The position numbers were made by a program, and so were the translations under genes. 64,000 nt of DNA, from assembly GCF_900186955.1 (NCBI RefSeq), contig NZ_LT906438.1, forward strand, positions 1,984,001-2,048,000, written 5' to 3'. This document shows positions 1-64,000 of the stretch, one piece after another; position 1 is the stretch's first letter, and each line of letters starts with the position of its first letter. This stretch comes from Bacillus pumilus (GTDB lineage Bacteria > Bacillota > Bacilli > Bacillales > Bacillaceae). The notes under the pieces are model-generated. The model saw only the letters and a list, made by a program, of their open reading frames with translations. It was not told where the DNA came from and ran no database searches.

Positions 1-33
1 GAATGTTTGAGCAGGGAAAACCGGTCCGTTCGT

Positions 34-216
34 TTATTTTTTGAGCAGCGTTTGGCCATATTCTTTTATTTTCTCTCCAACAGTGCATTGCTGTATGCAA
101 AAGGAATGGGCATATTTTTTGCCAAATTCTTTTCGAAAATGCTTCTTAATCAAACAATCTGAACAATACGTGTCTTGAAGATCGGTCAATTCTTGTACTG
201 CTGTTTTTTTATCCAC
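34..216 (-). CDS. ypeQ: YpeQ-like small cysteine-pair protein
   Basis: 60 residues. Two cysteine pairs are visible: CxxC near residues 18-21 and CxxxC near 40-44, in a basic lysine-rich context. This suggests a small metal-binding (zinc-ribbon-like) fold, but no function is known to me. The start is GTG with GGAGCTG upstream, one base after the stop of the preceding gene, so the two are translated from one message. Length and position match B. subtilis YpeQ. Confidence 0.75.
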   Translation of the reverse strand: MDKKTAVQELTDLQDTYCSDCLIKKHFRKEFGKKYAHSFCIQQCTVGEKIKEYGQTLLKK

Positions 217-217
217 A

Positions 218-889
218 TTATTCAGCTCCGTCTGCTTCTAATTTCAATGTACTTTCGATTGGGACGTCTGCAAGAATCTGTCTTGCAAGCTGATCCGCTT
301 CTGCATTTTGTTTCCGGTCGATGGCTTCATAGGTTGGCGTCAGCTTCAGCTCTTTTAAAGCCGCTTCAATTCGGTCAAGCCATTTGTTATGTACATCATC
401 ATAACAAGGCCATTCTCCTTTTAACTGATTCATGACAACAAGTGAATCTCCTCTAATCGTGACAGAATTTCTGCTTGCCCCCAGGTCTTTTAAAGCTTTT
501 ACTGCCTCAAATAAAGCCGCATACTCTGCTTCATTATTGGTACTCCCTTGGAAAGGCTGATTTTTTCTCAATCGATAAGCGTCTTTTCCTAGCTTATAGT
601 AGACGACAACACCAAGACCAGAGTCACCGGTTTCTTTGTGAAAACTTGCATCAAAATAGACTTGAAGCTGATCAGGTTCAAGCTTTAATTCTTCATTTAG
701 CTTTTCAAGCTCTTTTATAGACCACATAGCCCCTTTTTCATCTTCAAATGACAGAAGTGACTGTGGTTCTTTTTTGTCAATATGTTTTGCTAACCTCAAG
801 GCCTCTTTTAGCTCCAACCAATCTTCTTGGTAAAAAGCAATGGACCCAATTGATTTCACTTTCATTGTGTAGTGTGCTCTTAGTTTCAT
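218..889 (-). CDS. ypeP: YpeP, RNase HI-like protein with N-terminal extension
   Basis: 223 residues. The last ~145 residues form an RNase HI-type domain with all four acidic catalytic positions recognisable: D in YFDASF, E in NNEAEYAAL, D in RGDSLVV and D in NAEADQLAR. About 70 residues precede the domain and resemble nothing I can name. Family knowledge suggests cleavage of the RNA strand of RNA/DNA hybrids, but YpeP-type proteins have not, to my knowledge, shown strong RNase H activity. It runs into ypeQ with a one-base gap and is divergent from ypdP. Confidence 0.8.
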   Translation of the reverse strand: MKLRAHYTMKVKSIGSIAFYQEDWLELKEALRLAKHIDKKEPQSLLSFEDEKGAMWSIKELEKLNEELKLEPDQLQVYFDASFHKETGDSGLGVVVYYKLGKDAYRLRKNQPFQGSTNNEAEYAALFEAVKALKDLGASRNSVTIRGDSLVVMNQLKGEWPCYDDVHNKWLDRIEAALKELKLTPTYEAIDRKQNAEADQLARQILADVPIESTLKLEADGAE

Positions 890-912
890 TGATCACATCG
901 CCTTCCCGTGCT

Positions 913-941
913 TTTAAGGTAAACATACGTTATGCTATAAT
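913..941 (+). promoter_or_regulatory. Probable extended -10 sigma-A promoter of ypdP
   Basis: TATAAT at 936-941 is preceded by TG one base upstream (TGCTATAAT), which makes an extended -10. A weak -35 (TTTAAG, 913-918) is 17 bases away. The leader is only about 40 nt and shows no preQ1 riboswitch. Confidence 0.55.
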
Positions 942-982
942 CAAAAAGTTACATTTACAATGAGAAAGGAAGTTCATGTCAC

Positions 983-1672
983 TTGTTTAATGAAGGTATT
1001 TGGATCTTATTTGCGATCATTAATTTTATCATTGTTCTTCTATTTTATAAAGGATTTGGCAAGATGGGCCTTTTTGTCTGGATTGGCTTTGCGACGGTTG
1101 CCGCAAATTTACAAGTTGTCAAAACCGTTGAATTATTCGGCCTAACGGCAACACTTGGAAATATTTTATATGGCAGTGTGTTCTTTGCAACGGACGTATT
1201 GAATGAAAAATATGGACAAAATGAAGCGAGAAAAGCTGTCTGGATTGGTTTTGCTACCCTTTTAACACTAACTGTTGTCATGCAGGAAGCTTTGCTTTTC
1301 CATCCCGCTCCATCTGATATCTCACAATCATCGCTGGAAACCATATTTGGCTTTATGCCAAGGGTTGCACTTGGCAGTCTCGCTGCTTATATCATCAGTC
1401 AAATGCTAGATGTTTATGTATATTCGTTTATTCGCCGCATATTTCCTTCCGATGGCGCGCTCTGGGTGCGCAATGCCGGAAGTACGATGATTAGCCAGCT
1501 TCTTGATACATTGATTTTCACGACCATTGCCTTTCTTGGCACGTATCCATTTCATGTATGGATAGAAATCTTCATCACGACATATGTCATTAAATTTATC
1601 GTCGCTGCGATTGCAACACCTTACGCGTATGCAGCGAAAAAAATGGTTCCGCTTGATGAAAGGGTGAAATGA
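983..1672 (+). CDS. ypdP: Queuosine precursor transporter (VUT/YhhQ family)
   Basis: 229 residues, almost entirely hydrophobic, with about six membrane segments ([39 protein letters not shown] and later helices). The '[16 protein letters not shown]' region is characteristic of the YhhQ/VUT family, which imports queuosine precursors in other bacteria. The proposed start is TTG, about 10 bases after AAAGGAAG; an ATG nearer that site opens only a five-codon frame. The length equals that of B. subtilis YpdP as I remember it. It is followed after one base by ypdQ, so the two are co-transcribed. Confidence 0.85.
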
Positions 1673-1673
1673 T

Positions 1674-2069
1674 GTGCCAGCAGAAATATACATTGACGGT
1701 GCGAGTGCAGGGAATCCAGGTCCCTCTGGCATCGGCATTTTCATCAAATATAATGGAAAGGCTGAGTCCTTCTCCATTCCTCTTGAACCCATGAGCAATC
1801 ACGAAGCAGAATTTTCTGCTCTGATCGAGGGGATGAAAATATGCGCAGAAAAAGGATTGCGTACCGTTTCATTTCGAACAGATTCACAAGTAGTTGACCG
1901 CGCAGCCAATGCAGGATTTGCTAAAAATCCAGCCTTTCAGCACTTTATCAAAGAGATGATCGAGCTTCAAAGCCAGTTTGATTTATTTTTTATTAAATGG
2001 ATTCCGAGTAAGGAAAACCAAATAGCAGATCAGCTCGCCAGAAAAGCGATTCACCTATCTAAAGGATGA
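1674..2069 (+). CDS. ypdQ: YpdQ, RNase HI-family protein
   Basis: 131 residues forming a compact RNase HI fold. The D-E-D-D set is complete: D in [10 protein letters not shown] (residue 8), E in [10 protein letters not shown] in RTDSQVV and D in NQIADQLAR. It lacks the basic protrusion of E. coli RNase HI. The start is GTG, about eight bases after AAAGGGTGA, which lies over the end of ypdP. B. subtilis YpdQ is reported to have little classical RNase H activity, so the true substrate is uncertain. Confidence 0.8.
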
Positions 2070-2081
2070 ATCGCTTTTTTT
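2043..2081 (+). terminator. Terminator of ypdP-ypdQ
   Basis: Eleven-base perfect stem (AAAGCGATTCA with TGAATCGCTTT) followed by a T run. It overlaps the ypdQ stop codon. Confidence 0.85.
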
Positions 2082-2113
2082 CGGTTATGCTAATGTGTGT
2101 GAGGTGATACTGA

Positions 2114-2239
2114 TTGGATAAAGAAAATAAAGGTCGTGTCACAAATGGGACAACCCCACAAGGTGATGCGCAAACAAAAGATAAACAGCCACTATCTCAG
2201 CTGGAAAATAGAGCAAAGAAAAGCAATACAAAAAGATGA
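2114..2239 (+). CDS. sspL: Small acid-soluble spore protein L (SspL)
   Basis: 41 residues from a TTG start with GAGGTGATA seven bases upstream. The ending LENRAKKSNTKR and the central TPQGD motif match the SspL family, a minor small acid-soluble protein made in the forespore under sigma-G. The position between ypdQ and ypcP is as in B. subtilis. I could not identify a convincing sigma-G promoter in the short upstream gap. Confidence 0.9.
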   Translation: MDKENKGRVTNGTTPQGDAQTKDKQPLSQLENRAKKSNTKR

Positions 2240-2244
2240 ACCTT

Positions 2245-2268
2245 AGAGATCGGCTTTAGCTGATCTCT
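2245..2268. terminator. Hairpin between convergent sspL and ypcP
   Basis: Ten-base stem AGAGATCGGC/GCTGATCTCT with one G-T pair and a TTTA loop. There is no good T run on either strand, so terminator function is uncertain. Confidence 0.35.
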
Positions 2269-3143
2269 ATTGTACTTAATCGATTCATCATCGGTTCGAT
2301 TCCTTTGATTTGATGGTGCCTCAGCATAGCAGCAGCACGTTCTTGATTGATGTTCATTTTCGTCTCATCCATTGGACAGCTGAGCGGGACATCACATTTA
2401 ATCTCTGCCAATAGACGAGAAAGCTTCAAATCTTCTAATCCTGCTTGCATTTTCTTTTGCTGCGTAGCCGTTAGTTCATGGACATTTTCTAACAAACCGT
2501 CAATCGTTTCATATGTTTGAATAAATTTTAAAGCAGTTTTTTCTCCGATTCCTTTGACACCTGGATAATTATCACTTGCATCACCCATGAGTGCTTTCAT
2601 ATCAATGAGTGCCTTTGGCGAGATTCCCATTTCCTCTTCAAATAAGGCTTTTGTATAAAGCTTATAATTGCCAATTCCTTTTTGCATCAGGGCAACAGTC
2701 ACTTGTTCATTCAAAATTTGCAGCAAATCTTTGTCACCAGTTAGGACAGTCACGCGTGCTTCTTTTTGGTAAAGCGTAGCAAGTGTACCAATACAATCGT
2801 CTGCTTCAAAGCCCTTTAAACCAATGTTCACAATTCCTAGTTCTTCTGTAGCTTCTTTTGCTAAATCGAATTGCGGAATGAGCTCGACAGGCGCCTCTCC
2901 TCGATTTGCTTTATAATCTTGAAATAATTCGTTTCGATAGGTTTGGCTTCCCATATCCCAGCAGCACACAATATGAGTTGGCTCAAATGTCTGTACAGCT
3001 GTTAATAAGTGCTTCAAATAGCCATTCACTCCATTTGTTGGTACACCGTGGTCATTTATCATAAAATTGCGATGGACAGCCGTCGCATAAAACGATCTGA
3101 ACAAAAGCGCCATTCCATCTACAAGCAGTACGTGTTTATTCAT
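2256..3143 (-). CDS. ypcP: 5'-3' exonuclease / flap endonuclease (PolA N-terminal type)
   Basis: 295 residues, homologous to the 5' nuclease domain of DNA polymerase I. Acidic metal-binding motifs are visible: LLVDGMALLFRS at the N-terminus, GFEADDCIGTLA, VLTGDKDLLQ and ALMGDASDNYPGVKGIGEKTA, the last also giving the helix-hairpin-helix. It should remove RNA primers and flaps and overlaps functionally with PolA. The ATG at 3143 is chosen over the TTG seven codons upstream because AAAGGGAG sits inside that extension, nine bases before this ATG. Confidence 0.9.
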   Translation of the reverse strand: MNKHVLLVDGMALLFRSFYATAVHRNFMINDHGVPTNGVNGYLKHLLTAVQTFEPTHIVCCWDMGSQTYRNELFQDYKANRGEAPVELIPQFDLAKEATEELGIVNIGLKGFEADDCIGTLATLYQKEARVTVLTGDKDLLQILNEQVTVALMQKGIGNYKLYTKALFEEEMGISPKALIDMKALMGDASDNYPGVKGIGEKTALKFIQTYETIDGLLENVHELTATQQKKMQAGLEDLKLSRLLAEIKCDVPLSCPMDETKMNINQERAAAMLRHHQIKGIEPMMNRLSTIEIS

Positions 3144-3205
3144 TCTCTTAAACTCCCTTTTCAAAACAATACTCCCATTCTATCACAGAACACAAAACTA
3201 GACAT

Positions 3206-3241
3206 GAAAAAGGCGCCTTCTTCTTTTACAAAAGAAGAGGC
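3206..3241 (-). terminator. Terminator downstream of the small basic peptide gene
   Basis: Read on the minus strand, GCCTCTTCTTTT pairs with AAAAGAAGAAGGC (one bulge), followed by a T run at 3206-3211. It separates the small ORF at 3249-3359 from ypcP. Confidence 0.6.
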
Positions 3242-3248
3242 AGCCCGT

Positions 3249-3359
3249 TTACTTTTGACCGTATTGCATTTTTTTCGTTTCTGCTTCTGCATAGGACGGC
3301 ATGTCTTTTTGTTTAGGGTCACGCTCATCCTGCTGCTTTGTCTGTTGCTTTTTTTTCAT
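3249..3359 (-). CDS. Small basic hydrophilic peptide, function unknown
   Basis: 36 residues, starting MKKKQQTKQQDERDP and ending KKMQYGQK; rich in K, Q, D and E with no hydrophobic segment. AAAGGGGA lies seven bases before the ATG at 3359 (an alternative ATG two codons upstream is too close to the ribosome site). A terminator follows directly. The start site, terminator and slot between ypbS and ypcP support a real gene; composition resembles small spore or stress proteins, but no family is claimed. Confidence 0.55.
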   Translation of the reverse strand: MKKKQQTKQQDERDPKQKDMPSYAEAETKKMQYGQK

Positions 3360-3417
3360 GATCATTCCCCTTTCTCGGTACATTCATTAAGATGACCAAA
3401 AAAGAGAAAGTTACTCT

Positions 3418-3681
3418 TTACTTCTGTTTCTGCTCGACATACTCTCTGACCATATCATTCGTCACGTGCTTACGCAGCGGAACTATACCGCCTCGTGCAA
3501 GCTCATTCATCTTCGACGTAATGGCGTTGATCTCGTCTGTTGTAAATGGCTCGTTTTGCTCACATTTGACAACAGCCATCTCTATTGCTTGTTCTCTTTT
3601 CTGTTCAAGCTCAAGAAAGGACTGAATATGAGCATGCTGCTTTTGTGAGTGTGCTGAAATCTCTTCGTGTACGCTCGTCAT
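3418..3681 (-). CDS. ypbS: YpbS, DUF2533 family protein
   Basis: 87 residues, mostly helical and charged, matching Bacillus YpbS (DUF2533) in length and position next to dynA. No catalytic motif is visible. The role is unknown. Confidence 0.75.
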   Translation of the reverse strand: MTSVHEEISAHSQKQHAHIQSFLELEQKREQAIEMAVVKCEQNEPFTTDEINAITSKMNELARGGIVPLRKHVTNDMVREYVEQKQK

Positions 3682-3722
3682 TTTGTATCAACTGCTTTCT
3701 TTTTTATTTAGTCTACCATGAA

Positions 3723-6700
3723 TCAAATGGTTTTCAACTCGTTCTTCCATTCGGTTGTTTGTTCATAAACTTGTTCAATGACGGCCTGCTCTTTGGCATC
3801 TGTCGTTAGGCTCGTGATAAATGTTTGTTTTTGTTCACTTAGCTGCTCGAGCGCTTCTGTTTCATATCTTTCCGTAAACGTCTTCACCATCATGTCGTAC
3901 CTGCTCAGTAATTCTTCTTTTTCTTTATCAGCCCATTTCGTGGTTAACTGATGAAGAATGTCTCGAATCGCTTCAATAAACGCAGCCTTTCCATTCTGTT
4001 CAAAGAAAACTTTCGGTGATTTTTGTTTCTTTAAGAGCGGTTCGAATGGCGTTAGTTCAGCTTCGATTTCAATTTGTTTCAGCTCAGCATTTTTCTCTTC
4101 AGGCGGCGACAGTGAGAGAGAAAAGTAAGGGTCTTTTGCACATGCCGCCTGCAATCCTTTCTCCCACTCCTCTTGGAAGTATTGATGAATAAACGATTCC
4201 ATTCGGATATCAAGCGCCTTTAATTCCTGTACAAATTCAAATTCATAATCCTTTAGTGCCTTCTCAAGTGCTTTTTTCAATTGCTGTCCGAAATTCCCTT
4301 GAGATATTCCAGGATAAAAGGCTGTCTTAAAGAGATCATTCGCAAATAATGAGAGGCGCTGCACAATATGATAGAGCTGTTCATGTAAGTCCTTTTTCAC
4401 GCTTTCTGTCACTAGCTTAGATTGTTTTATCTGACTCATTTGATCAAGAATCGCTTCATAGGATGCGTCTATCTTTTTCTTTTCCACTTGCTTCTCATCT
4501 TCTGACTGATGCAGCGTCGCATGCAGTTTGTCGACCGTTCTACATAACGTACGTGCTTCAAAATATAACAGCTCGATCGCATCTTTCGTTAATTCTTCCT
4601 CTATAAAATAGTCGAGCTGCTTTCTAAGCTTTGCGTATTGATTATAAGCTGTCTCTCCATTTCCTTCGATCTCTTCCTTACTGGATACATGATGAAGGTT
4701 TGGGTTTCTTATGCCTTCTTTTGTGAGCTCATTTTTTACATAGTCAAAGACGGTGTCAAGCTCTGCTTGATCCTTTGCGAGATCAGCTGCATTGATAATA
4801 AAGAACATTTTATCCATGCTAAATGAATCTTTTACAAGCCCAAGCTTACGTAAAAATGACCGATCTGCCTTCGAAAAAGAGTGCTGGTAGTAAGTTAAAT
4901 AAAGAAGCGCATCTGCGTCCTTCATATATTGAAAGGCGATCTCTGTATGACGCTTATTCATACTGCTAGCGCCTGGCGTATCAACAATAGTCAGCCCTTT
5001 ATCTGTTAGAGGTGTACTCAAATAAACCGTCACTTCCTTCACCACACAAGAAACAGCTTCTTCCGCCACATATGGCCTCAGTTCTTGAAGAGTGACATGA
5101 AGCGGCGTTTGCTTAGTAATGTGATCAAGGAAACGGATATGTGCTTGTAAAAAATGTTCAACAATGACGCGGTGATCTTGTTCAAGCTGTCTTTTTTTAA
5201 GCGTTCGTTTGAGCTTGGATGTAAACGCCTCCCCTTTTTCTTCTGAGATCGGAAATCCTAGGATCTGATTGAGCTCCTCTAATATATCCTGTTCTGTTTT
5301 GAATACCACTTTGACACTTTCGTGAGGGTGATGTTCCGTCGGCCGCGTCAGCTTGTTAATGGTTGCCGTTGTTGGTGTGGGAGAGGATGGCAGCACCTTT
5401 CTCCCGACGAGAGCATTTGCAAAGGAAGATTTCCCCGAACTAAAAGCCCCAAATAAAGCGAGTGTGAATTCTTTCGCTTGCAGCCGTTTTGTTCGTTTTT
5501 CAAAGGACTTTCTTTGAGATTGGAGCGCATCTAATGGCAATAAAATCTGAGAAAGCTGCTCAAACTGGGCAATCGACTGTGCCGTCGTGACATGCTGTGA
5601 CTGACGCATTTGAGGTTGATCAATCTGCTTGTTCGGTTTTTCTTGGTCGCTCTCTTCAGGATGAATGGTCGCTTGCTCCTGCTTTAGCAGATCATGTTGC
5701 ATTTGTCTCTTTTTCGCATAAAACCAATCTTCTTCGATCTGTTCATCCGTTCCATTTTGCCATATATCCCATACATGCTGAACATCTCGCTTCATTTGTT
5801 CATTTTTTTCGATGCATTGCTCGAGTGTTTGGAGCTTTTTTGCAGACTGAGCCCATTTTTCTTGCTGCTCTGCTTGATCTTCCATAAGCTTGGCTTTCAG
5901 CGACTCCACCATTTGTTCAATCAGTGGCATCGCTTGCTGCTTAGCCTGTCTTCTCAAGGCTTCGCCAGCATCTTTTGCATATTGCAGTACGTATTCATTG
6001 GAGAACGTTGCTCCATGATGAATCACACTTTCAAGAAGTGATTCTTGTACAGGTGTTTCAAACGCCATCACTTGATTTAATAACTCTTCACCAAGCTGAT
6101 GCTTCTTAACTTCTTTTTTTAGTAGCTCAGCAATATGCCAGTCCACTTCTGCCTTCATTCTCGCTTTGACATCTGTTAAGAAGTCAGTTGCCCGTTTTTC
6201 TTTTTCCTGCTCAGTTTTATTTTTAGCAAAAAGCAGTCCCACTTTAAAGCCAGGTGCTTTTGATTCAATATAGTCGCTTGCGAGTTCTCTCATTTTAAAT
6301 GGAGTTAGGTTGGCATTTTTCAAAATGCTCTCGACTTCAGTAGATACTTCTTCTTCTAACTGTTTGGCTCCATTTTCAATGAAGTGATTTTTCGCTTCCA
6401 AATCCTTTACTTCTTTTCTTTTTTCTTGGAGCTGTGACTCAAGCTCTTCACCTTGCAGCTCTTCTTTTAACGAGTCAATGTGTTCTTTTAAGACATGCTC
6501 AATTTTCTGCTCCGTATAAGCCCGAAGTGAGGCTTTCGGCAACGTCTGTAATTCTTGCAGTTTTTTGATTAAACGAATCATTTCATTTCTTGGATGCGTC
6601 TCATCGGTTACAGATGTAAAGTATAGATGATCTTCTTCAATGCCTTCTTTAAGGAGCATGTCAACCACTTGATTTTTGTAGTCTTCAAATGCTGTCTCAT

Positions 6701-7322
6701 GCTCATCATGCCGGTCCACTTGATTCACGATGAAATAGAGATTTGGCACTTTTTCTTTGATGGAGCGAATGAAACGAATGTTTTCTTCAGAATGAACATG
6801 GTTGTAGTGAACGACATAAAAAAGAGCATCTGCTTGATGAAGAATAGACGCAGCAGATAAAAAGTGGGCATGATCCGTGGAATCAATTCCTGGCGTATCA
6901 ATCAGTGCCACTTTTTCTTCAAGGCCTATATAGTCACCGCTAATTTCCACCATCTCAATCTGTTCTCCATCCTTACAGAAACGCTGTACTGCTTCTTTAT
7001 CATAGGAGCCGCTCATTTTTGCAAAACGGCCATCAGAGGTGTGAAGCTGCACTTCACTTTCCCCTTTCCTCACGACGACCAAGTTTGCACTTGTTGGGAT
7101 TGGACTCGTTGGCAAAATGTGATCATGAAGCAGATGATTCACAAGTGATGACTTTCCAGCAGAATAGTGGCCGGTAAATGCGATATATACTTCTTCTTCT
7201 GCTTCCTTTTTGATAATCGATGCAAGTTTGGCAGCGCGCTCATGATCATCCCTTTTGAGAAAGCTTTGATATAAAGCTCCTGTAGTTTGAACGAGCGAAT
7301 CTCGAATAGACAAGTCTTTCAT
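3723..7322 (-). CDS. dynA: DynA, bacterial dynamin-like protein with two GTPase domains
   Basis: 1199 residues with two dynamin units in tandem. Unit 1 has its P-loop GHYSAGKSS at residues 51-59 and DTPGIDSTD near 140; unit 2 has GAFSSGKSS near 624 and VDTPGASSMN further on. Each is followed by long charged coiled-coil stretches. In B. subtilis DynA tethers and fuses membranes, helps membrane repair and phage tolerance, and acts at the cytoplasmic membrane. The ATG has AAAGGGG about ten bases upstream. It lies downstream of a Fur-box-bearing promoter, though a strong terminator at 7416-7476 intervenes, so part of its expression may depend on read-through or a local promoter. Confidence 0.95.
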   Translation of the reverse strand: MKDLSIRDSLVQTTGALYQSFLKRDDHERAAKLASIIKKEAEEEVYIAFTGHYSAGKSSLVNHLLHDHILPTSPIPTSANLVVVRKGESEVQLHTSDGRFAKMSGSYDKEAVQRFCKDGEQIEMVEISGDYIGLEEKVALIDTPGIDSTDHAHFLSAASILHQADALFYVVHYNHVHSEENIRFIRSIKEKVPNLYFIVNQVDRHDEHETAFEDYKNQVVDMLLKEGIEEDHLYFTSVTDETHPRNEMIRLIKKLQELQTLPKASLRAYTEQKIEHVLKEHIDSLKEELQGEELESQLQEKRKEVKDLEAKNHFIENGAKQLEEEVSTEVESILKNANLTPFKMRELASDYIESKAPGFKVGLLFAKNKTEQEKEKRATDFLTDVKARMKAEVDWHIAELLKKEVKKHQLGEELLNQVMAFETPVQESLLESVIHHGATFSNEYVLQYAKDAGEALRRQAKQQAMPLIEQMVESLKAKLMEDQAEQQEKWAQSAKKLQTLEQCIEKNEQMKRDVQHVWDIWQNGTDEQIEEDWFYAKKRQMQHDLLKQEQATIHPEESDQEKPNKQIDQPQMRQSQHVTTAQSIAQFEQLSQILLPLDALQSQRKSFEKRTKRLQAKEFTLALFGAFSSGKSSFANALVGRKVLPSSPTPTTATINKLTRPTEHHPHESVKVVFKTEQDILEELNQILGFPISEEKGEAFTSKLKRTLKKRQLEQDHRVIVEHFLQAHIRFLDHITKQTPLHVTLQELRPYVAEEAVSCVVKEVTVYLSTPLTDKGLTIVDTPGASSMNKRHTEIAFQYMKDADALLYLTYYQHSFSKADRSFLRKLGLVKDSFSMDKMFFIINAADLAKDQAELDTVFDYVKNELTKEGIRNPNLHHVSSKEEIEGNGETAYNQYAKLRKQLDYFIEEELTKDAIELLYFEARTLCRTVDKLHATLHQSEDEKQVEKKKIDASYEAILDQMSQIKQSKLVTESVKKDLHEQLYHIVQRLSLFANDLFKTAFYPGISQGNFGQQLKKALEKALKDYEFEFVQELKALDIRMESFIHQYFQEEWEKGLQAACAKDPYFSLSLSPPEEKNAELKQIEIEAELTPFEPLLKKQKSPKVFFEQNGKAAFIEAIRDILHQLTTKWADKEKEELLSRYDMMVKTFTERYETEALEQLSEQKQTFITSLTTDAKEQAVIEQVYEQTTEWKNELKTI

Positions 7323-7415
7323 GACGATAAACCCCTTTGTTTTTAGAAAAGTCAGTTATGTATGTGATACCATTTTACACAAAATAAAGAGATTTTTCTT
7401 CTGATCTGAGGAAAT

Positions 7416-7476
7416 AAAAAAAATCTGCTGCCCGATCAGTCGCAGTTGACTGGAATCAGGAAGCAGATTTTTTGGA
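7416..7476 (-). terminator. Large hairpin terminator between the 30-residue peptide and dynA
   Basis: The outer stem AAAATCTGCT/AGCAGATTTT is continued by CCTGAT/ATCGGG and CCAGTC/GACTGA, followed by eight T on the minus strand; A runs on the other side make it bidirectional. It overlaps the stop codon of the small ORF. Confidence 0.8.
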
Positions 7477-7548
7477 GACACCTTTTAATACGAAGCCAAT
7501 TAATAGGCTGTACACACACACCGTACCGAGTAAGAAAATCATTGTCAT
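7456..7548 (-). CDS. fbpC: Fur-regulated small membrane peptide (FbpC-like)
   Basis: 30 residues starting MTMIFLLGTVCVYSLLIGF, with one hydrophobic helix followed by a short basic tail (VLKGVSKKSAS). GGTGATC precedes the ATG. A well-formed sigma-A promoter flanked by two Fur boxes lies upstream. I recall that one of the three small Fur-regulated proteins of the B. subtilis iron-sparing response, FbpC (about 29 residues), is encoded beside ypbR/dynA. Position, size and Fur control fit, but the name rests on memory and not on an alignment. Confidence 0.6.
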   Translation of the reverse strand: MTMIFLLGTVCVYSLLIGFVLKGVSKKSAS

Positions 7549-7573
7549 GTGATCACCGTCCATCCTTCATGAT

Positions 7574-7588
7574 TGAGAATGCTTATCA
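7574..7588 (-). promoter_or_regulatory. Fur box 1 (downstream of the -10)
   Basis: TGAGAATGCTTATCA matches the 7-1-7 Fur consensus TGATAAT-N-ATTATCA at 12 of 14 positions. It lies just after the predicted transcription start of the small peptide gene. Confidence 0.7.
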
Positions 7589-7596
7589 TTAATGAA

Positions 7597-7625
7597 AGTG
7601 TAGCACAATTGATAATGATTTTCAA
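7597..7625 (-). promoter_or_regulatory. Sigma-A promoter of the small peptide (and dynA)
   Basis: On the minus strand TTGAAA (7620-7625) and TACACT (7597-7602) are separated by exactly 17 bases. Fur box 2 covers the -35 and spacer, so iron-loaded Fur should block polymerase. Confidence 0.75.
7610..7624 (-). promoter_or_regulatory. Fur box 2 (over the -35)
   Basis: TGATAATGATTTTCA matches the Fur 7-1-7 consensus at 13 of 14 positions, with a perfect left half. It sits immediately beyond the bpsB stop codon. Confidence 0.75.
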
Positions 7626-7627
7626 TA

Positions 7628-8137
7628 TTAATTTAGCAAATACTGATTTAATGCTTTCTCCTCTGTTTGAATTCGTACAGCCATCATCCATGCATTTAAA
7701 CATGTAAACAAAATGGCAGTGACATACGCATCAAACAATAGCGGGATCAGTAAAAGCTCAATCGCCACGACTACATAGTTAGGATGTTTCAACCAGCGAT
7801 ACGGTCCTTTTTTTACAATCATCGCGTTTGGTACGACTAAAATTTTCGTATTCCAGTACGTCCCAAGGGAGCATAATGCCCAGTATCGAATGACCTGTGT
7901 AGCCATGAGAAAAAGGAGCAGCACAAGAAAATAACGGGACGGCCCCTTATGTAAAAGCCCTATCTCAACTATAAGTGAGAGAAAAAAAGCCGTATGCATA
8001 GCGACCATATAGGGATAATGACTAGCACCAAATTCAATGGCACCTAGTGCTTTTACTTTCTTTTCATTTCTTTTGGCCACAAGCATTTCAATGAGCCGTT
8101 GACAAACGAAGAAACCGATGACAAGCCAAATGATCAT
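7628..8137 (-). CDS. bpsB: BpsB, alkylpyrone O-methyltransferase (ICMT-like)
   Basis: 169 residues with about four membrane helices and the isoprenylcysteine methyltransferase signature near the C-terminus (GPYRWLKHPNYVVVAIELL, then EEKAL). In B. subtilis BpsB methylates the alkylpyrones made by BpsA. The ATG at 8137 overlaps the bpsA stop (ATGA) and has GGGAGGAGGT six bases upstream; the frame is open 22 codons further but without such a site. Confidence 0.88.
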   Translation of the reverse strand: MIIWLVIGFFVCQRLIEMLVAKRNEKKVKALGAIEFGASHYPYMVAMHTAFFLSLIVEIGLLHKGPSRYFLVLLLFLMATQVIRYWALCSLGTYWNTKILVVPNAMIVKKGPYRWLKHPNYVVVAIELLLIPLLFDAYVTAILFTCLNAWMMAVRIQTEEKALNQYLLN

Positions 8138-9234
8138 GACAAGACCTCCTCCCACTTCATAAGAAGCAGCTCTGAGGAAAAGCCCGGACCAAGCGCCCCG
8201 CAAAGTCCCATCTCCCCCTCTTCAGCTGATTGATGTTCCAGGAAATGCTTGATGACATACAAAACTGTGGCAGAGGACATATTTCCGTGTTGTTTGAGTA
8301 CTTCTTTTGAAGAAAACAGCTGATCCTCTCGTAAAGATAGACTTTCAACATAGGCATCAATCACTTTTTTTCCTCCAGGATGGGCTAGAAATACGGATAA
8401 GTCATTAGTTGAATATCCTTGCTCCTCTAAAAATTGATCCACCTGCTCTTTTAACCAGCCGGAAATCAAACTCGGAATGTCACGGGAGAAAATAACCCGA
8501 AAGCCGTCACTTGTAAATTCCCAGCCCATCACATCCTCAGAATCTTTCATTGTGACAGATTGCGTGCTTAGTACTTTAGGGACCGTTTTTAAATGGGCAT
8601 ATTCAAGCGCAGCTTTTTCCCCAGCTAAAAGAACCGCTGCCGTCCCGTCTCCAAACAAGGAGGTGCCGATTAAATTGCTTTTTGATTGATCTTGCGGCTG
8701 AAAGGTTAAACTGCACAGCTCACAGGCAACGACAAGTACCTTTGCTTCTGGAAATGCCCTTATGTATTCATAAGCTCGCGACAGCCCTGCCGCACCGCCC
8801 CCACACCCTAGGCCCCAGATCGGTACTCGTTTCGTATAAGGAGAAAAAGGAAGGACGTTCATGAGCTTTGCGTCAAGACTTGGGGTCGATAAGCCGGTAC
8901 TTGAAATAAAAAACAATGCATCGATCTCTTCAACCGGGACTGGTTTTTTTAGAAACTCCTTCTCTTGAAGACAATGTATGATCGCTTCCTTTGCATGAGC
9001 CAGTGCCTTTTCCAAATAGATATTGTTTTTCTCTTCAAAAGAGTGGTGCGTCTGATACCATTCAATGGGCTGCACAAACTGCCTGCTCTGAATTTCTCCA
9101 TTTTGAAAAGCTCTCAGCAGCCGGTCAATATCTTTAAACGATCGTTTAAATTGAGACCTAGCAAAATCAGCAGCTGTTTTCTGATCCACGTGATGCTTCG
9201 GGTGACTCGTTCCAACTGAAAGAATGTACGCCAT
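8134..9234 (-). CDS. bpsA: BpsA, type III polyketide (alkylpyrone) synthase
   Basis: 366 residues. The chalcone-synthase-fold catalytic triad is present: Cys about 144 in GLGCGGGAAG, His about 285 in AHPGGKK and Asn about 318 in HGNMSSATV. The family condenses long-chain acyl-CoA with malonyl-CoA to make triketide pyrones, which BpsB then methylates. The ATG at 9234 has AGAGGTG six bases upstream; the GTG three codons earlier overlaps that site. Translationally coupled to bpsB. Confidence 0.93.
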   Translation of the reverse strand: MAYILSVGTSHPKHHVDQKTAADFARSQFKRSFKDIDRLLRAFQNGEIQSRQFVQPIEWYQTHHSFEEKNNIYLEKALAHAKEAIIHCLQEKEFLKKPVPVEEIDALFFISSTGLSTPSLDAKLMNVLPFSPYTKRVPIWGLGCGGGAAGLSRAYEYIRAFPEAKVLVVACELCSLTFQPQDQSKSNLIGTSLFGDGTAAVLLAGEKAALEYAHLKTVPKVLSTQSVTMKDSEDVMGWEFTSDGFRVIFSRDIPSLISGWLKEQVDQFLEEQGYSTNDLSVFLAHPGGKKVIDAYVESLSLREDQLFSSKEVLKQHGNMSSATVLYVIKHFLEHQSAEEGEMGLCGALGPGFSSELLLMKWEEVLS

Positions 9235-9339
9235 CGGCTTCACCTCTTTTTTCGGTTAATATCCCCTATCGAAAAAAGGATATACATGCCGAACCGTCAC
9301 AATTCAGTCAAAACATTTTCCTCCGTCTAACTTTTTGTC

Positions 9340-9368
9340 TTGACGACAATTGATAAATATTGGATAAT
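9340..9368 (+). promoter_or_regulatory. Sigma-A promoter of a candidate small RNA
   Basis: TTGACG (9340-9345) and GATAAT (9363-9368) are spaced by exactly 17 bases. The strand is antisense to both neighbouring genes and no ORF follows. Confidence 0.6.
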
Positions 9369-9374
9369 ATAGGT

Positions 9375-9438
9375 GAAAACATGATGTAGTTTTCCTCCTT
9401 CACAGGTTCGTTCCAAGCCAAGCGAACCTGCTTTTTTT
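9375..9438 (+). ncRNA. Candidate trans-acting small RNA, about 64 nt
   Basis: The predicted transcript begins about seven bases after the -10 and ends in the T run of a strong terminator. It would fold into two hairpins: a 5' stem GAAAAC (9375-9380)/GTTTTC (9389-9394), and the terminator stem (9403-9430). The eight bases between them, CTCCTTCA, hold CUCCUU, the exact complement of the Shine-Dalgarno AAGGAG. The only start codons are followed at once by a stop (ATGATGTAG), so it does not encode a protein. The layout resembles C-rich Gram-positive small RNAs that block ribosome binding (FsrA, RoxS), but it is at a different locus. Expression is inferred. Confidence 0.55.
9403..9438 (+). terminator. 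Terminator of the candidate small RNA
   Basis: Eight-base GC-rich stem CAGGTTCG/CGAACCTG with a 12-base loop, followed by CTTTTTTT. Confidence 0.8.
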
Positions 9439-9536
9439 ATGTAAGCTATGTTCAAGAATAATATTGATTCAGTAAAAAATAAAAGGACTCTCTTTGAATT
9501 TCCTCTCTTATCAACACCTAAAACGCAAAACTTCAC

Positions 9537-10148
9537 CTAAATCATTTCAAGGATTGACTTAATAAAATCAGTTTTTTCATCTGCGTATTTGTGTTTGTCA
9601 TTTTCATGTAAACTTGATAATTTAAGTTTAAGCTGTTGGTATTCACTTCTAGCTTGCTCGTTATTGCTCAAGTAATCTCTGAAATTTAACTGTTCAAGTA
9701 AATACTTATTGTCTCTTTGGTACATATGGATTTGATGTGTTCTTGGTTCTCCTTTATTAAAGTAGTGTCTTTCAGGTAATACATTTGTTCCTTTATATGA
9801 GTAACCGAGTCCTTCCAAAGCTACTACACATTTTTCTCCATCAAAAAAATGATCTATTTCAATTGCAATATCAATAATTGGCTTAGCGCTTAAACCTTTT
9901 ACTGCTGTACTTCCAATATGGTGTACATTGACTGTGTATTGACCAATATCACCTATTATCTTTCGCTTTTCTCTTTCAAATTCTTTTGTCCACTCAATAG
10001 ACCAAGGGACTAAAAAGACTTCCCCTCTTGGTAATCCCAGTATTTGCTTATCCCACCTTTTTAATTTTAACGTCCATTTGGAAAATTTTAATAAACCAAG
10101 TTTATCATAGGTCTCATATGTAGAGAGCAGACAGATTTCAATAATCAT
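9537..10148 (-). CDS. GrpB-family (UPF0157) nucleotidyltransferase-fold protein
   Basis: 203 residues. The UPF0157/GrpB core is clear: LGLPRGEVFLVPWSIEW, then HHIGSTAVKGLSAKPIIDIAI and a C-terminal NDKHKYADEKTDFI helix. The HIGSTAV motif is the nucleotidyltransferase-like signature. Function in the family is unsettled. About 35 residues precede the usual family start, so the true start may be internal; no good ribosome site decides it. The gene is more AT-rich than its neighbours and lies beside a transposase remnant, which suggests horizontal gain. Confidence 0.7.
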   Translation of the reverse strand: MIIEICLLSTYETYDKLGLLKFSKWTLKLKRWDKQILGLPRGEVFLVPWSIEWTKEFEREKRKIIGDIGQYTVNVHHIGSTAVKGLSAKPIIDIAIEIDHFFDGEKCVVALEGLGYSYKGTNVLPERHYFNKGEPRTHQIHMYQRDNKYLLEQLNFRDYLSNNEQARSEYQQLKLKLSSLHENDKHKYADEKTDFIKSILEMI

Positions 10149-10287
10149 CCTATTCGTTTAGATCTATTTCTTGGTTGATGTCATTCAATACGATTCTTAA
10201 CAATTCACTCTCATCTTATTTTATATCTAAAGAACAAAAATTCCCTTCAACCGATTATTAATAGAGTTATTTAACATAGCTTTATGC

Positions 10288-10316
10288 AAAAAAACACCTC
10301 TCAAATGAGAGGTGTT
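10288..10316 (-). terminator. Hairpin terminator near the transposase remnant
   Basis: Ten-base perfect stem AACACCTCTC/GAGAGGTGTT with a four-base loop; on the minus strand it is followed by seven T. Confidence 0.7.
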
Positions 10317-10329
10317 AGACCGTAGACAA

Positions 10330-10361
10330 ACCCCACCTTTACTTCAAGTAAAAGTGGGGTT
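10330..10361. repeat. Inverted repeat beside the transposase remnant
   Basis: CCCCACCTTTACTT pairs with AAGTAAAAGTGGGG (one mismatch) around a short loop, with T runs on both strands. It could be a bidirectional terminator or the end of the vanished insertion sequence. Confidence 0.5.
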
Positions 10362-10362
10362 T

Positions 10363-10810
10363 TCACTTACCAGCTTCTGTTCTCGGACGAGTGTAAGGCT
10401 TGACAGGTCTTATCTCTTGATCCATTAAAAACATAGCGATATATGGTGTTTTATATACAGCATCTACCGTGTCTACATTTCGTTTTCCGATTTTCTCTGT
10501 CACCTGTTATACGAGTGAATTTAACATACGAGTATCATGAACATTGCCACCTGTGACCAGTGATCCAAAAATAAATCCTGTTGAATCACAAGCTGTATGA
10601 AAGGAATAAGCAAATGACTTTTCACGTTCACCTTTTACATAGTAGCCAATCTCTGATTCAGTTGTACTGACTTTGATTTCTTTTGTTTCTTCTTTATTTT
10701 GTAGGGGTAAGAGCTTACTCTATGTATTTCGCGATTGATCGCCTCTATCTCCAATATCCACATGAGCATCCTTTTTTCAATGAAATCGTCATTATACAAC
10801 ACTTTCATAC
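10363..10810 (-). pseudogene. Decayed IS1182-like transposase (C-terminal fragment)
   Basis: Translation of the minus strand gives a transposase C-terminal region: EIKVSTTESEIGYYVKGER, SFAYSFHTACDSTGFIFGS, GGNVHDTRMLNSLV and IRPVKPYTRPRTEAGK, typical of IS1182-family DDE transposases. An in-frame TAA (10507-10509) interrupts it after NSLV. Upstream, a segment reading EIEAINREIH lies in a different frame from KLLPLQNKEETKEIK, showing an indel. The N-terminal half is missing. It is dead and marks a past insertion. Confidence 0.8.
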
Positions 10811-11102
10811 GGAATCTCCCTTTCGCTTCGCATTAATGGTTAAATCTGATGCTATCTTAGCGTATAAATATCAACGTTTCGATCATTATTCAGAATGATT
10901 TCATTTAAACATGAATGGATCACCTTTTTTTCTGATCAATACAAAGCAATAACCATGAAATGCTAATTTATTTGATTATTATATATAAAAAGGTGTTTTT
11001 TTCCTGTATACTTAATCAATATGAACACCATGAAAAACAGTGAAAAAAGATAGAATCTACTACATGATTCGGCACAAAATTTAATTGACTGGAGTGATTG
11101 TA
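10811..11102. other. AT-rich intergenic region upstream of the deacetylase
   Basis: No convincing gene is visible. TATACT near 11010 follows a long T run and may be a -10 for the deacetylase gene, but no good -35 is present. Confidence 0.4.
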
Positions 11103-11957
11103 ATGAAAAAGGTGTCCAAAAAACAGACACCCTACAACACGATACTTCTCTCGAAGATAATTGGTTTAGTGCTTCTTACACTGTTTCTCTTTTTTATCTG
11201 GGATATGTCTAAACCCCATTTGCAGGCGACAAATGGGCAAGCAAAAATTGTTGCCAGCAGTGACTTCCGAGACACAAGCATCAGTCTGAAAGCAAAAGAT
11301 CATTCTACAAGAACATTGGATACACATGTTAAGACCAATCCAAACCAACAGACAACGAATAAAACGGTCTTTTTAACATTTGATGATGGTCCTACTGCTA
11401 CATCAAATCAGCTGTTAAATGTATTAAAAGCACATCACGTGAAGGCGACATTTTTCATGCTTGGACCGCAAATCCAAGCACACCAAGCAGCTGTGAAAAG
11501 ACTTTATCAAGAAGGACATCAATTAGGGCTTCATGGCATGACGCATGATATAAACCGCTTTTATCAGAACAGTGAGTCTCCCGCAAATGAAATGAGAGAA
11601 GCTCAGCGCATTCTTGCTTCTGTTACAGGCGTTTACACCCGTCTTGTGAGAACACCCTATGGCAGTGTTCCAAATTTAACATATCATCAAAAAGTACGTT
11701 TAAACCAAAATGGCTTTATTTACTGGGATTGGACGATTGATAGCCTTGACTGGAGATATAAAAACTCACAATATGTTCCAGAGGTATTGAATCAACTGCA
11801 AATGTTTGAGAAAAATAACCCATGGGAACCAAAAGTTATTTTAATGCATGATCAACCCTCTACCACAAACTATTTAGATAGCCTGATTACACAGCTAAAA
11901 GCAAGGGGCTATACATTTGCAGTCATTAACGAAACAATGCAGCCGGTACAACATTAA
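11103..11957 (+). CDS. Membrane-anchored polysaccharide deacetylase (NodB domain)
   Basis: 284 residues. A basic N-terminus and one membrane helix (about residues 14-34) are followed by a linker and a NodB domain from about residue 88. All five motifs are visible: TFDDGP (about 92), HGMTH metal-binding histidines, RTPYGS, DWTIDSLDW and ILMHD. It should act outside the membrane, removing N-acetyl groups from peptidoglycan or another glycan. B. subtilis relatives include YheN and PdaC; I cannot choose one. The ATG at 11103 has GGAGTGAT upstream, which rules out the in-frame TTG six codons earlier. Confidence 0.85.
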   Translation: MKKVSKKQTPYNTILLSKIIGLVLLTLFLFFIWDMSKPHLQATNGQAKIVASSDFRDTSISLKAKDHSTRTLDTHVKTNPNQQTTNKTVFLTFDDGPTATSNQLLNVLKAHHVKATFFMLGPQIQAHQAAVKRLYQEGHQLGLHGMTHDINRFYQNSESPANEMREAQRILASVTGVYTRLVRTPYGSVPNLTYHQKVRLNQNGFIYWDWTIDSLDWRYKNSQYVPEVLNQLQMFEKNNPWEPKVILMHDQPSTTNYLDSLITQLKARGYTFAVINETMQPVQH

Positions 11958-11973
11958 TAGTGCTAATCACAAC

Positions 11974-12000
11974 AAGCCCGTATCCAAAAGATTCGGGCTT
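11974..12000. terminator. Hairpin shared by convergent deacetylase and pbuX genes
   Basis: AAGCCCG-tATC pairs with GATt-CGGGCTT around a CAAAA loop. T runs are poor on both sides. Confidence 0.5.
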
Positions 12001-12007
12001 TCAGTGT

Positions 12008-14010
<2,003 letters not shown>

Positions 14011-14040
14011 TCAGCTCAAACAAGAGCTGTTTCATTTGCT

Positions 14041-14109
14041 CACTCATAGTCGGACGGTATCGGTGTCCGGTAGAAACTTGCGTGCCATCATCACGCGATT
14101 ATATGAGTG
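14041..14109 (-). promoter_or_regulatory. Guanine-sensing purine riboswitch aptamer
   Basis: On the minus strand P1 is formed by CACTCATA...TATGAGTG, enclosing the conserved core ATAATCGCGTG and TCCGACTATG. The pyrimidine that sets specificity is C (in CCGACTATG), as in the B. subtilis xpt guanine switch; an adenine switch would have U. It controls xpt-pbuX in cis through the terminator at 13955-13991. Confidence 0.95.
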
Positions 14110-14122
14110 TTATAGTGTTCAA

Positions 14123-14151
14123 ATTATAACAAGATTTCAGACGCTTGGAAA
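14123..14151 (-). promoter_or_regulatory. Promoter of xpt-pbuX
   Basis: Extended -10 TGTTATAAT (TATAAT at 14123-14128) with a weak -35 TTTCCA (14146-14151) 17 bases upstream. Transcription would begin just before the aptamer. Confidence 0.75.
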
Positions 14152-14226
14152 GCACTTTTCTAGAAAAATACCGAACTTAAATAATAGATCAGATCAAAAC
14201 GTTCGTTTTTAGAATATTCAAGCATC

Positions 14227-14257
14227 AAAAAAGCACCCTTCTAAGCAAAGGGTGCCT
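14227..14257 (-). terminator. Terminator of ypwA
   Basis: GGCACCCTT/AAGGGTGCT stem followed by a T run on the minus strand. Confidence 0.85.
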
Positions 14258-14262
14258 TTTAT

Positions 14263-15768
14263 TTAAGATAAATACAGTTTCGTATATTTATCCGTTAAAT
14301 AATCGATTAAATATTGTACATTTAATTCCTCACCAGTCGCATCTTGAATGATTTCAGAAGGCTTTTTGCGTTTTCCATGCTGGTGAACATGTGTTGTGAG
14401 CCATTCTTTTATCGGTGCAAAAGACCCATTTTGAATCAGCTCATCAAAATTCGGTAAATCTTTGATCATTTGGTGCTTTAGTTGCGCCGCATACATATAA
14501 CCAAGGGCATATGAAGGGAAATATCCAAAGCTTCCATCAGACCAGTGAACATCCTGCAAGATGCCGAGTGCATCATTAGGAGGCGTAATGCCAAGATATG
14601 CTTTATATTTTTCATTCCACAGTGCAGGCAGGTCTTCGACTGCCACTTCTTCATTAAATATCGCTTTTTCAATTTCATAGCGGATGATAATGTGAAGCGG
14701 ATATGTAAGCTCATCTGCTTCAATTCGAATATAAGTTGGCTTCGATTCATTCACTGCATGCACAAAGTCTTCTAAAGAGACATCTTTAAACTGCTCAGGA
14801 GACGCTTCTTGAAGCTTTTGATAATACGTTTTCCAGAAGTCTTCATGTCTGCCAATAAAGTTCTCAAAGAAAAGAGACTGTGATTCATGGATCCCCATTG
14901 ATGTGCCATCACATAATAACGTTCCGCTCAGCGCCTCATCAATGTTTTGTTCATAGATGGCATGACCACACTCATGAATCGTGCCAAAGATCGCCATCCG
15001 AAAATCATGCTCATCATAACGGGTCGTCACACGAACGTCCCCTCTGCTCAATGTCACAGCAAACGGATGAACTGTTGTATCCAGACGTCCTGCGTCAAAG
15101 TCATATCCTAATTCTTTTAAGAAGAAAAGACTCAGTTCCTTTTGTTTGTCGATCGGAAAGCTTTTCGATAAAAATGAAGTATCCGGTTTATGAGGAGAGG
15201 CTTCGATTTTTTTCACGAGAGGAACAATGGCATCACGAAGTGCACCAAACTTTTGATCTAGCTGTTCAACCGTCATATCTGGTTCATAATTATTGAGCAG
15301 CACATCATATGGCGTTTGTTTCACGCCCCAATATTGAATAAAACGCTTGTTAAAATCAATGAGCTGTTTTAAGTATGGTGCAAAGAGTGAAAAGTCTGAT
15401 TTCTCCCTTGCTTCTACCCAAACATGCTCTGCTTTTGATTGTAAAATCGAGTATTCTTTAAATTCTTCTTTCGGAATTTTGCTGTTTTCATCATACTCTT
15501 TTTGTGATAATTCGAGCGCCTTTTGTGTATCTTTTGACAGCTCATCTCGGTGTTTATTTAATGCGTGGAGAAGATCTCTCATTTCATCAGAAGTCTTCAT
15601 ATTAAAAATATCACTTGATAATTGACCGATCGTTTCAGCTCTGAAATCGGCGCTTTTTTTAGGCGCCTGTGTTCTAGAGTCCCAATAAAGTAAATGGAGC
15701 GCCTCCGTATAGTGGGCGATTTTTCCTAGTAATTGATAAAACGCTTTCTCTTTTGCTTCAAGACTCAT
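14263..15768 (-). CDS. ypwA: Thermostable carboxypeptidase 1, M32 family
   Basis: 501 residues, the family length. The zinc motif HExxH is seen as HECGHAIYEQ near residue 260, with the downstream HESQSLFFEN of the M32 family supplying the third ligand. It is a cytoplasmic metallo-carboxypeptidase of broad specificity. It is a single-gene unit with its own terminator. Confidence 0.93.
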   Translation of the reverse strand: MSLEAKEKAFYQLLGKIAHYTEALHLLYWDSRTQAPKKSADFRAETIGQLSSDIFNMKTSDEMRDLLHALNKHRDELSKDTQKALELSQKEYDENSKIPKEEFKEYSILQSKAEHVWVEAREKSDFSLFAPYLKQLIDFNKRFIQYWGVKQTPYDVLLNNYEPDMTVEQLDQKFGALRDAIVPLVKKIEASPHKPDTSFLSKSFPIDKQKELSLFFLKELGYDFDAGRLDTTVHPFAVTLSRGDVRVTTRYDEHDFRMAIFGTIHECGHAIYEQNIDEALSGTLLCDGTSMGIHESQSLFFENFIGRHEDFWKTYYQKLQEASPEQFKDVSLEDFVHAVNESKPTYIRIEADELTYPLHIIIRYEIEKAIFNEEVAVEDLPALWNEKYKAYLGITPPNDALGILQDVHWSDGSFGYFPSYALGYMYAAQLKHQMIKDLPNFDELIQNGSFAPIKEWLTTHVHQHGKRKKPSEIIQDATGEELNVQYLIDYLTDKYTKLYLS

Positions 15769-15842
15769 ACGTTTGTTCCCCCAATCGATAAAATATGTAT
15801 GTACGTTTCAAGGCTACTTCAAGGAATGTTCTTTTGTCAATC

Positions 15843-15872
15843 AAAAAGGAGGATACGCAGATGGTATCCTCC
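15843..15872 (-). terminator. Terminator of ypvA
   Basis: Nine-base perfect stem GGAGGATAC/GTATCCTCC, followed on the minus strand by TTTTTGATTG. Confidence 0.8.
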
Positions 15873-15896
15873 TCTCTTTTCTCGTTCATATGTTAT

Positions 15897-17843
15897 TTAA
15901 GATGTGATGATTGGCTTTACAGGCAGAACGGATTCAATTTTACTTTGAAGCTCTGTATCTTCCTTACGGTCAAAGTAAATATGAATGGTTCCTGCATCTT
16001 GGCTTGTCCGAATCAGTCTCCCAATTCCTTGTCGTAAGCGCAGCAGCATATACGGAAGATCGACTTCAGCACGAGCGTCCTTTGCTTCATTCCGTTTCGC
16101 CTCAAATACCGGATCACGAGGCGGGTAAGGAAGTCCCCAGATGATCACATTTGTTAATGATTGACCTGGAATATCTAATCCTTCCCAAAGGTGAACAGAG
16201 CATAACACAGACGTCTCATCTGCTTGGAACTTTTGAACAATTGTACTGATTTCCTCGTCTCCCTCAAAGTACACGTCGAAAGGCAGTGATTCATTCGATG
16301 CCTCAAGCTGCTTTCTAAAGAAATGAAGTTCATCAAATGAAGGGAACAAAATGAGAGACCGTCCTCCATTATCTTTCAGCTGAGTGATCACTTGCTGTCC
16401 TTTTACTTCTTGCTCTTGAAGCTGCTGAATCCCGTGGAAATAAATCTTCATTTGTTCATCGTAATCATACGGCGAAGCGACACTCATTGATAAGTAATCT
16501 TTAATCCCAAGACTTTCAGCTAAATAATCAAAGGATTGATTTTCAGACAATGTAGCAGAAGAGAAAATGTATGGTCTTTTTTGCGAGAATACCTTTTCAC
16601 CAAGCACCTCTGCGACAGTCTTTGGCATCACAACAAATGTCGTATCTAATTCCTGCTTTTCAAGCCAGCTAATCGCATTTTTTTGATAAAGCGACAGAGA
16701 ATACGCCATTTGTTCAATGTACTCTTCCACAACAGACAATTCGTATTGATCGATTGTATACATCTCTGATTCAAATACGAGTGCTTCTCCGATTTTTTCA
16801 AGTAAATCACACAATTCACTTGCTGAACGCTTCACCTCATCCACACGTCCAATTTCAAGTCGATGCGAGCCCTTGATTTCTTTGGCATGTGTTTTTAAGA
16901 GATAAAAGAACTCATCGTTTGTGGCAAGTGCATCTTCAACGAGCTCGGCAAACTCTTCGCGTATATCGTTTTGAAGCAGGCGCTCTAAAAAGGTTTCGAG
17001 CATTGATTGCTTCACTCGGTATGTCAGTGCTTTTTGTGCGGCAAATTCAAGAAGGTGGCCTTCATCAAATACAACGGAGCTATGTTCTGGAAGCAGCGGA
17101 AGCTGACCCTCGCGTTTGCGGGATTCCTTCGTCCACACATGCTCCATATAAAAATCATGAGAACAGATGATAAGGTCTGCTGCTTTCCGGTAATGATCTC
17201 TTGATAAATTCAGACCACAGCGATGACGCATATCGCACGTCAAGCAGTCCTGAAACGAGTCATAGCCAATGCGTGACCATTCATCATTGGATAGCTCTGG
17301 GTACTCTTTTCGATCACCGTACGGATAAAAGTTCTGCATCCCATGTGATTCATGAACAAACGAAGGAAGCGATTCATAAATATCGAGCCACTTCTCATCA
17401 TCTTCACGCTGCATGGTTTTCTCTAATTTCTTTAAGCATAAATATTGATCATGCGATTTACTTAATCTCGCATCTATTTGAATATCAAGGTGATTGGCAA
17501 TTTTATAGATATCACCCTCTTGTTTCACTAGCTGTTCAATTAACGTTTCGTCTGCACATGCAATAATCGCAGGTTTCCCTGTATACCTTGCATATGTGAC
17601 CGCAAATAATAGGTAAACGATGGTTTTGCCTGTGCCTACCCCAGCTTCGGCAAACATCACACTTTTTTCTTTAAAGGCTCTTTCTAGTTGAAAAGCCATG
17701 AATATTTGTTCATCTCGAAGATCAAAGCCCTTTTCTGGCAAAATGTCATAGAACACATCACCAATCCAGTTGCCCAGTTCTTCGTAAAAATTATGTTCTT
17801 TTGATAATGAAAAAGGCAAACGAGATGCTGTCACCTGCTTCAA
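15897..17843 (-). CDS. ypvA: YpvA, DinG/XPD-like ATP-dependent helicase
   Basis: 648 residues. Walker A is AEAGVGTGKTIVY near residue 66, and the DEAH-type box reads VFDEGH. Between them lie four cysteines (one in QYLCLKK, three in DCLTCDMRHRC), the pattern of the XPD-family iron-sulphur cluster. Motif VI appears as LRQGIGRLIRT. It is a predicted 5'-3' DNA helicase in repair; unlike dinG in this window it lacks an exonuclease domain and keeps the cluster cysteines. Confidence 0.88.
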   Translation of the reverse strand: MKQVTASRLPFSLSKEHNFYEELGNWIGDVFYDILPEKGFDLRDEQIFMAFQLERAFKEKSVMFAEAGVGTGKTIVYLLFAVTYARYTGKPAIIACADETLIEQLVKQEGDIYKIANHLDIQIDARLSKSHDQYLCLKKLEKTMQREDDEKWLDIYESLPSFVHESHGMQNFYPYGDRKEYPELSNDEWSRIGYDSFQDCLTCDMRHRCGLNLSRDHYRKAADLIICSHDFYMEHVWTKESRKREGQLPLLPEHSSVVFDEGHLLEFAAQKALTYRVKQSMLETFLERLLQNDIREEFAELVEDALATNDEFFYLLKTHAKEIKGSHRLEIGRVDEVKRSASELCDLLEKIGEALVFESEMYTIDQYELSVVEEYIEQMAYSLSLYQKNAISWLEKQELDTTFVVMPKTVAEVLGEKVFSQKRPYIFSSATLSENQSFDYLAESLGIKDYLSMSVASPYDYDEQMKIYFHGIQQLQEQEVKGQQVITQLKDNGGRSLILFPSFDELHFFRKQLEASNESLPFDVYFEGDEEISTIVQKFQADETSVLCSVHLWEGLDIPGQSLTNVIIWGLPYPPRDPVFEAKRNEAKDARAEVDLPYMLLRLRQGIGRLIRTSQDAGTIHIYFDRKEDTELQSKIESVLPVKPIITS

Positions 17844-17908
17844 CCCCCAACTTTTGAATCATTCAGACATTCTATAGTAACATTTATGCTGGGGAATGAC
17901 AATCTTTT

Positions 17909-18106
17909 TTACGATCGCAAACGATGTTGATAGGTTTCTTTCATTAAAAATGCATGCTCAGAACGCTCTATGTAAGCCTGAGCAAGCGCTAAATCTTCGA
18001 TGGCTGCTGTCAGCTGAGCAGATTGTCCACCTTCTTGCCCTTCAATTTCTTGAGCAGTCGAAGCGAGTGCTTTTTGGATTAACTGAAATTGATCATATTG
18101 TATCAT
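17909..18106 (-). CDS. yptA: YptA-like small protein, unknown function
   Basis: 65 residues, acidic and helical (QKALASTAQEIEGQEGGQS...). AGAGGTG precedes the ATG by five to six bases. B. subtilis has a small protein, YptA, in this neighbourhood; I assign the name from position and size only. Confidence 0.55.
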   Translation of the reverse strand: MIQYDQFQLIQKALASTAQEIEGQEGGQSAQLTAAIEDLALAQAYIERSEHAFLMKETYQHRLRS

Positions 18107-18176
18107 GGAGACACCTCTTTTTTTAAAATCAAGTTCAGTTTATTCCGTCCCGTGAAGGTTTATACCTTTCTGGGAT

Positions 18177-18206
18177 AAAAAAAGCCACACCTTCTGTAGG
18201 TGTGAC
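18177..18206 (-). terminator. Terminator of the ypsC methyltransferase gene
   Basis: GTCACACCT/AGGTGTGGC stem followed by seven T on the minus strand. Confidence 0.85.
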
Positions 18207-18211
18207 ATTTT

Positions 18212-19366
18212 TTATAATTCAGTTGTCTGTTTTCTAGGCGGGCGTTTTCCCCAATATTGGTAATAGTCTGTTTTAATAAAACCATTAAACAGTTTTCTCT
18301 TTTTCGTTGCTTTTCTACCAAAGCACTCTTCGAACTTTTCATGTGACGTTAAGATGTAAATGGACCATGTGTCTAGGCTTTTAAATGCTTCGCCCATTCC
18401 TTGATACATTTTTTCAACAGCTGGTTTATCACTGAGTCGTTCTCCATAAGGCGGATTTCCGACAATCACACCGTAATCTTCTTTTGTTTGAAAGTCTTTC
18501 ACTTGCATTTGTTTAAACTCAATCAATTCACTTAGTCCCGCTTCTTCTGCATTCATTTTTGCAATGTCTATCATCCGGTGGTCGATATCACTTGCAATAA
18601 TGTGGAGCGGCTGATCATAGTTTGCTTTTTCTTCCACTTCGTGACGCGCTTTGTTCCATACATCTTCACCAATCCATTCCCATGACTCGGACGCAAATTC
18701 CCGGTTAAATCCTGGGGCAATGTTTTGTCCAATCATGGCCGCTTCAATAGCGATTGTTCCTGATCCGCAGAAAGGATCAACAAACGGACGGTCAGGTGTC
18801 CAGTTCGTTAATAGCACGAGTGCAGCCGCAAGGGTTTCTTTAATAGGTGCTCCGCCTTGATCCATGCGGTACCCCCGTTTATGAAGACCTACACCAGATG
18901 TATCAAGCGTGAGCACAGCTTTATCTTTTAAAAGGGCAACCTCAATTTTATACTCAGGCCCTGTTTCTTCAAGCCATTCAGACTGTATGTTGTAAGAGGA
19001 TATGAGCTTTTGCGCAATTGCCTTTTTGACGATACGCTGGCAATCCGGCACACTGGCAAGCTGTGATTTCACAGATTTACCGATGACTGGGAACGTGCTG
19101 TTTTTCGGTAAAAAAGAGGCCCAGTCAATCGCCTTTGTGCGTTCAAACAGCTCATCGAAGGTTTTTGCCGAAAATTCAGCAACTTGTACCTTTATGCGGT
19201 CTGCTGTACGCAGCCAAAGGTTCGCACGGCAAATCGCAAGAGCGTCTCCTTCGAAAATCACTTTTCCGTTGTCTACTGTGCAGTCATAGCCAAGGTCTCT
19301 TACTTCTTTTGCAACAATCGCTTCAATTCCCATTGGAGCCGTTGCGATAAGTGTATAGGTTTTCAT
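18212..19366 (-). CDS. ypsC: YpsC, 23S rRNA guanine-N2 methyltransferase (RlmL/RlmK type)
   Basis: 384 residues. An N-terminal THUMP domain (to about residue 155) is followed by a Rossmann methyltransferase: FVDPFCGSGTIAIEAA binds S-adenosylmethionine and VGNPPYGERL is the catalytic NPPY motif for base-amine methylation. It resembles the N-terminal half of E. coli RlmL, which methylates G2445. It stands alone between its terminator and the rnpB gene. Confidence 0.9.
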   Translation of the reverse strand: MKTYTLIATAPMGIEAIVAKEVRDLGYDCTVDNGKVIFEGDALAICRANLWLRTADRIKVQVAEFSAKTFDELFERTKAIDWASFLPKNSTFPVIGKSVKSQLASVPDCQRIVKKAIAQKLISSYNIQSEWLEETGPEYKIEVALLKDKAVLTLDTSGVGLHKRGYRMDQGGAPIKETLAAALVLLTNWTPDRPFVDPFCGSGTIAIEAAMIGQNIAPGFNREFASESWEWIGEDVWNKARHEVEEKANYDQPLHIIASDIDHRMIDIAKMNAEEAGLSELIEFKQMQVKDFQTKEDYGVIVGNPPYGERLSDKPAVEKMYQGMGEAFKSLDTWSIYILTSHEKFEECFGRKATKKRKLFNGFIKTDYYQYWGKRPPRKQTTEL

Positions 19367-19407
19367 TGATTTATCACCTGTTTTCTCGTCCTTTTATGTA
19401 TTCCAAG

Positions 19408-19443
19408 ATAAAAGCTCTCCATATGTTGAAATAGGAGAGCTTT
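19408..19443 (-). terminator. Terminator of rnpB
   Basis: AAAGCTCTCC/GGAGAGCTTT stem with a 12-base loop; a short broken T tract follows on the minus strand. Confidence 0.7.
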
Positions 19444-19464
19444 GTTTTCATCATGTTTATCATA

Positions 19465-19868
19465 ACGGATATAACGTTCTGTAAGCCATGTTTTGTTCCA
19501 TTGTACTGCAAACGGCAAATGCCTCGTACTCAGGTGGTAATCATCTATCTACAGAATTCTCTGTCCTTCTCTCCGTTTGGTTCCTTTGAGAAAGTTCCCC
19601 TACCAAGTTTGGGTTTCTCGCTCGAGGGGTTTACCGCGTTCCACTCTCACCATTTCTAGTGAGACTTCGTCACTGTGGCACTTTCAAGGATACTTTGCCA
19701 TATCCTAAAAGGACGTAGGCATTTTTCCTGCCGTCAGCCTTTCCCAGGCTGCCCTGGCTTATTTTTTCGCCAGGCACGAACACTACGGGCATCTCAGCAC
19801 CGTGCGAGCATGGACTTTCCTCTGCAATGTCTAAAAGCATTGCAGCGATTACCCGAACGTTAATCAAC
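19465..19868 (-). ncRNA. rnpB: RNase P RNA, Bacillus type B
   Basis: About 404 nt, on the minus strand. Conserved elements occur in order: AACGTTCGGGTAATCGCTGC at the 5' end, GAGGAAAGTCCATGCTCGCAC (CR-I), GGTGCTGAGATGCCC, AGTGCCACAGTGACGAAG, GGTGAGAGTGGAACGCGGTA, AAACCC, and GTACGAGG with TGGCTTACAGAACGTTA at the 3' end. It is the catalytic RNA that trims tRNA 5' leaders together with RnpA. Ends are set by comparison with the B. subtilis RNA and by the promoter, so are good to a few bases. Confidence 0.97.
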
Positions 19869-19875
19869 AAGCGTT

Positions 19876-19904
19876 ATTATAAACGACAATGACATCAGGC
19901 ACAA
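19876..19904 (-). promoter_or_regulatory. Promoter of rnpB
   Basis: TTGTGC (19899-19904), 17-base spacer, TATAAT (19876-19881). The predicted start is about seven bases on, at the 5' end of the RNA. Confidence 0.75.
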
Positions 19905-19921
19905 GCTTTTTTCAGTAAGGC

Positions 19922-20227
19922 TCAATCATAAAGTTTGCTGCCGAAAACGTGTTTCTCAAGGTTAGATAGTCTTTTTAAAATATCAGAGTTTGTTGTATTA
20001 GACTGTGCAGGCTGTCTTTTCCCTTGCTCAACGGCTTCCTCAAGCTGTTTAGACAAATGGAGGTTTTCTTGTTGAAGCTTTTCGATTTCTTGGTTGAAGG
20101 ACTCATAGTCTTTAATGACCATATCTAAAAATTTATCGACTTCTTCTTGTTTGTATCCTCTGACACCTGTTTTAAATTCTTTTTCTAAAATTTCTTTTGC
20201 AGAAAGCTTTACTTTATCAGCAAGCAT
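19922..20227 (-). CDS. gpsB: GpsB cell-cycle / cell-wall coordinating protein
   Basis: 101 residues starting [18 protein letters not shown], with the DivIVA-like domain to about residue 65 ([19 protein letters not shown]) and a C-terminal helix ending [12 protein letters not shown]. GpsB shuttles penicillin-binding protein 1 between side wall and septum, which fits the ponA gene elsewhere in the window. GAGGTG precedes the ATG at 20227. Confidence 0.96.
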
Positions 20228-20302
20228 CTTTTTCACCTCATATCGTGAATTCATAGTATATTTTTTCAGAAATACGTGACGTTGTCAAATTTTCTCTTGC
20301 TT

Positions 20303-20845
20303 TTAGTCAAAAAACGGATCTTCCGCCTCAACTTGCGCTCTCAAATCATCCATTGTGATGTACATAATGTGGTAATCGGTATAGTTTTCCGCTTCTTTGA
20401 TCATGTACTTTGGCGAGCCATCATGCTCCGGATCATAAAGGGCGAGGAGTCCATCTGTTTTTTCAATAAAAAAACGGTTCTTTTGTTTAAATTGTGCCGG
20501 ACTTTCATACGGTCTATGCGTGACACTTTCTACAAAATCAGCCTGTGCAAGAATTCCTTCATACAACTCTTTGTTTTGTTCATTCCAGCGCTCTTCCTGT
20601 TCATAAAATGGCGTAATGACGGCAAGTTTTAACGCTGGATACTCCTCTTGAAGCTCAAATACCACTTCAGCTGTCCAGATTTCTGCCCCAAGCTGGCCTG
20701 ATATGAGAACCCATTCCAGGCCTTCTTCAATCAGGGCTGTCAGCCTTTTTTGAAGCTCCGCTTTTATGTATTGAAGTGCAGGCTCGTCTTGTTTGAATAT
20801 CCCAAGTTCAAATGGCTTGTACCCTGTGACAGCAATAATTTTCAT
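20303..20845 (-). CDS. ypsA: YpsA, DUF1273 family (SLOG-fold) protein
   Basis: 180 residues starting [30 protein letters not shown] is the glycine-rich loop of the SLOG/LOG-like nucleotide-binding fold, and [14 protein letters not shown] is conserved. In B. subtilis and S. aureus YpsA affects cell division and sits beside gpsB, as here. The ATG at 20845 follows AGGTGAAAAA; the upstream open stretch overlaps cotD on the same strand and is not used. Confidence 0.92.
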
Positions 20846-20861
20846 TTTTTCACCTGCTTTT

Positions 20862-20886
20862 AAAAAAAGGGACTTATAAAAGTCCC
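20862..20886 (-). terminator. Terminator of cotD
   Basis: Nearly perfect GGGACTT/AAGTCCC stem followed by seven T on the minus strand. Confidence 0.85.
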
Positions 20887-20894
20887 AGTTCACT

Positions 20895-21134
20895 TTATCT
20901 GTTACAGCAAGGTCCACCGCAGTTAAAGTGTTGATGTGTTGCTGGGTCCACCTGAGAAAACGTATGCGGGAAGTAGTGAACATGTTTGAAATTTTGATGG
21001 TGTACATTTGTCACATGTTGCGGATGGATATGCGGCACAATTGTTGTTGAATCACTGTGTGTACAGCAATGATTCGTCGGATGAACAATTGGCTGTGTAA
21101 CATTCGGTTGGCAATGATGATGATGATGGTACAT
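20895..21134 (-). CDS. cotD: Spore coat protein CotD
   Basis: 79 residues, extremely rich in histidine with several cysteines. The segments [16 protein letters not shown] and [19 protein letters not shown] are the CotD signature. It is an inner coat component made in the mother cell. Upstream CATACATTG resembles a sigma-K -10 but is not exact. Confidence 0.95.
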
Positions 21135-21215
21135 GTAGCATTCCCCTCTCCTTAATTTCTTACATTAACAATGTATGAATTAAGAGGTGTACATGTACTA
21201 ATGCATTAACCTATT

Positions 21216-21311
21216 TTAAAAGTTTGCAAGGAAAACATCCTTATAGTTTGAAAACACAAATGCGACCAAAATGACAACAAGAAAAAACAAGTAGAAAAGA
21301 CCTTTATACAT
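21216..21311 (-). CDS. Small hydrophobic membrane peptide, unknown
   Basis: 31 residues: MYKGLFYLFFLVVILVAFVF followed by a short polar tail (SNYKDVFLANF). It would be a single-span membrane peptide. GGAG lies eight bases before the ATG, and TTGTAG-17-TAAAAT stands upstream on the same strand. I do not recognise a family. Confidence 0.6.
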   Translation of the reverse strand: MYKGLFYLFFLVVILVAFVFSNYKDVFLANF

Positions 21312-21342
21312 GCTCTACGCTCCTCATTCAATATCTAACGTT

Positions 21343-21371
21343 ATTTTACAGGATTCATGACTTTTCTACAA
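21343..21371 (-). promoter_or_regulatory. Sigma-A promoter of the small membrane peptide
   Basis: TTGTAG (21366-21371), 17 bases, TAAAAT (21343-21348), about 30 bases before the ATG. Confidence 0.6.
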
Positions 21372-21448
21372 TAAAAGTGCTAAACAATTTTTATTTTCGG
21401 CCGAGAGCCGAACGTTGTCATGTTTTGCGCTTTCCCGGGCAATAATGT

Positions 21449-22696
21449 TTATTGCCCAGCTTTTCTCAAAAGTCGTTTTTTTCGCTTTTCAAGTTCTTCT
21501 ATGTCTCGCTGACTTAACGATGAGAATGATAATAAAGATTCAGTGATGGATAGAGCAGAGCTTGCATCTTTTTCTCGATGTTCTTTATACTTCGCAAGCT
21601 CTATACCCGCTTTTAATGCTAAATGGAGATCGCTTGATTCAAATAATACCCCCCATATTTGAACCGCTTCATCCCACACGTTTTGTCGTTTATATTGCAA
21701 GGAAAGATCATAAGACGCCTGATTCGCATGCTCAAAATCAGCATCCGTTAATTCTTGCAAATGCTTCGTTGCTTCCTGTACATCACGATGAGCAAGATGC
21801 CACCTAGCGAGCGCATACTTCTCATTGTATTCCTTTACCGCATCCTCAGATAGTATTTTTTTGGATAGATGGATGTAGAGGCTGATTAACGATAAGACAT
21901 CTAGTTCATTATGAGTCAAGATTCCTTCAATCAGCTTTGGGTTTTGTTCCTTTAAAAAAAGAAAATAAATCATCGGTGCCAAAAACCCCGGTGTGTCGTT
22001 TTCACGCTGCACGTGCAGCTCTTCTTTTTCCACAACGGATAGCGCCATTCGTTCATATTTATGCTTCCACAATCGTCTTGATCCGTGCAATAGATCAAAA
22101 TGGCCGAATTCAGGAAGTGCAGGGATTTGATCTCGTAAAAGTGTATGTCTCGTTTTCACTTGCGGCCAATCGAACGATTTACCATTATATGTAACTAACG
22201 ATTCTACATTTACTTCATCCAGAAAGCTTTTGTAAAGAGCCACTTCATTTCCTGGATTGGTGAGCAGGTGTTGTTTCACCACCACTTTGCCTGAAAAGAC
22301 ACGTGCGTGTCCAAGCAAGAAAATCATATTTCCTGTACCGCCAGATAATCCTGTTGTTTCAGTATCAAAGAAAAACAGCTCGTGCGGCTCGTACCCTTTA
22401 GCCGATAGCGAATGCTGGATGCCGCTTTCGTTCCATTCCTCGATGATCTTCGGCAGTTCCGCAAACGAATAGCGTCCATGCTGATCATCTAATGAATAGG
22501 TGACTTCCCGAATCAGACAAAAGGAATCCTCAAAATGATAAGGAGACACACCTAATGCTTCCCATTCTTTTAAAAATGGGATATTTTCTGAAGTTACAGG
22601 CTGAGGTTGTCCTTCCGATGTTTTCTGCCGGTTTTCATGTGTCTGATTGTGTGATAAATGCTTTTTCATTCTGTTTAATTTCCCTTTTAAAGACAT
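21449..22696 (-). CDS. mrfB: MrfB (YprB), 3'-5' exonuclease-like repair factor
   Basis: 415 residues. An RNase H-like exonuclease domain begins near residue 105: LFFFDTETTGLSGGTGN holds the first acidic pair, SLVTYNGKSFDWPQVK the second motif and THNELDVLSLISLY the last. Helical TPR-like repeats fill the C-terminus. In B. subtilis MrfA and MrfB form a UvrABC-independent pathway that repairs mitomycin C damage. The ATG at 22696 follows AAGGAGGGG by about ten bases, within the end region of mrfA. Confidence 0.9.
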   Translation of the reverse strand: MSLKGKLNRMKKHLSHNQTHENRQKTSEGQPQPVTSENIPFLKEWEALGVSPYHFEDSFCLIREVTYSLDDQHGRYSFAELPKIIEEWNESGIQHSLSAKGYEPHELFFFDTETTGLSGGTGNMIFLLGHARVFSGKVVVKQHLLTNPGNEVALYKSFLDEVNVESLVTYNGKSFDWPQVKTRHTLLRDQIPALPEFGHFDLLHGSRRLWKHKYERMALSVVEKEELHVQRENDTPGFLAPMIYFLFLKEQNPKLIEGILTHNELDVLSLISLYIHLSKKILSEDAVKEYNEKYALARWHLAHRDVQEATKHLQELTDADFEHANQASYDLSLQYKRQNVWDEAVQIWGVLFESSDLHLALKAGIELAKYKEHREKDASSALSITESLLSFSSLSQRDIEELEKRKKRLLRKAGQ

Positions 22697-22718
22697 GAGC
22701 AGGTGTCCCCTCCTTTCC

Positions 22719-24965
22719 TTAAAATACGGACAGCAATTCAACGATGCTGCTTTTTCCGTTGACCTCTTTCATTTCCATGCCAATGCAGGATGGACAGCCA
22801 TTTTCACAGCGGCACCGCTCAATGAGCTGTATGGCTGCGCCTGCTATTTCATCGAAGCGAGCTTGTACTTCCTTACTTAAGCCAATGCCGCCAGGATAAT
22901 GGTCATATAAGAAGACCGTCGGTTTTCCGGTATGTGCCGCTTTAATTTGTGAAACCACATGAATATCAGAACGGTCGCACATCACAAAAGCAGGTACAAT
23001 GTGCTGAAGAACATTTGCGATGCCTAGCAGCAGCTGTTCAAGTGTTTTCTCTTCAAATCTCCGCTCTGCCTCGCGTAATTCAAACCAAGCAGCACTCGTA
23101 TGAATTTCTTCTTCCGGTAAGTGAATCGGTCCAGACCCGATATTTTCACCGGTACTTAGTCGGATTTTTTTAAAAATCGTCGGCATTGCGTTGACGGTCA
23201 CATCACCATAGTGAACAGATACAGCTTCCTTCTCTGTCGTCTGATCGATTTCAAGCACCTTCAGTTGGACGGCTAAATTCGCATCTGTATAGTATTCTAC
23301 ATCTACTTGTTTCACATAAGCCTTCAGATGCTCGTAATCTAGCTTTTCCACTTGATACTGAACCCCTTCGTGTAAATAAATGGCTTCATCATGAAGCAGC
23401 GTCATCGCACTGAAACGGTCCATCTCTCCAATAATCCGAACATTTGCCACATCTGATTGATCCACAATCACGACATTTTCCTGGCTTGCAGATCGAAGGC
23501 TGATGCCATGCGCCGGGAACGATTGATCTGACCAATAATACCGATTCCCGCTAAAATGGAGAACGCCTTCCTCATGTAAGTATTGCAAAATCTCTTCTAC
23601 GTCCATACCGCCAAACTGTTCATCCTCCCGAAACGGAAGCTCGTAGGATGCACATTTTAAATGATCCACTAAGATAATGAGGTTTTCAGGGTTAATTCTG
23701 GCAGCTTCAGGTGGTCTATTAAAGAAATATTCAGGGTGTCTGACAATATATTGATCAAGAGGTGCGGAGCTTGCCACCATAATAATAAGTGCTTCCTCAT
23801 GACGCCTTCCAGCACGGCCAGCCTGCTGCCATGTACTCGCTACACTGCCAGGATACCCGGTCATGATACAGACCTTTAGCTGACCTATATCCACACCTAA
23901 TTCTAGTGCGTTCGTACTGACGACACCTAGAATGTCTCCTTCTCTCAATCCTTTTTCAATCACACGCCGCTCTTTTGGTAAATAGCCTCCGCGATATCCA
24001 CGAATTGATTTTGGGCCGATCTCTTTTTTCACTAGCTCTTGAATATGACTTAAAATCACTTCAACTCTTACTCTGCTTCTAGCAAAAACAATCGTTTGGA
24101 TTTTTTCCTTTAAAAAAGTTTTAGCCAGTTGATTAACGACAGTGGCGGCACTTTGTCTAATATTTAGTGGTTTATTCACAACTGGCGGATTGTAAAACAC
24201 AAAATTCTTTTTACCGCTAGGTGCCCCGTTTCGCTCAATCAAATGCATCTTACTTCCCGTTAGCTGCTGCGCAAGCTCTTTTGGATTCGCAATCGTTGCG
24301 GACGTACAAATGAAAATCGGATCACTTCCATAAAATGCACAAATTCGTTTTAACCTGCGAATGACATTGGCCACATGACTGCCAAATACGCCACGATATG
24401 TATGAAGCTCATCAATGACAATATACTTCAAATTCTCAAACAAGCTGACCCATTTCGTATGATGAGGCAAAATGGCTGAATGCAGCATATCCGGGTTTGT
24501 GATGACAATATGTCCTGCTTGTCTGACTCGCTGCCGAATGGCGGGTGAGGTATCCCCGTCATATGTTTCACTATGAATCGGAACATCCATCTCGTGGATG
24601 ATCTCGTTAAGTTCACTCTTTTGATCTTGTGCGAGCGCTTTTGTTGGGAATAAATAAAGGGAGCGGCTTGTCTGATCTTCTACGATCGACTGAAGGACAG
24701 GCAGATTGTAGCAAAGTGTTTTACCTGAAGCTGTTGGTGTGACAGTTACCACATGCTCCGCGTCCATCACACGTTCAAAGGCTTCCTTTTGATGAATGTA
24801 GAGTTCGCTCACGCCTCGTTTCTCAAGCGCCTTTTTCAGCTTTTCGTGCACTCTTTCAGGTACCGGAGAGGTCTGTGCAGGCTTCGCTTCGATTTCATGC
24901 CAATGTTCTACCTGTTTGTCTTTTTTTAATTCTTTTATGAGTTCGTTCATTGTTTTCTTTTTCAT
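22719..24965 (-). CDS. mrfA: MrfA (YprA), DEAD/DEAH helicase with DUF1998 domain
   Basis: 748 residues. Walker A TPTASGKTLCYN near residue 78, Walker B VIDELHTYRG near 188, helicase C with LELGVDIG and QQAGRAGRRHEE, then a DUF1998 domain ending in four cysteines (CRCENGCPSC) for zinc. MrfA is a 3'-5' helicase acting with MrfB on mitomycin C lesions. It is directly upstream of mrfB. Confidence 0.94.
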   Translation of the reverse strand: MKKKTMNELIKELKKDKQVEHWHEIEAKPAQTSPVPERVHEKLKKALEKRGVSELYIHQKEAFERVMDAEHVVTVTPTASGKTLCYNLPVLQSIVEDQTSRSLYLFPTKALAQDQKSELNEIIHEMDVPIHSETYDGDTSPAIRQRVRQAGHIVITNPDMLHSAILPHHTKWVSLFENLKYIVIDELHTYRGVFGSHVANVIRRLKRICAFYGSDPIFICTSATIANPKELAQQLTGSKMHLIERNGAPSGKKNFVFYNPPVVNKPLNIRQSAATVVNQLAKTFLKEKIQTIVFARSRVRVEVILSHIQELVKKEIGPKSIRGYRGGYLPKERRVIEKGLREGDILGVVSTNALELGVDIGQLKVCIMTGYPGSVASTWQQAGRAGRRHEEALIIMVASSAPLDQYIVRHPEYFFNRPPEAARINPENLIILVDHLKCASYELPFREDEQFGGMDVEEILQYLHEEGVLHFSGNRYYWSDQSFPAHGISLRSASQENVVIVDQSDVANVRIIGEMDRFSAMTLLHDEAIYLHEGVQYQVEKLDYEHLKAYVKQVDVEYYTDANLAVQLKVLEIDQTTEKEAVSVHYGDVTVNAMPTIFKKIRLSTGENIGSGPIHLPEEEIHTSAAWFELREAERRFEEKTLEQLLLGIANVLQHIVPAFVMCDRSDIHVVSQIKAAHTGKPTVFLYDHYPGGIGLSKEVQARFDEIAGAAIQLIERCRCENGCPSCIGMEMKEVNGKSSIVELLSVF

Positions 24966-25119
24966 ATCGCATCACCTCTCTTACATAGTGTACCGAATAT
25001 TTGTTTGCATGACTAGGCGGCAATTTTTTGATGCGCAGCTTATGAGCAAATACTTTGAAGTGTTGTAACAGTATCTATTACACTTCTATAGTGAAATGAT
25101 TTTATCAAGGAAGAAGATG

Positions 25120-26244
25120 ATGAGAGTGAAAAATGAATTTAAGCCTTTATTTGAACCATTTACGTTTCCAGGAGGTGCGTCTATTAATGGCCGGTTAGTC
25201 GTTGCGCCAATGACACACTTCGGTTCTCACGAGGATGGCACTATTTCTAAAGAGGAAATTGATTTCATTACAGCTAGATCTAGTGATATGGGCATGGTGA
25301 TCACAGCATGTGCGAACGTGACTCCAGATGGTAAGGCATTTGAAGGACAGCCTTCTATCGCAAGAGATGAAGATATACCCGGCCTGAAAAAACTAGCTTC
25401 TGCGATTCAGGCAAAGGGAACAAAAGCCATCATTCAAATTCATCACGGTGGCTCTCAGGCTCTCCCTCACTTAGTTCCAAATGGTGATGTGGTTGCGCCA
25501 AGTGATGTGTTTAAAGATGGAAAGCAGATTGCACGCGCTTTAAAAGAAGAGGAAATTGTTCATATCATTGACTCTTTTAAAGAAGCGGCAAGACGAGCGG
25601 TCGAAGCAGGATTTGACGGCGTGGAAATCCACGGTGCAAACGGTTATCTATTACAGCAATTTTACTCTCCGCATAGCAACCAGCGGACAGATCAGTGGGG
25701 AGGAAATGAAGAAAAGCGTCTAGCTTTCCCTATCGCTGTTGTGGATGCAGTGAAAGAAGCAATTGAAAAGCATGCGAAAAAACCGTTTATCTTTGGATAT
25801 CGATTATCCCCTGAAGAACCAGAAACGCCTGGTTTAACGATGACAGAGACGTTTACCTTAGTCGATGTTCTTAAAACTAAAAACCTTGATTATTTGCATA
25901 TCTCTTTAATGGAGATTGACTCTAAAGCAAGACGCGGTGCAGATACGGATAAGACGCGTATGGAGCTGCTAAAAGATCGCTGCGGCGATAACCTTCCGCT
26001 CATCGGTGTAGGCAGCGTCATTACAGCCGAAGATGCACTAAGTGCCTATAACCAAGGAATTCCGCTTATCGCTGTCGCACGTGAGCTAATCGTCGACCCA
26101 GATTGGGCAAAGAAGATTAAAGAAGGCAGAGAAAGCGAGATTGAAACTGTTATTAAACGCAGCCAAAAAGATCAATATTTGATTCCAGAAGGATTGTGGT
26201 CTGTTATGGAAGCAAGTCAAGGCTGGGTTCCGATGGAAGATTAA
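25120..26244 (+). CDS. yqiG: YqiG-like old yellow enzyme (NADH-dependent flavin oxidoreductase)
   Basis: 374 residues, TIM-barrel flavoprotein. VVAPMTHFGS is the FMN-binding start, IQIHHGGSQA and DGVEIHGANGYLLQQFYSP are core barrel motifs, and FGYRLSPEE and GVGSVITAEDA bind FMN phosphate. It resembles B. subtilis YqiG. It should reduce activated C=C bonds; the physiological substrate is unknown. The start is one of two adjacent ATG codons after AAGGAAG; the second gives better spacing. It is the only plus-strand gene between 12 and 26.9 kb. Confidence 0.82.
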   Translation: MRVKNEFKPLFEPFTFPGGASINGRLVVAPMTHFGSHEDGTISKEEIDFITARSSDMGMVITACANVTPDGKAFEGQPSIARDEDIPGLKKLASAIQAKGTKAIIQIHHGGSQALPHLVPNGDVVAPSDVFKDGKQIARALKEEEIVHIIDSFKEAARRAVEAGFDGVEIHGANGYLLQQFYSPHSNQRTDQWGGNEEKRLAFPIAVVDAVKEAIEKHAKKPFIFGYRLSPEEPETPGLTMTETFTLVDVLKTKNLDYLHISLMEIDSKARRGADTDKTRMELLKDRCGDNLPLIGVGSVITAEDALSAYNQGIPLIAVARELIVDPDWAKKIKEGRESEIETVIKRSQKDQYLIPEGLWSVMEASQGWVPMED

Positions 26245-26250
26245 TGTCAT

Positions 26251-26287
26251 CAAAAAAACTACCCTCATGCGATTGGGTAGTTTTTTT
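26251..26287. terminator. Bidirectional terminator between yqiG and ypqE
   Basis: AAACTACCC/GGGTAGTTT stem flanked by an A run and a T run, serving both convergent genes. Confidence 0.88.
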
Positions 26288-26296
26288 GTGTCCTGA

Positions 26297-26803
26297 TTAT
26301 TTCAATTTAACGGTAAAAAGCTTAGATGTCTGTTTTTCAACAGACCCCTTTGGTTCTTTATCGAGATGCTCGATCAAGTCACCATTCATAATGACAATCG
26401 GTGTCACTGTACTTGCCGCTTTCTCTTCAATCAGTTCTAAATCACACGTAATGAGAGGGTCACCGATCTTCACTTTATCTCCCTCTTTGATGTGCGCTTC
26501 AAATCCTTCGCCATTTAATCCCACTGTTTCAAGTCCGATATGAATCAGAAGCTCAAGCCCTGAGAGTGTTCGAATGCCAATTGCATGTTTTGTATGGAAG
26601 AGCTGAATGATTTCACCCTCTACTGGTGACACAATCGTGCCACTATTTGGTTTGACTGCTACGCCGTCTCCCATCATCTTTTGAGAGAAAACAGGGTCTG
26701 GTACATCCGTCATATCCATTAACTCTCCATCAGCTGGAGAATAAATGATTTCTTCCTTTACATCATCTTGGTTTTTCCCGAAACCGAATAATTTTTTCAG
26801 CAA
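26297..26803 (-). CDS. ypqE: PTS glucose-type EIIA protein
   Basis: 168 residues. EIIA-Glc family: [11 protein letters not shown], then the paired histidines in [10 protein letters not shown] and [10 protein letters not shown], the latter His being the phosphorylation site. A free-standing EIIA can take phosphate from HPr and pass it to several EIIBC permeases. The start is chosen as the second TTG (26803), nine bases from AAGGGAG; the TTG two codons earlier is too close. This gives the B. subtilis YpqE length. Confidence 0.88.
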
Positions 26804-26970
26804 TGTCAATTGCTCCCTTCAAGCTTTGCTTCTAGATCTATTCCGTGTATGAAACGCTACACTCATACACCTTGCTTTATTCAACACTATTTAATCATAA
26901 TTTTTTCCTCTCATCAATTGATAACCGCCTGAGTCCTTTCTGCATAGGCTGTAGATGAGAGGTGATTCAA

Positions 26971-27390
26971 ATGGAACATGAAGGCGAAAAGAAACATGAA
27001 TTGCTGGCAAATGAAGATATTCTCTATGAAGCGATTGAACAATTTTTCGCATCCTCCCCGTTTCATGAGATATTAAATAGTGCGGAGGCGCTCATGACCA
27101 CATCGCATTCACTTGCATCGATTACGACCGATGTGACAGAGGATGAGCAGTTTGTGTATATCGCAATCCAATTTCCAGACCATTTTGTCGAAGGCGATAT
27201 CGCGCTAGAAGTAAAAGCCCAATATTTACACTTATCCGTACAGGAAACAATTAAAACGGATACAACTTCCTCGTATTCGAGCTTTACAAAAACCATTTTA
27301 ATGCCGGCAAAAATAGATGAAACGAACATGAAAAGCGTGTGGAAAGATCAAACGCTTCGTGTGACGGCACCAAAGCAAAGAGCCCAATAG
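26971..27390 (+). CDS. ypqA: YpqA-like protein with alpha-crystallin-like C-terminus
   Basis: 139 residues. The C-terminal ~85 residues (DVTEDEQFVYIAIQFPDHF to KDQTLRVTAPKQ) have the strand pattern of small heat-shock (Hsp20-like) proteins, without a clear I-x-I tail. The ATG at 26971 has GAGAGGTGATT upstream; the GTG inside that site is rejected. Position beside ypqE and length fit B. subtilis YpqA, of unknown function; a spore-coat role like CotM is possible but not shown. Confidence 0.65.
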   Translation: MEHEGEKKHELLANEDILYEAIEQFFASSPFHEILNSAEALMTTSHSLASITTDVTEDEQFVYIAIQFPDHFVEGDIALEVKAQYLHLSVQETIKTDTTSSYSSFTKTILMPAKIDETNMKSVWKDQTLRVTAPKQRAQ

Positions 27391-27408
27391 ATCCTTCTAT
27401 TGGGTTTT
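27383..27408 (+). terminator. Terminator of ypqA
   Basis: CCCAATAGA/TCTATTGGG stem, TCCT loop and TTTT. Confidence 0.75.
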
Positions 27409-27410
27409 AA

Positions 27411-27863
27411 CTATGCTTTAAAAATGCTCGTAAATCCTTTCGCTAATGAGCCTACTTGATTCATCGTACTCATCATTTGCCCAGCTGTATCAAACATTTT
27501 GTTAAAGTCGAATTGTCCATTCGTTTTTTTGAATTGCGATAGCACACTTTTAAATTGAGATGATTGCTGTTTTTGCGGTCTTGGCAAAGGATAAGGGTTC
27601 ATAGGCTGCTGCATGGGCATCATGCCTGGTGACTGCATCTGGGGTTGATTGATCGCTTCGGGCGGCTGAAAAGGCGGCACATTTTCTTGATATCCATAAG
27701 GCGGCTGATAGACAGCAGGTGATGCCTGGCTCATTCCACCTTGATGTGGCGGCATGAAATATTCTGGAGGCTGCGGAGGCTGCTGCTGCATTTCTGGATA
27801 CGGAAATGGCCCTTGATTGAATGGATTGAATTCATACGGCTGCTGGTTTGAATAAGGGATCAT
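27411..27863 (-). CDS. yppG: YppG, proline/glutamine-rich spore coat protein
   Basis: 150 residues. The first ~95 are dominated by P, Q, Y and M; the last ~50 ([19 protein letters not shown] to [10 protein letters not shown]) are the conserved YppG-like domain. YppG is a coat-associated protein in B. subtilis. A near-perfect sigma-K promoter stands 44-70 bases upstream, consistent with late mother-cell expression. Confidence 0.88.
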
Positions 27864-27906
27864 ATATCTCGCTCCTCTCGCTCTCAGCGCATAGTCTTGT
27901 CACTCA

Positions 27907-27933
27907 TATATTATGACGAAAAGCAGAAGATGT
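27907..27933 (-). promoter_or_regulatory. Sigma-K promoter of yppG
   Basis: On the minus strand AC (27932-27933), 16 bases, CATAATATA (27907-27915). This matches the sigma-K consensus AC-N16-CATAnnnTA exactly. Confidence 0.75.
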
Positions 27934-27969
27934 GCCTAAAGCAGCCATAAGAAAAACGCAGCGATGTCT

Positions 27970-28341
27970 TCAGCTGCGCTTGTTGATTTCTTCTATTAAA
28001 AGGTTCAGTGTGTAAATCACTGACTCAACTAAATTTTTCACACGGGGTGCATGCTGTTTGCCAAAATAAGATTGCAGGACAACCTCTTTCCCATTTTCTT
28101 TGACGGCTTCAAGCTGTTCTTCGTGTAAATATCTAGGCTTCGCCAGATGAATAAACGAGATCGCAGCAGTGAGCCACTCTTCCATTCTCTGATCAAATGA
28201 CTCAACGGCCGGCTGAATTTCTGTGTGAAAATCATATACGGGGTATCCCTCTTCAGCCTTTCCCTTTTGGTACTGCTCATACGCCTCTTCGATCCATATT
28301 CTCAGCTCTTGTGTATGTTCAAGTAATGTTTGATTATCCAA
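27970..28341 (-). CDS. yppE: YppE, DUF1798 family protein
   Basis: 123 residues, helical. The start is TTG at 28341 (MDNQTLLEHTQELRIW), six bases after AGAGGTG; it gives the same length as B. subtilis YppE, a four-helix bundle protein of unknown function. The open frame extends ten codons further without a ribosome site. Confidence 0.82.
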   Translation of the reverse strand: MDNQTLLEHTQELRIWIEEAYEQYQKGKAEEGYPVYDFHTEIQPAVESFDQRMEEWLTAAISFIHLAKPRYLHEEQLEAVKENGKEVVLQSYFGKQHAPRVKNLVESVIYTLNLLIEEINKRS

Positions 28342-28398
28342 AGTGTTCACCTCTATGAACCATCCTATCAAACGTTTACTTATTGCTCAAATAGAAAG

Positions 28399-28635
28399 CT
28401 ACCCTGCGTGGTATGCCGGTCTTGCCGCCAGTTGATACTCAGCTGCGTGAATCTGCACTTCACAGTCCTTTACTTCTGATTCAAGCCGGTCTATCATTTG
28501 TTCTTGCTCCTCTATGGCTGCACGTGTTGTTTCGTTCACAGCAAGAGACAGCTCTTCTTCCACCGCATCAATTTTTCGCTCGATTTCCTCTAATAACTGC
28601 AAAATGGATTCTTTTGATACAAATTCGCTCATCAT
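28399..28635 (-). CDS. yppD: YppD-like coiled-coil protein
   Basis: 78 residues; most form an acidic coiled coil (QLLEEIERKIDAVEEELSLA...RLESEVKDCEVQ). GGAGG lies six bases before two tandem ATG codons. It corresponds in place and size to YppD, of unknown function. Confidence 0.72.
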   Translation of the reverse strand: MMSEFVSKESILQLLEEIERKIDAVEEELSLAVNETTRAAIEEQEQMIDRLESEVKDCEVQIHAAEYQLAARPAYHAG

Positions 28636-28828
28636 CAGATTCCTCCTTTATCGTCTCTCGTTACATTCTCTTTTCTTTCACACCCTCCTTCACACATGAC
28701 AAAACTAGAAGCAAATCGCCAATCTAAGTGTAGATGAGCGCTATTTCTTCCTTTTCGACATATGCTTGTCCTTCTTTGTATGATTGCGTCCGATTGTGTA
28801 AATTCTAAGGACAAAGGAGGTAGATTTC

Positions 28829-28933
28829 ATGAAAAAGCAGCCAGCACCAAAAGAGCAAAAGCCAAAAGGGAAAGAAAACAGTACAGACCAGCTTGATAAA
28901 AAGCTCGGCGGTCCTAATCGACCATCCACGTAA
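28829..28933 (+). CDS. sspM: Small acid-soluble spore protein M (SspM)
   Basis: 34 residues ending LDKKLGGPNRPST, the SspM signature, with a lysine/proline-rich N-terminus. AAAGGAGG lies seven bases before the ATG. It is a minor forespore protein; its terminator follows at the stop codon. Confidence 0.93.
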   Translation: MKKQPAPKEQKPKGKENSTDQLDKKLGGPNRPST

Positions 28934-28958
28934 AAAAAGCAGGTACCCCCTGCTTTTT
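28933..28958 (+). terminator. Terminator of sspM
   Basis: AAAAAGCAGG/CCTGCTTTTT inverted repeat. It is symmetrical, so it may also serve yppC, which ends at 28980 on the other strand. Confidence 0.8.
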
Positions 28959-28979
28959 ATTTATGCAAAAAATAGTGCT

Positions 28980-29912
28980 CTAATGAGAAAAGAAAACGAA
29001 GCTGTCTTTTTTATGAAAATACCAGTCGGTCAGCTCAATTTGTTTTGGCAACGTCTCTGCATCAAACAAAGATGAGCTCAATTTCTTTTGAAACCAATCT
29101 TCTCTTTGATCGTCTAATGAATGTGTCATCACTGGATAAACAGTTCGAAGAAAAGGTGTTGACCTTCTAGCGATCCCTAAAAACGGCTCAAAATCAAACC
29201 GTGATCCGGTATGCGGAACAGTATGCAAAAAATGATAAAAACCCGAAAATAAATCGGCCCGAAATAATAGTTTCGCTAGTTTTTTCCCTAATGAAATACG
29301 CTCCTTTACGTGGGGAAACTTCCGTATGGTTAACCCGTACAAATGCCCGTCCACCGTTGGAAAAACAACGGTTTGAAAATGTCCCCACTCGCTAAACAGA
29401 TATTGAATCGAGTGAAAAACATTCTTTTTCAGTAGAGGATTTTGTATAATAGGAGATTGTATAGTATATTGTTCATTTATGATGAGTGCATAAAGCAGGC
29501 GCTCTGTGTCACGCTTTAGCCAAAAACGTTCCCACTCAGTGCTCATAAAACGAGATACAGAAAAATACGGAAGCAGATGGAACAAGGGTTTGCCGCACCG
29601 CTTAGACCATTCATACAAAAGAAGCTGAGGGTAAGCATCCGAAAAGATCAGCCAATTCGCTCTTTCATATGCTGTGAAAAAAAGGTGCCCCTCTTGATCT
29701 GTTAAACCTGGATGGAAGAGCTCGCCCTTTAGATCCGTCATAGACCATCCAGCATTTCTCGAGACAAAGGAAGCAAGCAGCGACCATTTCATCTCTGGAT
29801 GACGATCATAAAAGCGCTTGTAAGCATTTGTCCTCGTCAGGTTGTCTTTATTTTTCACTTTCGTTTCACGCAATATATGCTGAGTGATGATGTACTCTTC
29901 TTGTGACAACAT
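28980..29912 (-). CDS. yppC: YppC, DUF2515 family protein
   Basis: 310 residues, aromatic-rich, with NAYKRFYDRHPEMKWSLLAS, SRNAGWSMTDLKGE and FSDAYPQLLLYEWS, typical of the Bacillus DUF2515 family. No catalytic motif or signal peptide is clear. It is divergent from recU. Confidence 0.8.
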   Translation of the reverse strand: MLSQEEYIITQHILRETKVKNKDNLTRTNAYKRFYDRHPEMKWSLLASFVSRNAGWSMTDLKGELFHPGLTDQEGHLFFTAYERANWLIFSDAYPQLLLYEWSKRCGKPLFHLLPYFSVSRFMSTEWERFWLKRDTERLLYALIINEQYTIQSPIIQNPLLKKNVFHSIQYLFSEWGHFQTVVFPTVDGHLYGLTIRKFPHVKERISLGKKLAKLLFRADLFSGFYHFLHTVPHTGSRFDFEPFLGIARRSTPFLRTVYPVMTHSLDDQREDWFQKKLSSSLFDAETLPKQIELTDWYFHKKDSFVFFSH

Positions 29913-29958
29913 AGGTATCTCTCCAATACAAAATGCATTAAAAGGAGGCTGAAACTTG

Positions 29959-30570
29959 ATGATTCGGTATCCAAACGGAAAATCGTATCAGCCCATTCAA
30001 CCAATTGGGACAAAAAAAAGAATCAGCGGCGAATCCTCTTATAGTAACCGCGGGATGACGCTTGAGGCTGACTTAAATGAAACCAACCAGTACTATTTGG
30101 TCAATGGGATCGCAGTCATTCATAAAAAGCCTACCCCCGTTCAGATTGTGAATGTGGATTATCCAAAAAGAAGCGCTGCTGTGATCAAAGAAGCCTATTT
30201 TAAGCAATCATCCACAACAGACTATAATGGAGTGTACAAAGGGCGCTATATCGATTTTGAAGCAAAGGAGACCAAAAGCACCACCTCGTTTCCGCTCAAA
30301 AATTTCCACGACCATCAAATTGAGCATATGAAACAGGTTGAAAAGCTAGGCGGCATTTGTTTCGTTATTATATCCGCATTTGGCTCCGTTTATTATTTGC
30401 CCGCTCCAGATCTCTTTTTCTTCTGGGAGCGGCAGAAGCTAAACGGCCGGAAATCCATTAGTAAAGATGAATTAATGGAAGCCGGCCACTTAATGACACT
30501 TGGATATTCGCCAAGAATTGATTATATTAAAGTAGTGGAGACACTTCATTTTTCGGATGAAAGTAAGTAG
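29959..30570 (+). CDS. recU: Holliday junction resolvase RecU
   Basis: 203 residues. The nuclease core is evident: [36 protein letters not shown] (catalytic D and E-x-K) and [14 protein letters not shown]. RecU cleaves Holliday junctions with RuvAB and modulates RecA. The ATG is chosen one codon after a TTG, with AAAGGAGG about ten bases upstream. It forms the recU-ponA pair known from B. subtilis. Confidence 0.96.
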
Positions 30571-30613
30571 CAATGACGTTCGAAAAAGGTTTAACACGAA
30601 AGGTTGAGATGTG

Positions 30614-33328
30614 ATGTCTGATCAATTTACAAGTCGTGAACAGCGACGTAAAGCAAGTCAAGAAAACAATAAGAAGCAAAAGAACAAAAAAGGCAAAAAG
30701 AAAGCAGGTCTATTTAAAAAAATATTTTTATCTTTACTCGTGATCGGTCTTCTTTGTGTAGTGGCCGGAATCACAACTTTTGCCGTTTTTGCATCGAGCG
30801 CTCCTTCAATTGATGATAGTAAGCTCAAAACACCATATTCTTCAAAGCTTTATGACATAGACAAGAAAGTGTTTGCAGAAGTCGGTGCGGAAAAAAGAAC
30901 GTATGTCTCGATTAAAGATATACCCGATGTGGTAAAAGAAGCATTTATCGCAACGGAAGATGCACGTTTTTATAAACACCACGGGATTGACCCAATCCGT
31001 ATTGGCGGTGCCCTTGTCGCAAACGTCGAGGACGGTTTTGGAGCTGAAGGTGGAAGTACAATTACACAGCAAGTTGTGAAAAACACTCTACTTAACAATC
31101 AAAAAACGTTAAAACGTAAAGTACAGGAAGTATGGCTCTCGATTCAGCTTGAGCAAAAGTACTCTAAAGATGAAATTTTAGAAATGTATTTAAACCGCAT
31201 TTTCTTCTCACCTTATGCTTACGGTGTTGGGAAAGCGGCTGAACAATTTTTCGGCGTGACAGATTTAAATAAACTAACGGTTGCACAGGCTGCCACACTT
31301 GCAGGTATGCCGCAGAGTCCTTCTGCTTATAACCCAGTGAAAAATCCTGAGGCAGCGGAAAAACGCCGCAATATCGTGCTAGGGCTCATGAAAAAACAAG
31401 GCTACATTTCAGAGAAAGACTATGAAGTTGCAAAAGCAACCCCTGTCAGCAAAACTGTCATCCCTGCTGATAAATATAAGAACCAAAACTCAAGTAAGTA
31501 TTCTGCTTACATTGAAGAAGTCATGGAAGAAGTACAGAAAAAAGCCAAAGTGGATGTATCAACAGATGGACTAAAAATCTATACTTCACTCGATCGAAAA
31601 GCACAGGATCACCTAGATGATATTATCAATGGAGATTCAGTTGGATTTACGAAAGGTATGCAGGCAGGTGTTACTCTGCTTGATACGAAAAATGGTGAAA
31701 TTCGCGCTATTGGCGGTGGACGTGATGTACCAGCCGGCGGCTTTAACTATGCGACTGATGCAAAACGTCAGCCAGGTTCAACGATCAAACCAATTTTAGA
31801 TTACGGTCCAGTCATTGAAAACAAAAAATGGTCAACGTACCAGCAAATTGATGATGCACCGTATACGTACTCAAACGGTACACCAATTAATAACTTTGAC
31901 AGAAGACATTTAGGGAAAATGTCGATGAGAAGTGCTTTGGCACAATCACGAAACATCCCTGCCCTAAAAGCTTTCCAAGAAGCTGGGACAGACAATGCCG
32001 TTCAATTCGCCAATAATTTAGGTATGGACTTACCGTCTGACATTCCAGAATCTTACTCAATCGGTGGATTTGACGATGGCGTGTCCTCTCTAAAAATGGC
32101 TGGGGCCTTTAGTGCATTCGGTAATAATGGATATTATAACGAACCGCATGCTGTCAAGTCTGTTGAATTTAATGACGGTACAAAGCTTGACCTAACGCCA
32201 GATTCCAAAGCGGCTATGAGTGATTACACAGCCTTTATGGTCACAGATATGCTGAAAACTGCTGTCCAATCTGGAACTGGGACACTTGCACAAGTACCGA
32301 ACGTTCAAGTGGCTGGTAAAACAGGTACAACGAACTTTACACAAGATGATATCAATAAATACAATATTCCTTCTGGCGGTGCGAAAGATTCGTGGTTTGT
32401 TGGTTATACGCCGCAATATACAGCAGCCGTTTGGACTGGGATCGGTAACTCAAAAGATGCGGACGGCAAAATGTGGCTCACAGATTATGAGCAGCGTGTT
32501 GCCAAACTCGTCTTCCAGCGATTAATTTCTCAAATTGATGATGGAAGCGGCTCATTTGAAAAACCAGACAGTGTCGTAGAAGCTACGGTTGAAAAAGGAT
32601 CGGATCCAGCGAAATTGGCCGGACCAAATACACCTAGTGAGAAGAAGACAACAGAATACTTTGTAAAAGGTACGGTTCCGACAAAAGTGTCTGACACATA
32701 TGAGAAAAAAGAAGCTGATAAACCTTCTGATCTAAAAGCAGTGTATGATGAAGAGAAAAAATCCATCACACTGACTTGGGGCTATGATAACGACGCAGAT
32801 GCTACATTTAATGTAAAACAAGCGGTAGATAACGGCGGCTATAAAGAGATTCAAAACAGTTCTGCTAAAGAAGCGGTCATCTCTGATGTAAAGCCTGGCT
32901 CTACTTATAAATTCCAAGTGACAGCCACTGTAGAGGATGTCACAAGTAAAGCAGCTTCTACCTTCCTCACCATCAAAGATGATGAAGATAAGGAAGAAAA
33001 AGCAGATGATGAGAACAAAGAAGAAGAAGAACCGCAGCAGCCTGACGACGAGCAGACAGACCAGACTGACGATAACAAAAATCAACCCCCAGGCACTGAT
33101 GAGCAAAAGCCAGATGATAAAAAAGATCCAGACAAAGATAAGGATCAGGATCAAGGCGGAAATACGGAAAACGGAAATAATGGTTCTTCCGATGATGGTT
33201 CAGACAGTACAAATGGGAACGGCAATTCACAAACTGACAATAAAGATAAAAAGAAAGATGATGCGAAAACGAACTCTCAAAACTCAAGTTCGCAATCAAC
33301 TTCTCCTAATCGAAAAGAAAATGAATAA
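30614..33328 (+). CDS. ponA: Class A penicillin-binding protein 1
   Basis: 904 residues. A basic cytoplasmic tail and one membrane helix (about 35-60) precede the glycosyltransferase domain (catalytic Glu in IATEDARFYKHHG; GGSTITQQVVKN). The transpeptidase domain has SxxK in PGSTIKP (about 388), SRN (about 445) and KTGT (about 567). A fibronectin type III-like domain covers about 695-778, and the last ~125 residues are D/E/K/N/Q/S-rich and disordered. It polymerises and cross-links peptidoglycan at the membrane exterior. Located 43 bases after recU. Confidence 0.96.
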   Translation: MSDQFTSREQRRKASQENNKKQKNKKGKKKAGLFKKIFLSLLVIGLLCVVAGITTFAVFASSAPSIDDSKLKTPYSSKLYDIDKKVFAEVGAEKRTYVSIKDIPDVVKEAFIATEDARFYKHHGIDPIRIGGALVANVEDGFGAEGGSTITQQVVKNTLLNNQKTLKRKVQEVWLSIQLEQKYSKDEILEMYLNRIFFSPYAYGVGKAAEQFFGVTDLNKLTVAQAATLAGMPQSPSAYNPVKNPEAAEKRRNIVLGLMKKQGYISEKDYEVAKATPVSKTVIPADKYKNQNSSKYSAYIEEVMEEVQKKAKVDVSTDGLKIYTSLDRKAQDHLDDIINGDSVGFTKGMQAGVTLLDTKNGEIRAIGGGRDVPAGGFNYATDAKRQPGSTIKPILDYGPVIENKKWSTYQQIDDAPYTYSNGTPINNFDRRHLGKMSMRSALAQSRNIPALKAFQEAGTDNAVQFANNLGMDLPSDIPESYSIGGFDDGVSSLKMAGAFSAFGNNGYYNEPHAVKSVEFNDGTKLDLTPDSKAAMSDYTAFMVTDMLKTAVQSGTGTLAQVPNVQVAGKTGTTNFTQDDINKYNIPSGGAKDSWFVGYTPQYTAAVWTGIGNSKDADGKMWLTDYEQRVAKLVFQRLISQIDDGSGSFEKPDSVVEATVEKGSDPAKLAGPNTPSEKKTTEYFVKGTVPTKVSDTYEKKEADKPSDLKAVYDEEKKSITLTWGYDNDADATFNVKQAVDNGGYKEIQNSSAKEAVISDVKPGSTYKFQVTATVEDVTSKAASTFLTIKDDEDKEEKADDENKEEEEPQQPDDEQTDQTDDNKNQPPGTDEQKPDDKKDPDKDKDQDQGGNTENGNNGSSDDGSDSTNGNGNSQTDNKDKKKDDAKTNSQNSSSQSTSPNRKENE

Positions 33329-33334
33329 TGAAAA

Positions 33335-33360
33335 AGCACTTGCCTATATGGCAAGTGCTT
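33335..33360. terminator. Left copy of a duplicated terminator palindrome
   Basis: A 26-base palindrome (AGCACTTGCC, TATATG, GCAAGTGCTT) preceded by an A run. Read on the minus strand the stem is followed by TTTTT, so this copy now serves the ypoC side. Confidence 0.8.
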
Positions 33361-33534
33361 ATATTGTTGACAAAGTGCTAAAATGATGTTTATTTTAGCA
33401 CTTTGTCTTCTTTTCAGCGTGATAGAAAACCTTTGAAGTCTAGGAAGGGCGAGCACTGGCGCGGAGCGAATTGAACATTCGTGAGCACTAGCGCGCAGAC
33501 CTGACAACGAATGCGAGGGTTTGTCTACACGCTG
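33361..33534. mobile_element. 174-bp structured insertion, MITE-like
   Basis: It lies between two identical 26-base copies of a terminator. It holds (a) a perfect 15-base-pair hairpin (GACAAAGTGCTAAAA at 33369-33383 with its complement at 33393-33407), and (b) a second folded unit at 33414-33535 closed by TCAGCGTG/CACGCTGA and then TAGA/TCTA and AACC/GGTT, with GC-rich inner stems. No ORF is present. The form is that of a non-coding dispersed repeat mobilised in trans. Confidence 0.6.
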
Positions 33535-33535
33535 A
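33414..33535. repeat. Long imperfect inverted repeat inside the insertion
   Basis: The ends TCAGCGTG (33414-33421) and CACGCTGA (33528-33535) are exact complements. The interior contains GCGAGCACTGGCGCG and GAGCACTAGCGCGC, able to form further stems. RNA from either strand would be highly structured. Confidence 0.65.
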
Positions 33536-33560
33536 GCACTTGCCTATATGGCAAGTGCTT
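33535..33560. terminator. Right copy of the duplicated terminator palindrome
   Basis: The same 26 bases as 33335-33360, exactly 200 bp away, here followed by a T run on the plus strand. It would terminate ponA transcription after the insertion. Confidence 0.85.
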
Positions 33561-33563
33561 TTT

Positions 33564-34073
33564 TTAACGGTTTTGTCTGATTTTTTTAAGTGCTTCATAT
33601 TTTCCATACTGCTTTTTTAGTTCTGTGTATAGCTCGTCTAGTTGAATGAAGCAGTGATATTGAGTCGGTTTTACCAATATGAACTCTAAACGTTCTGTCC
33701 AATTAATAGGAGCAACAGGAAATGTCTCTTGCTTAATATGTTCCCAATCAAGCGTTTGCAGTCTCTCCCCTTTGATCCAGTAAAACATCGCAATCATACT
33801 GACAATCCCTTGAAGCATATCATCTTCTTCACACCGGGACTTTCTTGTTTGAAAACGAGGAAGCATTTTTTCTTTTAATTCATTCCACAGTTCGAACATC
33901 ACAGGAACAAATTCTTCTGTTTTCTGCCATGGAAGTTCATCTCTTAAAGGTTCTGAAGATAGATCATATGCGAGTGGATGCTCTCTAAGGATGTCTACTC
34001 GATCGCCTTTCATCTCTACCTTTTTCCCTTTTAGTTTTTCGACATATGAGGAAAAAACAACTGCCCCGCTCAT
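33564..34073 (-). CDS. ypoC: YpoC family protein
   Basis: 169 residues, with HPLAYDLSSEPLRDELPWQK near the N-terminus and many aromatic residues in the C-terminal half. It overlaps the nth stop by four bases (ATGA), as in the conserved dnaD-nth-ypoC operon. No known function and no catalytic motif. Confidence 0.82.
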   Translation of the reverse strand: MSGAVVFSSYVEKLKGKKVEMKGDRVDILREHPLAYDLSSEPLRDELPWQKTEEFVPVMFELWNELKEKMLPRFQTRKSRCEEDDMLQGIVSMIAMFYWIKGERLQTLDWEHIKQETFPVAPINWTERLEFILVKPTQYHCFIQLDELYTELKKQYGKYEALKKIRQNR

Positions 34074-34732
34074 GCCAGCTTCACCAATCCTTTTTTCAGC
34101 CTCTTCTGCCCTTCTCTACACATATCAAGAAGCGGACAAGATTCGCACTGCGGACGTTGCGCCTTGCAGTGATATCTGCCAAAAAAGATCAGGCGGTGAT
34201 GCGTCACAGACCAATCTTCTTCTGGCACTTTTTTCATTAAGGTTTGTTCTACTTCGAGAACAGAATCCTTCCAGCGGCAGATTCCAAGTCGCTTGCTGAC
34301 ACGTTCTACATGTGTATCCACTGCAATTGCCGGCACCCCAAAAGCGACCGAAACGACGACATTTGCTGTTTTCCGGCCCACCCCAGGAAGCTTCACAAGC
34401 TCGTCCCGATCCTTTGGCACTTCGCCGTCATATTCTTCAATCAGCATTTTGCTCAACTTTTGAATGTTTTTGGCTTTATTTCGATAAAGGCCAATCGAAC
34501 GAATATCTTGCTGCAATTCTTCAAGCGGTACACTTAAATAGTCTTCTGGTGTTTTATATTTTTGAAATAACGTTTTGGTCACTTTGTTGACAAGCACGTC
34601 TGTACACTGCGCAGAGAGTGCTACAGCGATCACAAGTTCAAATGGATTCGAATGAACAAGCTCACACTCGGCCTCTGGAAACATATCTCCTATAATATCT
34701 AAACATTCATTGATTTGTTTTTTTGATAACAT
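34070..34732 (-). CDS. nth: Endonuclease III
   Basis: 220 residues. The helix-hairpin-helix LPGVGRKTANVV contains the catalytic lysine, VDTHVERVSKRL the catalytic Asp, and the C-terminal CKAQRPQCESCPLLDMC is the C-x6-C-x2-C-x5-C iron-sulphur motif. It is a base-excision glycosylase/AP lyase for oxidised pyrimidines. The ATG at 34732 follows AAAGGAG; it lies 17 bases after the dnaD stop. Confidence 0.96.
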   Translation of the reverse strand: MLSKKQINECLDIIGDMFPEAECELVHSNPFELVIAVALSAQCTDVLVNKVTKTLFQKYKTPEDYLSVPLEELQQDIRSIGLYRNKAKNIQKLSKMLIEEYDGEVPKDRDELVKLPGVGRKTANVVVSVAFGVPAIAVDTHVERVSKRLGICRWKDSVLEVEQTLMKKVPEEDWSVTHHRLIFFGRYHCKAQRPQCESCPLLDMCREGQKRLKKGLVKLA

Positions 34733-34749
34733 GACTTCTCCTTTATTGG

Positions 34750-35454
34750 TTATTGTTCCAGCCAATTATAAAAAGGAACTTGTCGCTTATATGTTGACGT
34801 CTCTTCTTTTGATGGTGGCGCTTTTTGCTGAGAACGGAAATGCTGGCTATGCTCTTTTGCTTCTTCCGCTGTTTTTAGCCCTTTCTTTTTCCACTCAAAC
34901 AGAATTCGGTCGATATAACGGAAATTTAATTTTCCTGATAAAACCGCTTCTCTTAATGCTAGGCGAATCATTTCAGCATCATGATGGTCTTGATCCATCC
35001 AGATCGAGAGTGTTTCTCCTTCAAGAGGAGAGAGCGGTCTGCCAAATTCATCTTCAAATAAAGCATATAAAGACTTTTCAGCCTGTACGTGAAGTTTTTG
35101 ACCTTCCTTCGCTTGTTTTGCCTCTAAAAAGTCATAGAGCACGCCCCATAAAGGCTCAACTGAGTAACGGTCATGCTGAATACCAGACCCGTCTTCAAAC
35201 GGCTGAATCGAAATAAATCCTTTTTGAATTAAATGCTGAACCATATACGCACACTCTTCAGCTGAAATGGTCATGCCATTGGATAGCTCTTCAAATGTTT
35301 GAAAGAACACACCTTGTTCTTCATTCATTTTAATCTTAAGCATCACCATCATTTGTGATTCATTCAGTCCTAACTGCTCATAATGAGCAATCAGCAAATT
35401 AGGCAAACTGGTCGAACCCATTTGCTGCATATTAATAAATTGCTGCCTATTCAT
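34750..35454 (-). CDS. dnaD: Primosomal replication protein DnaD
   Basis: 234 residues. An N-terminal winged-helix domain (LPNLLIAHYEQLGLNESQMMVML) is followed by the DnaB/DnaD C-terminal domain with FEWKKKGLKTAEEA, the YxxxIxxxW-type DNA-binding segment (YIDRILFEW). It loads the replicative helicase at oriC and at restart sites. The ATG at 35454 is six bases from AAGAGGTG. Confidence 0.95.
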   Translation of the reverse strand: MNRQQFINMQQMGSTSLPNLLIAHYEQLGLNESQMMVMLKIKMNEEQGVFFQTFEELSNGMTISAEECAYMVQHLIQKGFISIQPFEDGSGIQHDRYSVEPLWGVLYDFLEAKQAKEGQKLHVQAEKSLYALFEDEFGRPLSPLEGETLSIWMDQDHHDAEMIRLALREAVLSGKLNFRYIDRILFEWKKKGLKTAEEAKEHSQHFRSQQKAPPSKEETSTYKRQVPFYNWLEQ

Positions 35455-35517
35455 CGGATACACCTCTTCACTTTAAGTATATCACGTTTTATTTCACGTG
35501 CCCCTTCAAAAAACGTT

Positions 35518-35546
35518 TGAAAAAGCCTCCATATGTTGGAGGCTTT
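35518..35546 (-). terminator. Terminator of asnS
   Basis: AAAGCCTCC/GGAGGCTTT stem followed by a short T tract on the minus strand. Confidence 0.8.
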
Positions 35547-35552
35547 CACGTC

Positions 35553-36848
35553 TTAAGGATATAAACGGTTTAATAATCTTGGGAAAGGAATGGTTTCACG
35601 CACATGCGGCGCTCCACTAATCCAAGCAACAGTACGTTCAAGTCCAAGACCAAAACCTGAATGCGGTACAGAACCATATTGTCTTAATTCTGTGTACCAT
35701 TTGTATGTTTCTTGATCTAGCCCATGTTCTTTCAATCTTGCTTCAAGCAGCTCTAGATCATGGACACGCTCAGAACCGCCAATGATCTCTCCGTAGCCTT
35801 CTGGTGCAATCAAGTCTGCACAAAGAACAACATCATCACGATCTGGTGCAGGCTGCATGTAAAATGGTTTTAATGATGTTGGATAATGAGTGATAAACAC
35901 TGGTTTATCGTAGCTTTCAGCGATCGCTGTTTCGTGAGGTGCGCCGAAGTCATCTCCCCATTCAATATCGTCAAAGCCTTTTTCTTGCAAGAATTTAATT
36001 GCTTCATCGTAAGTGATGCGTGGGAATGGTGTTTTGATATTTTCTAATTTTGCTGTATCACGGCCAAGTGTATGCAGTTCCACTTTACAGTTTTCAAGTA
36101 CACTTTGAACCACATGAGTCACATAATTTTCTTGGTACTCAAGGTTTTCATTAAATTCGACAAAAGCCATCTCAGGCTCGATCATCCAAAACTCAATTAA
36201 ATGACGTTTAGTTTTAGATTTTTCAGCTCTAAATGTTGGACCGAATGAGAATACTTTTCCGAGTGCCATTGCCGCAGCTTCCATGTAAAGCTGTCCACTT
36301 TGAGAAAGGTACGCATCTTCATCAAAATATTTCGTCGCAAACAGCTCCGTTGTGCCCTCAGGTGCACTTCCAGTTAAAATTGGCGGATCTACTTTCACGA
36401 AGCCTTCTTGATGGAAGAACTCATATGTAGCACGAATGATTTCGTTACGAATTTTCATAATGGCATGCTGCTTTTTAGAACGAAGCCATAAATGACGGTG
36501 ATCCATTAAGAATTCTGTTCCATGCTCTTTTGGTGTAATTGGGTAGTCAGTTGCTTCGTGAATCACTTCAATGGATTTCACTTGCAATTCAAAACCAAGA
36601 GGTGAACGCTCGTCTTTTGTTACTTGTCCTGTCACATAGACAGATGTTTCTTGAGTGACCGATTTCGCAAGCTTAAAGACTTCCTCTTCCACTTCTGCTT
36701 TTACTACGACTCCTTGAATAAAGCCTGTCCCGTCACGCAGCTGCAAGAATGCAATTTTACCGCTTGAACGTTTATTGGCAATCCATGCGCCGATGGTTAC
36801 ATCTTCATCGACATGTTTGAACACTTGATTAATCGTTGTTTTCAACAT
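35553..36848 (-). CDS. asnS: Asparaginyl-tRNA synthetase
   Basis: 431 residues, class II. An N-terminal OB-fold anticodon domain ([22 protein letters not shown]) precedes the catalytic domain with motif 2 ([20 protein letters not shown]) and motif 3 ([12 protein letters not shown]). The start at 36848 follows GGAGGGAATT and gives [13 protein letters not shown]. No T-box leader is present. Confidence 0.96.
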
Positions 36849-36914
36849 AATTCCCTCCAAAGCCAGAAAGAAGCTCACCTTTTCGATAGGTGTGATTCTT
36901 TTTTCATACATTTT

Positions 36915-36944
36915 ATTATAACCGTTCTAAATCAGCATGGTCAA
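36915..36944 (-). promoter_or_regulatory. Promoter of asnS
   Basis: TTGACC (36939-36944) and TATAAT (36915-36920), 18-base spacer. Confidence 0.7.
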
Positions 36945-36960
36945 CGCAAGACAGGAGAAA

Positions 36961-37445
36961 CTATGGTGTTACATTTTTTTCCACATGTCCTGTTGAGAAG
37001 TCGACATAGCTAAAGCTGTATTGATTGTTTTCATTTAAGTACGTCACTTCCCAAAGGAGTACGTCACCTTCTCTTGCTAATTGAACGTCCTTTAGCTTAG
37101 AGACTGTGTTCTCCTTTTGAACAGCTTGTACTGCTTGATTTGAGGTCATACCGTCTTTTGCTTTTTTTGCAATCACTTTTTCTTTTTTGCTGGCAGGTAC
37201 CCAAACATAGGTTGTTTCGTTTTGTTTGTTTTTCCCTTCAACAATAAATTGTTTTTCTTTTCCGACAAAGGTTTCTACTTGCTCCACTTGTACGATGTTT
37301 GCTTGTTTTTTTGCTCGTTCAATCGCCGCCTCATGACCTTGTTCCTTTTGCCCCATGGCAATCTGATAAATCCACGTAAAGCTGATGATGCCAATGAGCA
37401 AAACGAGAGCCACAACGGATGAAATGATCCAAACTATTTTTTCAT
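36961..37445 (-). pseudogene. ypmB: YpmB, frameshifted directly after the start codon
   Basis: The body (from about 37430 down) encodes a complete YpmB: a membrane helix, then EQVETFVGKEKQFIVEG and a PepSY-like C-terminus (LLWEVTYLNENNQYSFSYVDF). The expected ATG (37443-37445), eight bases after AGGGGA, is followed by six A and then TAG. One more A would read MKKIVWIISSVVALVLL straight into the body. The only in-frame start without the extra base is a GTG at 37413 inside the membrane helix and lacking a ribosome site. It is either a real frameshift, a slippage site or a sequencing error. YpmB is a conserved membrane-anchored protein of unknown role. Confidence 0.8.
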
Positions 37446-37457
37446 GTCAAGCTTCCC

Positions 37458-37628
37458 CTATGTGCGATATATTGTAAATATCGCTTGATTTTGATCTTCT
37501 TGATCTAATGCCAATCCAAACATGAGATCTTCTCTTTTAAGCGTTCTGTTCAATAAGTCAACAATTTTATACAGGTCCTCTGAATGCTTAATGTGAACAG
37601 TTGAAAGTACCTCTATTTTACTTTCCAC
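37458..37628 (-). CDS. ypmA: YpmA, conserved 56-residue protein
   Basis: 56 residues from a GTG start: MESKIEVLSTVHIKHSEDLY at the N-terminus and FTIYRT at the end, almost identical to what I recall of B. subtilis YpmA. GAGGAGG lies about eight bases upstream. It ends 12 bases before the ypmB ATG and follows dinG. Strong conservation suggests an important but unknown function. Confidence 0.92.
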   Translation of the reverse strand: MESKIEVLSTVHIKHSEDLYKIVDLLNRTLKREDLMFGLALDQEDQNQAIFTIYRT

Positions 37629-37760
37629 TTCTAATTCCTCCTCGGTACGTAAATATTGTTAGTCATACTTTTCGGCGCAGGAACCGATACTATTTTTACA
37701 ACGGAACACAAAAAGCCGTTACGATAAATTAACTCCAAACCCACACCAGCTAAAGGCCGC

Positions 37761-40553
37761 TTATGACAGCGGCTTTTCGTTGTTGAGTTTCTCTATATAC
37801 GCCTCAAGTGATTCTTTTGACATCTCGTGGACCGGCGCATGAGGGAGTGATTCTAAAAATAGTTTTCCATATGACGCGGTTTTCACACGGCGGTCTAAAA
37901 TGAGCAATGTCCCTATGTCTTTTTCAGAGCGCAGCAAGCGTCCTGCACCTTGTTTAAAGGTTAACACAGCTTCTGGGAGAGCAACGGCTTTAAACGGGTT
38001 CTTTCCCTGTTTTTTAGCGGCATCACATTTTGCTTCAATGAGCGGTGAATCAGGCGGCCGAAACGGGAGGCGTGCCATAATGACTGTTGTCAGCTCTGAT
38101 CCAGGAAAATCGACACCTTCCCAAAAACTACCCGTACCAAGTAAAATCGCATGTTTTGCTAATTTGAACATCTTCGTTAATTTAACAGGGCTACCGCCCG
38201 TCAGACCTTGAGCAAAAAGGGCGGCTTGCATCCCTTCTGTTTTCAGTTCATCATACACTGCTTTTAACATCTCATGTGAATTAAATAACACCAATATTTT
38301 CGCTTGATGCTGCTTTTCCATCATCTTAATGTACCGTACTGATTGCTTTACATAGTCGCGCTCATCACGGTTCGTAATCGGCGGCATATCAGCTGGTACG
38401 ATAACCTTGAGCTGTTTTTCAAGTTCAAACGGTGACTCAATCTGTACAAGATGCGGATAAAAATCCTGCAGACCAAATCGTTCTAAGCAATAATCAAAGC
38501 GACCATTGATTGTGAGTGTCCCTGATGTGAGGACAACACTTTTTTTGTTCATAAAAAATCGATCCGCTAAAAGCTCTCCAGTATCTAGCGGCTGTGCATG
38601 CATAAAGACAGCATTTTTGGCACCTTTTGCATCAATCTCAATCCAAACCGTTTCATCGTTTTTCGGTTCAAAAATGAATCGGTACAGCGTACTGCAAAAT
38701 GTGTGCATAAACGACATCACTTGATCGTATTCCTCTGCTTCAAACGCAAAGTGCTCTGTCAACTGATCACTTTTTTGAAGAAGCTCGCTTTTTTGCTGCT
38801 CATACAGCTTTTCACAAGCAATTAACAAAGAACAAAGCTTACTTGCCGTCTCTTTAATCCGTTTCCACTGCGCATGCTTCGAATGATGACGGACTCTATG
38901 AATGAGACGATTGATGTCTGCTTTTGGTTTTGTCCTTTTGACAAAAGAATGAACGGTACTAAAGAAGGCGTCACTTTCCATTTGAAGCTGATTGAGATAC
39001 TCATCCATTTCGATAAAGGTGTCCGTCTGTAAGCCGGCACCGTGAAATCTCTTTTTGAGCTTCTTTAACAGACCGCCCTGCATGGAGCCAAGCTGCGTTA
39101 ATTTCGCATGAAGCTGAATATACGACGCACTATCCCCTAGCGTTTCATTGGCTGTTTTCTCAAATTGGTGAGCCTCGTCAATCACATATACGTCAGCATG
39201 CTGAAAGATAGATGATGCTTCCGTTTGTGATAAGAGCAGGCGATGATTCGTTAAAATTAAATCAGCTGTTTTGGCCCTTCTTTTCGCACGCTCATAAAAG
39301 CAGTATTCCTTAAAGCGGCGCTTTTTCGATGTAAACGGCATGTGCACACACGAAATCCGGTCTTTTATATTGGCAGCTCCCGACGGTAAATTTAGTTCAG
39401 ATAAATCACCCGTTTCTGTCACAAGGAGCCACATTAATATTTGCGCCTTCGTTAAGACCACATCATAATTATCATCTTCCTCATGCAGCACATGCTCAAA
39501 CTTATCTAAGCAAATATAATGCGCCCGACCTTTGAATACACAGGCTGCTGGCTCAAATGGAAGCAATTGATTTAAAATCGGCACATCACGCTGAAGCATT
39601 TGCTGCTGCAAAAGAATGGAATATGTACTAATAATGACAGGTTTTCCTGATTTCTTTGCTTCTAATGCAGCTGGTATGAGGTATGCAAGCGTTTTTCCAA
39701 TACCTGGTGCCGCTTCAATTAAAGCATAAGCTCTTTCATGAAACACATCTCTCACTTTATTCATCATCTTGAGCTGGCCTTCTCTTACTTCATAGCCTTC
39801 CACTGTGTGGGGAAGCTTCTTTTTGATCTCCTCAAATAGCTGTTCATCGTCTTCCCCTACTGAATCTGTCGTATCCTTTTCAGAATTGGTGACATCTTTA
39901 ACAGCAAAAGAGCCGACTTCTACAAAAGATTCTTCGCGGCTAGCATCACTCGTTTCAAGCTGCTGGATTAAAAATCCAATATCACTTAAGAGATAAGAGG
40001 ATAATCTGCGCAGCTGCTTAAGCACATTTGGCGGTGTATGTGTTAATTGATGGAGTAAGGTTAAAAATAACATGGCAGTAACTTCCGCATCACTATCCGC
40101 CCTGTGCGGGTGGTCATGTGGAAGCATGAGCTCTTCACTTAATTCAGTGAGCTTATAGCCTTCAAGCTCTGGATAAAGAATTCTAGAAATTTCAACTGTA
40201 TCAATCGCTAGCACATCCAGCTCATTTTTCCCGCATGCTTTTAGTTCATCATTTAAAAAATTCAAGTCAAAATGAACATTGTGCGCAACAAAATAAGCGC
40301 CTTGAATGAGATCATACACCTCTTGGGCAATGTCCTCAAAAAACACTGCATCGTCTACCATATGCTGCTGAATGCCTGTCAGCTGTTCAATAAATCCAGG
40401 GATCGCTTTTCCCGGGTTCACATATTTTGAATACCGTTCGACAATTTGTCCATTTTCAATGACCACCGCAGCAATTTGAATGATTTTATCACCCTTTTTA
40501 GGTGAATTTCCGGTGGTTTCAATATCAACGACAACAAACCTTTGATCGGCCAT
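37761..40553 (-). CDS. dinG: DinG, exonuclease-helicase fusion
   Basis: 930 residues. Residues 1-170 are a DnaQ-like DEDDh exonuclease (VVDIETTGNSPKKGDKIIQI, VAHNVHFDLNFL, HRADSDAEVTAMLF). The helicase part has Walker A EAAPGIGKTLAYLI near 285, DEAH in VIDEAHQFE and motif VI TFKQGAGRLLRS. It lacks the clustered iron-sulphur cysteines seen in ypvA, as is usual for Gram-positive DinG. Acts on nucleic acid repair intermediates; precise substrate uncertain. Upstream of ypmA on the same strand. Confidence 0.93.
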   Translation of the reverse strand: MADQRFVVVDIETTGNSPKKGDKIIQIAAVVIENGQIVERYSKYVNPGKAIPGFIEQLTGIQQHMVDDAVFFEDIAQEVYDLIQGAYFVAHNVHFDLNFLNDELKACGKNELDVLAIDTVEISRILYPELEGYKLTELSEELMLPHDHPHRADSDAEVTAMLFLTLLHQLTHTPPNVLKQLRRLSSYLLSDIGFLIQQLETSDASREESFVEVGSFAVKDVTNSEKDTTDSVGEDDEQLFEEIKKKLPHTVEGYEVREGQLKMMNKVRDVFHERAYALIEAAPGIGKTLAYLIPAALEAKKSGKPVIISTYSILLQQQMLQRDVPILNQLLPFEPAACVFKGRAHYICLDKFEHVLHEEDDNYDVVLTKAQILMWLLVTETGDLSELNLPSGAANIKDRISCVHMPFTSKKRRFKEYCFYERAKRRAKTADLILTNHRLLLSQTEASSIFQHADVYVIDEAHQFEKTANETLGDSASYIQLHAKLTQLGSMQGGLLKKLKKRFHGAGLQTDTFIEMDEYLNQLQMESDAFFSTVHSFVKRTKPKADINRLIHRVRHHSKHAQWKRIKETASKLCSLLIACEKLYEQQKSELLQKSDQLTEHFAFEAEEYDQVMSFMHTFCSTLYRFIFEPKNDETVWIEIDAKGAKNAVFMHAQPLDTGELLADRFFMNKKSVVLTSGTLTINGRFDYCLERFGLQDFYPHLVQIESPFELEKQLKVIVPADMPPITNRDERDYVKQSVRYIKMMEKQHQAKILVLFNSHEMLKAVYDELKTEGMQAALFAQGLTGGSPVKLTKMFKLAKHAILLGTGSFWEGVDFPGSELTTVIMARLPFRPPDSPLIEAKCDAAKKQGKNPFKAVALPEAVLTFKQGAGRLLRSEKDIGTLLILDRRVKTASYGKLFLESLPHAPVHEMSKESLEAYIEKLNNEKPLS

Positions 40554-40605
40554 AAAATGGACACCTCAATTCCTCGTTCCACTCGAAGTGAAACACGCTC
40601 TGGGC

Positions 40606-40654
40606 AAAAATAGCTGAAACAGAACAGCTCCTTTTCTTAAACTGTTCTGTTTCA
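40606..40654 (-). terminator. Terminator of panBCD
   Basis: A perfect 13-base stem (TGAAACAGAACAG with its complement) with a 14-base loop, followed after a few bases by TATTTTTG on the minus strand. Confidence 0.85.
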
Positions 40655-40666
40655 TTGCAGCATGCG

Positions 40667-41050
40667 TTATAAAATCGTTCTCGCAGGCTCTTGCCCAATC
40701 ATTTGTTCAATTTGATTTTCTTTATTTAACACGACCACTTTTGGTGTATGTGTCTTTGCTTCTTCTTCTGAAAGCATCCCATAAGCGATAATGATCACTT
40801 CATCACCCGGCTGAACCAATCTTGCTGCTGCGCCATTTAGACAAATGACACCGCTCTTTCTTTCACCGGGAATAATATAAGTTTCAAGTCTCGCGCCATT
40901 ATGATTATTGACAATCTGTACTTTCTCATTTGCCATCATACCTGCCGCATCAAGTAAATCTTCGTCAATGGTGATGCTTCCTACATAATGTAAGTTTGCT
41001 TCTGTTACTGTCGCTTTATGAAGTTTAGAAGTCATAAAGGTTCTATACAT
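40667..41050 (-). CDS. panD: Aspartate 1-decarboxylase
   Basis: 127 residues. The self-cleavage site is Gly24-Ser25 in [13 protein letters not shown], which yields the pyruvoyl cofactor. It makes beta-alanine for pantothenate. [20 protein letters not shown] begins at the ATG at 41050, which overlaps the panC end by eight bases. Confidence 0.96.
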
Positions 41051-41909
41051 GCTTTTCACCGCTTTCAGGAACATGGAATATCACATTATCAATCAGTCTT
41101 GCCCGTGAGAATTTCACCGCAATCGCAATGATGACCTGACCTGCTAACTGCTGAAGCGGCTCAAGCTCTGGATAGGAGTAAATCTCAATATAATCAATTT
41201 CCCCGCTCGTTTGAAGAATTTCTTCTTCTACCAACTGATAAATGCGACTGACGTCACGTTCACCTTTTTCAACCGCTGACTGTCCTTTTTTCAATGCGCG
41301 GTACAAAGCAGGAGCTTCTTGTCTTTCTTTATCAGACAAGTACACATTTCTTGAACTTTTCGCTAAACCGTCTTCTTCCCTAACTGTCGGCACTGAGACA
41401 AGATGAAGATCAAAGAAGAAATCCTTGATCATCGCATCGATCACAGCGACTTGCTGCGCATCCTTTAGACCAAAGTATACATTTGTTGGTGCTACAAGAT
41501 GAAATAGCTTTGTCAGCACAGTCACAACGCCGCCGAAATGTCCTGGGCGTTTTTTCCCGCATAAGACATCAGTCCGCTTTTGAACCGTCATCGTGATCGA
41601 TGGTTCATTTGGATACATTTCTTTCACATCAGGTGTAAATAAAATATCTACCCCTGCTTCTTCTGCAAGGCGCTGATCTCTTTCCATATCCCTTGGATAG
41701 GATTCAAAGTCTTCGTTCGGTCCAAATTGCAAGGGATTGACAAAAATACTCATTACCACAATGTCATTTTGATCTCTTGCTTCTTTCGCAAGCGTCAGAT
41801 GTCCTTCATGAAGAAAGCCCATCGTTGGGACAAAGCCGATGGAATGCTGTTTTTCTTGATGCAGCTTGATCAATTCCTTCAACTCGTGAATATGGGTGAC
41901 AACGTTCAT
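41043..41909 (-). CDS. panC: Pantothenate synthetase
   Basis: 288 residues. ATP-binding [16 protein letters not shown] and the later SSRNVYLS are the two adenylation motifs; [17 protein letters not shown] binds substrate. It joins pantoate and beta-alanine. The ATG overlaps the panB stop (ATGA). Confidence 0.96.
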
Positions 41910-42745
41910 TTTTTGATCCCCCCATATAAACCATCAAGGACTTCTTCTTTGATATGAAATGTATGCTTGTCTTCTGGAAATGTGTGTGCTTTTACTTCTT
42001 TTGTATATTGAATAAGCGCTTCTTCTAATACAGTATCCATTTGCGCGTATTGTTTCACAAACTTAGGTGTCCTAGACACGCCGTATCCTACCACATCATG
42101 GTAAACGAGAACTTGTCCGTCTGCCTCAGCCCCTGCACCAATCCCGATCACAGGAATCTTCAGCATGTCGGTAATTCGTTTTGTCAGTTCACCAGGTACG
42201 CATTCAAGCACAAGTGCAATCGCACCAGCTTCCTCACATTTTAAGCTGTCTTCAATCAATTTCTGCGCACTTTCGTGGTCTTTTCCTTGCACTTTATACC
42301 CGCCAAGTACTCCAACTGACTGAGGTGTGAGGCCTAAATGACTGACGACAGGAATTCCGCCTCTTGTAAGGGCTTGAATGGATTCAAATACGCCATCTCC
42401 ACCTTCTAGCTTTAAGGCATCCGCACCGCTTTCTTGCATGATGCGTGCTGCGTTTTTCAATGTTTCTGCTAATGAATAATGGTAAGACATAAATGGCATA
42501 TCCGTCACAATAAATGTGTCTTTTGCGCCTCTTTTCACTGCTTTTGTATGATGAATCATGTCATCGATCGTGACTTGTACTGTCGAATCGAGTCCAAGTA
42601 CAACCATCCCAAGTGAATCACCGACTAAGATCATGTCGACTTCCGCTTTTTCTGCTTGCTTTGCAGATGGATAGTCGTATGCTGTCAGCATTACAATTGG
42701 TTCATTTTGTTCTTTCATTTTGAAAAAATCTAGCTTTGTCTTCAT
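41906..42745 (-). CDS. panB: Ketopantoate hydroxymethyltransferase
   Basis: 279 residues, TIM barrel. [37 protein letters not shown] and the [19 protein letters not shown] segment are family signatures. It is the first step of pantoate synthesis from 2-oxoisovalerate. GGAGGAACAA precedes the ATG; a leader of about 160 nt lies upstream. Confidence 0.96.
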
Positions 42746-42912
42746 TTGTTCCTCCTCATTCTGGAGAGGAGATGGCTTGCCTCACATCACATGTTTTGAT
42801 CTCTCATGCGCGGCGAATCATCCCTCTGTCCAAGTCCCTTAGGATCAAGGCAGAAATTTATCAAATTTTTGTTTCTAACAGGTACAGCTCTTTTCAGATA
42901 CTGCCCACACGA

Positions 42913-42941
42913 AGTATATCAAAAATGTGCCGGGTGTTCCA
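42913..42941 (-). promoter_or_regulatory. Possible promoter of panBCD
   Basis: TGGAAC (42936-42941), 17 bases, TATACT (42913-42918). The predicted leader (about 42906 to 42746) contains an AT-rich stem AGAAA...TTTCT but no recognised riboswitch. Confidence 0.5.
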
Positions 42942-42942
42942 C

Positions 42943-43926
42943 TTAAGTTGACTTGATCTCGATGTCTGCGGAGTAGATTTTTTGGATCCCTTCCTCCGTT
43001 TCAAGCAATAAAACACCTTCTTCATTGATTCCGAGCGCTTTTCCAGTGTATTGCCCATTGACGGTGCGGGCCACAATATGCTGCCCGATCGTCATCGCAA
43101 ACGATTCCCATAATTGTTTAATGGGCGCAAATCCTTGCTTCATATAATCAGCATACCTTTTTTCAAAGGTGGACATGATCTGTTGGATGAGCGCAGCACG
43201 GTCCACTTTTTCATTCAATTCCATTCGCAGGCTCGTGGCGACATCCTTTAGTTCATCCGGAAAGTCATCAGCCGTTTGGTTCACATTAATTCCCGGGCCA
43301 ATAATCACCGCATGAACCTGGTCCGCCTCTGCTTTTAATTCAGTCAGAATGCCAACGACTTTTTTCCCGTTTAACAAAATATCATTTGGCCATTTAATAG
43401 ATGGACTGAGTCCTGTTTGCTCTGCAATGGCTTCTGCGATGGCTACAGATGCTAAAAGCGTCATCTGCGGCGCTTTGTGCAGCGGAATTTCAGGTCTTAG
43501 AATGAGACTCATCCAGATGCCTGTCCCATTTGGTGAATGCCACATTCTTTGAAGGCGGCCTTTCCCGTTTGTCTGATGATCACTGACAACGAGCGTGCCG
43601 TGGGGCGCACCTTCATTTACAAGATCATGGGCAATCAGCTGGGTGGAGGCGACTTCTTTCTGAAAATAAATGTGCCTGCCAAAGCTCTCTGTGTCGAGAC
43701 CAAACAGAATTTCGTCCTCACTAATTTTGTCCGGTTTACGTAGCAGGCGATATCCCTTTCTTCTGACGGCTTCTACCTCATACCCCTCTTTTCTGAGGTC
43801 CTCTATATGCTTCCAGACAGCCGTTCGAGAACAGCCAAGCTCATCACATATTTGCTGACTTGAGACAAAATCCTGGCTAGATGCTGTAAATAGTTCGATT
43901 AATCGTTTTCTAATTGCTGATCGCAT
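42943..43926 (-). CDS. birA: BirA, biotin protein ligase and biotin operon repressor
   Basis: 327 residues. An N-terminal winged helix (SSQQICDELGCSRTAVWKHIEDL) binds DNA; the ligase domain has TNGKGRLQRMW (biotinyl-AMP loop, here GKGR rather than GRGR) and SIKWPNDILLNGKKV. It adds biotin to carboxylases and represses biotin genes. The ATG at 43926 follows GGAGTGG by eight bases and overlaps the cca end by 28 bases. Confidence 0.94.
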   Translation of the reverse strand: MRSAIRKRLIELFTASSQDFVSSQQICDELGCSRTAVWKHIEDLRKEGYEVEAVRRKGYRLLRKPDKISEDEILFGLDTESFGRHIYFQKEVASTQLIAHDLVNEGAPHGTLVVSDHQTNGKGRLQRMWHSPNGTGIWMSLILRPEIPLHKAPQMTLLASVAIAEAIAEQTGLSPSIKWPNDILLNGKKVVGILTELKAEADQVHAVIIGPGINVNQTADDFPDELKDVATSLRMELNEKVDRAALIQQIMSTFEKRYADYMKQGFAPIKQLWESFAMTIGQHIVARTVNGQYTGKALGINEEGVLLLETEEGIQKIYSADIEIKST

Positions 43927-45101
43927 GCTGTAAGCCACTCCTCTATGGCTTCTTTTCGGTTTTCTAAATGATTGTGCAGAACGGCCTTTTTCACCAAATC
44001 AAGCTCTTCTGCGATCCATTTTCCTGATGTCTTTTGCCGAAAGGCCATTAAATCTTTTCCTGAAACAGCGAGGTCTTGAAGCGTTTTAATCGGCAGTGCA
44101 TCATAAGAACGCTTCGCTGCCTCCAGCTCGTCAAAGAAAATGCGGCGCTCGTGTTTTAGCTGTGAGATCTTCAAGCTAGATAAGAGCACGTGTTCACCAG
44201 CCTCAAACATCTTCTCCGCATCCCAGTCACAATCGACGTATTGACTAATAGCCACAGCGTCTTTCAAAAGCTTTGTTGACAGCTTCCATTCTTTTAAGAA
44301 GAGCACAGCCTCCGCTTCATCTAAGCCAAGCAAATGGATAACAGCCCCCCATACCTCTTCCAGTCCATCCAGTAAGTAATACGGAAATGACTGAAAGGAT
44401 TCTTGCAGACGATCCTTTTTGAGACCCGGCAATTCTTCATACAATTTGGTAGAAATGAGCACCTTGATCGCCCGCTCACAATAACGACCTTTTAAAAGCT
44501 TTTCCATTTCAATCTTTTTGCGTTCAACGGATATGTTGGCAAGGAGGCGCTTATCTTTTTCCATCGCTTCAGCCGTCTCAGGAGCGAGCTCAAAGCCAAG
44601 CTGGCTTAAAAAACGGACCGCTCTCATCATACGAAGCGCATCTTCCTGAAAGCGGCACGCAGGATCTCCTACGGTTTGAATTCGTTTCCGCTCAATATCC
44701 TTTTTTCCCTCTACATGGTCAATAATCTCCCCATCTATATCCATGGCCATCGCATTGATTGTTAAATCTCTTCTTAAAAGATCTTCCTTCAAGGATGTGA
44801 TAAACGCCACTTCTTTCGGTCTGCGAAAATCTTCATATTCTGATTCAGTTCGAAACGTCGTCACCTCATAGCTGACCCCATCATGTAACACAATGACAGT
44901 GCCATGCTCCTTGCCAACATCAACTGTTTTTTCAAATAAAGACTCGACCGTATCAGGCGTTGCATCGGTTGCTATATCAATATCACCGATTTCCCTGCCT
45001 AACAGGACATCTCTCACTGCTCCGCCGACAAAGTAAGCCTGATGCCCATGTTCGTGCAGTGTATGTAAAATAGGGATCGCATGTGTGAATGGTTCATTCA
45101 T
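43899..45101 (-). CDS. cca: CCA-adding tRNA nucleotidyltransferase
   Basis: 400 residues, class [22 protein letters not shown] holds the metal-binding D-x-D, followed by [13 protein letters not shown] and [14 protein letters not shown]. It rebuilds the CCA end of tRNA. The fifth in-frame ATG (45101) is chosen because AAGGTGAT stands nine bases upstream; it overlaps the bshA stop. Confidence 0.94.
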
Positions 45102-46239
45102 CTTCATCATCACCTTCGATCAATTCTAGGTAAAGCTCTTCATATTCACTCACTATTTTTTCAGAAGAGAAATGGGCTTGAACGCTAGACTGGGCCGCCG
45201 CTGACACTTGCTCATGAAGCGCTTTGTTTTTGAGTATTGAGACTGCGTGTTTAGCTGCCGCTTCTATATCGCCGAGCGGGACAAGGAAACCTGTCTCTCC
45301 ATGTCCAATGACCTCTGGTATTCCGCCAACATCTGTTGCAATACAAGGGACACCGCAGGCCATTGCTTCAAGAAGTACAAGCCCAAAGCTCTCCTTCTCA
45401 GAAAGCAGCAGCTTCAAATCACTAATTGAATAAAGCTCCTCTACCTTCTCTTGCTTTCCTAAAAACAACACACGATCAGTTAGTTCCAGCTTTTTCACAA
45501 GATCGCATACAACCGACTTTTCAGGACCATCACCAATCAGCAGCAGCTTTGCATGCACCTGGTCAGAAATCTTTTTAAAGACATGAATCACGTCATGCAC
45601 GCGCTTTACCTTTCGGAAGTTCGATACATGGATGATGACCTTTTCGTCCTGCATGAGACCATAATGTTTCTTCAGCACTTCATGATCTTCACGCAAATAC
45701 ACACGCTCATCGACGAAATTATGGATCGTATCAATTTTTTTATCCGGTTTAATCAGATCATACGTCTGTGCAGCTAATGAATGCGACACAGCTGTTACCC
45801 GGTCTGATGATTCGATGGCAAACCGAATCACTTCCTTTAAAGATGGATCATAGCCTAAAACCGTAATATCCGTCCCGTGAAGCGTGGTAACGACTTTCAC
45901 TGTGTGTCCCGTCATTTGCTTCGCTAAGTACGCACAGACGGCGTGAGGCACCGCATAATGTGCGTGAATAATATCAAGCTTCTCTCGTCTTGCGACTTCT
46001 GCCAATTTACTTGCTAATGCAAGGTCATAAGGCGGATATTGGAAAACAGCGTATTGATTGACATCCACCTCATGAAAATAAATATTCGGATACACTTTAT
46101 TGAGCCTAAACGGAATACTTGAGGTAATGAAATGAACATCGTGCCCTTTTTCAGCTAAACGTTTTCCAAGTTCCGTCGCAATAATGCCCGATCCGCCGAC
46201 ACTTGGATAACAAGTGATTCCGACCTTCAGTTTTTTCAT
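45094..46239 (-). CDS. bshA: BshA, bacillithiol glycosyltransferase
   Basis: 381 residues, GT-B fold, GT4 family: [20 protein letters not shown] at the N-terminus, [16 protein letters not shown], and the donor-binding [22 protein letters not shown]. It makes GlcNAc-malate, the first bacillithiol intermediate. The ATG overlaps the bshB1 stop (ATGA). Confidence 0.95.
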
Positions 46240-46946
46240 AATTCCCCCCCAATTAAGTCGTCATCGATCAAAAGTGGTTTCTTTGTGATAAACCCTTCTG
46301 CATAAGCTTTATTGACTTCTCTTCCATACATAGACTCTCTCATTTTCACAAAATCAATATACCCGTTCACAAGAGGTGTCTCAACTGAATGCGCCGATTT
46401 CACAAATTGGCTTTGATACGCATGCAAGCTATCAATCTTTTGGTGCATTTCCTCAGAAATATCAATCACAAAATCTGGACGATGATGGCCGTTAATCATG
46501 TAATAATACATCTGACTTATTTTATGCGCTGGCTGCTTGTATGAATCTTCAAATTTATGTATACCTGCCGAAAAAGCAGCCTCTTCTACAAGTGAACCCG
46601 CATGACCATGATCTGGATGCCGATCTTGGTGATGCGGAGCAAAAATTAGCTTCGGTTTGTATGTACGAATCACGCCCGCAATGTCCTTCATTGCTTCGTC
46701 ATTTAAATAAAGACCTCTGTCTGGCAGCGTGAGCTGGATTCGCGTTGACACGCCTAAAATGGCGGCAGCCGCTTTCGCTTCCTCTTTACGGCTCACTACT
46801 GTTCCATTCGAGGATAATTCAGCCTGGGTCAAGTCGCAAATTCCGACACGCGCCCCTTTTTTTACGTATTTTGCAATCGTTCCGCCCATACCGATCTCTA
46901 CATCATCGCTATGGGCTCCGAATGCAAGGATATCAAGTCGTTTCAT
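46236..46946 (-). CDS. bshB1: BshB1, GlcNAc-malate deacetylase
   Basis: 236 residues, LmbE/PIG-L family. [18 protein letters not shown] has the zinc H-x-x-D-D motif and [15 protein letters not shown] the downstream histidines. It deacetylates GlcNAc-malate for bacillithiol synthesis. GGAGGAACAA precedes the ATG; it overlaps mgsA by 14 bases. Confidence 0.95.
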
Positions 46947-47352
46947 TTGTTCCTCCGTTTTTTGCTACATCTCGAAAATCAAACGTACCTTTATTTAAAT
47001 TCCTGACTAAAATCTCTGCGGTCCCCATATTGGTGGCAAGTGGAATGGTATACACATCGCATAGCCGAATAAGTGCAGATACATCCGGTTCATGCGGCTG
47101 CGCGGTAAGCGGATCTCTAAAAAAGAGCACAAGATCCATTGCATTATCAGCAATTAAAGCACCAATTTGCTGATCTCCTCCAAGTGGTCCTGACTGGAAA
47201 CGATGAATGGGAAGCCCCGTCGCTTCTTTCACTCTCAAACCTGTTGTCCCTGTTGCGTAAAGTGTATGATTTGCCAATATATCATGGTACGCAATGGCAA
47301 ATTGGATCATGTCACTTTTTTTCTTATCGTGAGCGATTAAAGCAATGTTCAT
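46933..47352 (-). CDS. mgsA: Methylglyoxal synthase
   Basis: 139 residues. Catalytic Asp60 in [12 protein letters not shown] and phosphate-binding ATGTTGLRV are present. It converts dihydroxyacetone phosphate to methylglyoxal. Adjacent bshB1-bshA make bacillithiol, the thiol used to detoxify methylglyoxal, so the operon couples producer and protector. Confidence 0.95.
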
Positions 47353-47369
47353 CAGGAATCCACTCCTTA

Positions 47370-48173
47370 TTAGTCGATGATATTTTCTAAACCATAGACG
47401 AGCTGATCAATGTGCATAACCTGTTCAACTGAAAGCTTTACACCTGACATAAATGAGGCACGATTATAAGAATCATGACGAATGGTGAGCGTCTGTCCGT
47501 CCATTCCAAACAGTACTTCTTGATGTGCGATCATACCCGGAAGTCTTACGCTGTGCAGACGGATACCGTCATAATCTGCGCCTCGTGCACCTTCGATTAA
47601 TTCTTTTTCTTTTGGATGTCCTTGCTTTTTGCTTTCTCTGACTTCTGCAATCATTTCAGCTGTTTTAAGCCCAGTACCGCTCGGAGCATCTAGTTTTTTA
47701 TCATGATGAAGCTCAATGATTTCAACGTCAGGAAAGTAATTCGCTGCCATTTTGGCAAACTTCATCATTAAGACCGCACCGACAGCAAAGTTTGGCGCAA
47801 TAATACAGCCTATGCCCTTTTCTTCTGTTAATTGCTGTAGCTCTTTCAGGTCAGCTTCAGAAAAACCAGTGGTTCCGACAACTGGGCGCACGCCATGTTC
47901 AAGCGCCTTTTTTGTATGTACTTTCCCGATTTCTGGTGTCGTCAAATCAATTAATACATCAGGTGCTGTCTCTGAAAGACACACATCAATATCTGTATAA
48001 ATCGGCGCCTCAGATGTCGTATGAATCACATCAGATAATTTTTTTCCTTCGTGCGCGTGATCAAGGGCTGCCACAAGCTCAAAATGGCTCGTTTCTTCTG
48101 CCAGCTTCACAGCTTCTATCCCCATTCTTCCTCTTGCTCCAGCGATTACTACTTTGATGGTTTGGTTCGTCAT
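47370..48173 (-). CDS. dapB: 4-hydroxy-tetrahydrodipicolinate reductase
   Basis: 267 residues. NAD(P)-binding [15 protein letters not shown], then [19 protein letters not shown] with the catalytic His and Lys. It serves diaminopimelate, lysine and dipicolinate synthesis. It is second in the operon, five bases after ypjD. Confidence 0.96.
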
Positions 48174-48178
48174 CGTCT

Positions 48179-48514
48179 CTACTTCCCTTCTTTTTTCGTC
48201 CAGCGGTCTTTGTCTCTTGTATTGAATTTATGCATCACACGATCATGTGCTTCCTCTAGTGATATATCTAGTGAATTAGCGAGACATGTTAACACAAACA
48301 AAACATCGCCAATTTCTTCTTCCATGCTTTTTTCTGTTTCCGTTGTTTTTTTCGGCTTTTCTCCATAGTAATGGTTAACCTCTCTTGCTAGCTCACCTAA
48401 TTCTTCTGTCAGACGGGCCATCATGGCAAGCGGGCTGAAATAGCCTTCTTTAAATTGTCCTATGTAATCATCTACTTCTTGCTGCACGTGACGCAGCGTT
48501 TTTTCATTCGTCAT
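48179..48514 (-). CDS. ypjD: YpjD, MazG-like nucleotide pyrophosphohydrolase
   Basis: 111 residues. Metal-binding E-x-x-E ([13 protein letters not shown]) and E-x-x-D ([11 protein letters not shown]) of the MazG superfamily are present. It probably hydrolyses a nucleoside triphosphate; substrate unknown. The ATG at 48514 is nine bases from GGAGG and gives the B. subtilis length; an upstream ATG touches the ribosome site. Confidence 0.9.
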
Positions 48515-48542
48515 GAAGCTCATCCTCCTATCCATCTCTTAC

Positions 48543-48571
48543 ATGTTAGCGAAATCATAAATATTTGACAA
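48543..48571 (-). promoter_or_regulatory. Promoter of the ypjD-dapB-mgsA-bsh-cca-birA operon
   Basis: TTGTCA (48566-48571), 17 bases, TAACAT (48543-48548). All seven genes downstream are overlapping or closely spaced. Confidence 0.65.
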
Positions 48572-48587
48572 ATGTTTAAAACTCAGT

Positions 48588-48616
48588 TTGCTTGTTTCTC
48601 TCCCATACCATATAAT
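48588..48616 (+). promoter_or_regulatory. Promoter of ypjC
   Basis: TTGCTT (48588-48593), 17 bases, TATAAT (48611-48616). It is back to back with the ypjD promoter. Confidence 0.7.
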
Positions 48617-48651
48617 ATTATCGCTGTCTAAGCAAAAAAAGGAGTGGTCTC

Positions 48652-49524
48652 TTGCTAAAAGAAATTCGTCTTAAAAATATCGTCTTTATTTTAATAGGAT
48701 CTGCGATTTTTTCTTTCGGTCTTGTTCATTTTAATATGCAGAACAACTTGGCGGAAGGCGGATTTACAGGTATTACACTGCTTTTATATTTTCTATTCCA
48801 CATTGATCCATCCATTTCAAACCTTGTCTTAAACATTCCGATCTTTTTTATCGGCTGGAAAATGCTCGGCAGAACGATGTTTACTTATACAATTGTAGGT
48901 ACTGTCAGTCTTTCTGTCTTTCTTGCCATCTTCCAGCGCTTTCAAATACATATGCCTCTCCAGCACGATTTGGCCCTAGCCGCACTCTTTGCAGGTGTGT
49001 TTATCGGAACAGGCCTCGGGATCATCTTTAAGTTCGGCGGTACTACCGGCGGTGTGGACATCATCGCAAGACTCATCAACAAGCATTATCAAGTAGCTAT
49101 GGGACGAACAATGTTCATCTTCGACGCTTGCGTCATTACGATTTCTCTTACTTATTTAAATTACAAAGAAGCCATGTATACACTCGTCGCAGTATTTGTT
49201 GCTGCGAAGGTCATTGACTTCATGCAAGAAGGCGCTTACGCAGCCAAAGGTGCCATGATCATATCTGAAAAAGATGACATCATTCAAAAGAAAATCACAG
49301 AGGAAATGGAGCGGGGTGTGACCATTTTAAAAGGGGTCGGTTCCTATACAAAACAGGAGCGCAACGTTCTTTATTGCGTCGTCCCAAAAAACGAGCTTGT
49401 CCATCTCAAAAGCGTCGTGACCTCAGTCGATCCTCATGCGTTTGTATCCGTCAGCGACGTGCATGATGTGCTTGGTGAAGGCTTCACATTAGATGAACAC
49501 AAAAAGCCGCTCAATCCGCATTAA
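48652..49524 (+). CDS. ypjC: YpjC, YitT-family membrane protein
   Basis: 290 residues. Five to six membrane helices (N-terminal YitT domain, with KFGGTTGGVDIIARLINKHY) are followed by a cytoplasmic DUF2179 domain (MERGVTILKGVGSYTKQERN). Transport role unknown. The TTG start has GGAGTGG six bases upstream and gives the B. subtilis length of 290. Confidence 0.9.
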   Translation: MLKEIRLKNIVFILIGSAIFSFGLVHFNMQNNLAEGGFTGITLLLYFLFHIDPSISNLVLNIPIFFIGWKMLGRTMFTYTIVGTVSLSVFLAIFQRFQIHMPLQHDLALAALFAGVFIGTGLGIIFKFGGTTGGVDIIARLINKHYQVAMGRTMFIFDACVITISLTYLNYKEAMYTLVAVFVAAKVIDFMQEGAYAAKGAMIISEKDDIIQKKITEEMERGVTILKGVGSYTKQERNVLYCVVPKNELVHLKSVVTSVDPHAFVSVSDVHDVLGEGFTLDEHKKPLNPH

Positions 49525-49556
49525 AAAAAGAAGCCCAAAAATGGTGCTTCTTTTTT
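49523..49556. terminator. Bidirectional terminator between ypjC and ypjB
   Basis: AAAAAAAGAAGC/GCTTCTTTTTT stem with T runs on both strands. Confidence 0.85.
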
Positions 49557-50358
49557 ATGATTTCGGATAATCAGCTTGTCGCTTTTGCTTCTTCTCTTTT
49601 TCAGCACGGTATTTCCGAAATCCAACATACGTTAACGTTAATAAAATGATGCTTCCCGTTGTTAAAATGACCCATAAAAGCGATGGGTCAGCCTCATCTT
49701 GATCAACGTGGGCAAATACACTCGATAAATCCTCTTCAAGCTTCGTGAGGCGCTCAAGCTTTGTCCCACTTGATGCTTTTAAAAATTCACCTTGCTCAAT
49801 CACTTCCATATGCTGCTTAATCGTTTGCAGCTTTTCAGGCGAAACATCAATGGTTAAACTCGGATAGATCATATCGTATAAAGAAACCAGCTCATTCCAA
49901 GTTTCATAAAACGTCGTTGATTCCGGATCCTTCACTTCTTTTTTCAACGTAGGAAAAGACCCCATAATGGGCTTCTCCAGCGAACCCCAAAGTGGCTCAG
50001 AGTCTGACTGGATCGCATCGAGCAGCATTCTAAACTGAGAGGCATAACGAAGCTTTTCGCGCTCATTCAATTCTTCCTGCGGCAGCCCTTTTATGATATC
50101 TTGATAGCCAACTGTAATTTGCCGAATCTGCGTATTTGTCAGCGTTCCGCGCCAATCCTCAGCTTTAAATGTCTTTTCAACATACAATGCGACCTGTAAC
50201 GCCTCATCATATTTAGCTTGTCTCGTTAATTGAAAGATTGAATCTGATAGTTCCGTTAATTCTTGCAGCACACTAGCGGCTGTTTCCTCGCCTTTGGCAA
50301 CAGATGGCTGTAATACGAGAAAAAATAATAGAATCATCGCGATTGGCTTTCGTTTCAT
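49555..50358 (-). CDS. ypjB: Sporulation-associated membrane protein YpjB
   Basis: 267 residues with a signal peptide (about residues 1-24), an extracytoplasmic helical domain and a C-terminal membrane helix (LLWVILTTGSIILLTLTYVG) followed by a basic tail. It matches Bacillus YpjB, annotated as a sporulation protein; molecular role unknown. Confidence 0.87.
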   Translation of the reverse strand: MKRKPIAMILLFFLVLQPSVAKGEETAASVLQELTELSDSIFQLTRQAKYDEALQVALYVEKTFKAEDWRGTLTNTQIRQITVGYQDIIKGLPQEELNEREKLRYASQFRMLLDAIQSDSEPLWGSLEKPIMGSFPTLKKEVKDPESTTFYETWNELVSLYDMIYPSLTIDVSPEKLQTIKQHMEVIEQGEFLKASSGTKLERLTKLEEDLSSVFAHVDQDEADPSLLWVILTTGSIILLTLTYVGFRKYRAEKEKKQKRQADYPKS

Positions 50359-50423
50359 GCAAGTCCCTCCTAGCCCTTCTCCATACAGCGTATGAAGAAA
50401 AGGACAAGGTTAGACCAATATTG

Positions 50424-51017
50424 TTAAGGGAGTTCGAGCTTGACCGATTTTTTCGATAGGACGAAATAATACGAAACAAGAAGAACGGCAATGCTTAACC
50501 AAAACGTGACGTAGCCGATCTCGTTTGTATAGGCAGACAGCATAGAATAACGCGGCATCATACCAAATACATAATCAATCACATCATTATGTAAAATCCA
50601 TATGCCAGCTACCACCAAATGACGCATTTTAAAACGATAATAAGGTGCAAACAATACGGCTTGAACCGCCATCGCAAAGTGGGACCCAATCAGCATGTAC
50701 CCTTCCCACGGAAAATCATCCACAGATAAAAGGACAAAGATATTCATTCCTACAGCCCATAACCCGTACTTCATTAAGGTCACGAGGGCAAGTGCTTCAA
50801 AATAAGGAGCGTTTCGTTTCATCAAAAAAGCAAGTAGAACAAATAAAAAGAAAAAGCTTGCCGTTGGACTGTCTGGAACAAAAGCTAAAAAGATAGCCGG
50901 CGTCTCTACAAGCTGTGGAATATACCAATAGTAGCCGTACACAGTGCCAAGGAAATTGATTATCAAGACTAGCACAAGCATATAGCGCGTGGCTAGCAGA
51001 TATTGAATCCATCTCAT
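50424..51017 (-). CDS. ypjA: YpjA, DUF1405 membrane protein
   Basis: 197 residues with five to six membrane helices; FLGTVYGYYWYIPQLVETP and FVPDSPTASFFFLF are DUF1405 signatures. It lies between qcrC and ypjB on the same strand, after a terminator. Neither the ATG at 51017 nor the GTG four codons earlier has a strong ribosome site; the ATG is preferred. Confidence 0.82.
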   Translation of the reverse strand: MRWIQYLLATRYMLVLVLIINFLGTVYGYYWYIPQLVETPAIFLAFVPDSPTASFFFLFVLLAFLMKRNAPYFEALALVTLMKYGLWAVGMNIFVLLSVDDFPWEGYMLIGSHFAMAVQAVLFAPYYRFKMRHLVVAGIWILHNDVIDYVFGMMPRYSMLSAYTNEIGYVTFWLSIAVLLVSYYFVLSKKSVKLELP

Positions 51018-51049
51018 ACGTCTCTTCACTCACGATCTATTAAAATCAG

Positions 51050-51075
51050 AAAAAAGCTGACAGCGCCAGCTTTTT
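51050..51075 (-). terminator. Terminator of qcrABC
   Basis: AAAAAGCTG/CAGCTTTTT stem with a seven-base loop and T tract on the minus strand. Confidence 0.85.
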
Positions 51076-51117
51076 CTCTTTTGAGTATATCCTTGTACTT
51101 GCATTTAAACAACTGAA

Positions 51118-51885
51118 TTATTTAGATTTGACCTCAGATAAATATTTAGACAGCTTTTCAAGTTCTTCATCGCTGCCTTTAAAGATACCCTTAGGCATGT
51201 TGCCTTTACCTTCAACAGCGATTTTAGCAATCTCCTCAGGTGCAAGACCATTGTCAACAAGTGACGGTCCGGCTGCTCCGCCCTGCATGTTATCCCCGTG
51301 ACAGGAGATACATGTCTGCTCCTGATAAATTTTATACTCTTCCGCTGAGGTATCAATCTCTGCTTCTTTCTTAATTTCACCTTGCTTTGCCGCTGCTTCC
51401 CAATCATGAGTAGCAACAGACTCCCACGTTAAATATGTTGCTGCGCCGACTGCAAGGATCATCATCCCCACTGCAACCGGTCTTCTATACGGTCTGCGTT
51501 CAGGACCAGAATCAAGAAATGGTGCCAGCAACAGTGCACCAAACGCAATCCCAGGCATAATCATCGCACCAACTACCGTATAGCCACCTGCAGCAAATTC
51601 ATATTTTAATAACTGGTACAAGAATAAGAAATACCAGTCTGGCAGCGGAATATAGCCGGTATCTGTTGGATCAGCCATCCGCTCAAGCGGAGGTGCATGA
51701 ACCACAGTTAGGACAAGAAATCCAATTAAAAAAACGGCACCTACAAGCCATTCCTTTAAAAGAAAGTTCGGCCAAAAGGCTTCTGTTTTTCCCGGATATT
51801 CGGAATAGTCTTTAGGTATGTTAGGTTTTCTTTCTGCCGGAATTCTAGAGTCTCCGACAAACTTCATCCCTTTTCCCCTATGCAA
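51118..51885 (-). CDS. qcrC: QcrC, cytochrome c subunit of menaquinol:cytochrome c reductase
   Basis: 255 residues. The N-terminal half resembles subunit IV of b6f complexes (PLPDWYFLFLYQLLKYEF) with three membrane helices; the C-terminus is a cytochrome c domain with CISCH (Cys192, Cys195, His196) for covalent haem. The TTG at 51885, eight bases after GGAGG, gives MHRGKGMKFVGD, as in B. subtilis. Confidence 0.95.
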   Translation of the reverse strand: MHRGKGMKFVGDSRIPAERKPNIPKDYSEYPGKTEAFWPNFLLKEWLVGAVFLIGFLVLTVVHAPPLERMADPTDTGYIPLPDWYFLFLYQLLKYEFAAGGYTVVGAMIMPGIAFGALLLAPFLDSGPERRPYRRPVAVGMMILAVGAATYLTWESVATHDWEAAAKQGEIKKEAEIDTSAEEYKIYQEQTCISCHGDNMQGGAAGPSLVDNGLAPEEIAKIAVEGKGNMPKGIFKGSDEELEKLSKYLSEVKSK

Positions 51886-51927
51886 AGTCATCCCCTCCTC
51901 ATTGAACATTCATCAAACGCAAATTTT

Positions 51928-52602
51928 TTATAGCGGTCCAGAAATTCCTTGCTTACGAATCATAATAAAGTGAGCAGCCATCAGCCCAAATAATGCCGCT
52001 GGCAAGAAAAAGACATGGATAGCGAAAAATCTCGTCAGCGTTTGTGCCCCTACAATGTCAGGATGACCTGCAAGCAGCGTTTTGATCTCTTTACCAATGA
52101 AAGGCGTCGCTTCTGCAATTTGAAGACCAACCTTCGTTGCAAATAGCGCCTTCATATCCCATGGCAAGAGATAACCTGTAAAACCAAGTCCAAGCATCAC
52201 AAAGAAAATGAGCACACCAACAATCCAGTTGAGCTCTCTAGGCTTTTTATACGCCCCTTGGAAAAAGACCCTTAGCGTATGTAAAAACATCATGACAATA
52301 ACTAAACTCGCACCCCAGTGGTGCATCCCTCTGACAATCTGACCAAATGCCACTTCATTTTGTAAATAATAGACAGATTCCCAGGCGTTTTTAATATCCG
52401 GCACGTAATACATCGTTAAAAACATGCCCGAAAGGACTTGAATGACTGTCACAAAAAACGTTAAACCGCCAAAACAGTACACAAAAGCGGAGAAATGATG
52501 TGCTGGATTGACATGCTCTGGCACCTCATGATCCGCAATATCTCTCCATATTGGTGTAATGTCTAGCCGCTCATCTACCCAATCATAAATCTTGTTAAGC
52601 AT
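51928..52602 (-). CDS. qcrB: QcrB, cytochrome b subunit
   Basis: 224 residues, four membrane helices. Haem-ligating histidines occur in GMHHWGASLVIVMMFLHTLR and in the last helices (RFFAIHVFFLPAALFG). It corresponds to cytochrome b6 and oxidises menaquinol in the membrane. Two bases after qcrA. Confidence 0.96.
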   Translation of the reverse strand: MLNKIYDWVDERLDITPIWRDIADHEVPEHVNPAHHFSAFVYCFGGLTFFVTVIQVLSGMFLTMYYVPDIKNAWESVYYLQNEVAFGQIVRGMHHWGASLVIVMMFLHTLRVFFQGAYKKPRELNWIVGVLIFFVMLGLGFTGYLLPWDMKALFATKVGLQIAEATPFIGKEIKTLLAGHPDIVGAQTLTRFFAIHVFFLPAALFGLMAAHFIMIRKQGISGPL

Positions 52603-52604
52603 CG

Positions 52605-53111
52605 TTACCCTTCCCCTTTCGGCACAGCTTTTCCAAGATAGAGGTATCCGTCCTTCACTTGCTGCTTATAATGATCAAGCGGTGCAAGTGGCGGAGTTCC
52701 GGGTACGTTTGTACCATCCTTGTCGTACAGCCCATAGTGGCATGGACAGAAAAATTTGTTTGGATTTTTCGGATCACTGTTCCAGTTCACTGTACAGCCT
52801 AAATGTTTACAGATAGGCGATAAAGCGACAATTTCATCCCCTTCTTTGTACACCCATGCTGACCTAGATTCCTTTGACTCATACCATGCATCTACTTGAT
52901 CAATTTTAAAGTCAAAGCGCTTCGGTTCCTTCGTCAGTTCATCTACACTGACAACTTGAACCATATCCTGATCCTCTGTTCCTTTTAGCACAGGGTCAAG
53001 CGCAAAGCGAACCATAGGCATGAGCATTCCAGCGGCCATAAATCCCCCCACGCCGGTCAACGTGTAATTCAAAAATTGACGCCTGGACACTCCATGTCTC
53101 TTCTCGCTCAT
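52605..53111 (-). CDS. qcrA: QcrA, Rieske iron-sulphur subunit
   Basis: 168 residues. A twin-arginine-type start (SRRQFLNYT) with a membrane anchor is followed by the Rieske cluster motifs CKHLGC (101-106) and CPCH (122-125). It is first in qcrABC. Confidence 0.96.
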   Translation of the reverse strand: MSEKRHGVSRRQFLNYTLTGVGGFMAAGMLMPMVRFALDPVLKGTEDQDMVQVVSVDELTKEPKRFDFKIDQVDAWYESKESRSAWVYKEGDEIVALSPICKHLGCTVNWNSDPKNPNKFFCPCHYGLYDKDGTNVPGTPPLAPLDHYKQQVKDGYLYLGKAVPKGEG

Positions 53112-53188
53112 TTTTTTCTCCCCCCCTCAGGTCGTCAGCTACTTTATAACTGAATTAGAAAAAATTTCATAAAACTAGGACACCCTCA

Positions 53189-53217
53189 TAATATATCAAT
53201 CTATTCACAAGGTCAAC
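53189..53217 (-). promoter_or_regulatory. Promoter of qcrABC
   Basis: TTGACC (53212-53217), 17 bases, TATTAT (53189-53194). Confidence 0.75.
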
Positions 53218-53255
53218 ATCCTAAAAAGCTATGTACAATGCAAATGTAAGGGTTT

Positions 53256-53702
53256 TTATGAAGGGCTCCACTTTTGTAACAAAAAGTTCAAAATTTGTTC
53301 TACACTGTCTTGAACAATTTTTTGCTTTAATTCTACCTTTAAATGCTCGAGAGGAACCGGCTTTAACAAAAATAGTGATTCACTAACCGCCGCATGCTCT
53401 TTCCATTGGTGATCAGATGAGATCAACACAACATGCTGAAAATGATCTTCTAGCGACTGCTTCATCGTGAAGATGTCTTCTAGTTTTCGGTCATTGGCTT
53501 CTTCATATGTATGTGGTGGAAAAAGAAAGACCCGCCCTTTCAGCTGTCTTTCAAGTTCCTCTGTTACAAGAATGGTAAACTCCCCTAAAGATACGGTTTG
53601 TTTGATTTGATTCACATCTATTCCAACTAATGGAATGATAGCGGTATCAATGTAATCTCTAGATTGCAAAAAGCGATCTGCATCCTCCGCTTGAAACTTC
53701 AT
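53256..53702 (-). CDS. ypiF: YpiF, DUF2487 family protein
   Basis: 148 residues starting MKFQAEDADRFLQSRDYIDT; AGAGGGG lies upstream of this ATG, while the 15-codon extension has none. DUF2487 proteins occur between ypiB and qcrA across Bacillus; function unknown. Confidence 0.85.
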   Translation of the reverse strand: MKFQAEDADRFLQSRDYIDTAIIPLVGIDVNQIKQTVSLGEFTILVTEELERQLKGRVFLFPPHTYEEANDRKLEDIFTMKQSLEDHFQHVVLISSDHQWKEHAAVSESLFLLKPVPLEHLKVELKQKIVQDSVEQILNFLLQKWSPS

Positions 53703-53763
53703 CAATTTCCCCTCTTTCATGACATAAGCCCTGCCTGGATAGGGCAAGGCTTATTCGTTCAGT

Positions 53764-54303
53764 TTATGACAATAGGCTTAATTCTCTTGCTAACTTATTA
53801 AATGTTTCTTGATCATGACGGTCAAGTGCTTCATCTATCTCTTTCATAAGCCGTTCTTTTTGGAAAGTTGCGATCGAGTGTTCAAGCACTTTCTCCGCAA
53901 GATCCTTATCTTTTTCATTCTCATAAAGATCCTTTGGAATATGAGGATTTGTTTCAAGCACAGCTGCATATTCCGGCGAACGATAAGCAGAACGGAAATT
54001 CAATTGAATAAACAAATCTTGCTGTTTATTCAAACGAATATCATGAAATGACTTTTCAGCATCTGTCGTCATGATATTCTCTTTATAAAATCTAAAGGGA
54101 ACTTCATCCACACAGTGTGTTGACATAATGATTCCCCTTGGGCAAAATTCTGCTTGCTCTACAAAATGAACCTTTTCCATCAAAGAGTCGTGACTCATTA
54201 AATAATTTAATATCCAAACGCACTCTCTTCGCTTTAACTGATAATGGTTTAAAAACCACCGGATGAATTCCTTCTTTTCATTGACAGAAACAGGGGTCTG
54301 CAT
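53764..54303 (-). CDS. ypiB: YpiB, UPF0302 family protein
   Basis: 179 residues. It starts [18 protein letters not shown] with GGAGGG eight bases upstream, and includes [16 protein letters not shown] and [16 protein letters not shown] of UPF0302. Function unknown. Length equals B. subtilis YpiB. Confidence 0.87.
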
Positions 54304-54378
54304 GTTATTCCCTCCTCTATCGTAAATTAAATTGCTATACATGAATTATTCAACAAACCAGTTCTTCATTCCTGCAAA

Positions 54379-55650
54379 CTATAAGGAAATTTCGTCTTCA
54401 ATTCTTAAAATCGTTTCTTCGATTTCTTCATTCGTGCCATCTTTCTGAAGAACTTTACGTAATAGCGGCAATGCTTCTTTTTGTCTGCCTTCTTCTAAAA
54501 GGAACGATGCGTATTCATATAAAAAGTCACGTTCCTCATCAAAATCAGGCAGAGCCAGCTTGAAGTACTCAGCTGCTTCTTTGTATTCTTCTCGTCCAAC
54601 AGATGCAGATGCAGCATACCAATTCCATTTTGGATCATCTTCCCCAAAGCTTTTAACCTCTTTTATGACATCCAGAATTTCATCAAAAAGCTCTTCATTT
54701 AAATAGATCGCGAGCAATGTTTGGACCGCTTCAATATATCCCGGATCAAGAGCAAGTGCTTCTTGAAGCAGCTTTTTCGCATCTTCTGAATCCCCATTTT
54801 TCAAGTCAATCTTTGCACCATATAAATATAATTCTTTGTTATACTCATCAATTTTAATACCCTCTTTTACTACCTCTAAAGCCTCGTGATATAGTCCTTC
54901 TTCCTCATAACTTTTCGCTAAAGGCATATATAGAGACGAATAAGATGGATCAATATCTTTTAGTTCTGAAAGCTGCTGAATGGCTGTTTTCGTTCGTCCA
55001 GCCCTCATCGCTGTAAATCCGTAGCCAAAAAGTGTATTCGGATCTGTTTGATCTTTCACTGCCTTTTCGTACCATTCAAGCGCATCTTCGAATTCTCCAG
55101 CTGTGCTGAGTGATTCAGCGAGCCTCTGATAAACATTGACGCCGCCAACCTCATGTTGTTGATCTGCGACCTTGTAGAAATAGTCGGCCGCTTTCTTTGA
55201 AAGACCTTGCGAAAAATACAATTCACCTAACGCAAAATCAATAATGGCTTCATTTGGAAGCAGCTCTTTTGCTTTTAAGAGCTTTTGTTCACTGACTTCA
55301 AATAGTCCTTGCATTTGATACAAATCTGCCATTAACAGTAGGCTCTCTGGATAGGCATCATCATCTTCAGGAATCGTCTCTAATACCGAAATCGCCTTTT
55401 CTTCTTCATCAGAGTCAATCAGCAGTTCTGCATAAAAACATGTTAACCCCGTTTCCTCTGGATATAAATCATGTAAATCACTGATGAGATTTCTCGCTTT
55501 ATCGATATCTCCCCAATCATAATATAACTGAGCTGCCTGCGCCTTTTCTTCATCATGCAAATGCTTTTCTGCCTGAGCAAGTGTTTGAAGTCCTTTTTCA
55601 GTCTCACCCGCCTCAACTAATTTTATGGCTTCTTGTAATGAACTATTCAA
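54379..55650 (-). CDS. ypiA: YpiA, TPR-repeat protein
   Basis: 423 residues made of about ten tetratricopeptide repeats (for example EDALEWYEKAVKDQTDPNTL and EALEVVKEGIKIDEYNKEL). The TTG at 55650, ten bases after AAGGA, gives the B. subtilis length. It is a likely scaffold; partner unknown. Confidence 0.88.
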   Translation of the reverse strand: MNSSLQEAIKLVEAGETEKGLQTLAQAEKHLHDEEKAQAAQLYYDWGDIDKARNLISDLHDLYPEETGLTCFYAELLIDSDEEEKAISVLETIPEDDDAYPESLLLMADLYQMQGLFEVSEQKLLKAKELLPNEAIIDFALGELYFSQGLSKKAADYFYKVADQQHEVGGVNVYQRLAESLSTAGEFEDALEWYEKAVKDQTDPNTLFGYGFTAMRAGRTKTAIQQLSELKDIDPSYSSLYMPLAKSYEEEGLYHEALEVVKEGIKIDEYNKELYLYGAKIDLKNGDSEDAKKLLQEALALDPGYIEAVQTLLAIYLNEELFDEILDVIKEVKSFGEDDPKWNWYAASASVGREEYKEAAEYFKLALPDFDEERDFLYEYASFLLEEGRQKEALPLLRKVLQKDGTNEEIEETILRIEDEISL

Positions 55651-55701
55651 ATCAAACCGTTCCTTTCTGTTTTCCAAAAACCTAAACTATTGTTACTTCA
55701 T

Positions 55702-55730
55702 ATCATAATCGACAGGTACTCATCCAGCAA
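55702..55730 (-). promoter_or_regulatory. Promoter of ypiA-ypiB-ypiF
   Basis: TTGCTG (55725-55730), 17 bases, TATGAT (55702-55707). The remaining bases to 55920 show no gene. Confidence 0.65.
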
Positions 55731-55922
55731 ATATGTTGCACTTTTAAAATGAACCCATTTTTGTGTTTTAAAGACTGGTTTTCATTTCATCCTTTACGAA
55801 ACGGAAGTTTTGTAAACTGAAAACACCTGAAATTCATTTTTTGATCAGATAAAATGATTTTTTTCCAGGTTTCATCTTGAGACAAGCTATGCTATATTCC
55901 TTACAAATATGCATAAGGAAAG

Positions 55923-55947
55923 AAAAAGCCTGAGGACATCCTCAGAC
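55923..55947 (-). terminator. Terminator of the aromatic amino acid supraoperon
   Basis: GTCTGAGGA/TCCTCAGGC stem followed by TTTTTC on the minus strand, overlapping the aroA stop codon. Confidence 0.85.
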
Positions 55948-57228
55948 TGTTTTGGTTAAGTATTCAATGTGTTCAAAGAAATTCGGGTATGAGACGCGTA
56001 CAGCATCTGTATCTTCAATCTCAACCGCTTGCTTTGTGATGCAAGCAGCAATCCCTAGCATCATACCAATTCGGTGATCTCCGTAGCTTGACACGGTTGC
56101 GCCGCCTTGAAGCGTGGTTTTACCATGAATCTTCATACCATCATCTGTTGCTTCAATATCAGCACCGAGTTTTTTAAGTTCTGACACGACTGTATCAATT
56201 CGATTGGTCTCTTTTACTTTTAACTCAGCAGCATCTTTAATGATCGTTGTTCCCTCTGCTTGTGTCGCTAGAAGCGCTATAATTGGAATCTCGTCGATAA
56301 GTCTTGAAATCATATCACCAGAAATTTCGATGCCTTTTAATGAAGAGGTAGAGATCGTTAAATCTCCATATGGCTCTCCGCCTTTTGCATCTACTTCATT
56401 GATCTCAAGATTCGCACCCATTTGTTTCAGAACATCAATAATACCCGTTCTTGTTTTGTTTAGCCCGACATTTTTTAAAACAATTCGGCTGTTAGGAACA
56501 ATAGATCCAGCAACAAGGAAAAATGCAGCTGAGGAGATGTCTCCAGGAACAAATATATCTGTTGCTTTTAATGTTTGACCACCTTCAATAGAAACACTTT
56601 GTTCATCTTCGTCTAGTTTCACACCAAACATAGAGAGCATTCTTTCTGTATGATCTCTTGATTTATGCGGTTCAGTTAATGTTGTTGTTCCTTCTGCTTG
56701 AAGACCTGCTAAAAGGACAGCGGACTTAATTTGGGCGCTTGCCACCGGAGACTCATATGAGACACCTTTTAAATGGCCGCCACGAATAGAAAGCGGCGTA
56801 TACTCGCCGTTTGCTCTGCCATCTATTTTCGCTCCTAGTTGTTTAAGTGGACCTGTTACTCGCTGCATTGGTCTTTTAGCAATACTCTCATCACCGATCA
56901 GTGTACTGTGAAACTCACAACCAGCTAATATTCCCATCATTAATCGAATGGTTGTACCAGAATTCCCGACATCGAGGACGTCAGACGGCTCCTTGAGCTC
57001 TTTCAGTCCCTTCCCACGGATCACAACATCTGTCCCTTTTTGTTCAATTTCAACGCCCATTTTTCTAAAACAATCAATCGTACTTAAACAATCGGCTCCA
57101 GGGAGAAAGTTTTTCACCACTGTCGTCCCATCAGCAATTGCACCAAACATCACTGATCTATGAGAAATGGATTTATCACCTGGAATATGAATGACTCCAT
57201 TCATAGGAGCATGTTTATGAATTTTCAT
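55942..57228 (-). CDS. aroA: EPSP synthase (named aroE in B. subtilis)
   Basis: 428 residues. [16 protein letters not shown] and [19 protein letters not shown] are the two EPSP synthase signatures; ETNRID and [14 protein letters not shown] are near the C-terminus. It makes 5-enolpyruvylshikimate-3-phosphate. The ATG at 57228 has GAGGTGACAAAT upstream and lies ten bases after tyrA. Last gene of the supraoperon. Confidence 0.96.
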
Positions 57229-57238
57229 ATTTGTCACC

Positions 57239-58354
57239 TCAGTCAGCATAAAATGTATCGTAATTCGCTCTATTTTTTATACAGATCTCTGCACGTTTAC
57301 GGTCGTCTTCTGTTTGAAAACTAATGCGTAAAATCCCATTAATGTCTTCCCGCGTTTCAATAATACGGATATTCGTAATACTGATGCTCTCATTTGCTAA
57401 ATGTCCTGTAATCTCCGAAATGACCCCAGGGTGATCTGGAACATCCACATAAAGGTCATAAAAAGCAGGAATGGCACCTTTTTTCCTCAGAGGAAGCCCA
57501 TCACGATATTCCTTTGCCTCTTGAAAATAAGAGAACAAGCCTTCAGCGTCTTCTTGCAGTACAAAGGTCTCAATGCGATCGATCTCTTTTTTCCATTCAT
57601 GGAACCGGTCTAAAATCTTGTTTTTGTTGTGCAGAAGGATATCTCGCCACATTGCAGGGTTGCTTGACGCAATACGTGTAATGTCACGAAAGCCTCCAGC
57701 AGCAAACCGTTTGACAAGTGGGAATTGTTCTTCAAAATGATGTGCTTGATGCACAAGACTGGCTGCAACAATATGAGGGAAATGACTAATCACACTTGTT
57801 ACTCCATCATGTTCTTCTGGGGTCATCTCAATAAAATGAGCATTTGTACCTTTTAACAAGTCCTTCAAACGATCAACAGCCTCGCGGTTTGTTTCCTTTG
57901 CCGGCGTTAAAATGTAGAACGCATTTTCAAATAAAAAGTCTTTCGCTGCTATAACACCTGACTTGTGAGAGCCTGCCATTGGATGTCCACCAATAAATTG
58001 ATAGTGCTTAGGAAGCGTTTTTTCAGCAAAATGGACAACCTTTTGCTTTGTGCTGCCAACATCGGTAATTGTGAGCTCTCTCTCAATTCCAGAGTTTGCA
58101 ATATCACGAAGCATCTTGACTGTTTGCTGAACTGGTGTTGCCAAAATAATAGTCGCAGATTCAGCCAAACCTGCCGCAAATGAATCAGCTGCTAAATCAA
58201 TGATACCCAGCTTTGTTGCTGCAACCATTTGTTCTTTGGACACATCGTATCCAACAATTTTTTTATGAGGATACTCTTTTTTAATCGACAGTGCGATGGA
58301 ACCTCCAATTAAACCAAGTCCAGCAATTAATATTGTTTCATTTGCATCATTCAT
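57239..58354 (-). CDS. tyrA: Prephenate dehydrogenase with ACT domain
   Basis: 371 residues. NAD-binding [13 protein letters not shown], then [11 protein letters not shown] and [14 protein letters not shown] (active-site region); a C-terminal ACT domain ([19 protein letters not shown]) for feedback control. The ATG at 58354 is six bases after AGGTG and gives the B. subtilis length. Confidence 0.96.
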
Positions 58355-58427
58355 GTTCATCACCTGTTTTTTCGCGAAAATTAAAAAAGCCATTTCAACA
58401 GCTTATATGTATGAGGTTGGTACAATG

Positions 58428-58457
58428 AAAGCCATATCCTGTAAAAGGATATGACTT
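58428..58457 (-). terminator. Intercistronic hairpin between hisC and tyrA
   Basis: AAAG-CATATCC pairs with GGATATG-CTTT (one mismatch); on the minus strand it is followed by CTTTCATTG. It sits in a 113-base gap in an otherwise tight supraoperon and may attenuate or stabilise message ends. Confidence 0.5.
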
Positions 58458-58467
58458 TATGGTTATG

Positions 58468-59565
58468 CTACGCTCGAATGCCTTGCATTAAATCAGCAAG
58501 TGTACTTAGAATTTCTGCATTTTGCTCCATTGTTCCGACCGTAATACGTAAAGACGTTGGAAAACCAAGTGCTTTACCAGAACGAACAATGTAGCCTTTT
58601 TTCAATAATGCATTGAATAATTCATCTGCATCTCTTTTAAAATCAATCAGCACGAAGTTTGTTTGAGACGGATAAATAAATAGTCCAAAACGGTCAGCAA
58701 ATTCTTGATATTGCTTGAGACCTGCTTCATTTTTTTGTCTGCATGATTGAATGAAGTCCTGATCTTTTATCGCTGCACGAGCTGCTGCCTGAGCGATACG
58801 ACTCGTATTAAACGGCTCTCTCGCTGGTTCAATCGCAGTAATCAACTCTTCTGATGCAATGCCATAGCCTACTCGAAGCGCGGCCAGTCCATACGCTTTA
58901 GAAAACGTACGGAGTACGATAACATTTTGATAGTTGTGTAATAAAGATAAGCTGTTCGGAAAGTCTTCCGCACGAACGTATTCGACATATGCTTCATCTA
59001 GTACTACAAGCACATGAGCTGGTACTTGATCTAAAAACGCCACAAGCTCAGATTCTGACAAATGATTTCCCGTCGGGTTATTCGGGTTGCATACCCAGAC
59101 GACCTTCGTGTTCTCATCAATCGCATCCAGCATGCCCTTCAGATCGTGAGCTCCTCCGTCTAAAAGCGGCACCTCTCGAATCTCTGCCCGCTCAATGATC
59201 GCATTGTGACGATATTGCGGAAAAGACGGAGCTGGGATGACGGTATTTGTATGTTGGTCAAGGAATGCCCTAGCAATAATTTGCACAAGTTCATCTGAGC
59301 CATTCCCGAAAATTAATTGTTTTTCATTTACTTGAAGAAACTCAGCGAGCTCTGTTCTTAAACTTGCGCTGTATCCATCTGGATAGATCGCTAAATGTTC
59401 AAGCTCAGCTTGTATCGCCTCTCTTGCATGAGCGGAACATCCAAAAGGGTTTTCATTTGAAGCCAATTTCACAATTTTGTCTAATTGATATTCTTTTTTG
59501 ACCTCTTCAATTGGTTTCCCAGGTTGATACGGTTTTAGTTGTTTTAATTGATCTTTGATTTGCAA
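58468..59565 (-). CDS. hisC: Histidinol-phosphate aminotransferase
   Basis: 365 residues, class II aminotransferase. [31 protein letters not shown] and the PLP-lysine motif [16 protein letters not shown] are present. In Bacillus it also transaminates phenylpyruvate and hydroxyphenylpyruvate, hence its place in the trp-tyr cluster. The TTG at 59565 is preceded by GAGGTGAAACTT. Confidence 0.95.
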
Positions 59566-59575
59566 AAGTTTCACC

Positions 59576-60379
59576 TCATTTGAATGAATAGAGGGGACTA
59601 AATGTTTTTGCATAGGTTTCAAACTCTCTTAAAGCGTCTTGACGAGTATCACTTGCTAACAATTGATCCTGAAGTTCTTCAATTTTTTTTACAAGTGCAC
59701 TGCCTACAACGACGCCGTCACTCAGTTTATTCATTGCGTCTACCTGCTCTCTTGTTGAGATACCAAAACCGACCGCAACCGGTATGTGACTCAGCTGTTT
59801 CACTTGTTGAATAAAATCAGTAATCGATTCGTCAAAGGTTTGTCTGACACCTGTTACACCAAGAGATGAAACACAATACACAAAACCTTCTGCCTGCTCT
59901 ACTATATTTACTAATCGTTCCTTACTGGTTGGTGCAACGAGCGAAATATATGAAATGTCATATGTTTGACAGTTCTTTTGCAGCTCACTGCTTTCTTCAA
60001 AAGGCAAGTCGGGTGTTAAGAGTCCCGAAATATGATTTTTGCGCAGTAAAGCGAAAAAGTATTCTGTGTCTAATTGTAACACAGGATTATAATACGTAAA
60101 TAGAATTACAGGAATTTTTACACCGTTTTTTTTCATCTTCCCTGCTAATTCTATCGCTTTTACGATATTCATGCCATGATTTAGAGCTCTTTTGGAGGCT
60201 CTTTGAATGACAGGACCGTCTGCTAGCGGATCGGAATAAGGAACACCTAGCTCAATCGCATGTGCACCGGCTACTTGAAGGGACAAAGCTAAATCGATCG
60301 TGATTTCTTCTGACGGATCCCCTGCTGTAATAAATGGGATGAATAATTTCTCGTCTTGCTCTAATTGAAATGTGATCAT
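59576..60379 (-). CDS. trpA: Tryptophan synthase alpha chain
   Basis: 267 residues. [30 protein letters not shown] and the phosphate-binding [10 protein letters not shown] loop are present. It cleaves indole-3-glycerol phosphate. The ATG overlaps the trpB stop (ATGA). Confidence 0.97.
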
Positions 60380-61575
60380 TTGGTTTTGCCCTCACTTTCA
60401 AGCACATTCATTAATGTATGCACATCCTTATCTCCTCTTCCTGACAGGCAGACAAGGATGATTTCATCTTCACTCATCGTCCTGCTCATCTCAAACGCCT
60501 TGGCTAAAGCGTGTGCTGATTCAATCGCTGGCAGAATTCCTTCCTTTTCTGTCAGCAGTTTTAGTGCATCCAGTGCTTCTTGATCTGTAGCACTCACATA
60601 TTGAACGCGTCCGCTCGCATGTAAATATGCGTGCTCTGGTCCGATCCCGGGATAATCTAGACCAGCTGAAATGGAATAGGGCTCAATAATCTGGCCAAAT
60701 TCGTCTTGGATTAAATAGGTCAAAGATCCATGAATGACCCCTTTTGTCCCCTTCGTAATGGTTGCTGCATGAAGCGGCGTATCGATTCCTTTTCCAGCCG
60801 CTTCTACACCAATCAAATCAATCTCATCATCCAAAAACGCTCGGTACATTCCAATAGCATTACTTCCGCCGCCGACACAAGCAATGACTTTATGAGGGAG
60901 CCTGCCTTCTTTTTTCAGCATCTGCTCTTTTGCTTCATCACCAATCATCCGCTGGAACTCACTGACGATTTGGGGATATGGATGAGGTCCTACAACTGAA
61001 CCAATCATATAGAAATGATCACTACAGTGCTGGACCCAGTAACGAATCGCTTCGTTCGTTGCATCTTTTAATGTGCCGTTTCCGCTTGTGACAGGTATGA
61101 CTTCAGCGCCAAGGAGCTTCATTCGGAATACATTGAGAGATTGTCTCTCCACATCCTCTTTTCCCATAAATACCGTGCACGATAATCCAAACTTGGCGGC
61201 CACCGTTGCAGCTGCTACTCCGTGCTGTCCAGCGCCTGTTTCTGCGATGATGTTTGATTTCCCCATTTTTTTTGCAAGCAGTGCCTGACCAAGTGCATTG
61301 TTGATCTTATGAGCACCTGTATGGTTTAAATCTTCTCTTTTTAAATAGATTTTTGCGCCGCCGAGGTATGCAGATAATTGATCAGCATATGTCAGCGCAG
61401 TCGGTCTGCCTGAATAGTTTTGCAATAGAGAAAGATATTCTTGCTTAAAGGCTGGGTCTTCTTTTAATTCGTTAAATGCTTGTTCTATTTCTTTGAGTGG
61501 CTGCATGAGCGTCTCGGGAACAAATTTCCCTCCGAATTCTCCATATCTGCCAAGCTCATTTGGATATGCGTACAT
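60376..61575 (-). CDS. trpB: Tryptophan synthase beta chain
   Basis: 399 residues. [36 protein letters not shown] (PLP lysine after His), [14 protein letters not shown] and [12 protein letters not shown]-type phosphate loop are visible. It overlaps trpF by 20 bases. Confidence 0.97.
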
Positions 61576-62215
61576 CGTTTAACATCCTTTCTTCGAGCGC
61601 TTTGATCTTAGCGCTGCTTTTCTTCCCGTTTTCTTCTATGCCGCTTGAAAGATCGATCGCTTTTGGGCTATAGGCAAGAAGCTCTGGCAGTGTTTCTGGT
61701 GTTATTCCGCCGGCAATGATGCATGCTTTCTTCAGTCGTTTTGCTTGCTGATTGTATACAGGTACCGCTTCCCATGTAAAAGCTGTGCCAGAACCGCCTC
61801 TCATCCCTTTTACTTTCGCATCAATGAGAAAACCATCGACAAACGGCGCAAATGCCGTCATTTGATCAAGTGTTTCTTTTATATCGGGATCGTGATGAAA
61901 GACTTTCCACACTACCGCCCCTGTTTGTTGTTTTATTTCTTTTGCATCCTTTCTTGTTTCATCTCCATGCAGCTGCACGATATCTAAAGGAATATGCTTT
62001 GTGATGTCACACACTTTTTGGATTTTTTCATTTACAAATACACCAGTAATCTTTTTCCTGCACTGCGAATCGGTGAGCCATTGTTTCACTTGATCTGGAT
62101 CGACTTGCCTTTTACTTGGAGCAAAAATAAATCCGATCGCATCTGCTTGAGATTGCGCAATGCATTCTACATCTTCTAGTGAGACCGCCCCGCAATATTT
62201 TAAAAAAGGCTTCAT
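61556..62215 (-). CDS. trpF: Phosphoribosylanthranilate isomerase
   Basis: 219 residues. [12 protein letters not shown] (catalytic Cys), VQLHGDE, and [13 protein letters not shown] with [12 protein letters not shown] are family motifs. The ATG at 62215, about nine bases after GGAGA, is preferred to the ATG three codons earlier, which nearly touches it. Confidence 0.95.
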
Positions 62216-62220
62216 CGTGG

Positions 62221-62973
62221 TCATTCTCCAAATAACGTCTGAACGGCTTTTTCTTGTGAGGGTTCTCTCATTAATGATTCACCTACAAGGACAGCACTCG
62301 CTCCATGTTTTTTGACAAAGGTCAGATCATCAAATGTCTGAATACCGCTTTCACTTACTAGCAAGACATCCTTTGGAACAAGTGGTGCAATCTCTTTAGT
62401 TTGCTCAACTGTTGTTTTAAATGTCTTTAAATTTCGGTTATTCACGCCAATGATTTCGGGGGTGAATAGGTTTAAGATATGTTCCAGTGTATCTGCTGCA
62501 TGAACTTCGACAAGAATATCTAGTCCTTTTTCCTTCGCTTCAGCATAGAATTCATGAAGCTGTTGCGGTTCAAGTACTTCTCCAATTAATAAAATGGCAT
62601 CTGCACCGATACGTCTTGACTCTTCTATTTGTATGGAATCGATGATAAAGTCTTTTCTTAAAATTGGACGTGCGACTTTTTCTTTAATTAAGGAAAGATA
62701 CTCGTTCTTCCCTTGAAAAAATGGTTCATCTGTTAAGACTGATAAGCAATCAGCATTCGATTTTTCGTAGGCTTTTGCTGTTTGCAGAGGATCAAAATTT
62801 GGCTGAATGATTCCTTTGGAAGGAGAAGCCTTTTTCACCTCAGCAATCAGCCCAATCGAGCGGTGAGGGTTCATGAGTGCTTCTTTAAATGATCGTCTTT
62901 CAAAGTGTCCATCCGCAGGTAACTGCAACGTTTGGATATGTTCTTTTTTGCGTGCAATGATTTGATTAAGCAT
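62221..62973 (-). CDS. trpC: Indole-3-glycerol phosphate synthase
   Basis: 250 residues. [37 protein letters not shown] and LVSESGIQT are all conserved barrel motifs. It overlaps trpD by eight bases. Confidence 0.97.
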
Positions 62974-63988
62974 AGATCTCTTCCTCTTTCGTTTTTTGTT
63001 TTAAACGAGCCAATTGTTCTTTGGCTGCTCCGTTTTTAATCGTTTCTAATGCTTTTAATGTTCCTGCCATGAGGCTTTCTGACTTGCCCGCGACATATAA
63101 AGCCGCCCCGGCATTCAGAGCTGTAATATGAAGCGGCGCCCCTCCTGTTTGATGATTCAATATATTCTGAATCAATTTCGCGCTCTCTTCCGGTGATTGG
63201 ACCTGAATATCTGATAAGTATCCTTTTTCCAGTCCAAAGTCTTCTGGGTTTAGTGTATATTCTGTCATGGCACCTTTTTTGAGTTCAATCACATATGAAT
63301 TGGCTGTAATCGTTAGTTCATCCAGCCCGTCTTCCCCGCATACAAACAGGACATGCTCTGGCTCTAATGGGGCAAGGGCTTCCGCCATTAATTTTGCCTT
63401 TTCCTTTGCATACACACCGATGATTTGCTTTTTGGCTTGCATCGGGTGGCAAAGCGGTCCTAATAGATTAAATACCGTCCGGAAGCCAAGCTGCTTGCGG
63501 ACTGCTGCTACTTGTTTCATAGATGAATGGTACAGTGGCGCAAATAAAAAGCCCATGTTTTTCTCTTGTATTTGTCTTCTTGTTTCTTCTGGAGTAGATT
63601 GAATGTGAATCCCAAGACACTCTAGCACATCGGCACTTCCGCTTTTTGAAGAGACTGAGCGATTTCCGTGTTTTGCGATTTTAGCACCAGCGGCGGAAGC
63701 TACAATAGCAGCTGCAGTTGATATATTAAATGTGGAGAGTCCATCGCCTCCTGTGCCGCATGTGTCAACGACATCAAGCGATCTTTCCGCTGGTTCTGCT
63801 TTTTGCCGCATGGCCCTCACGAAGCCTGTCATTTCTTCAGCGGTTTCTCCTCTATGCGCTAAAATCGATAGACTTGCAGCGACTTCAGCATCTGTTAAAG
63901 AGCCGCTCATCATATCATGCATTAGTCTATGTGCTTCATTTTCTGATAGGAAGCCTCCGTTAACAAGAGCTGATAGTCGCTGATTCAT
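62966..63988 (-). CDS. trpD: Anthranilate phosphoribosyltransferase
   Basis: 340 residues. [19 protein letters not shown] is the phosphoribosyl-binding loop; [18 protein letters not shown] and [13 protein letters not shown] follow. The ATG at 63988 lies inside the end of trpE. Confidence 0.96.
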
Positions 63989-64000
63989 CCTGCACACTCT
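63960..64000 (-). CDS. trpE: Anthranilate synthase component I, last codons only
   Basis: Only the final 12 codons ([12 protein letters not shown], then TAA at 63960-63962) fall in the window, in a frame different from trpD. The 29-base overlap with trpD equals that described for B. subtilis trpE-trpD, which is the main reason for the call. Confidence 0.65.
   Translation of the reverse strand, partial: SVQDESATISSC

Follow-up and report, generated by a model that had tools for sequence, protein, structure and literature searches.

A short stretch of Bacillus pumilus DNA, lying between a type III polyketide synthase gene and a GrpB-family gene, raises the question of whether it encodes a small RNA (sRNA) and, if so, whether that RNA acts by covering ribosome-binding sites. 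The window analysed here is the whole 64,000-nucleotide stretch, and all positions refer to it; G000 denotes the genome that holds it, and the other G-numbers denote the genomes compared with it. The promoter, the predicted RNA of about 64 nt, the CU-rich stretch and the strong terminator that the original prediction placed at 9340–9438 are all present in the sequence, and the locus is laid out as follows.

8134–9243, minus strand: neighbouring gene for a type III polyketide synthase (bpsA-like; PF00195/PF02797), divergent from the sRNA
9310–9339, plus strand: conserved block upstream of the promoter, a possible regulator or UP site (low variability in 17 bpsA-linked loci)
9340–9368, plus strand: sigma-A type promoter TTGACG-17-GATAAT (TTGACG 9340–9345, 17-nt spacer, GATAAT 9363–9368)
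9375–9438, plus strand: ncr982 sRNA, predicted transcript (RF02454 match 9372–9446; 5′ end placed from the promoter)
9375–9394, plus strand: predicted 5′ hairpin GAAAAC/GTTTTC of the bpsA-linked type (GAAAAC 9375–9380, GTTTTC 9389–9394)
9391–9402, plus strand: CU-rich stretch TTTCCTCCTTCA, complementary to Shine-Dalgarno sequences (CTCCTT 9395–9400; CTCCTTCA 9395–9402)
9403–9438, plus strand: intrinsic terminator, from sequence and predicted fold (hairpin 9403–9430, T run 9432–9438)
9537–10148, minus strand: neighbouring GrpB-family gene (PF04229), adjoining the sRNA in 3 of the 17 bpsA-linked loci (cluster c11: G000, G061, G064)

The outer eight pairs of the terminator stem are perfect, as had been described, but the full stem comprises 10 pairs including one G-U. 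The first ATG opens a frame of two codons (ATG ATG TAG, 9381–9389), in agreement with the claim that it yields no longer peptide.

The RNA matches the catalogued family ncr982

Comparison with Rfam identified positions 9372–9446 as RF02454 (ncr982, “Bacillus sRNA”) at 76 bits against a gathering cut-off of 50, spanning model positions 1–79 of 79, with E-values of 3.6e-10 and, for a search of 9300–9500, 1.1e-12. Within 9300–9500, ncr982 was the sole Rfam family to match at E up to 1. Judged by this model match, the window sRNA is a full-length copy of a catalogued Bacillus family, and the gene is already known; the locus had been thought unfamiliar for any sRNA, a view that the Rfam entry overturns.

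PMC3574147 describes B. subtilis ncr982 as an 81-nt Hfq co-immunoprecipitation peak between fosB and lexA (1917500–1917580), with a ratio of 47.7 in the fourth row of its Table 1, from a protocol in which strand information is lost. The RF02454 match in G004, taken as B. subtilis, falls at 1917502–1917581. The B. subtilis copy and the window copy have the same promoter hexamers, CU stretch and terminator, whereas the window copy adjoins bpsA rather than lexA and carries the GAAAAC/GTTTTC hairpin. Deletion of hfq left the detected sRNAs unchanged during exponential growth in rich medium, in a report whose accessible text does not name ncr982 (PMC4410918). For B. licheniformis, PMC3871023 reports detection of 11 from a set of 22 validated sRNAs of B. 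subtilis. The literature searched contained no functional study of ncr982, and searches under later names for it (S-numbers guessed from map position) returned nothing relevant.

ncr982 is spread across the genus and occupies two genomic homes

Of the 44 genus genomes, 34 have a match above the RF02454 cut-off, and a 35th, G036, reaches E 0.001, below the cut-off; across 397 genomes of the order it matches in 11, all of the genus. Inspection downstream of lexA, which covered the nine unmatched genomes and G036, located diverged ncr982 copies with promoter, CU stretch and terminator in eight of the nine, so that the Rfam threshold misses a copy in 9 of the 44 genomes (the eight located by position and G036; loci L072–L080). 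A model of our own, built from 33 copies, places ncr982 in 43 of the 44 genomes, 33 of these matches being given by construction and the other ten being bpsA-linked copies close to the modelled ones. G026 is the sole genus genome with no copy, either by model or behind lexA. Outside the genus, no convincing copy was found among the order genomes: the only addition made there by our model, G078, was rejected as a homologue, its better match being a mere terminator behind a gene and its second match reaching 34.2 bits.

The 43 copies fall into two settings. Twenty-six lie tail-to-tail with lexA (18 found by Rfam and eight by position), and 17, the window copy included, lie head-to-head with bpsA. 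In G000, lexA is at 1756 kb and the sRNA at 1993 kb, 237 kb apart, and the 420 bases behind lexA contain no ncr982 copy; adjacency to lexA, which is typical of the family without defining it, is thus absent here. The promoter hexamers and the sRNA itself are common to both homes, as is a TTTCC upstream of the −35 element, while a more extended resemblance, with AAC and a T run ahead of TTGAC, was seen by eye between the window and the diverged copies only. A role in cis on lexA or bpsA was rejected, since different lineages have different genes beside the sRNA. The occurrence of this RNA with its promoter in two homes argues for a free-standing sRNA gene, which on this comparison is unlikely to work through its neighbours. 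An extra segment at 9442–10282, holding the GrpB-family gene, stands beside the sRNA in three of the 17 bpsA-linked loci (G000, G061 and G064); in G000 it carries AAGCTATGTT at 9443 and the reverse complement AACATAGCTT at 10273, near its two ends and each near TATG, and looks inserted.

Promoter and RNA are constrained

Across the 17 bpsA-linked loci, variable positions number 4 of 64 in the RNA, 2 of 29 in the promoter (9340–9368) and 7 of 40 in the upstream block (9300–9339), against 27 of 56 in the spacer (9244–9299) and 129 of 285 aligned bpsA codons. TTGA and GATAAT are invariant in 24 aligned copies, as is the TTT of the upstream TTTCC. The locus therefore has its own promoter and intrinsic terminator, as judged by consensus and conservation, and from this pattern of constraint we regard it as a real, well-conserved sRNA gene. 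The case is carried by conservation and not by motif, because CTCCTT alone is common, with 21 plus-strand and 18 minus-strand occurrences in the 64-kb window.

Fur and Rex boxes, sought by consensus at up to 3 mismatches, gave 13 and 11 matches in the window, respectively, and LexA boxes at up to 2 mismatches gave 13, none of them in 9300–9440; TGATAAATATTGGAT at 9351–9365 resembles a Fur box more poorly, outside the limit. Many lexA-linked copies (for example L028, L033 and L037) carry an inverted repeat resembling GTTTCC-TWAA-GGAAA upstream of the promoter. The upstream box AAGTTTCCTNNRNGAAA occurs once each in five of eight genomes, four times at the ncr982 promoter and once elsewhere in G000; with sites almost solely at that promoter, no regulon is seen in these eight genomes.

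A terminator hairpin and a mostly unpaired CU arm are the shared predicted design

The 65-nt RNA 9374–9438 has a predicted folding energy of −18.4 kcal/mol (z −3.99, with 0 of 200 shuffles as good), and its predicted fold matches the earlier description. For a 78-nt version, 9369–9446, the z-score is −3.06 (3 of 200 shuffles as good), and AGG at 9371–9373 pairs with CCT at 9397–9399 of the seed. The claim that the seed is unpaired therefore stands for the 65-nt predicted fold but may fail for an RNA that begins no later than 9371; of the 17 bpsA-linked copies, 11 have this AGG. Over all 43 arms, the 8 nt around the CU stretch have a mean predicted unpaired probability of at least 0.58, with a median of 0.88; the bpsA-linked copies give about 0.63 because three hairpin bases fall inside the counted 8-nt window, and CUCCUU is not thereby paired.

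The consensus structure across 33 copies consists of the terminator alone, with 9 pairs, of which 4 show two-sided changes, and 3 broken cells. A hairpin of the GAAAAC/GTTTTC type is predicted in all 17 bpsA-linked copies and is absent from that consensus, a different small hairpin is predicted in the arms of G014 and G006, and 24 of the 43 arms have no predicted hairpin within them. For G019, the predicted fold has five bases of the arm, at its CU stretch, pairing elsewhere; an arm hairpin would form in G002 if its RNA started a few bases earlier, and both G002 and G013 lack the ACATGATGT part. Two hairpins consequently do not define this sRNA, contrary to the original prediction, and on these predicted folds the two-hairpin, anti-Shine-Dalgarno picture describes the bpsA-linked variant, the general design being simpler.

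The arm sequence is likewise looser than a single motif. TTCCTC occurs in 38 of the 43 arms (the exceptions being G025, G001, G027, G006 and G023), CCTCC in 33 and CTCCTT in 24, the others carrying CCTCCTA, CCTTCC, CCTCT, CCCTCT or CCTTT, so that CUCCUU cannot be regarded as a fixed seed. A covariance search, proposed earlier as a check, bears out genus-wide conservation. Of the 43 arms, 39 have CAT ahead of the CU stretch. What holds of the earlier claim is a conserved, free-standing sRNA gene whose RNA has a stretch complementary to Shine-Dalgarno sequences, left mostly unpaired by the predicted folds. Judged by the comparison of 43 copies, the features that matter are the CU stretch, the terminator and the promoter together with the block upstream of it, and neither the 5′ hairpin nor the neighbouring gene is among them; a mutagenesis plan in B. 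subtilis 168 follows from it.

The CU arm probably masks Shine-Dalgarno sites in trans

Transcription from the sigma-A type promoter would yield an RNA of about 64 nt in which a CU-rich arm at the 5′ end precedes the terminator hairpin. This arm, which reads UUUUCCUCCUU here and UUCCUC in most copies, would base-pair in trans with Shine-Dalgarno regions on several mRNAs and block ribosome binding, perhaps with Hfq. A mostly unpaired, GGAGG-complementary pyrimidine stretch beside a terminator hairpin fits such pairing; we infer that the RNA is transcribed in this organism, that it pairs and that it represses. Our main reading, that the window holds this genome's ncr982 and that its CU arm most likely masks Shine-Dalgarno sites of several mRNAs in trans, perhaps with Hfq, is given a probability of roughly two in three. 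Counting against it, a bare Shine-Dalgarno complement is little specific: 27 sites in G000 fit AGGAGGAAAAN(2-8)ATG, against 2 for the reversed pattern, and one of the 27 is the antisense of the sRNA itself.

That the promoter and terminator came together by chance and have no function is barely credible. As a class, promoter-like sites show no excess over shuffled sequence (10 in 7500–11500 against 11.6 expected) and CTCCTT is frequent, as noted above, yet genus-wide conservation and constraint make chance very unlikely. The ncr982 promoter is the only one of those ten sites to score 10/12, and of the 19 promoters in the 64 kb with at least 10/12 it alone has a strong terminator 40–110 nt downstream, by the criteria of our script. 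It is also highly improbable that the sRNA encodes a tiny peptide from its ATG. ATGATG occurs in 32 of 43 arms, 11 of which keep the frame open as far as the terminator, mostly as MMFFFLLF..., but the frame stops after two codons in the other 21, sequence beyond the first residues is out of register in G020, G023 and G015, the GGTG before the ATG varies and is placed no later than the inferred start, and 11 of the 43 arms have no ATGATG; the peptide was rejected.

An RNA that works chiefly as a sponge or protein ligand, titrating a G-rich RNA such as RosA or occupying Hfq or another protein with mRNA pairing secondary, is rather improbable. The Hfq enrichment of ncr982 in B. subtilis (PMC3574147) and the binding of C-rich sRNAs by the G-rich sponge RosA (PMC8216469) would suit it, as would the loose conservation of the exact seed, but Shine-Dalgarno complementarity is kept in most arms, and ncr982 is absent from the searchable text of the RosA paper (PMC8216469).

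The CU stretch resembles the anti-Shine-Dalgarno 3′ tail of 16S rRNA. A broader proposal builds on this likeness: the RNA may be a genus-wide translation damper whose arm mimics that tail, mirrors a whole ribosome-binding site (Shine-Dalgarno sequence, spacer and AUG) and competes with the ribosome on many messages with strong Shine-Dalgarno sequences, perhaps those of ribosomal protein genes. Its promoter would carry an upstream box of its own, and the gene would have moved as one unit between the lexA and bpsA homes with little change in sequence. Taken whole, this proposal is doubtful.

Candidate targets

The pattern AGGAGGAAAAN(2-8)ATG was run in five genomes, and start regions were compared from three of them (26 from G000, 22 from G004 and 22 from G032; 70 in total), with the sites antisense to the sRNA (G000 and G004), one duplicate G004 site and the sites of G011 and G036 omitted beforehand. 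Among pattern sites, duplex comparisons and orthologues, no target was found that keeps pairing beyond the Shine-Dalgarno sequence across lineages. One rplP-like gene has a site in each of the three genomes, its duplexes being −27.1, −21.1 and −27.8; it was not counted as evidence, because strong Shine-Dalgarno sequences would persist in ribosomal protein genes anyway. Eight further site-bearing genes are common to two genomes at ≥50% identity. A second pattern, GGAGGN(5-13)CATGTTT, gave no obvious shared target in the five genomes, judged from the matched strings.

An arm that mirrors the whole ribosome-binding site could instead serve a few specific targets, the CU stretch pairing with the Shine-Dalgarno sequence and the upstream ACAUGAUGU with the start codon, as the CAT retained before the CU stretch in those 39 arms would allow; we consider this unlikely. 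The bpsA-linked candidate is a ycdA-like DUF4352 lipoprotein gene (G000:C1:282 kb). Its predicted duplex with the G000 sRNA reaches −35.3 kcal/mol, whereas 59 start regions of the window with script-chosen starts average −17.4 (sd 4.3) and at best reach −27.3; shuffling the 5′ part of the arm 2000 times never attained the −33.3 of the 30-nt arm. Duplex energies run from −26.6 to −35.3 over the 15 bpsA-linked genomes whose start was chosen correctly. The G000 duplex is, however, the best of 26 preselected sites; in G004, 551 of 2000 shuffles were as good, the G022 and G025 genes pair poorly (−14.6 and −11.1), and the protein is unmatched in 4 of 44 genomes, including the bpsA-linked G067. The spacer between Shine-Dalgarno sequence and start also varies among bpsA-linked genomes, whereas the sRNA arm hardly varies. 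These comparisons covered 30 loci from the 40 genomes with a match, G017 having its start placed wrongly upstream and G023 entering without an sRNA. We treat the ycdA-like pairing as a lead bound to the bpsA-linked lineage, not as a result.

Likeness to known sRNAs

Searched over 9300–9500 at E up to 1, the sRNA locus gives no match to the FsrA family, for which Rfam presumably holds a model, and none to RoxS/RsaE or CsfG. The masking of Shine-Dalgarno sites that we favour resembles the proposed action of FsrA of B. subtilis, likewise a small sRNA, in which single-stranded C-rich sequence is proposed to base-pair with the ribosome-binding sites of mRNAs (PMC8464778) and for which Hfq enrichment is 11.1 (PMC3574147). 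RoxS/RsaE also binds mRNAs through C-rich regions, of which RoxS has four, and pairing at Shine-Dalgarno regions is reported for RoxS targets (PMC8464778); RoxS is common to S. aureus and B. subtilis (PMC4409812), and the ncr982 locus differs from it in lacking a Rex-like box with up to 3 mismatches as well as a family match. From the “FsrA/RoxS style” of the original prediction, only the proposed mode of action carries over, there being neither a family match nor a Fur or Rex box. CsfG shares conserved CU-rich stretches and Hfq enrichment (PMC3574147) but differs in its locus, ylbG-ylbH (PMC3574147), and in its sporulation sigma factors, F and G (PMC8216469).

Other observations in the window

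The 13 Fur-like matches in the window exceed the 6.4 expected, and none of 100 shuffles reached 13. Three of them fall within 7533–7624, in the gap upstream of a minus-strand gene at 3723–7322; their mismatches number 3, 2 and 1, and the best is TGATAATGATTTTCA at 7610. An ordinary purine riboswitch (14027–14126, minus strand) precedes the gene at 13324–14004, and an ordinary pan motif (42822–42907, minus strand) precedes the gene at 41906–42745.
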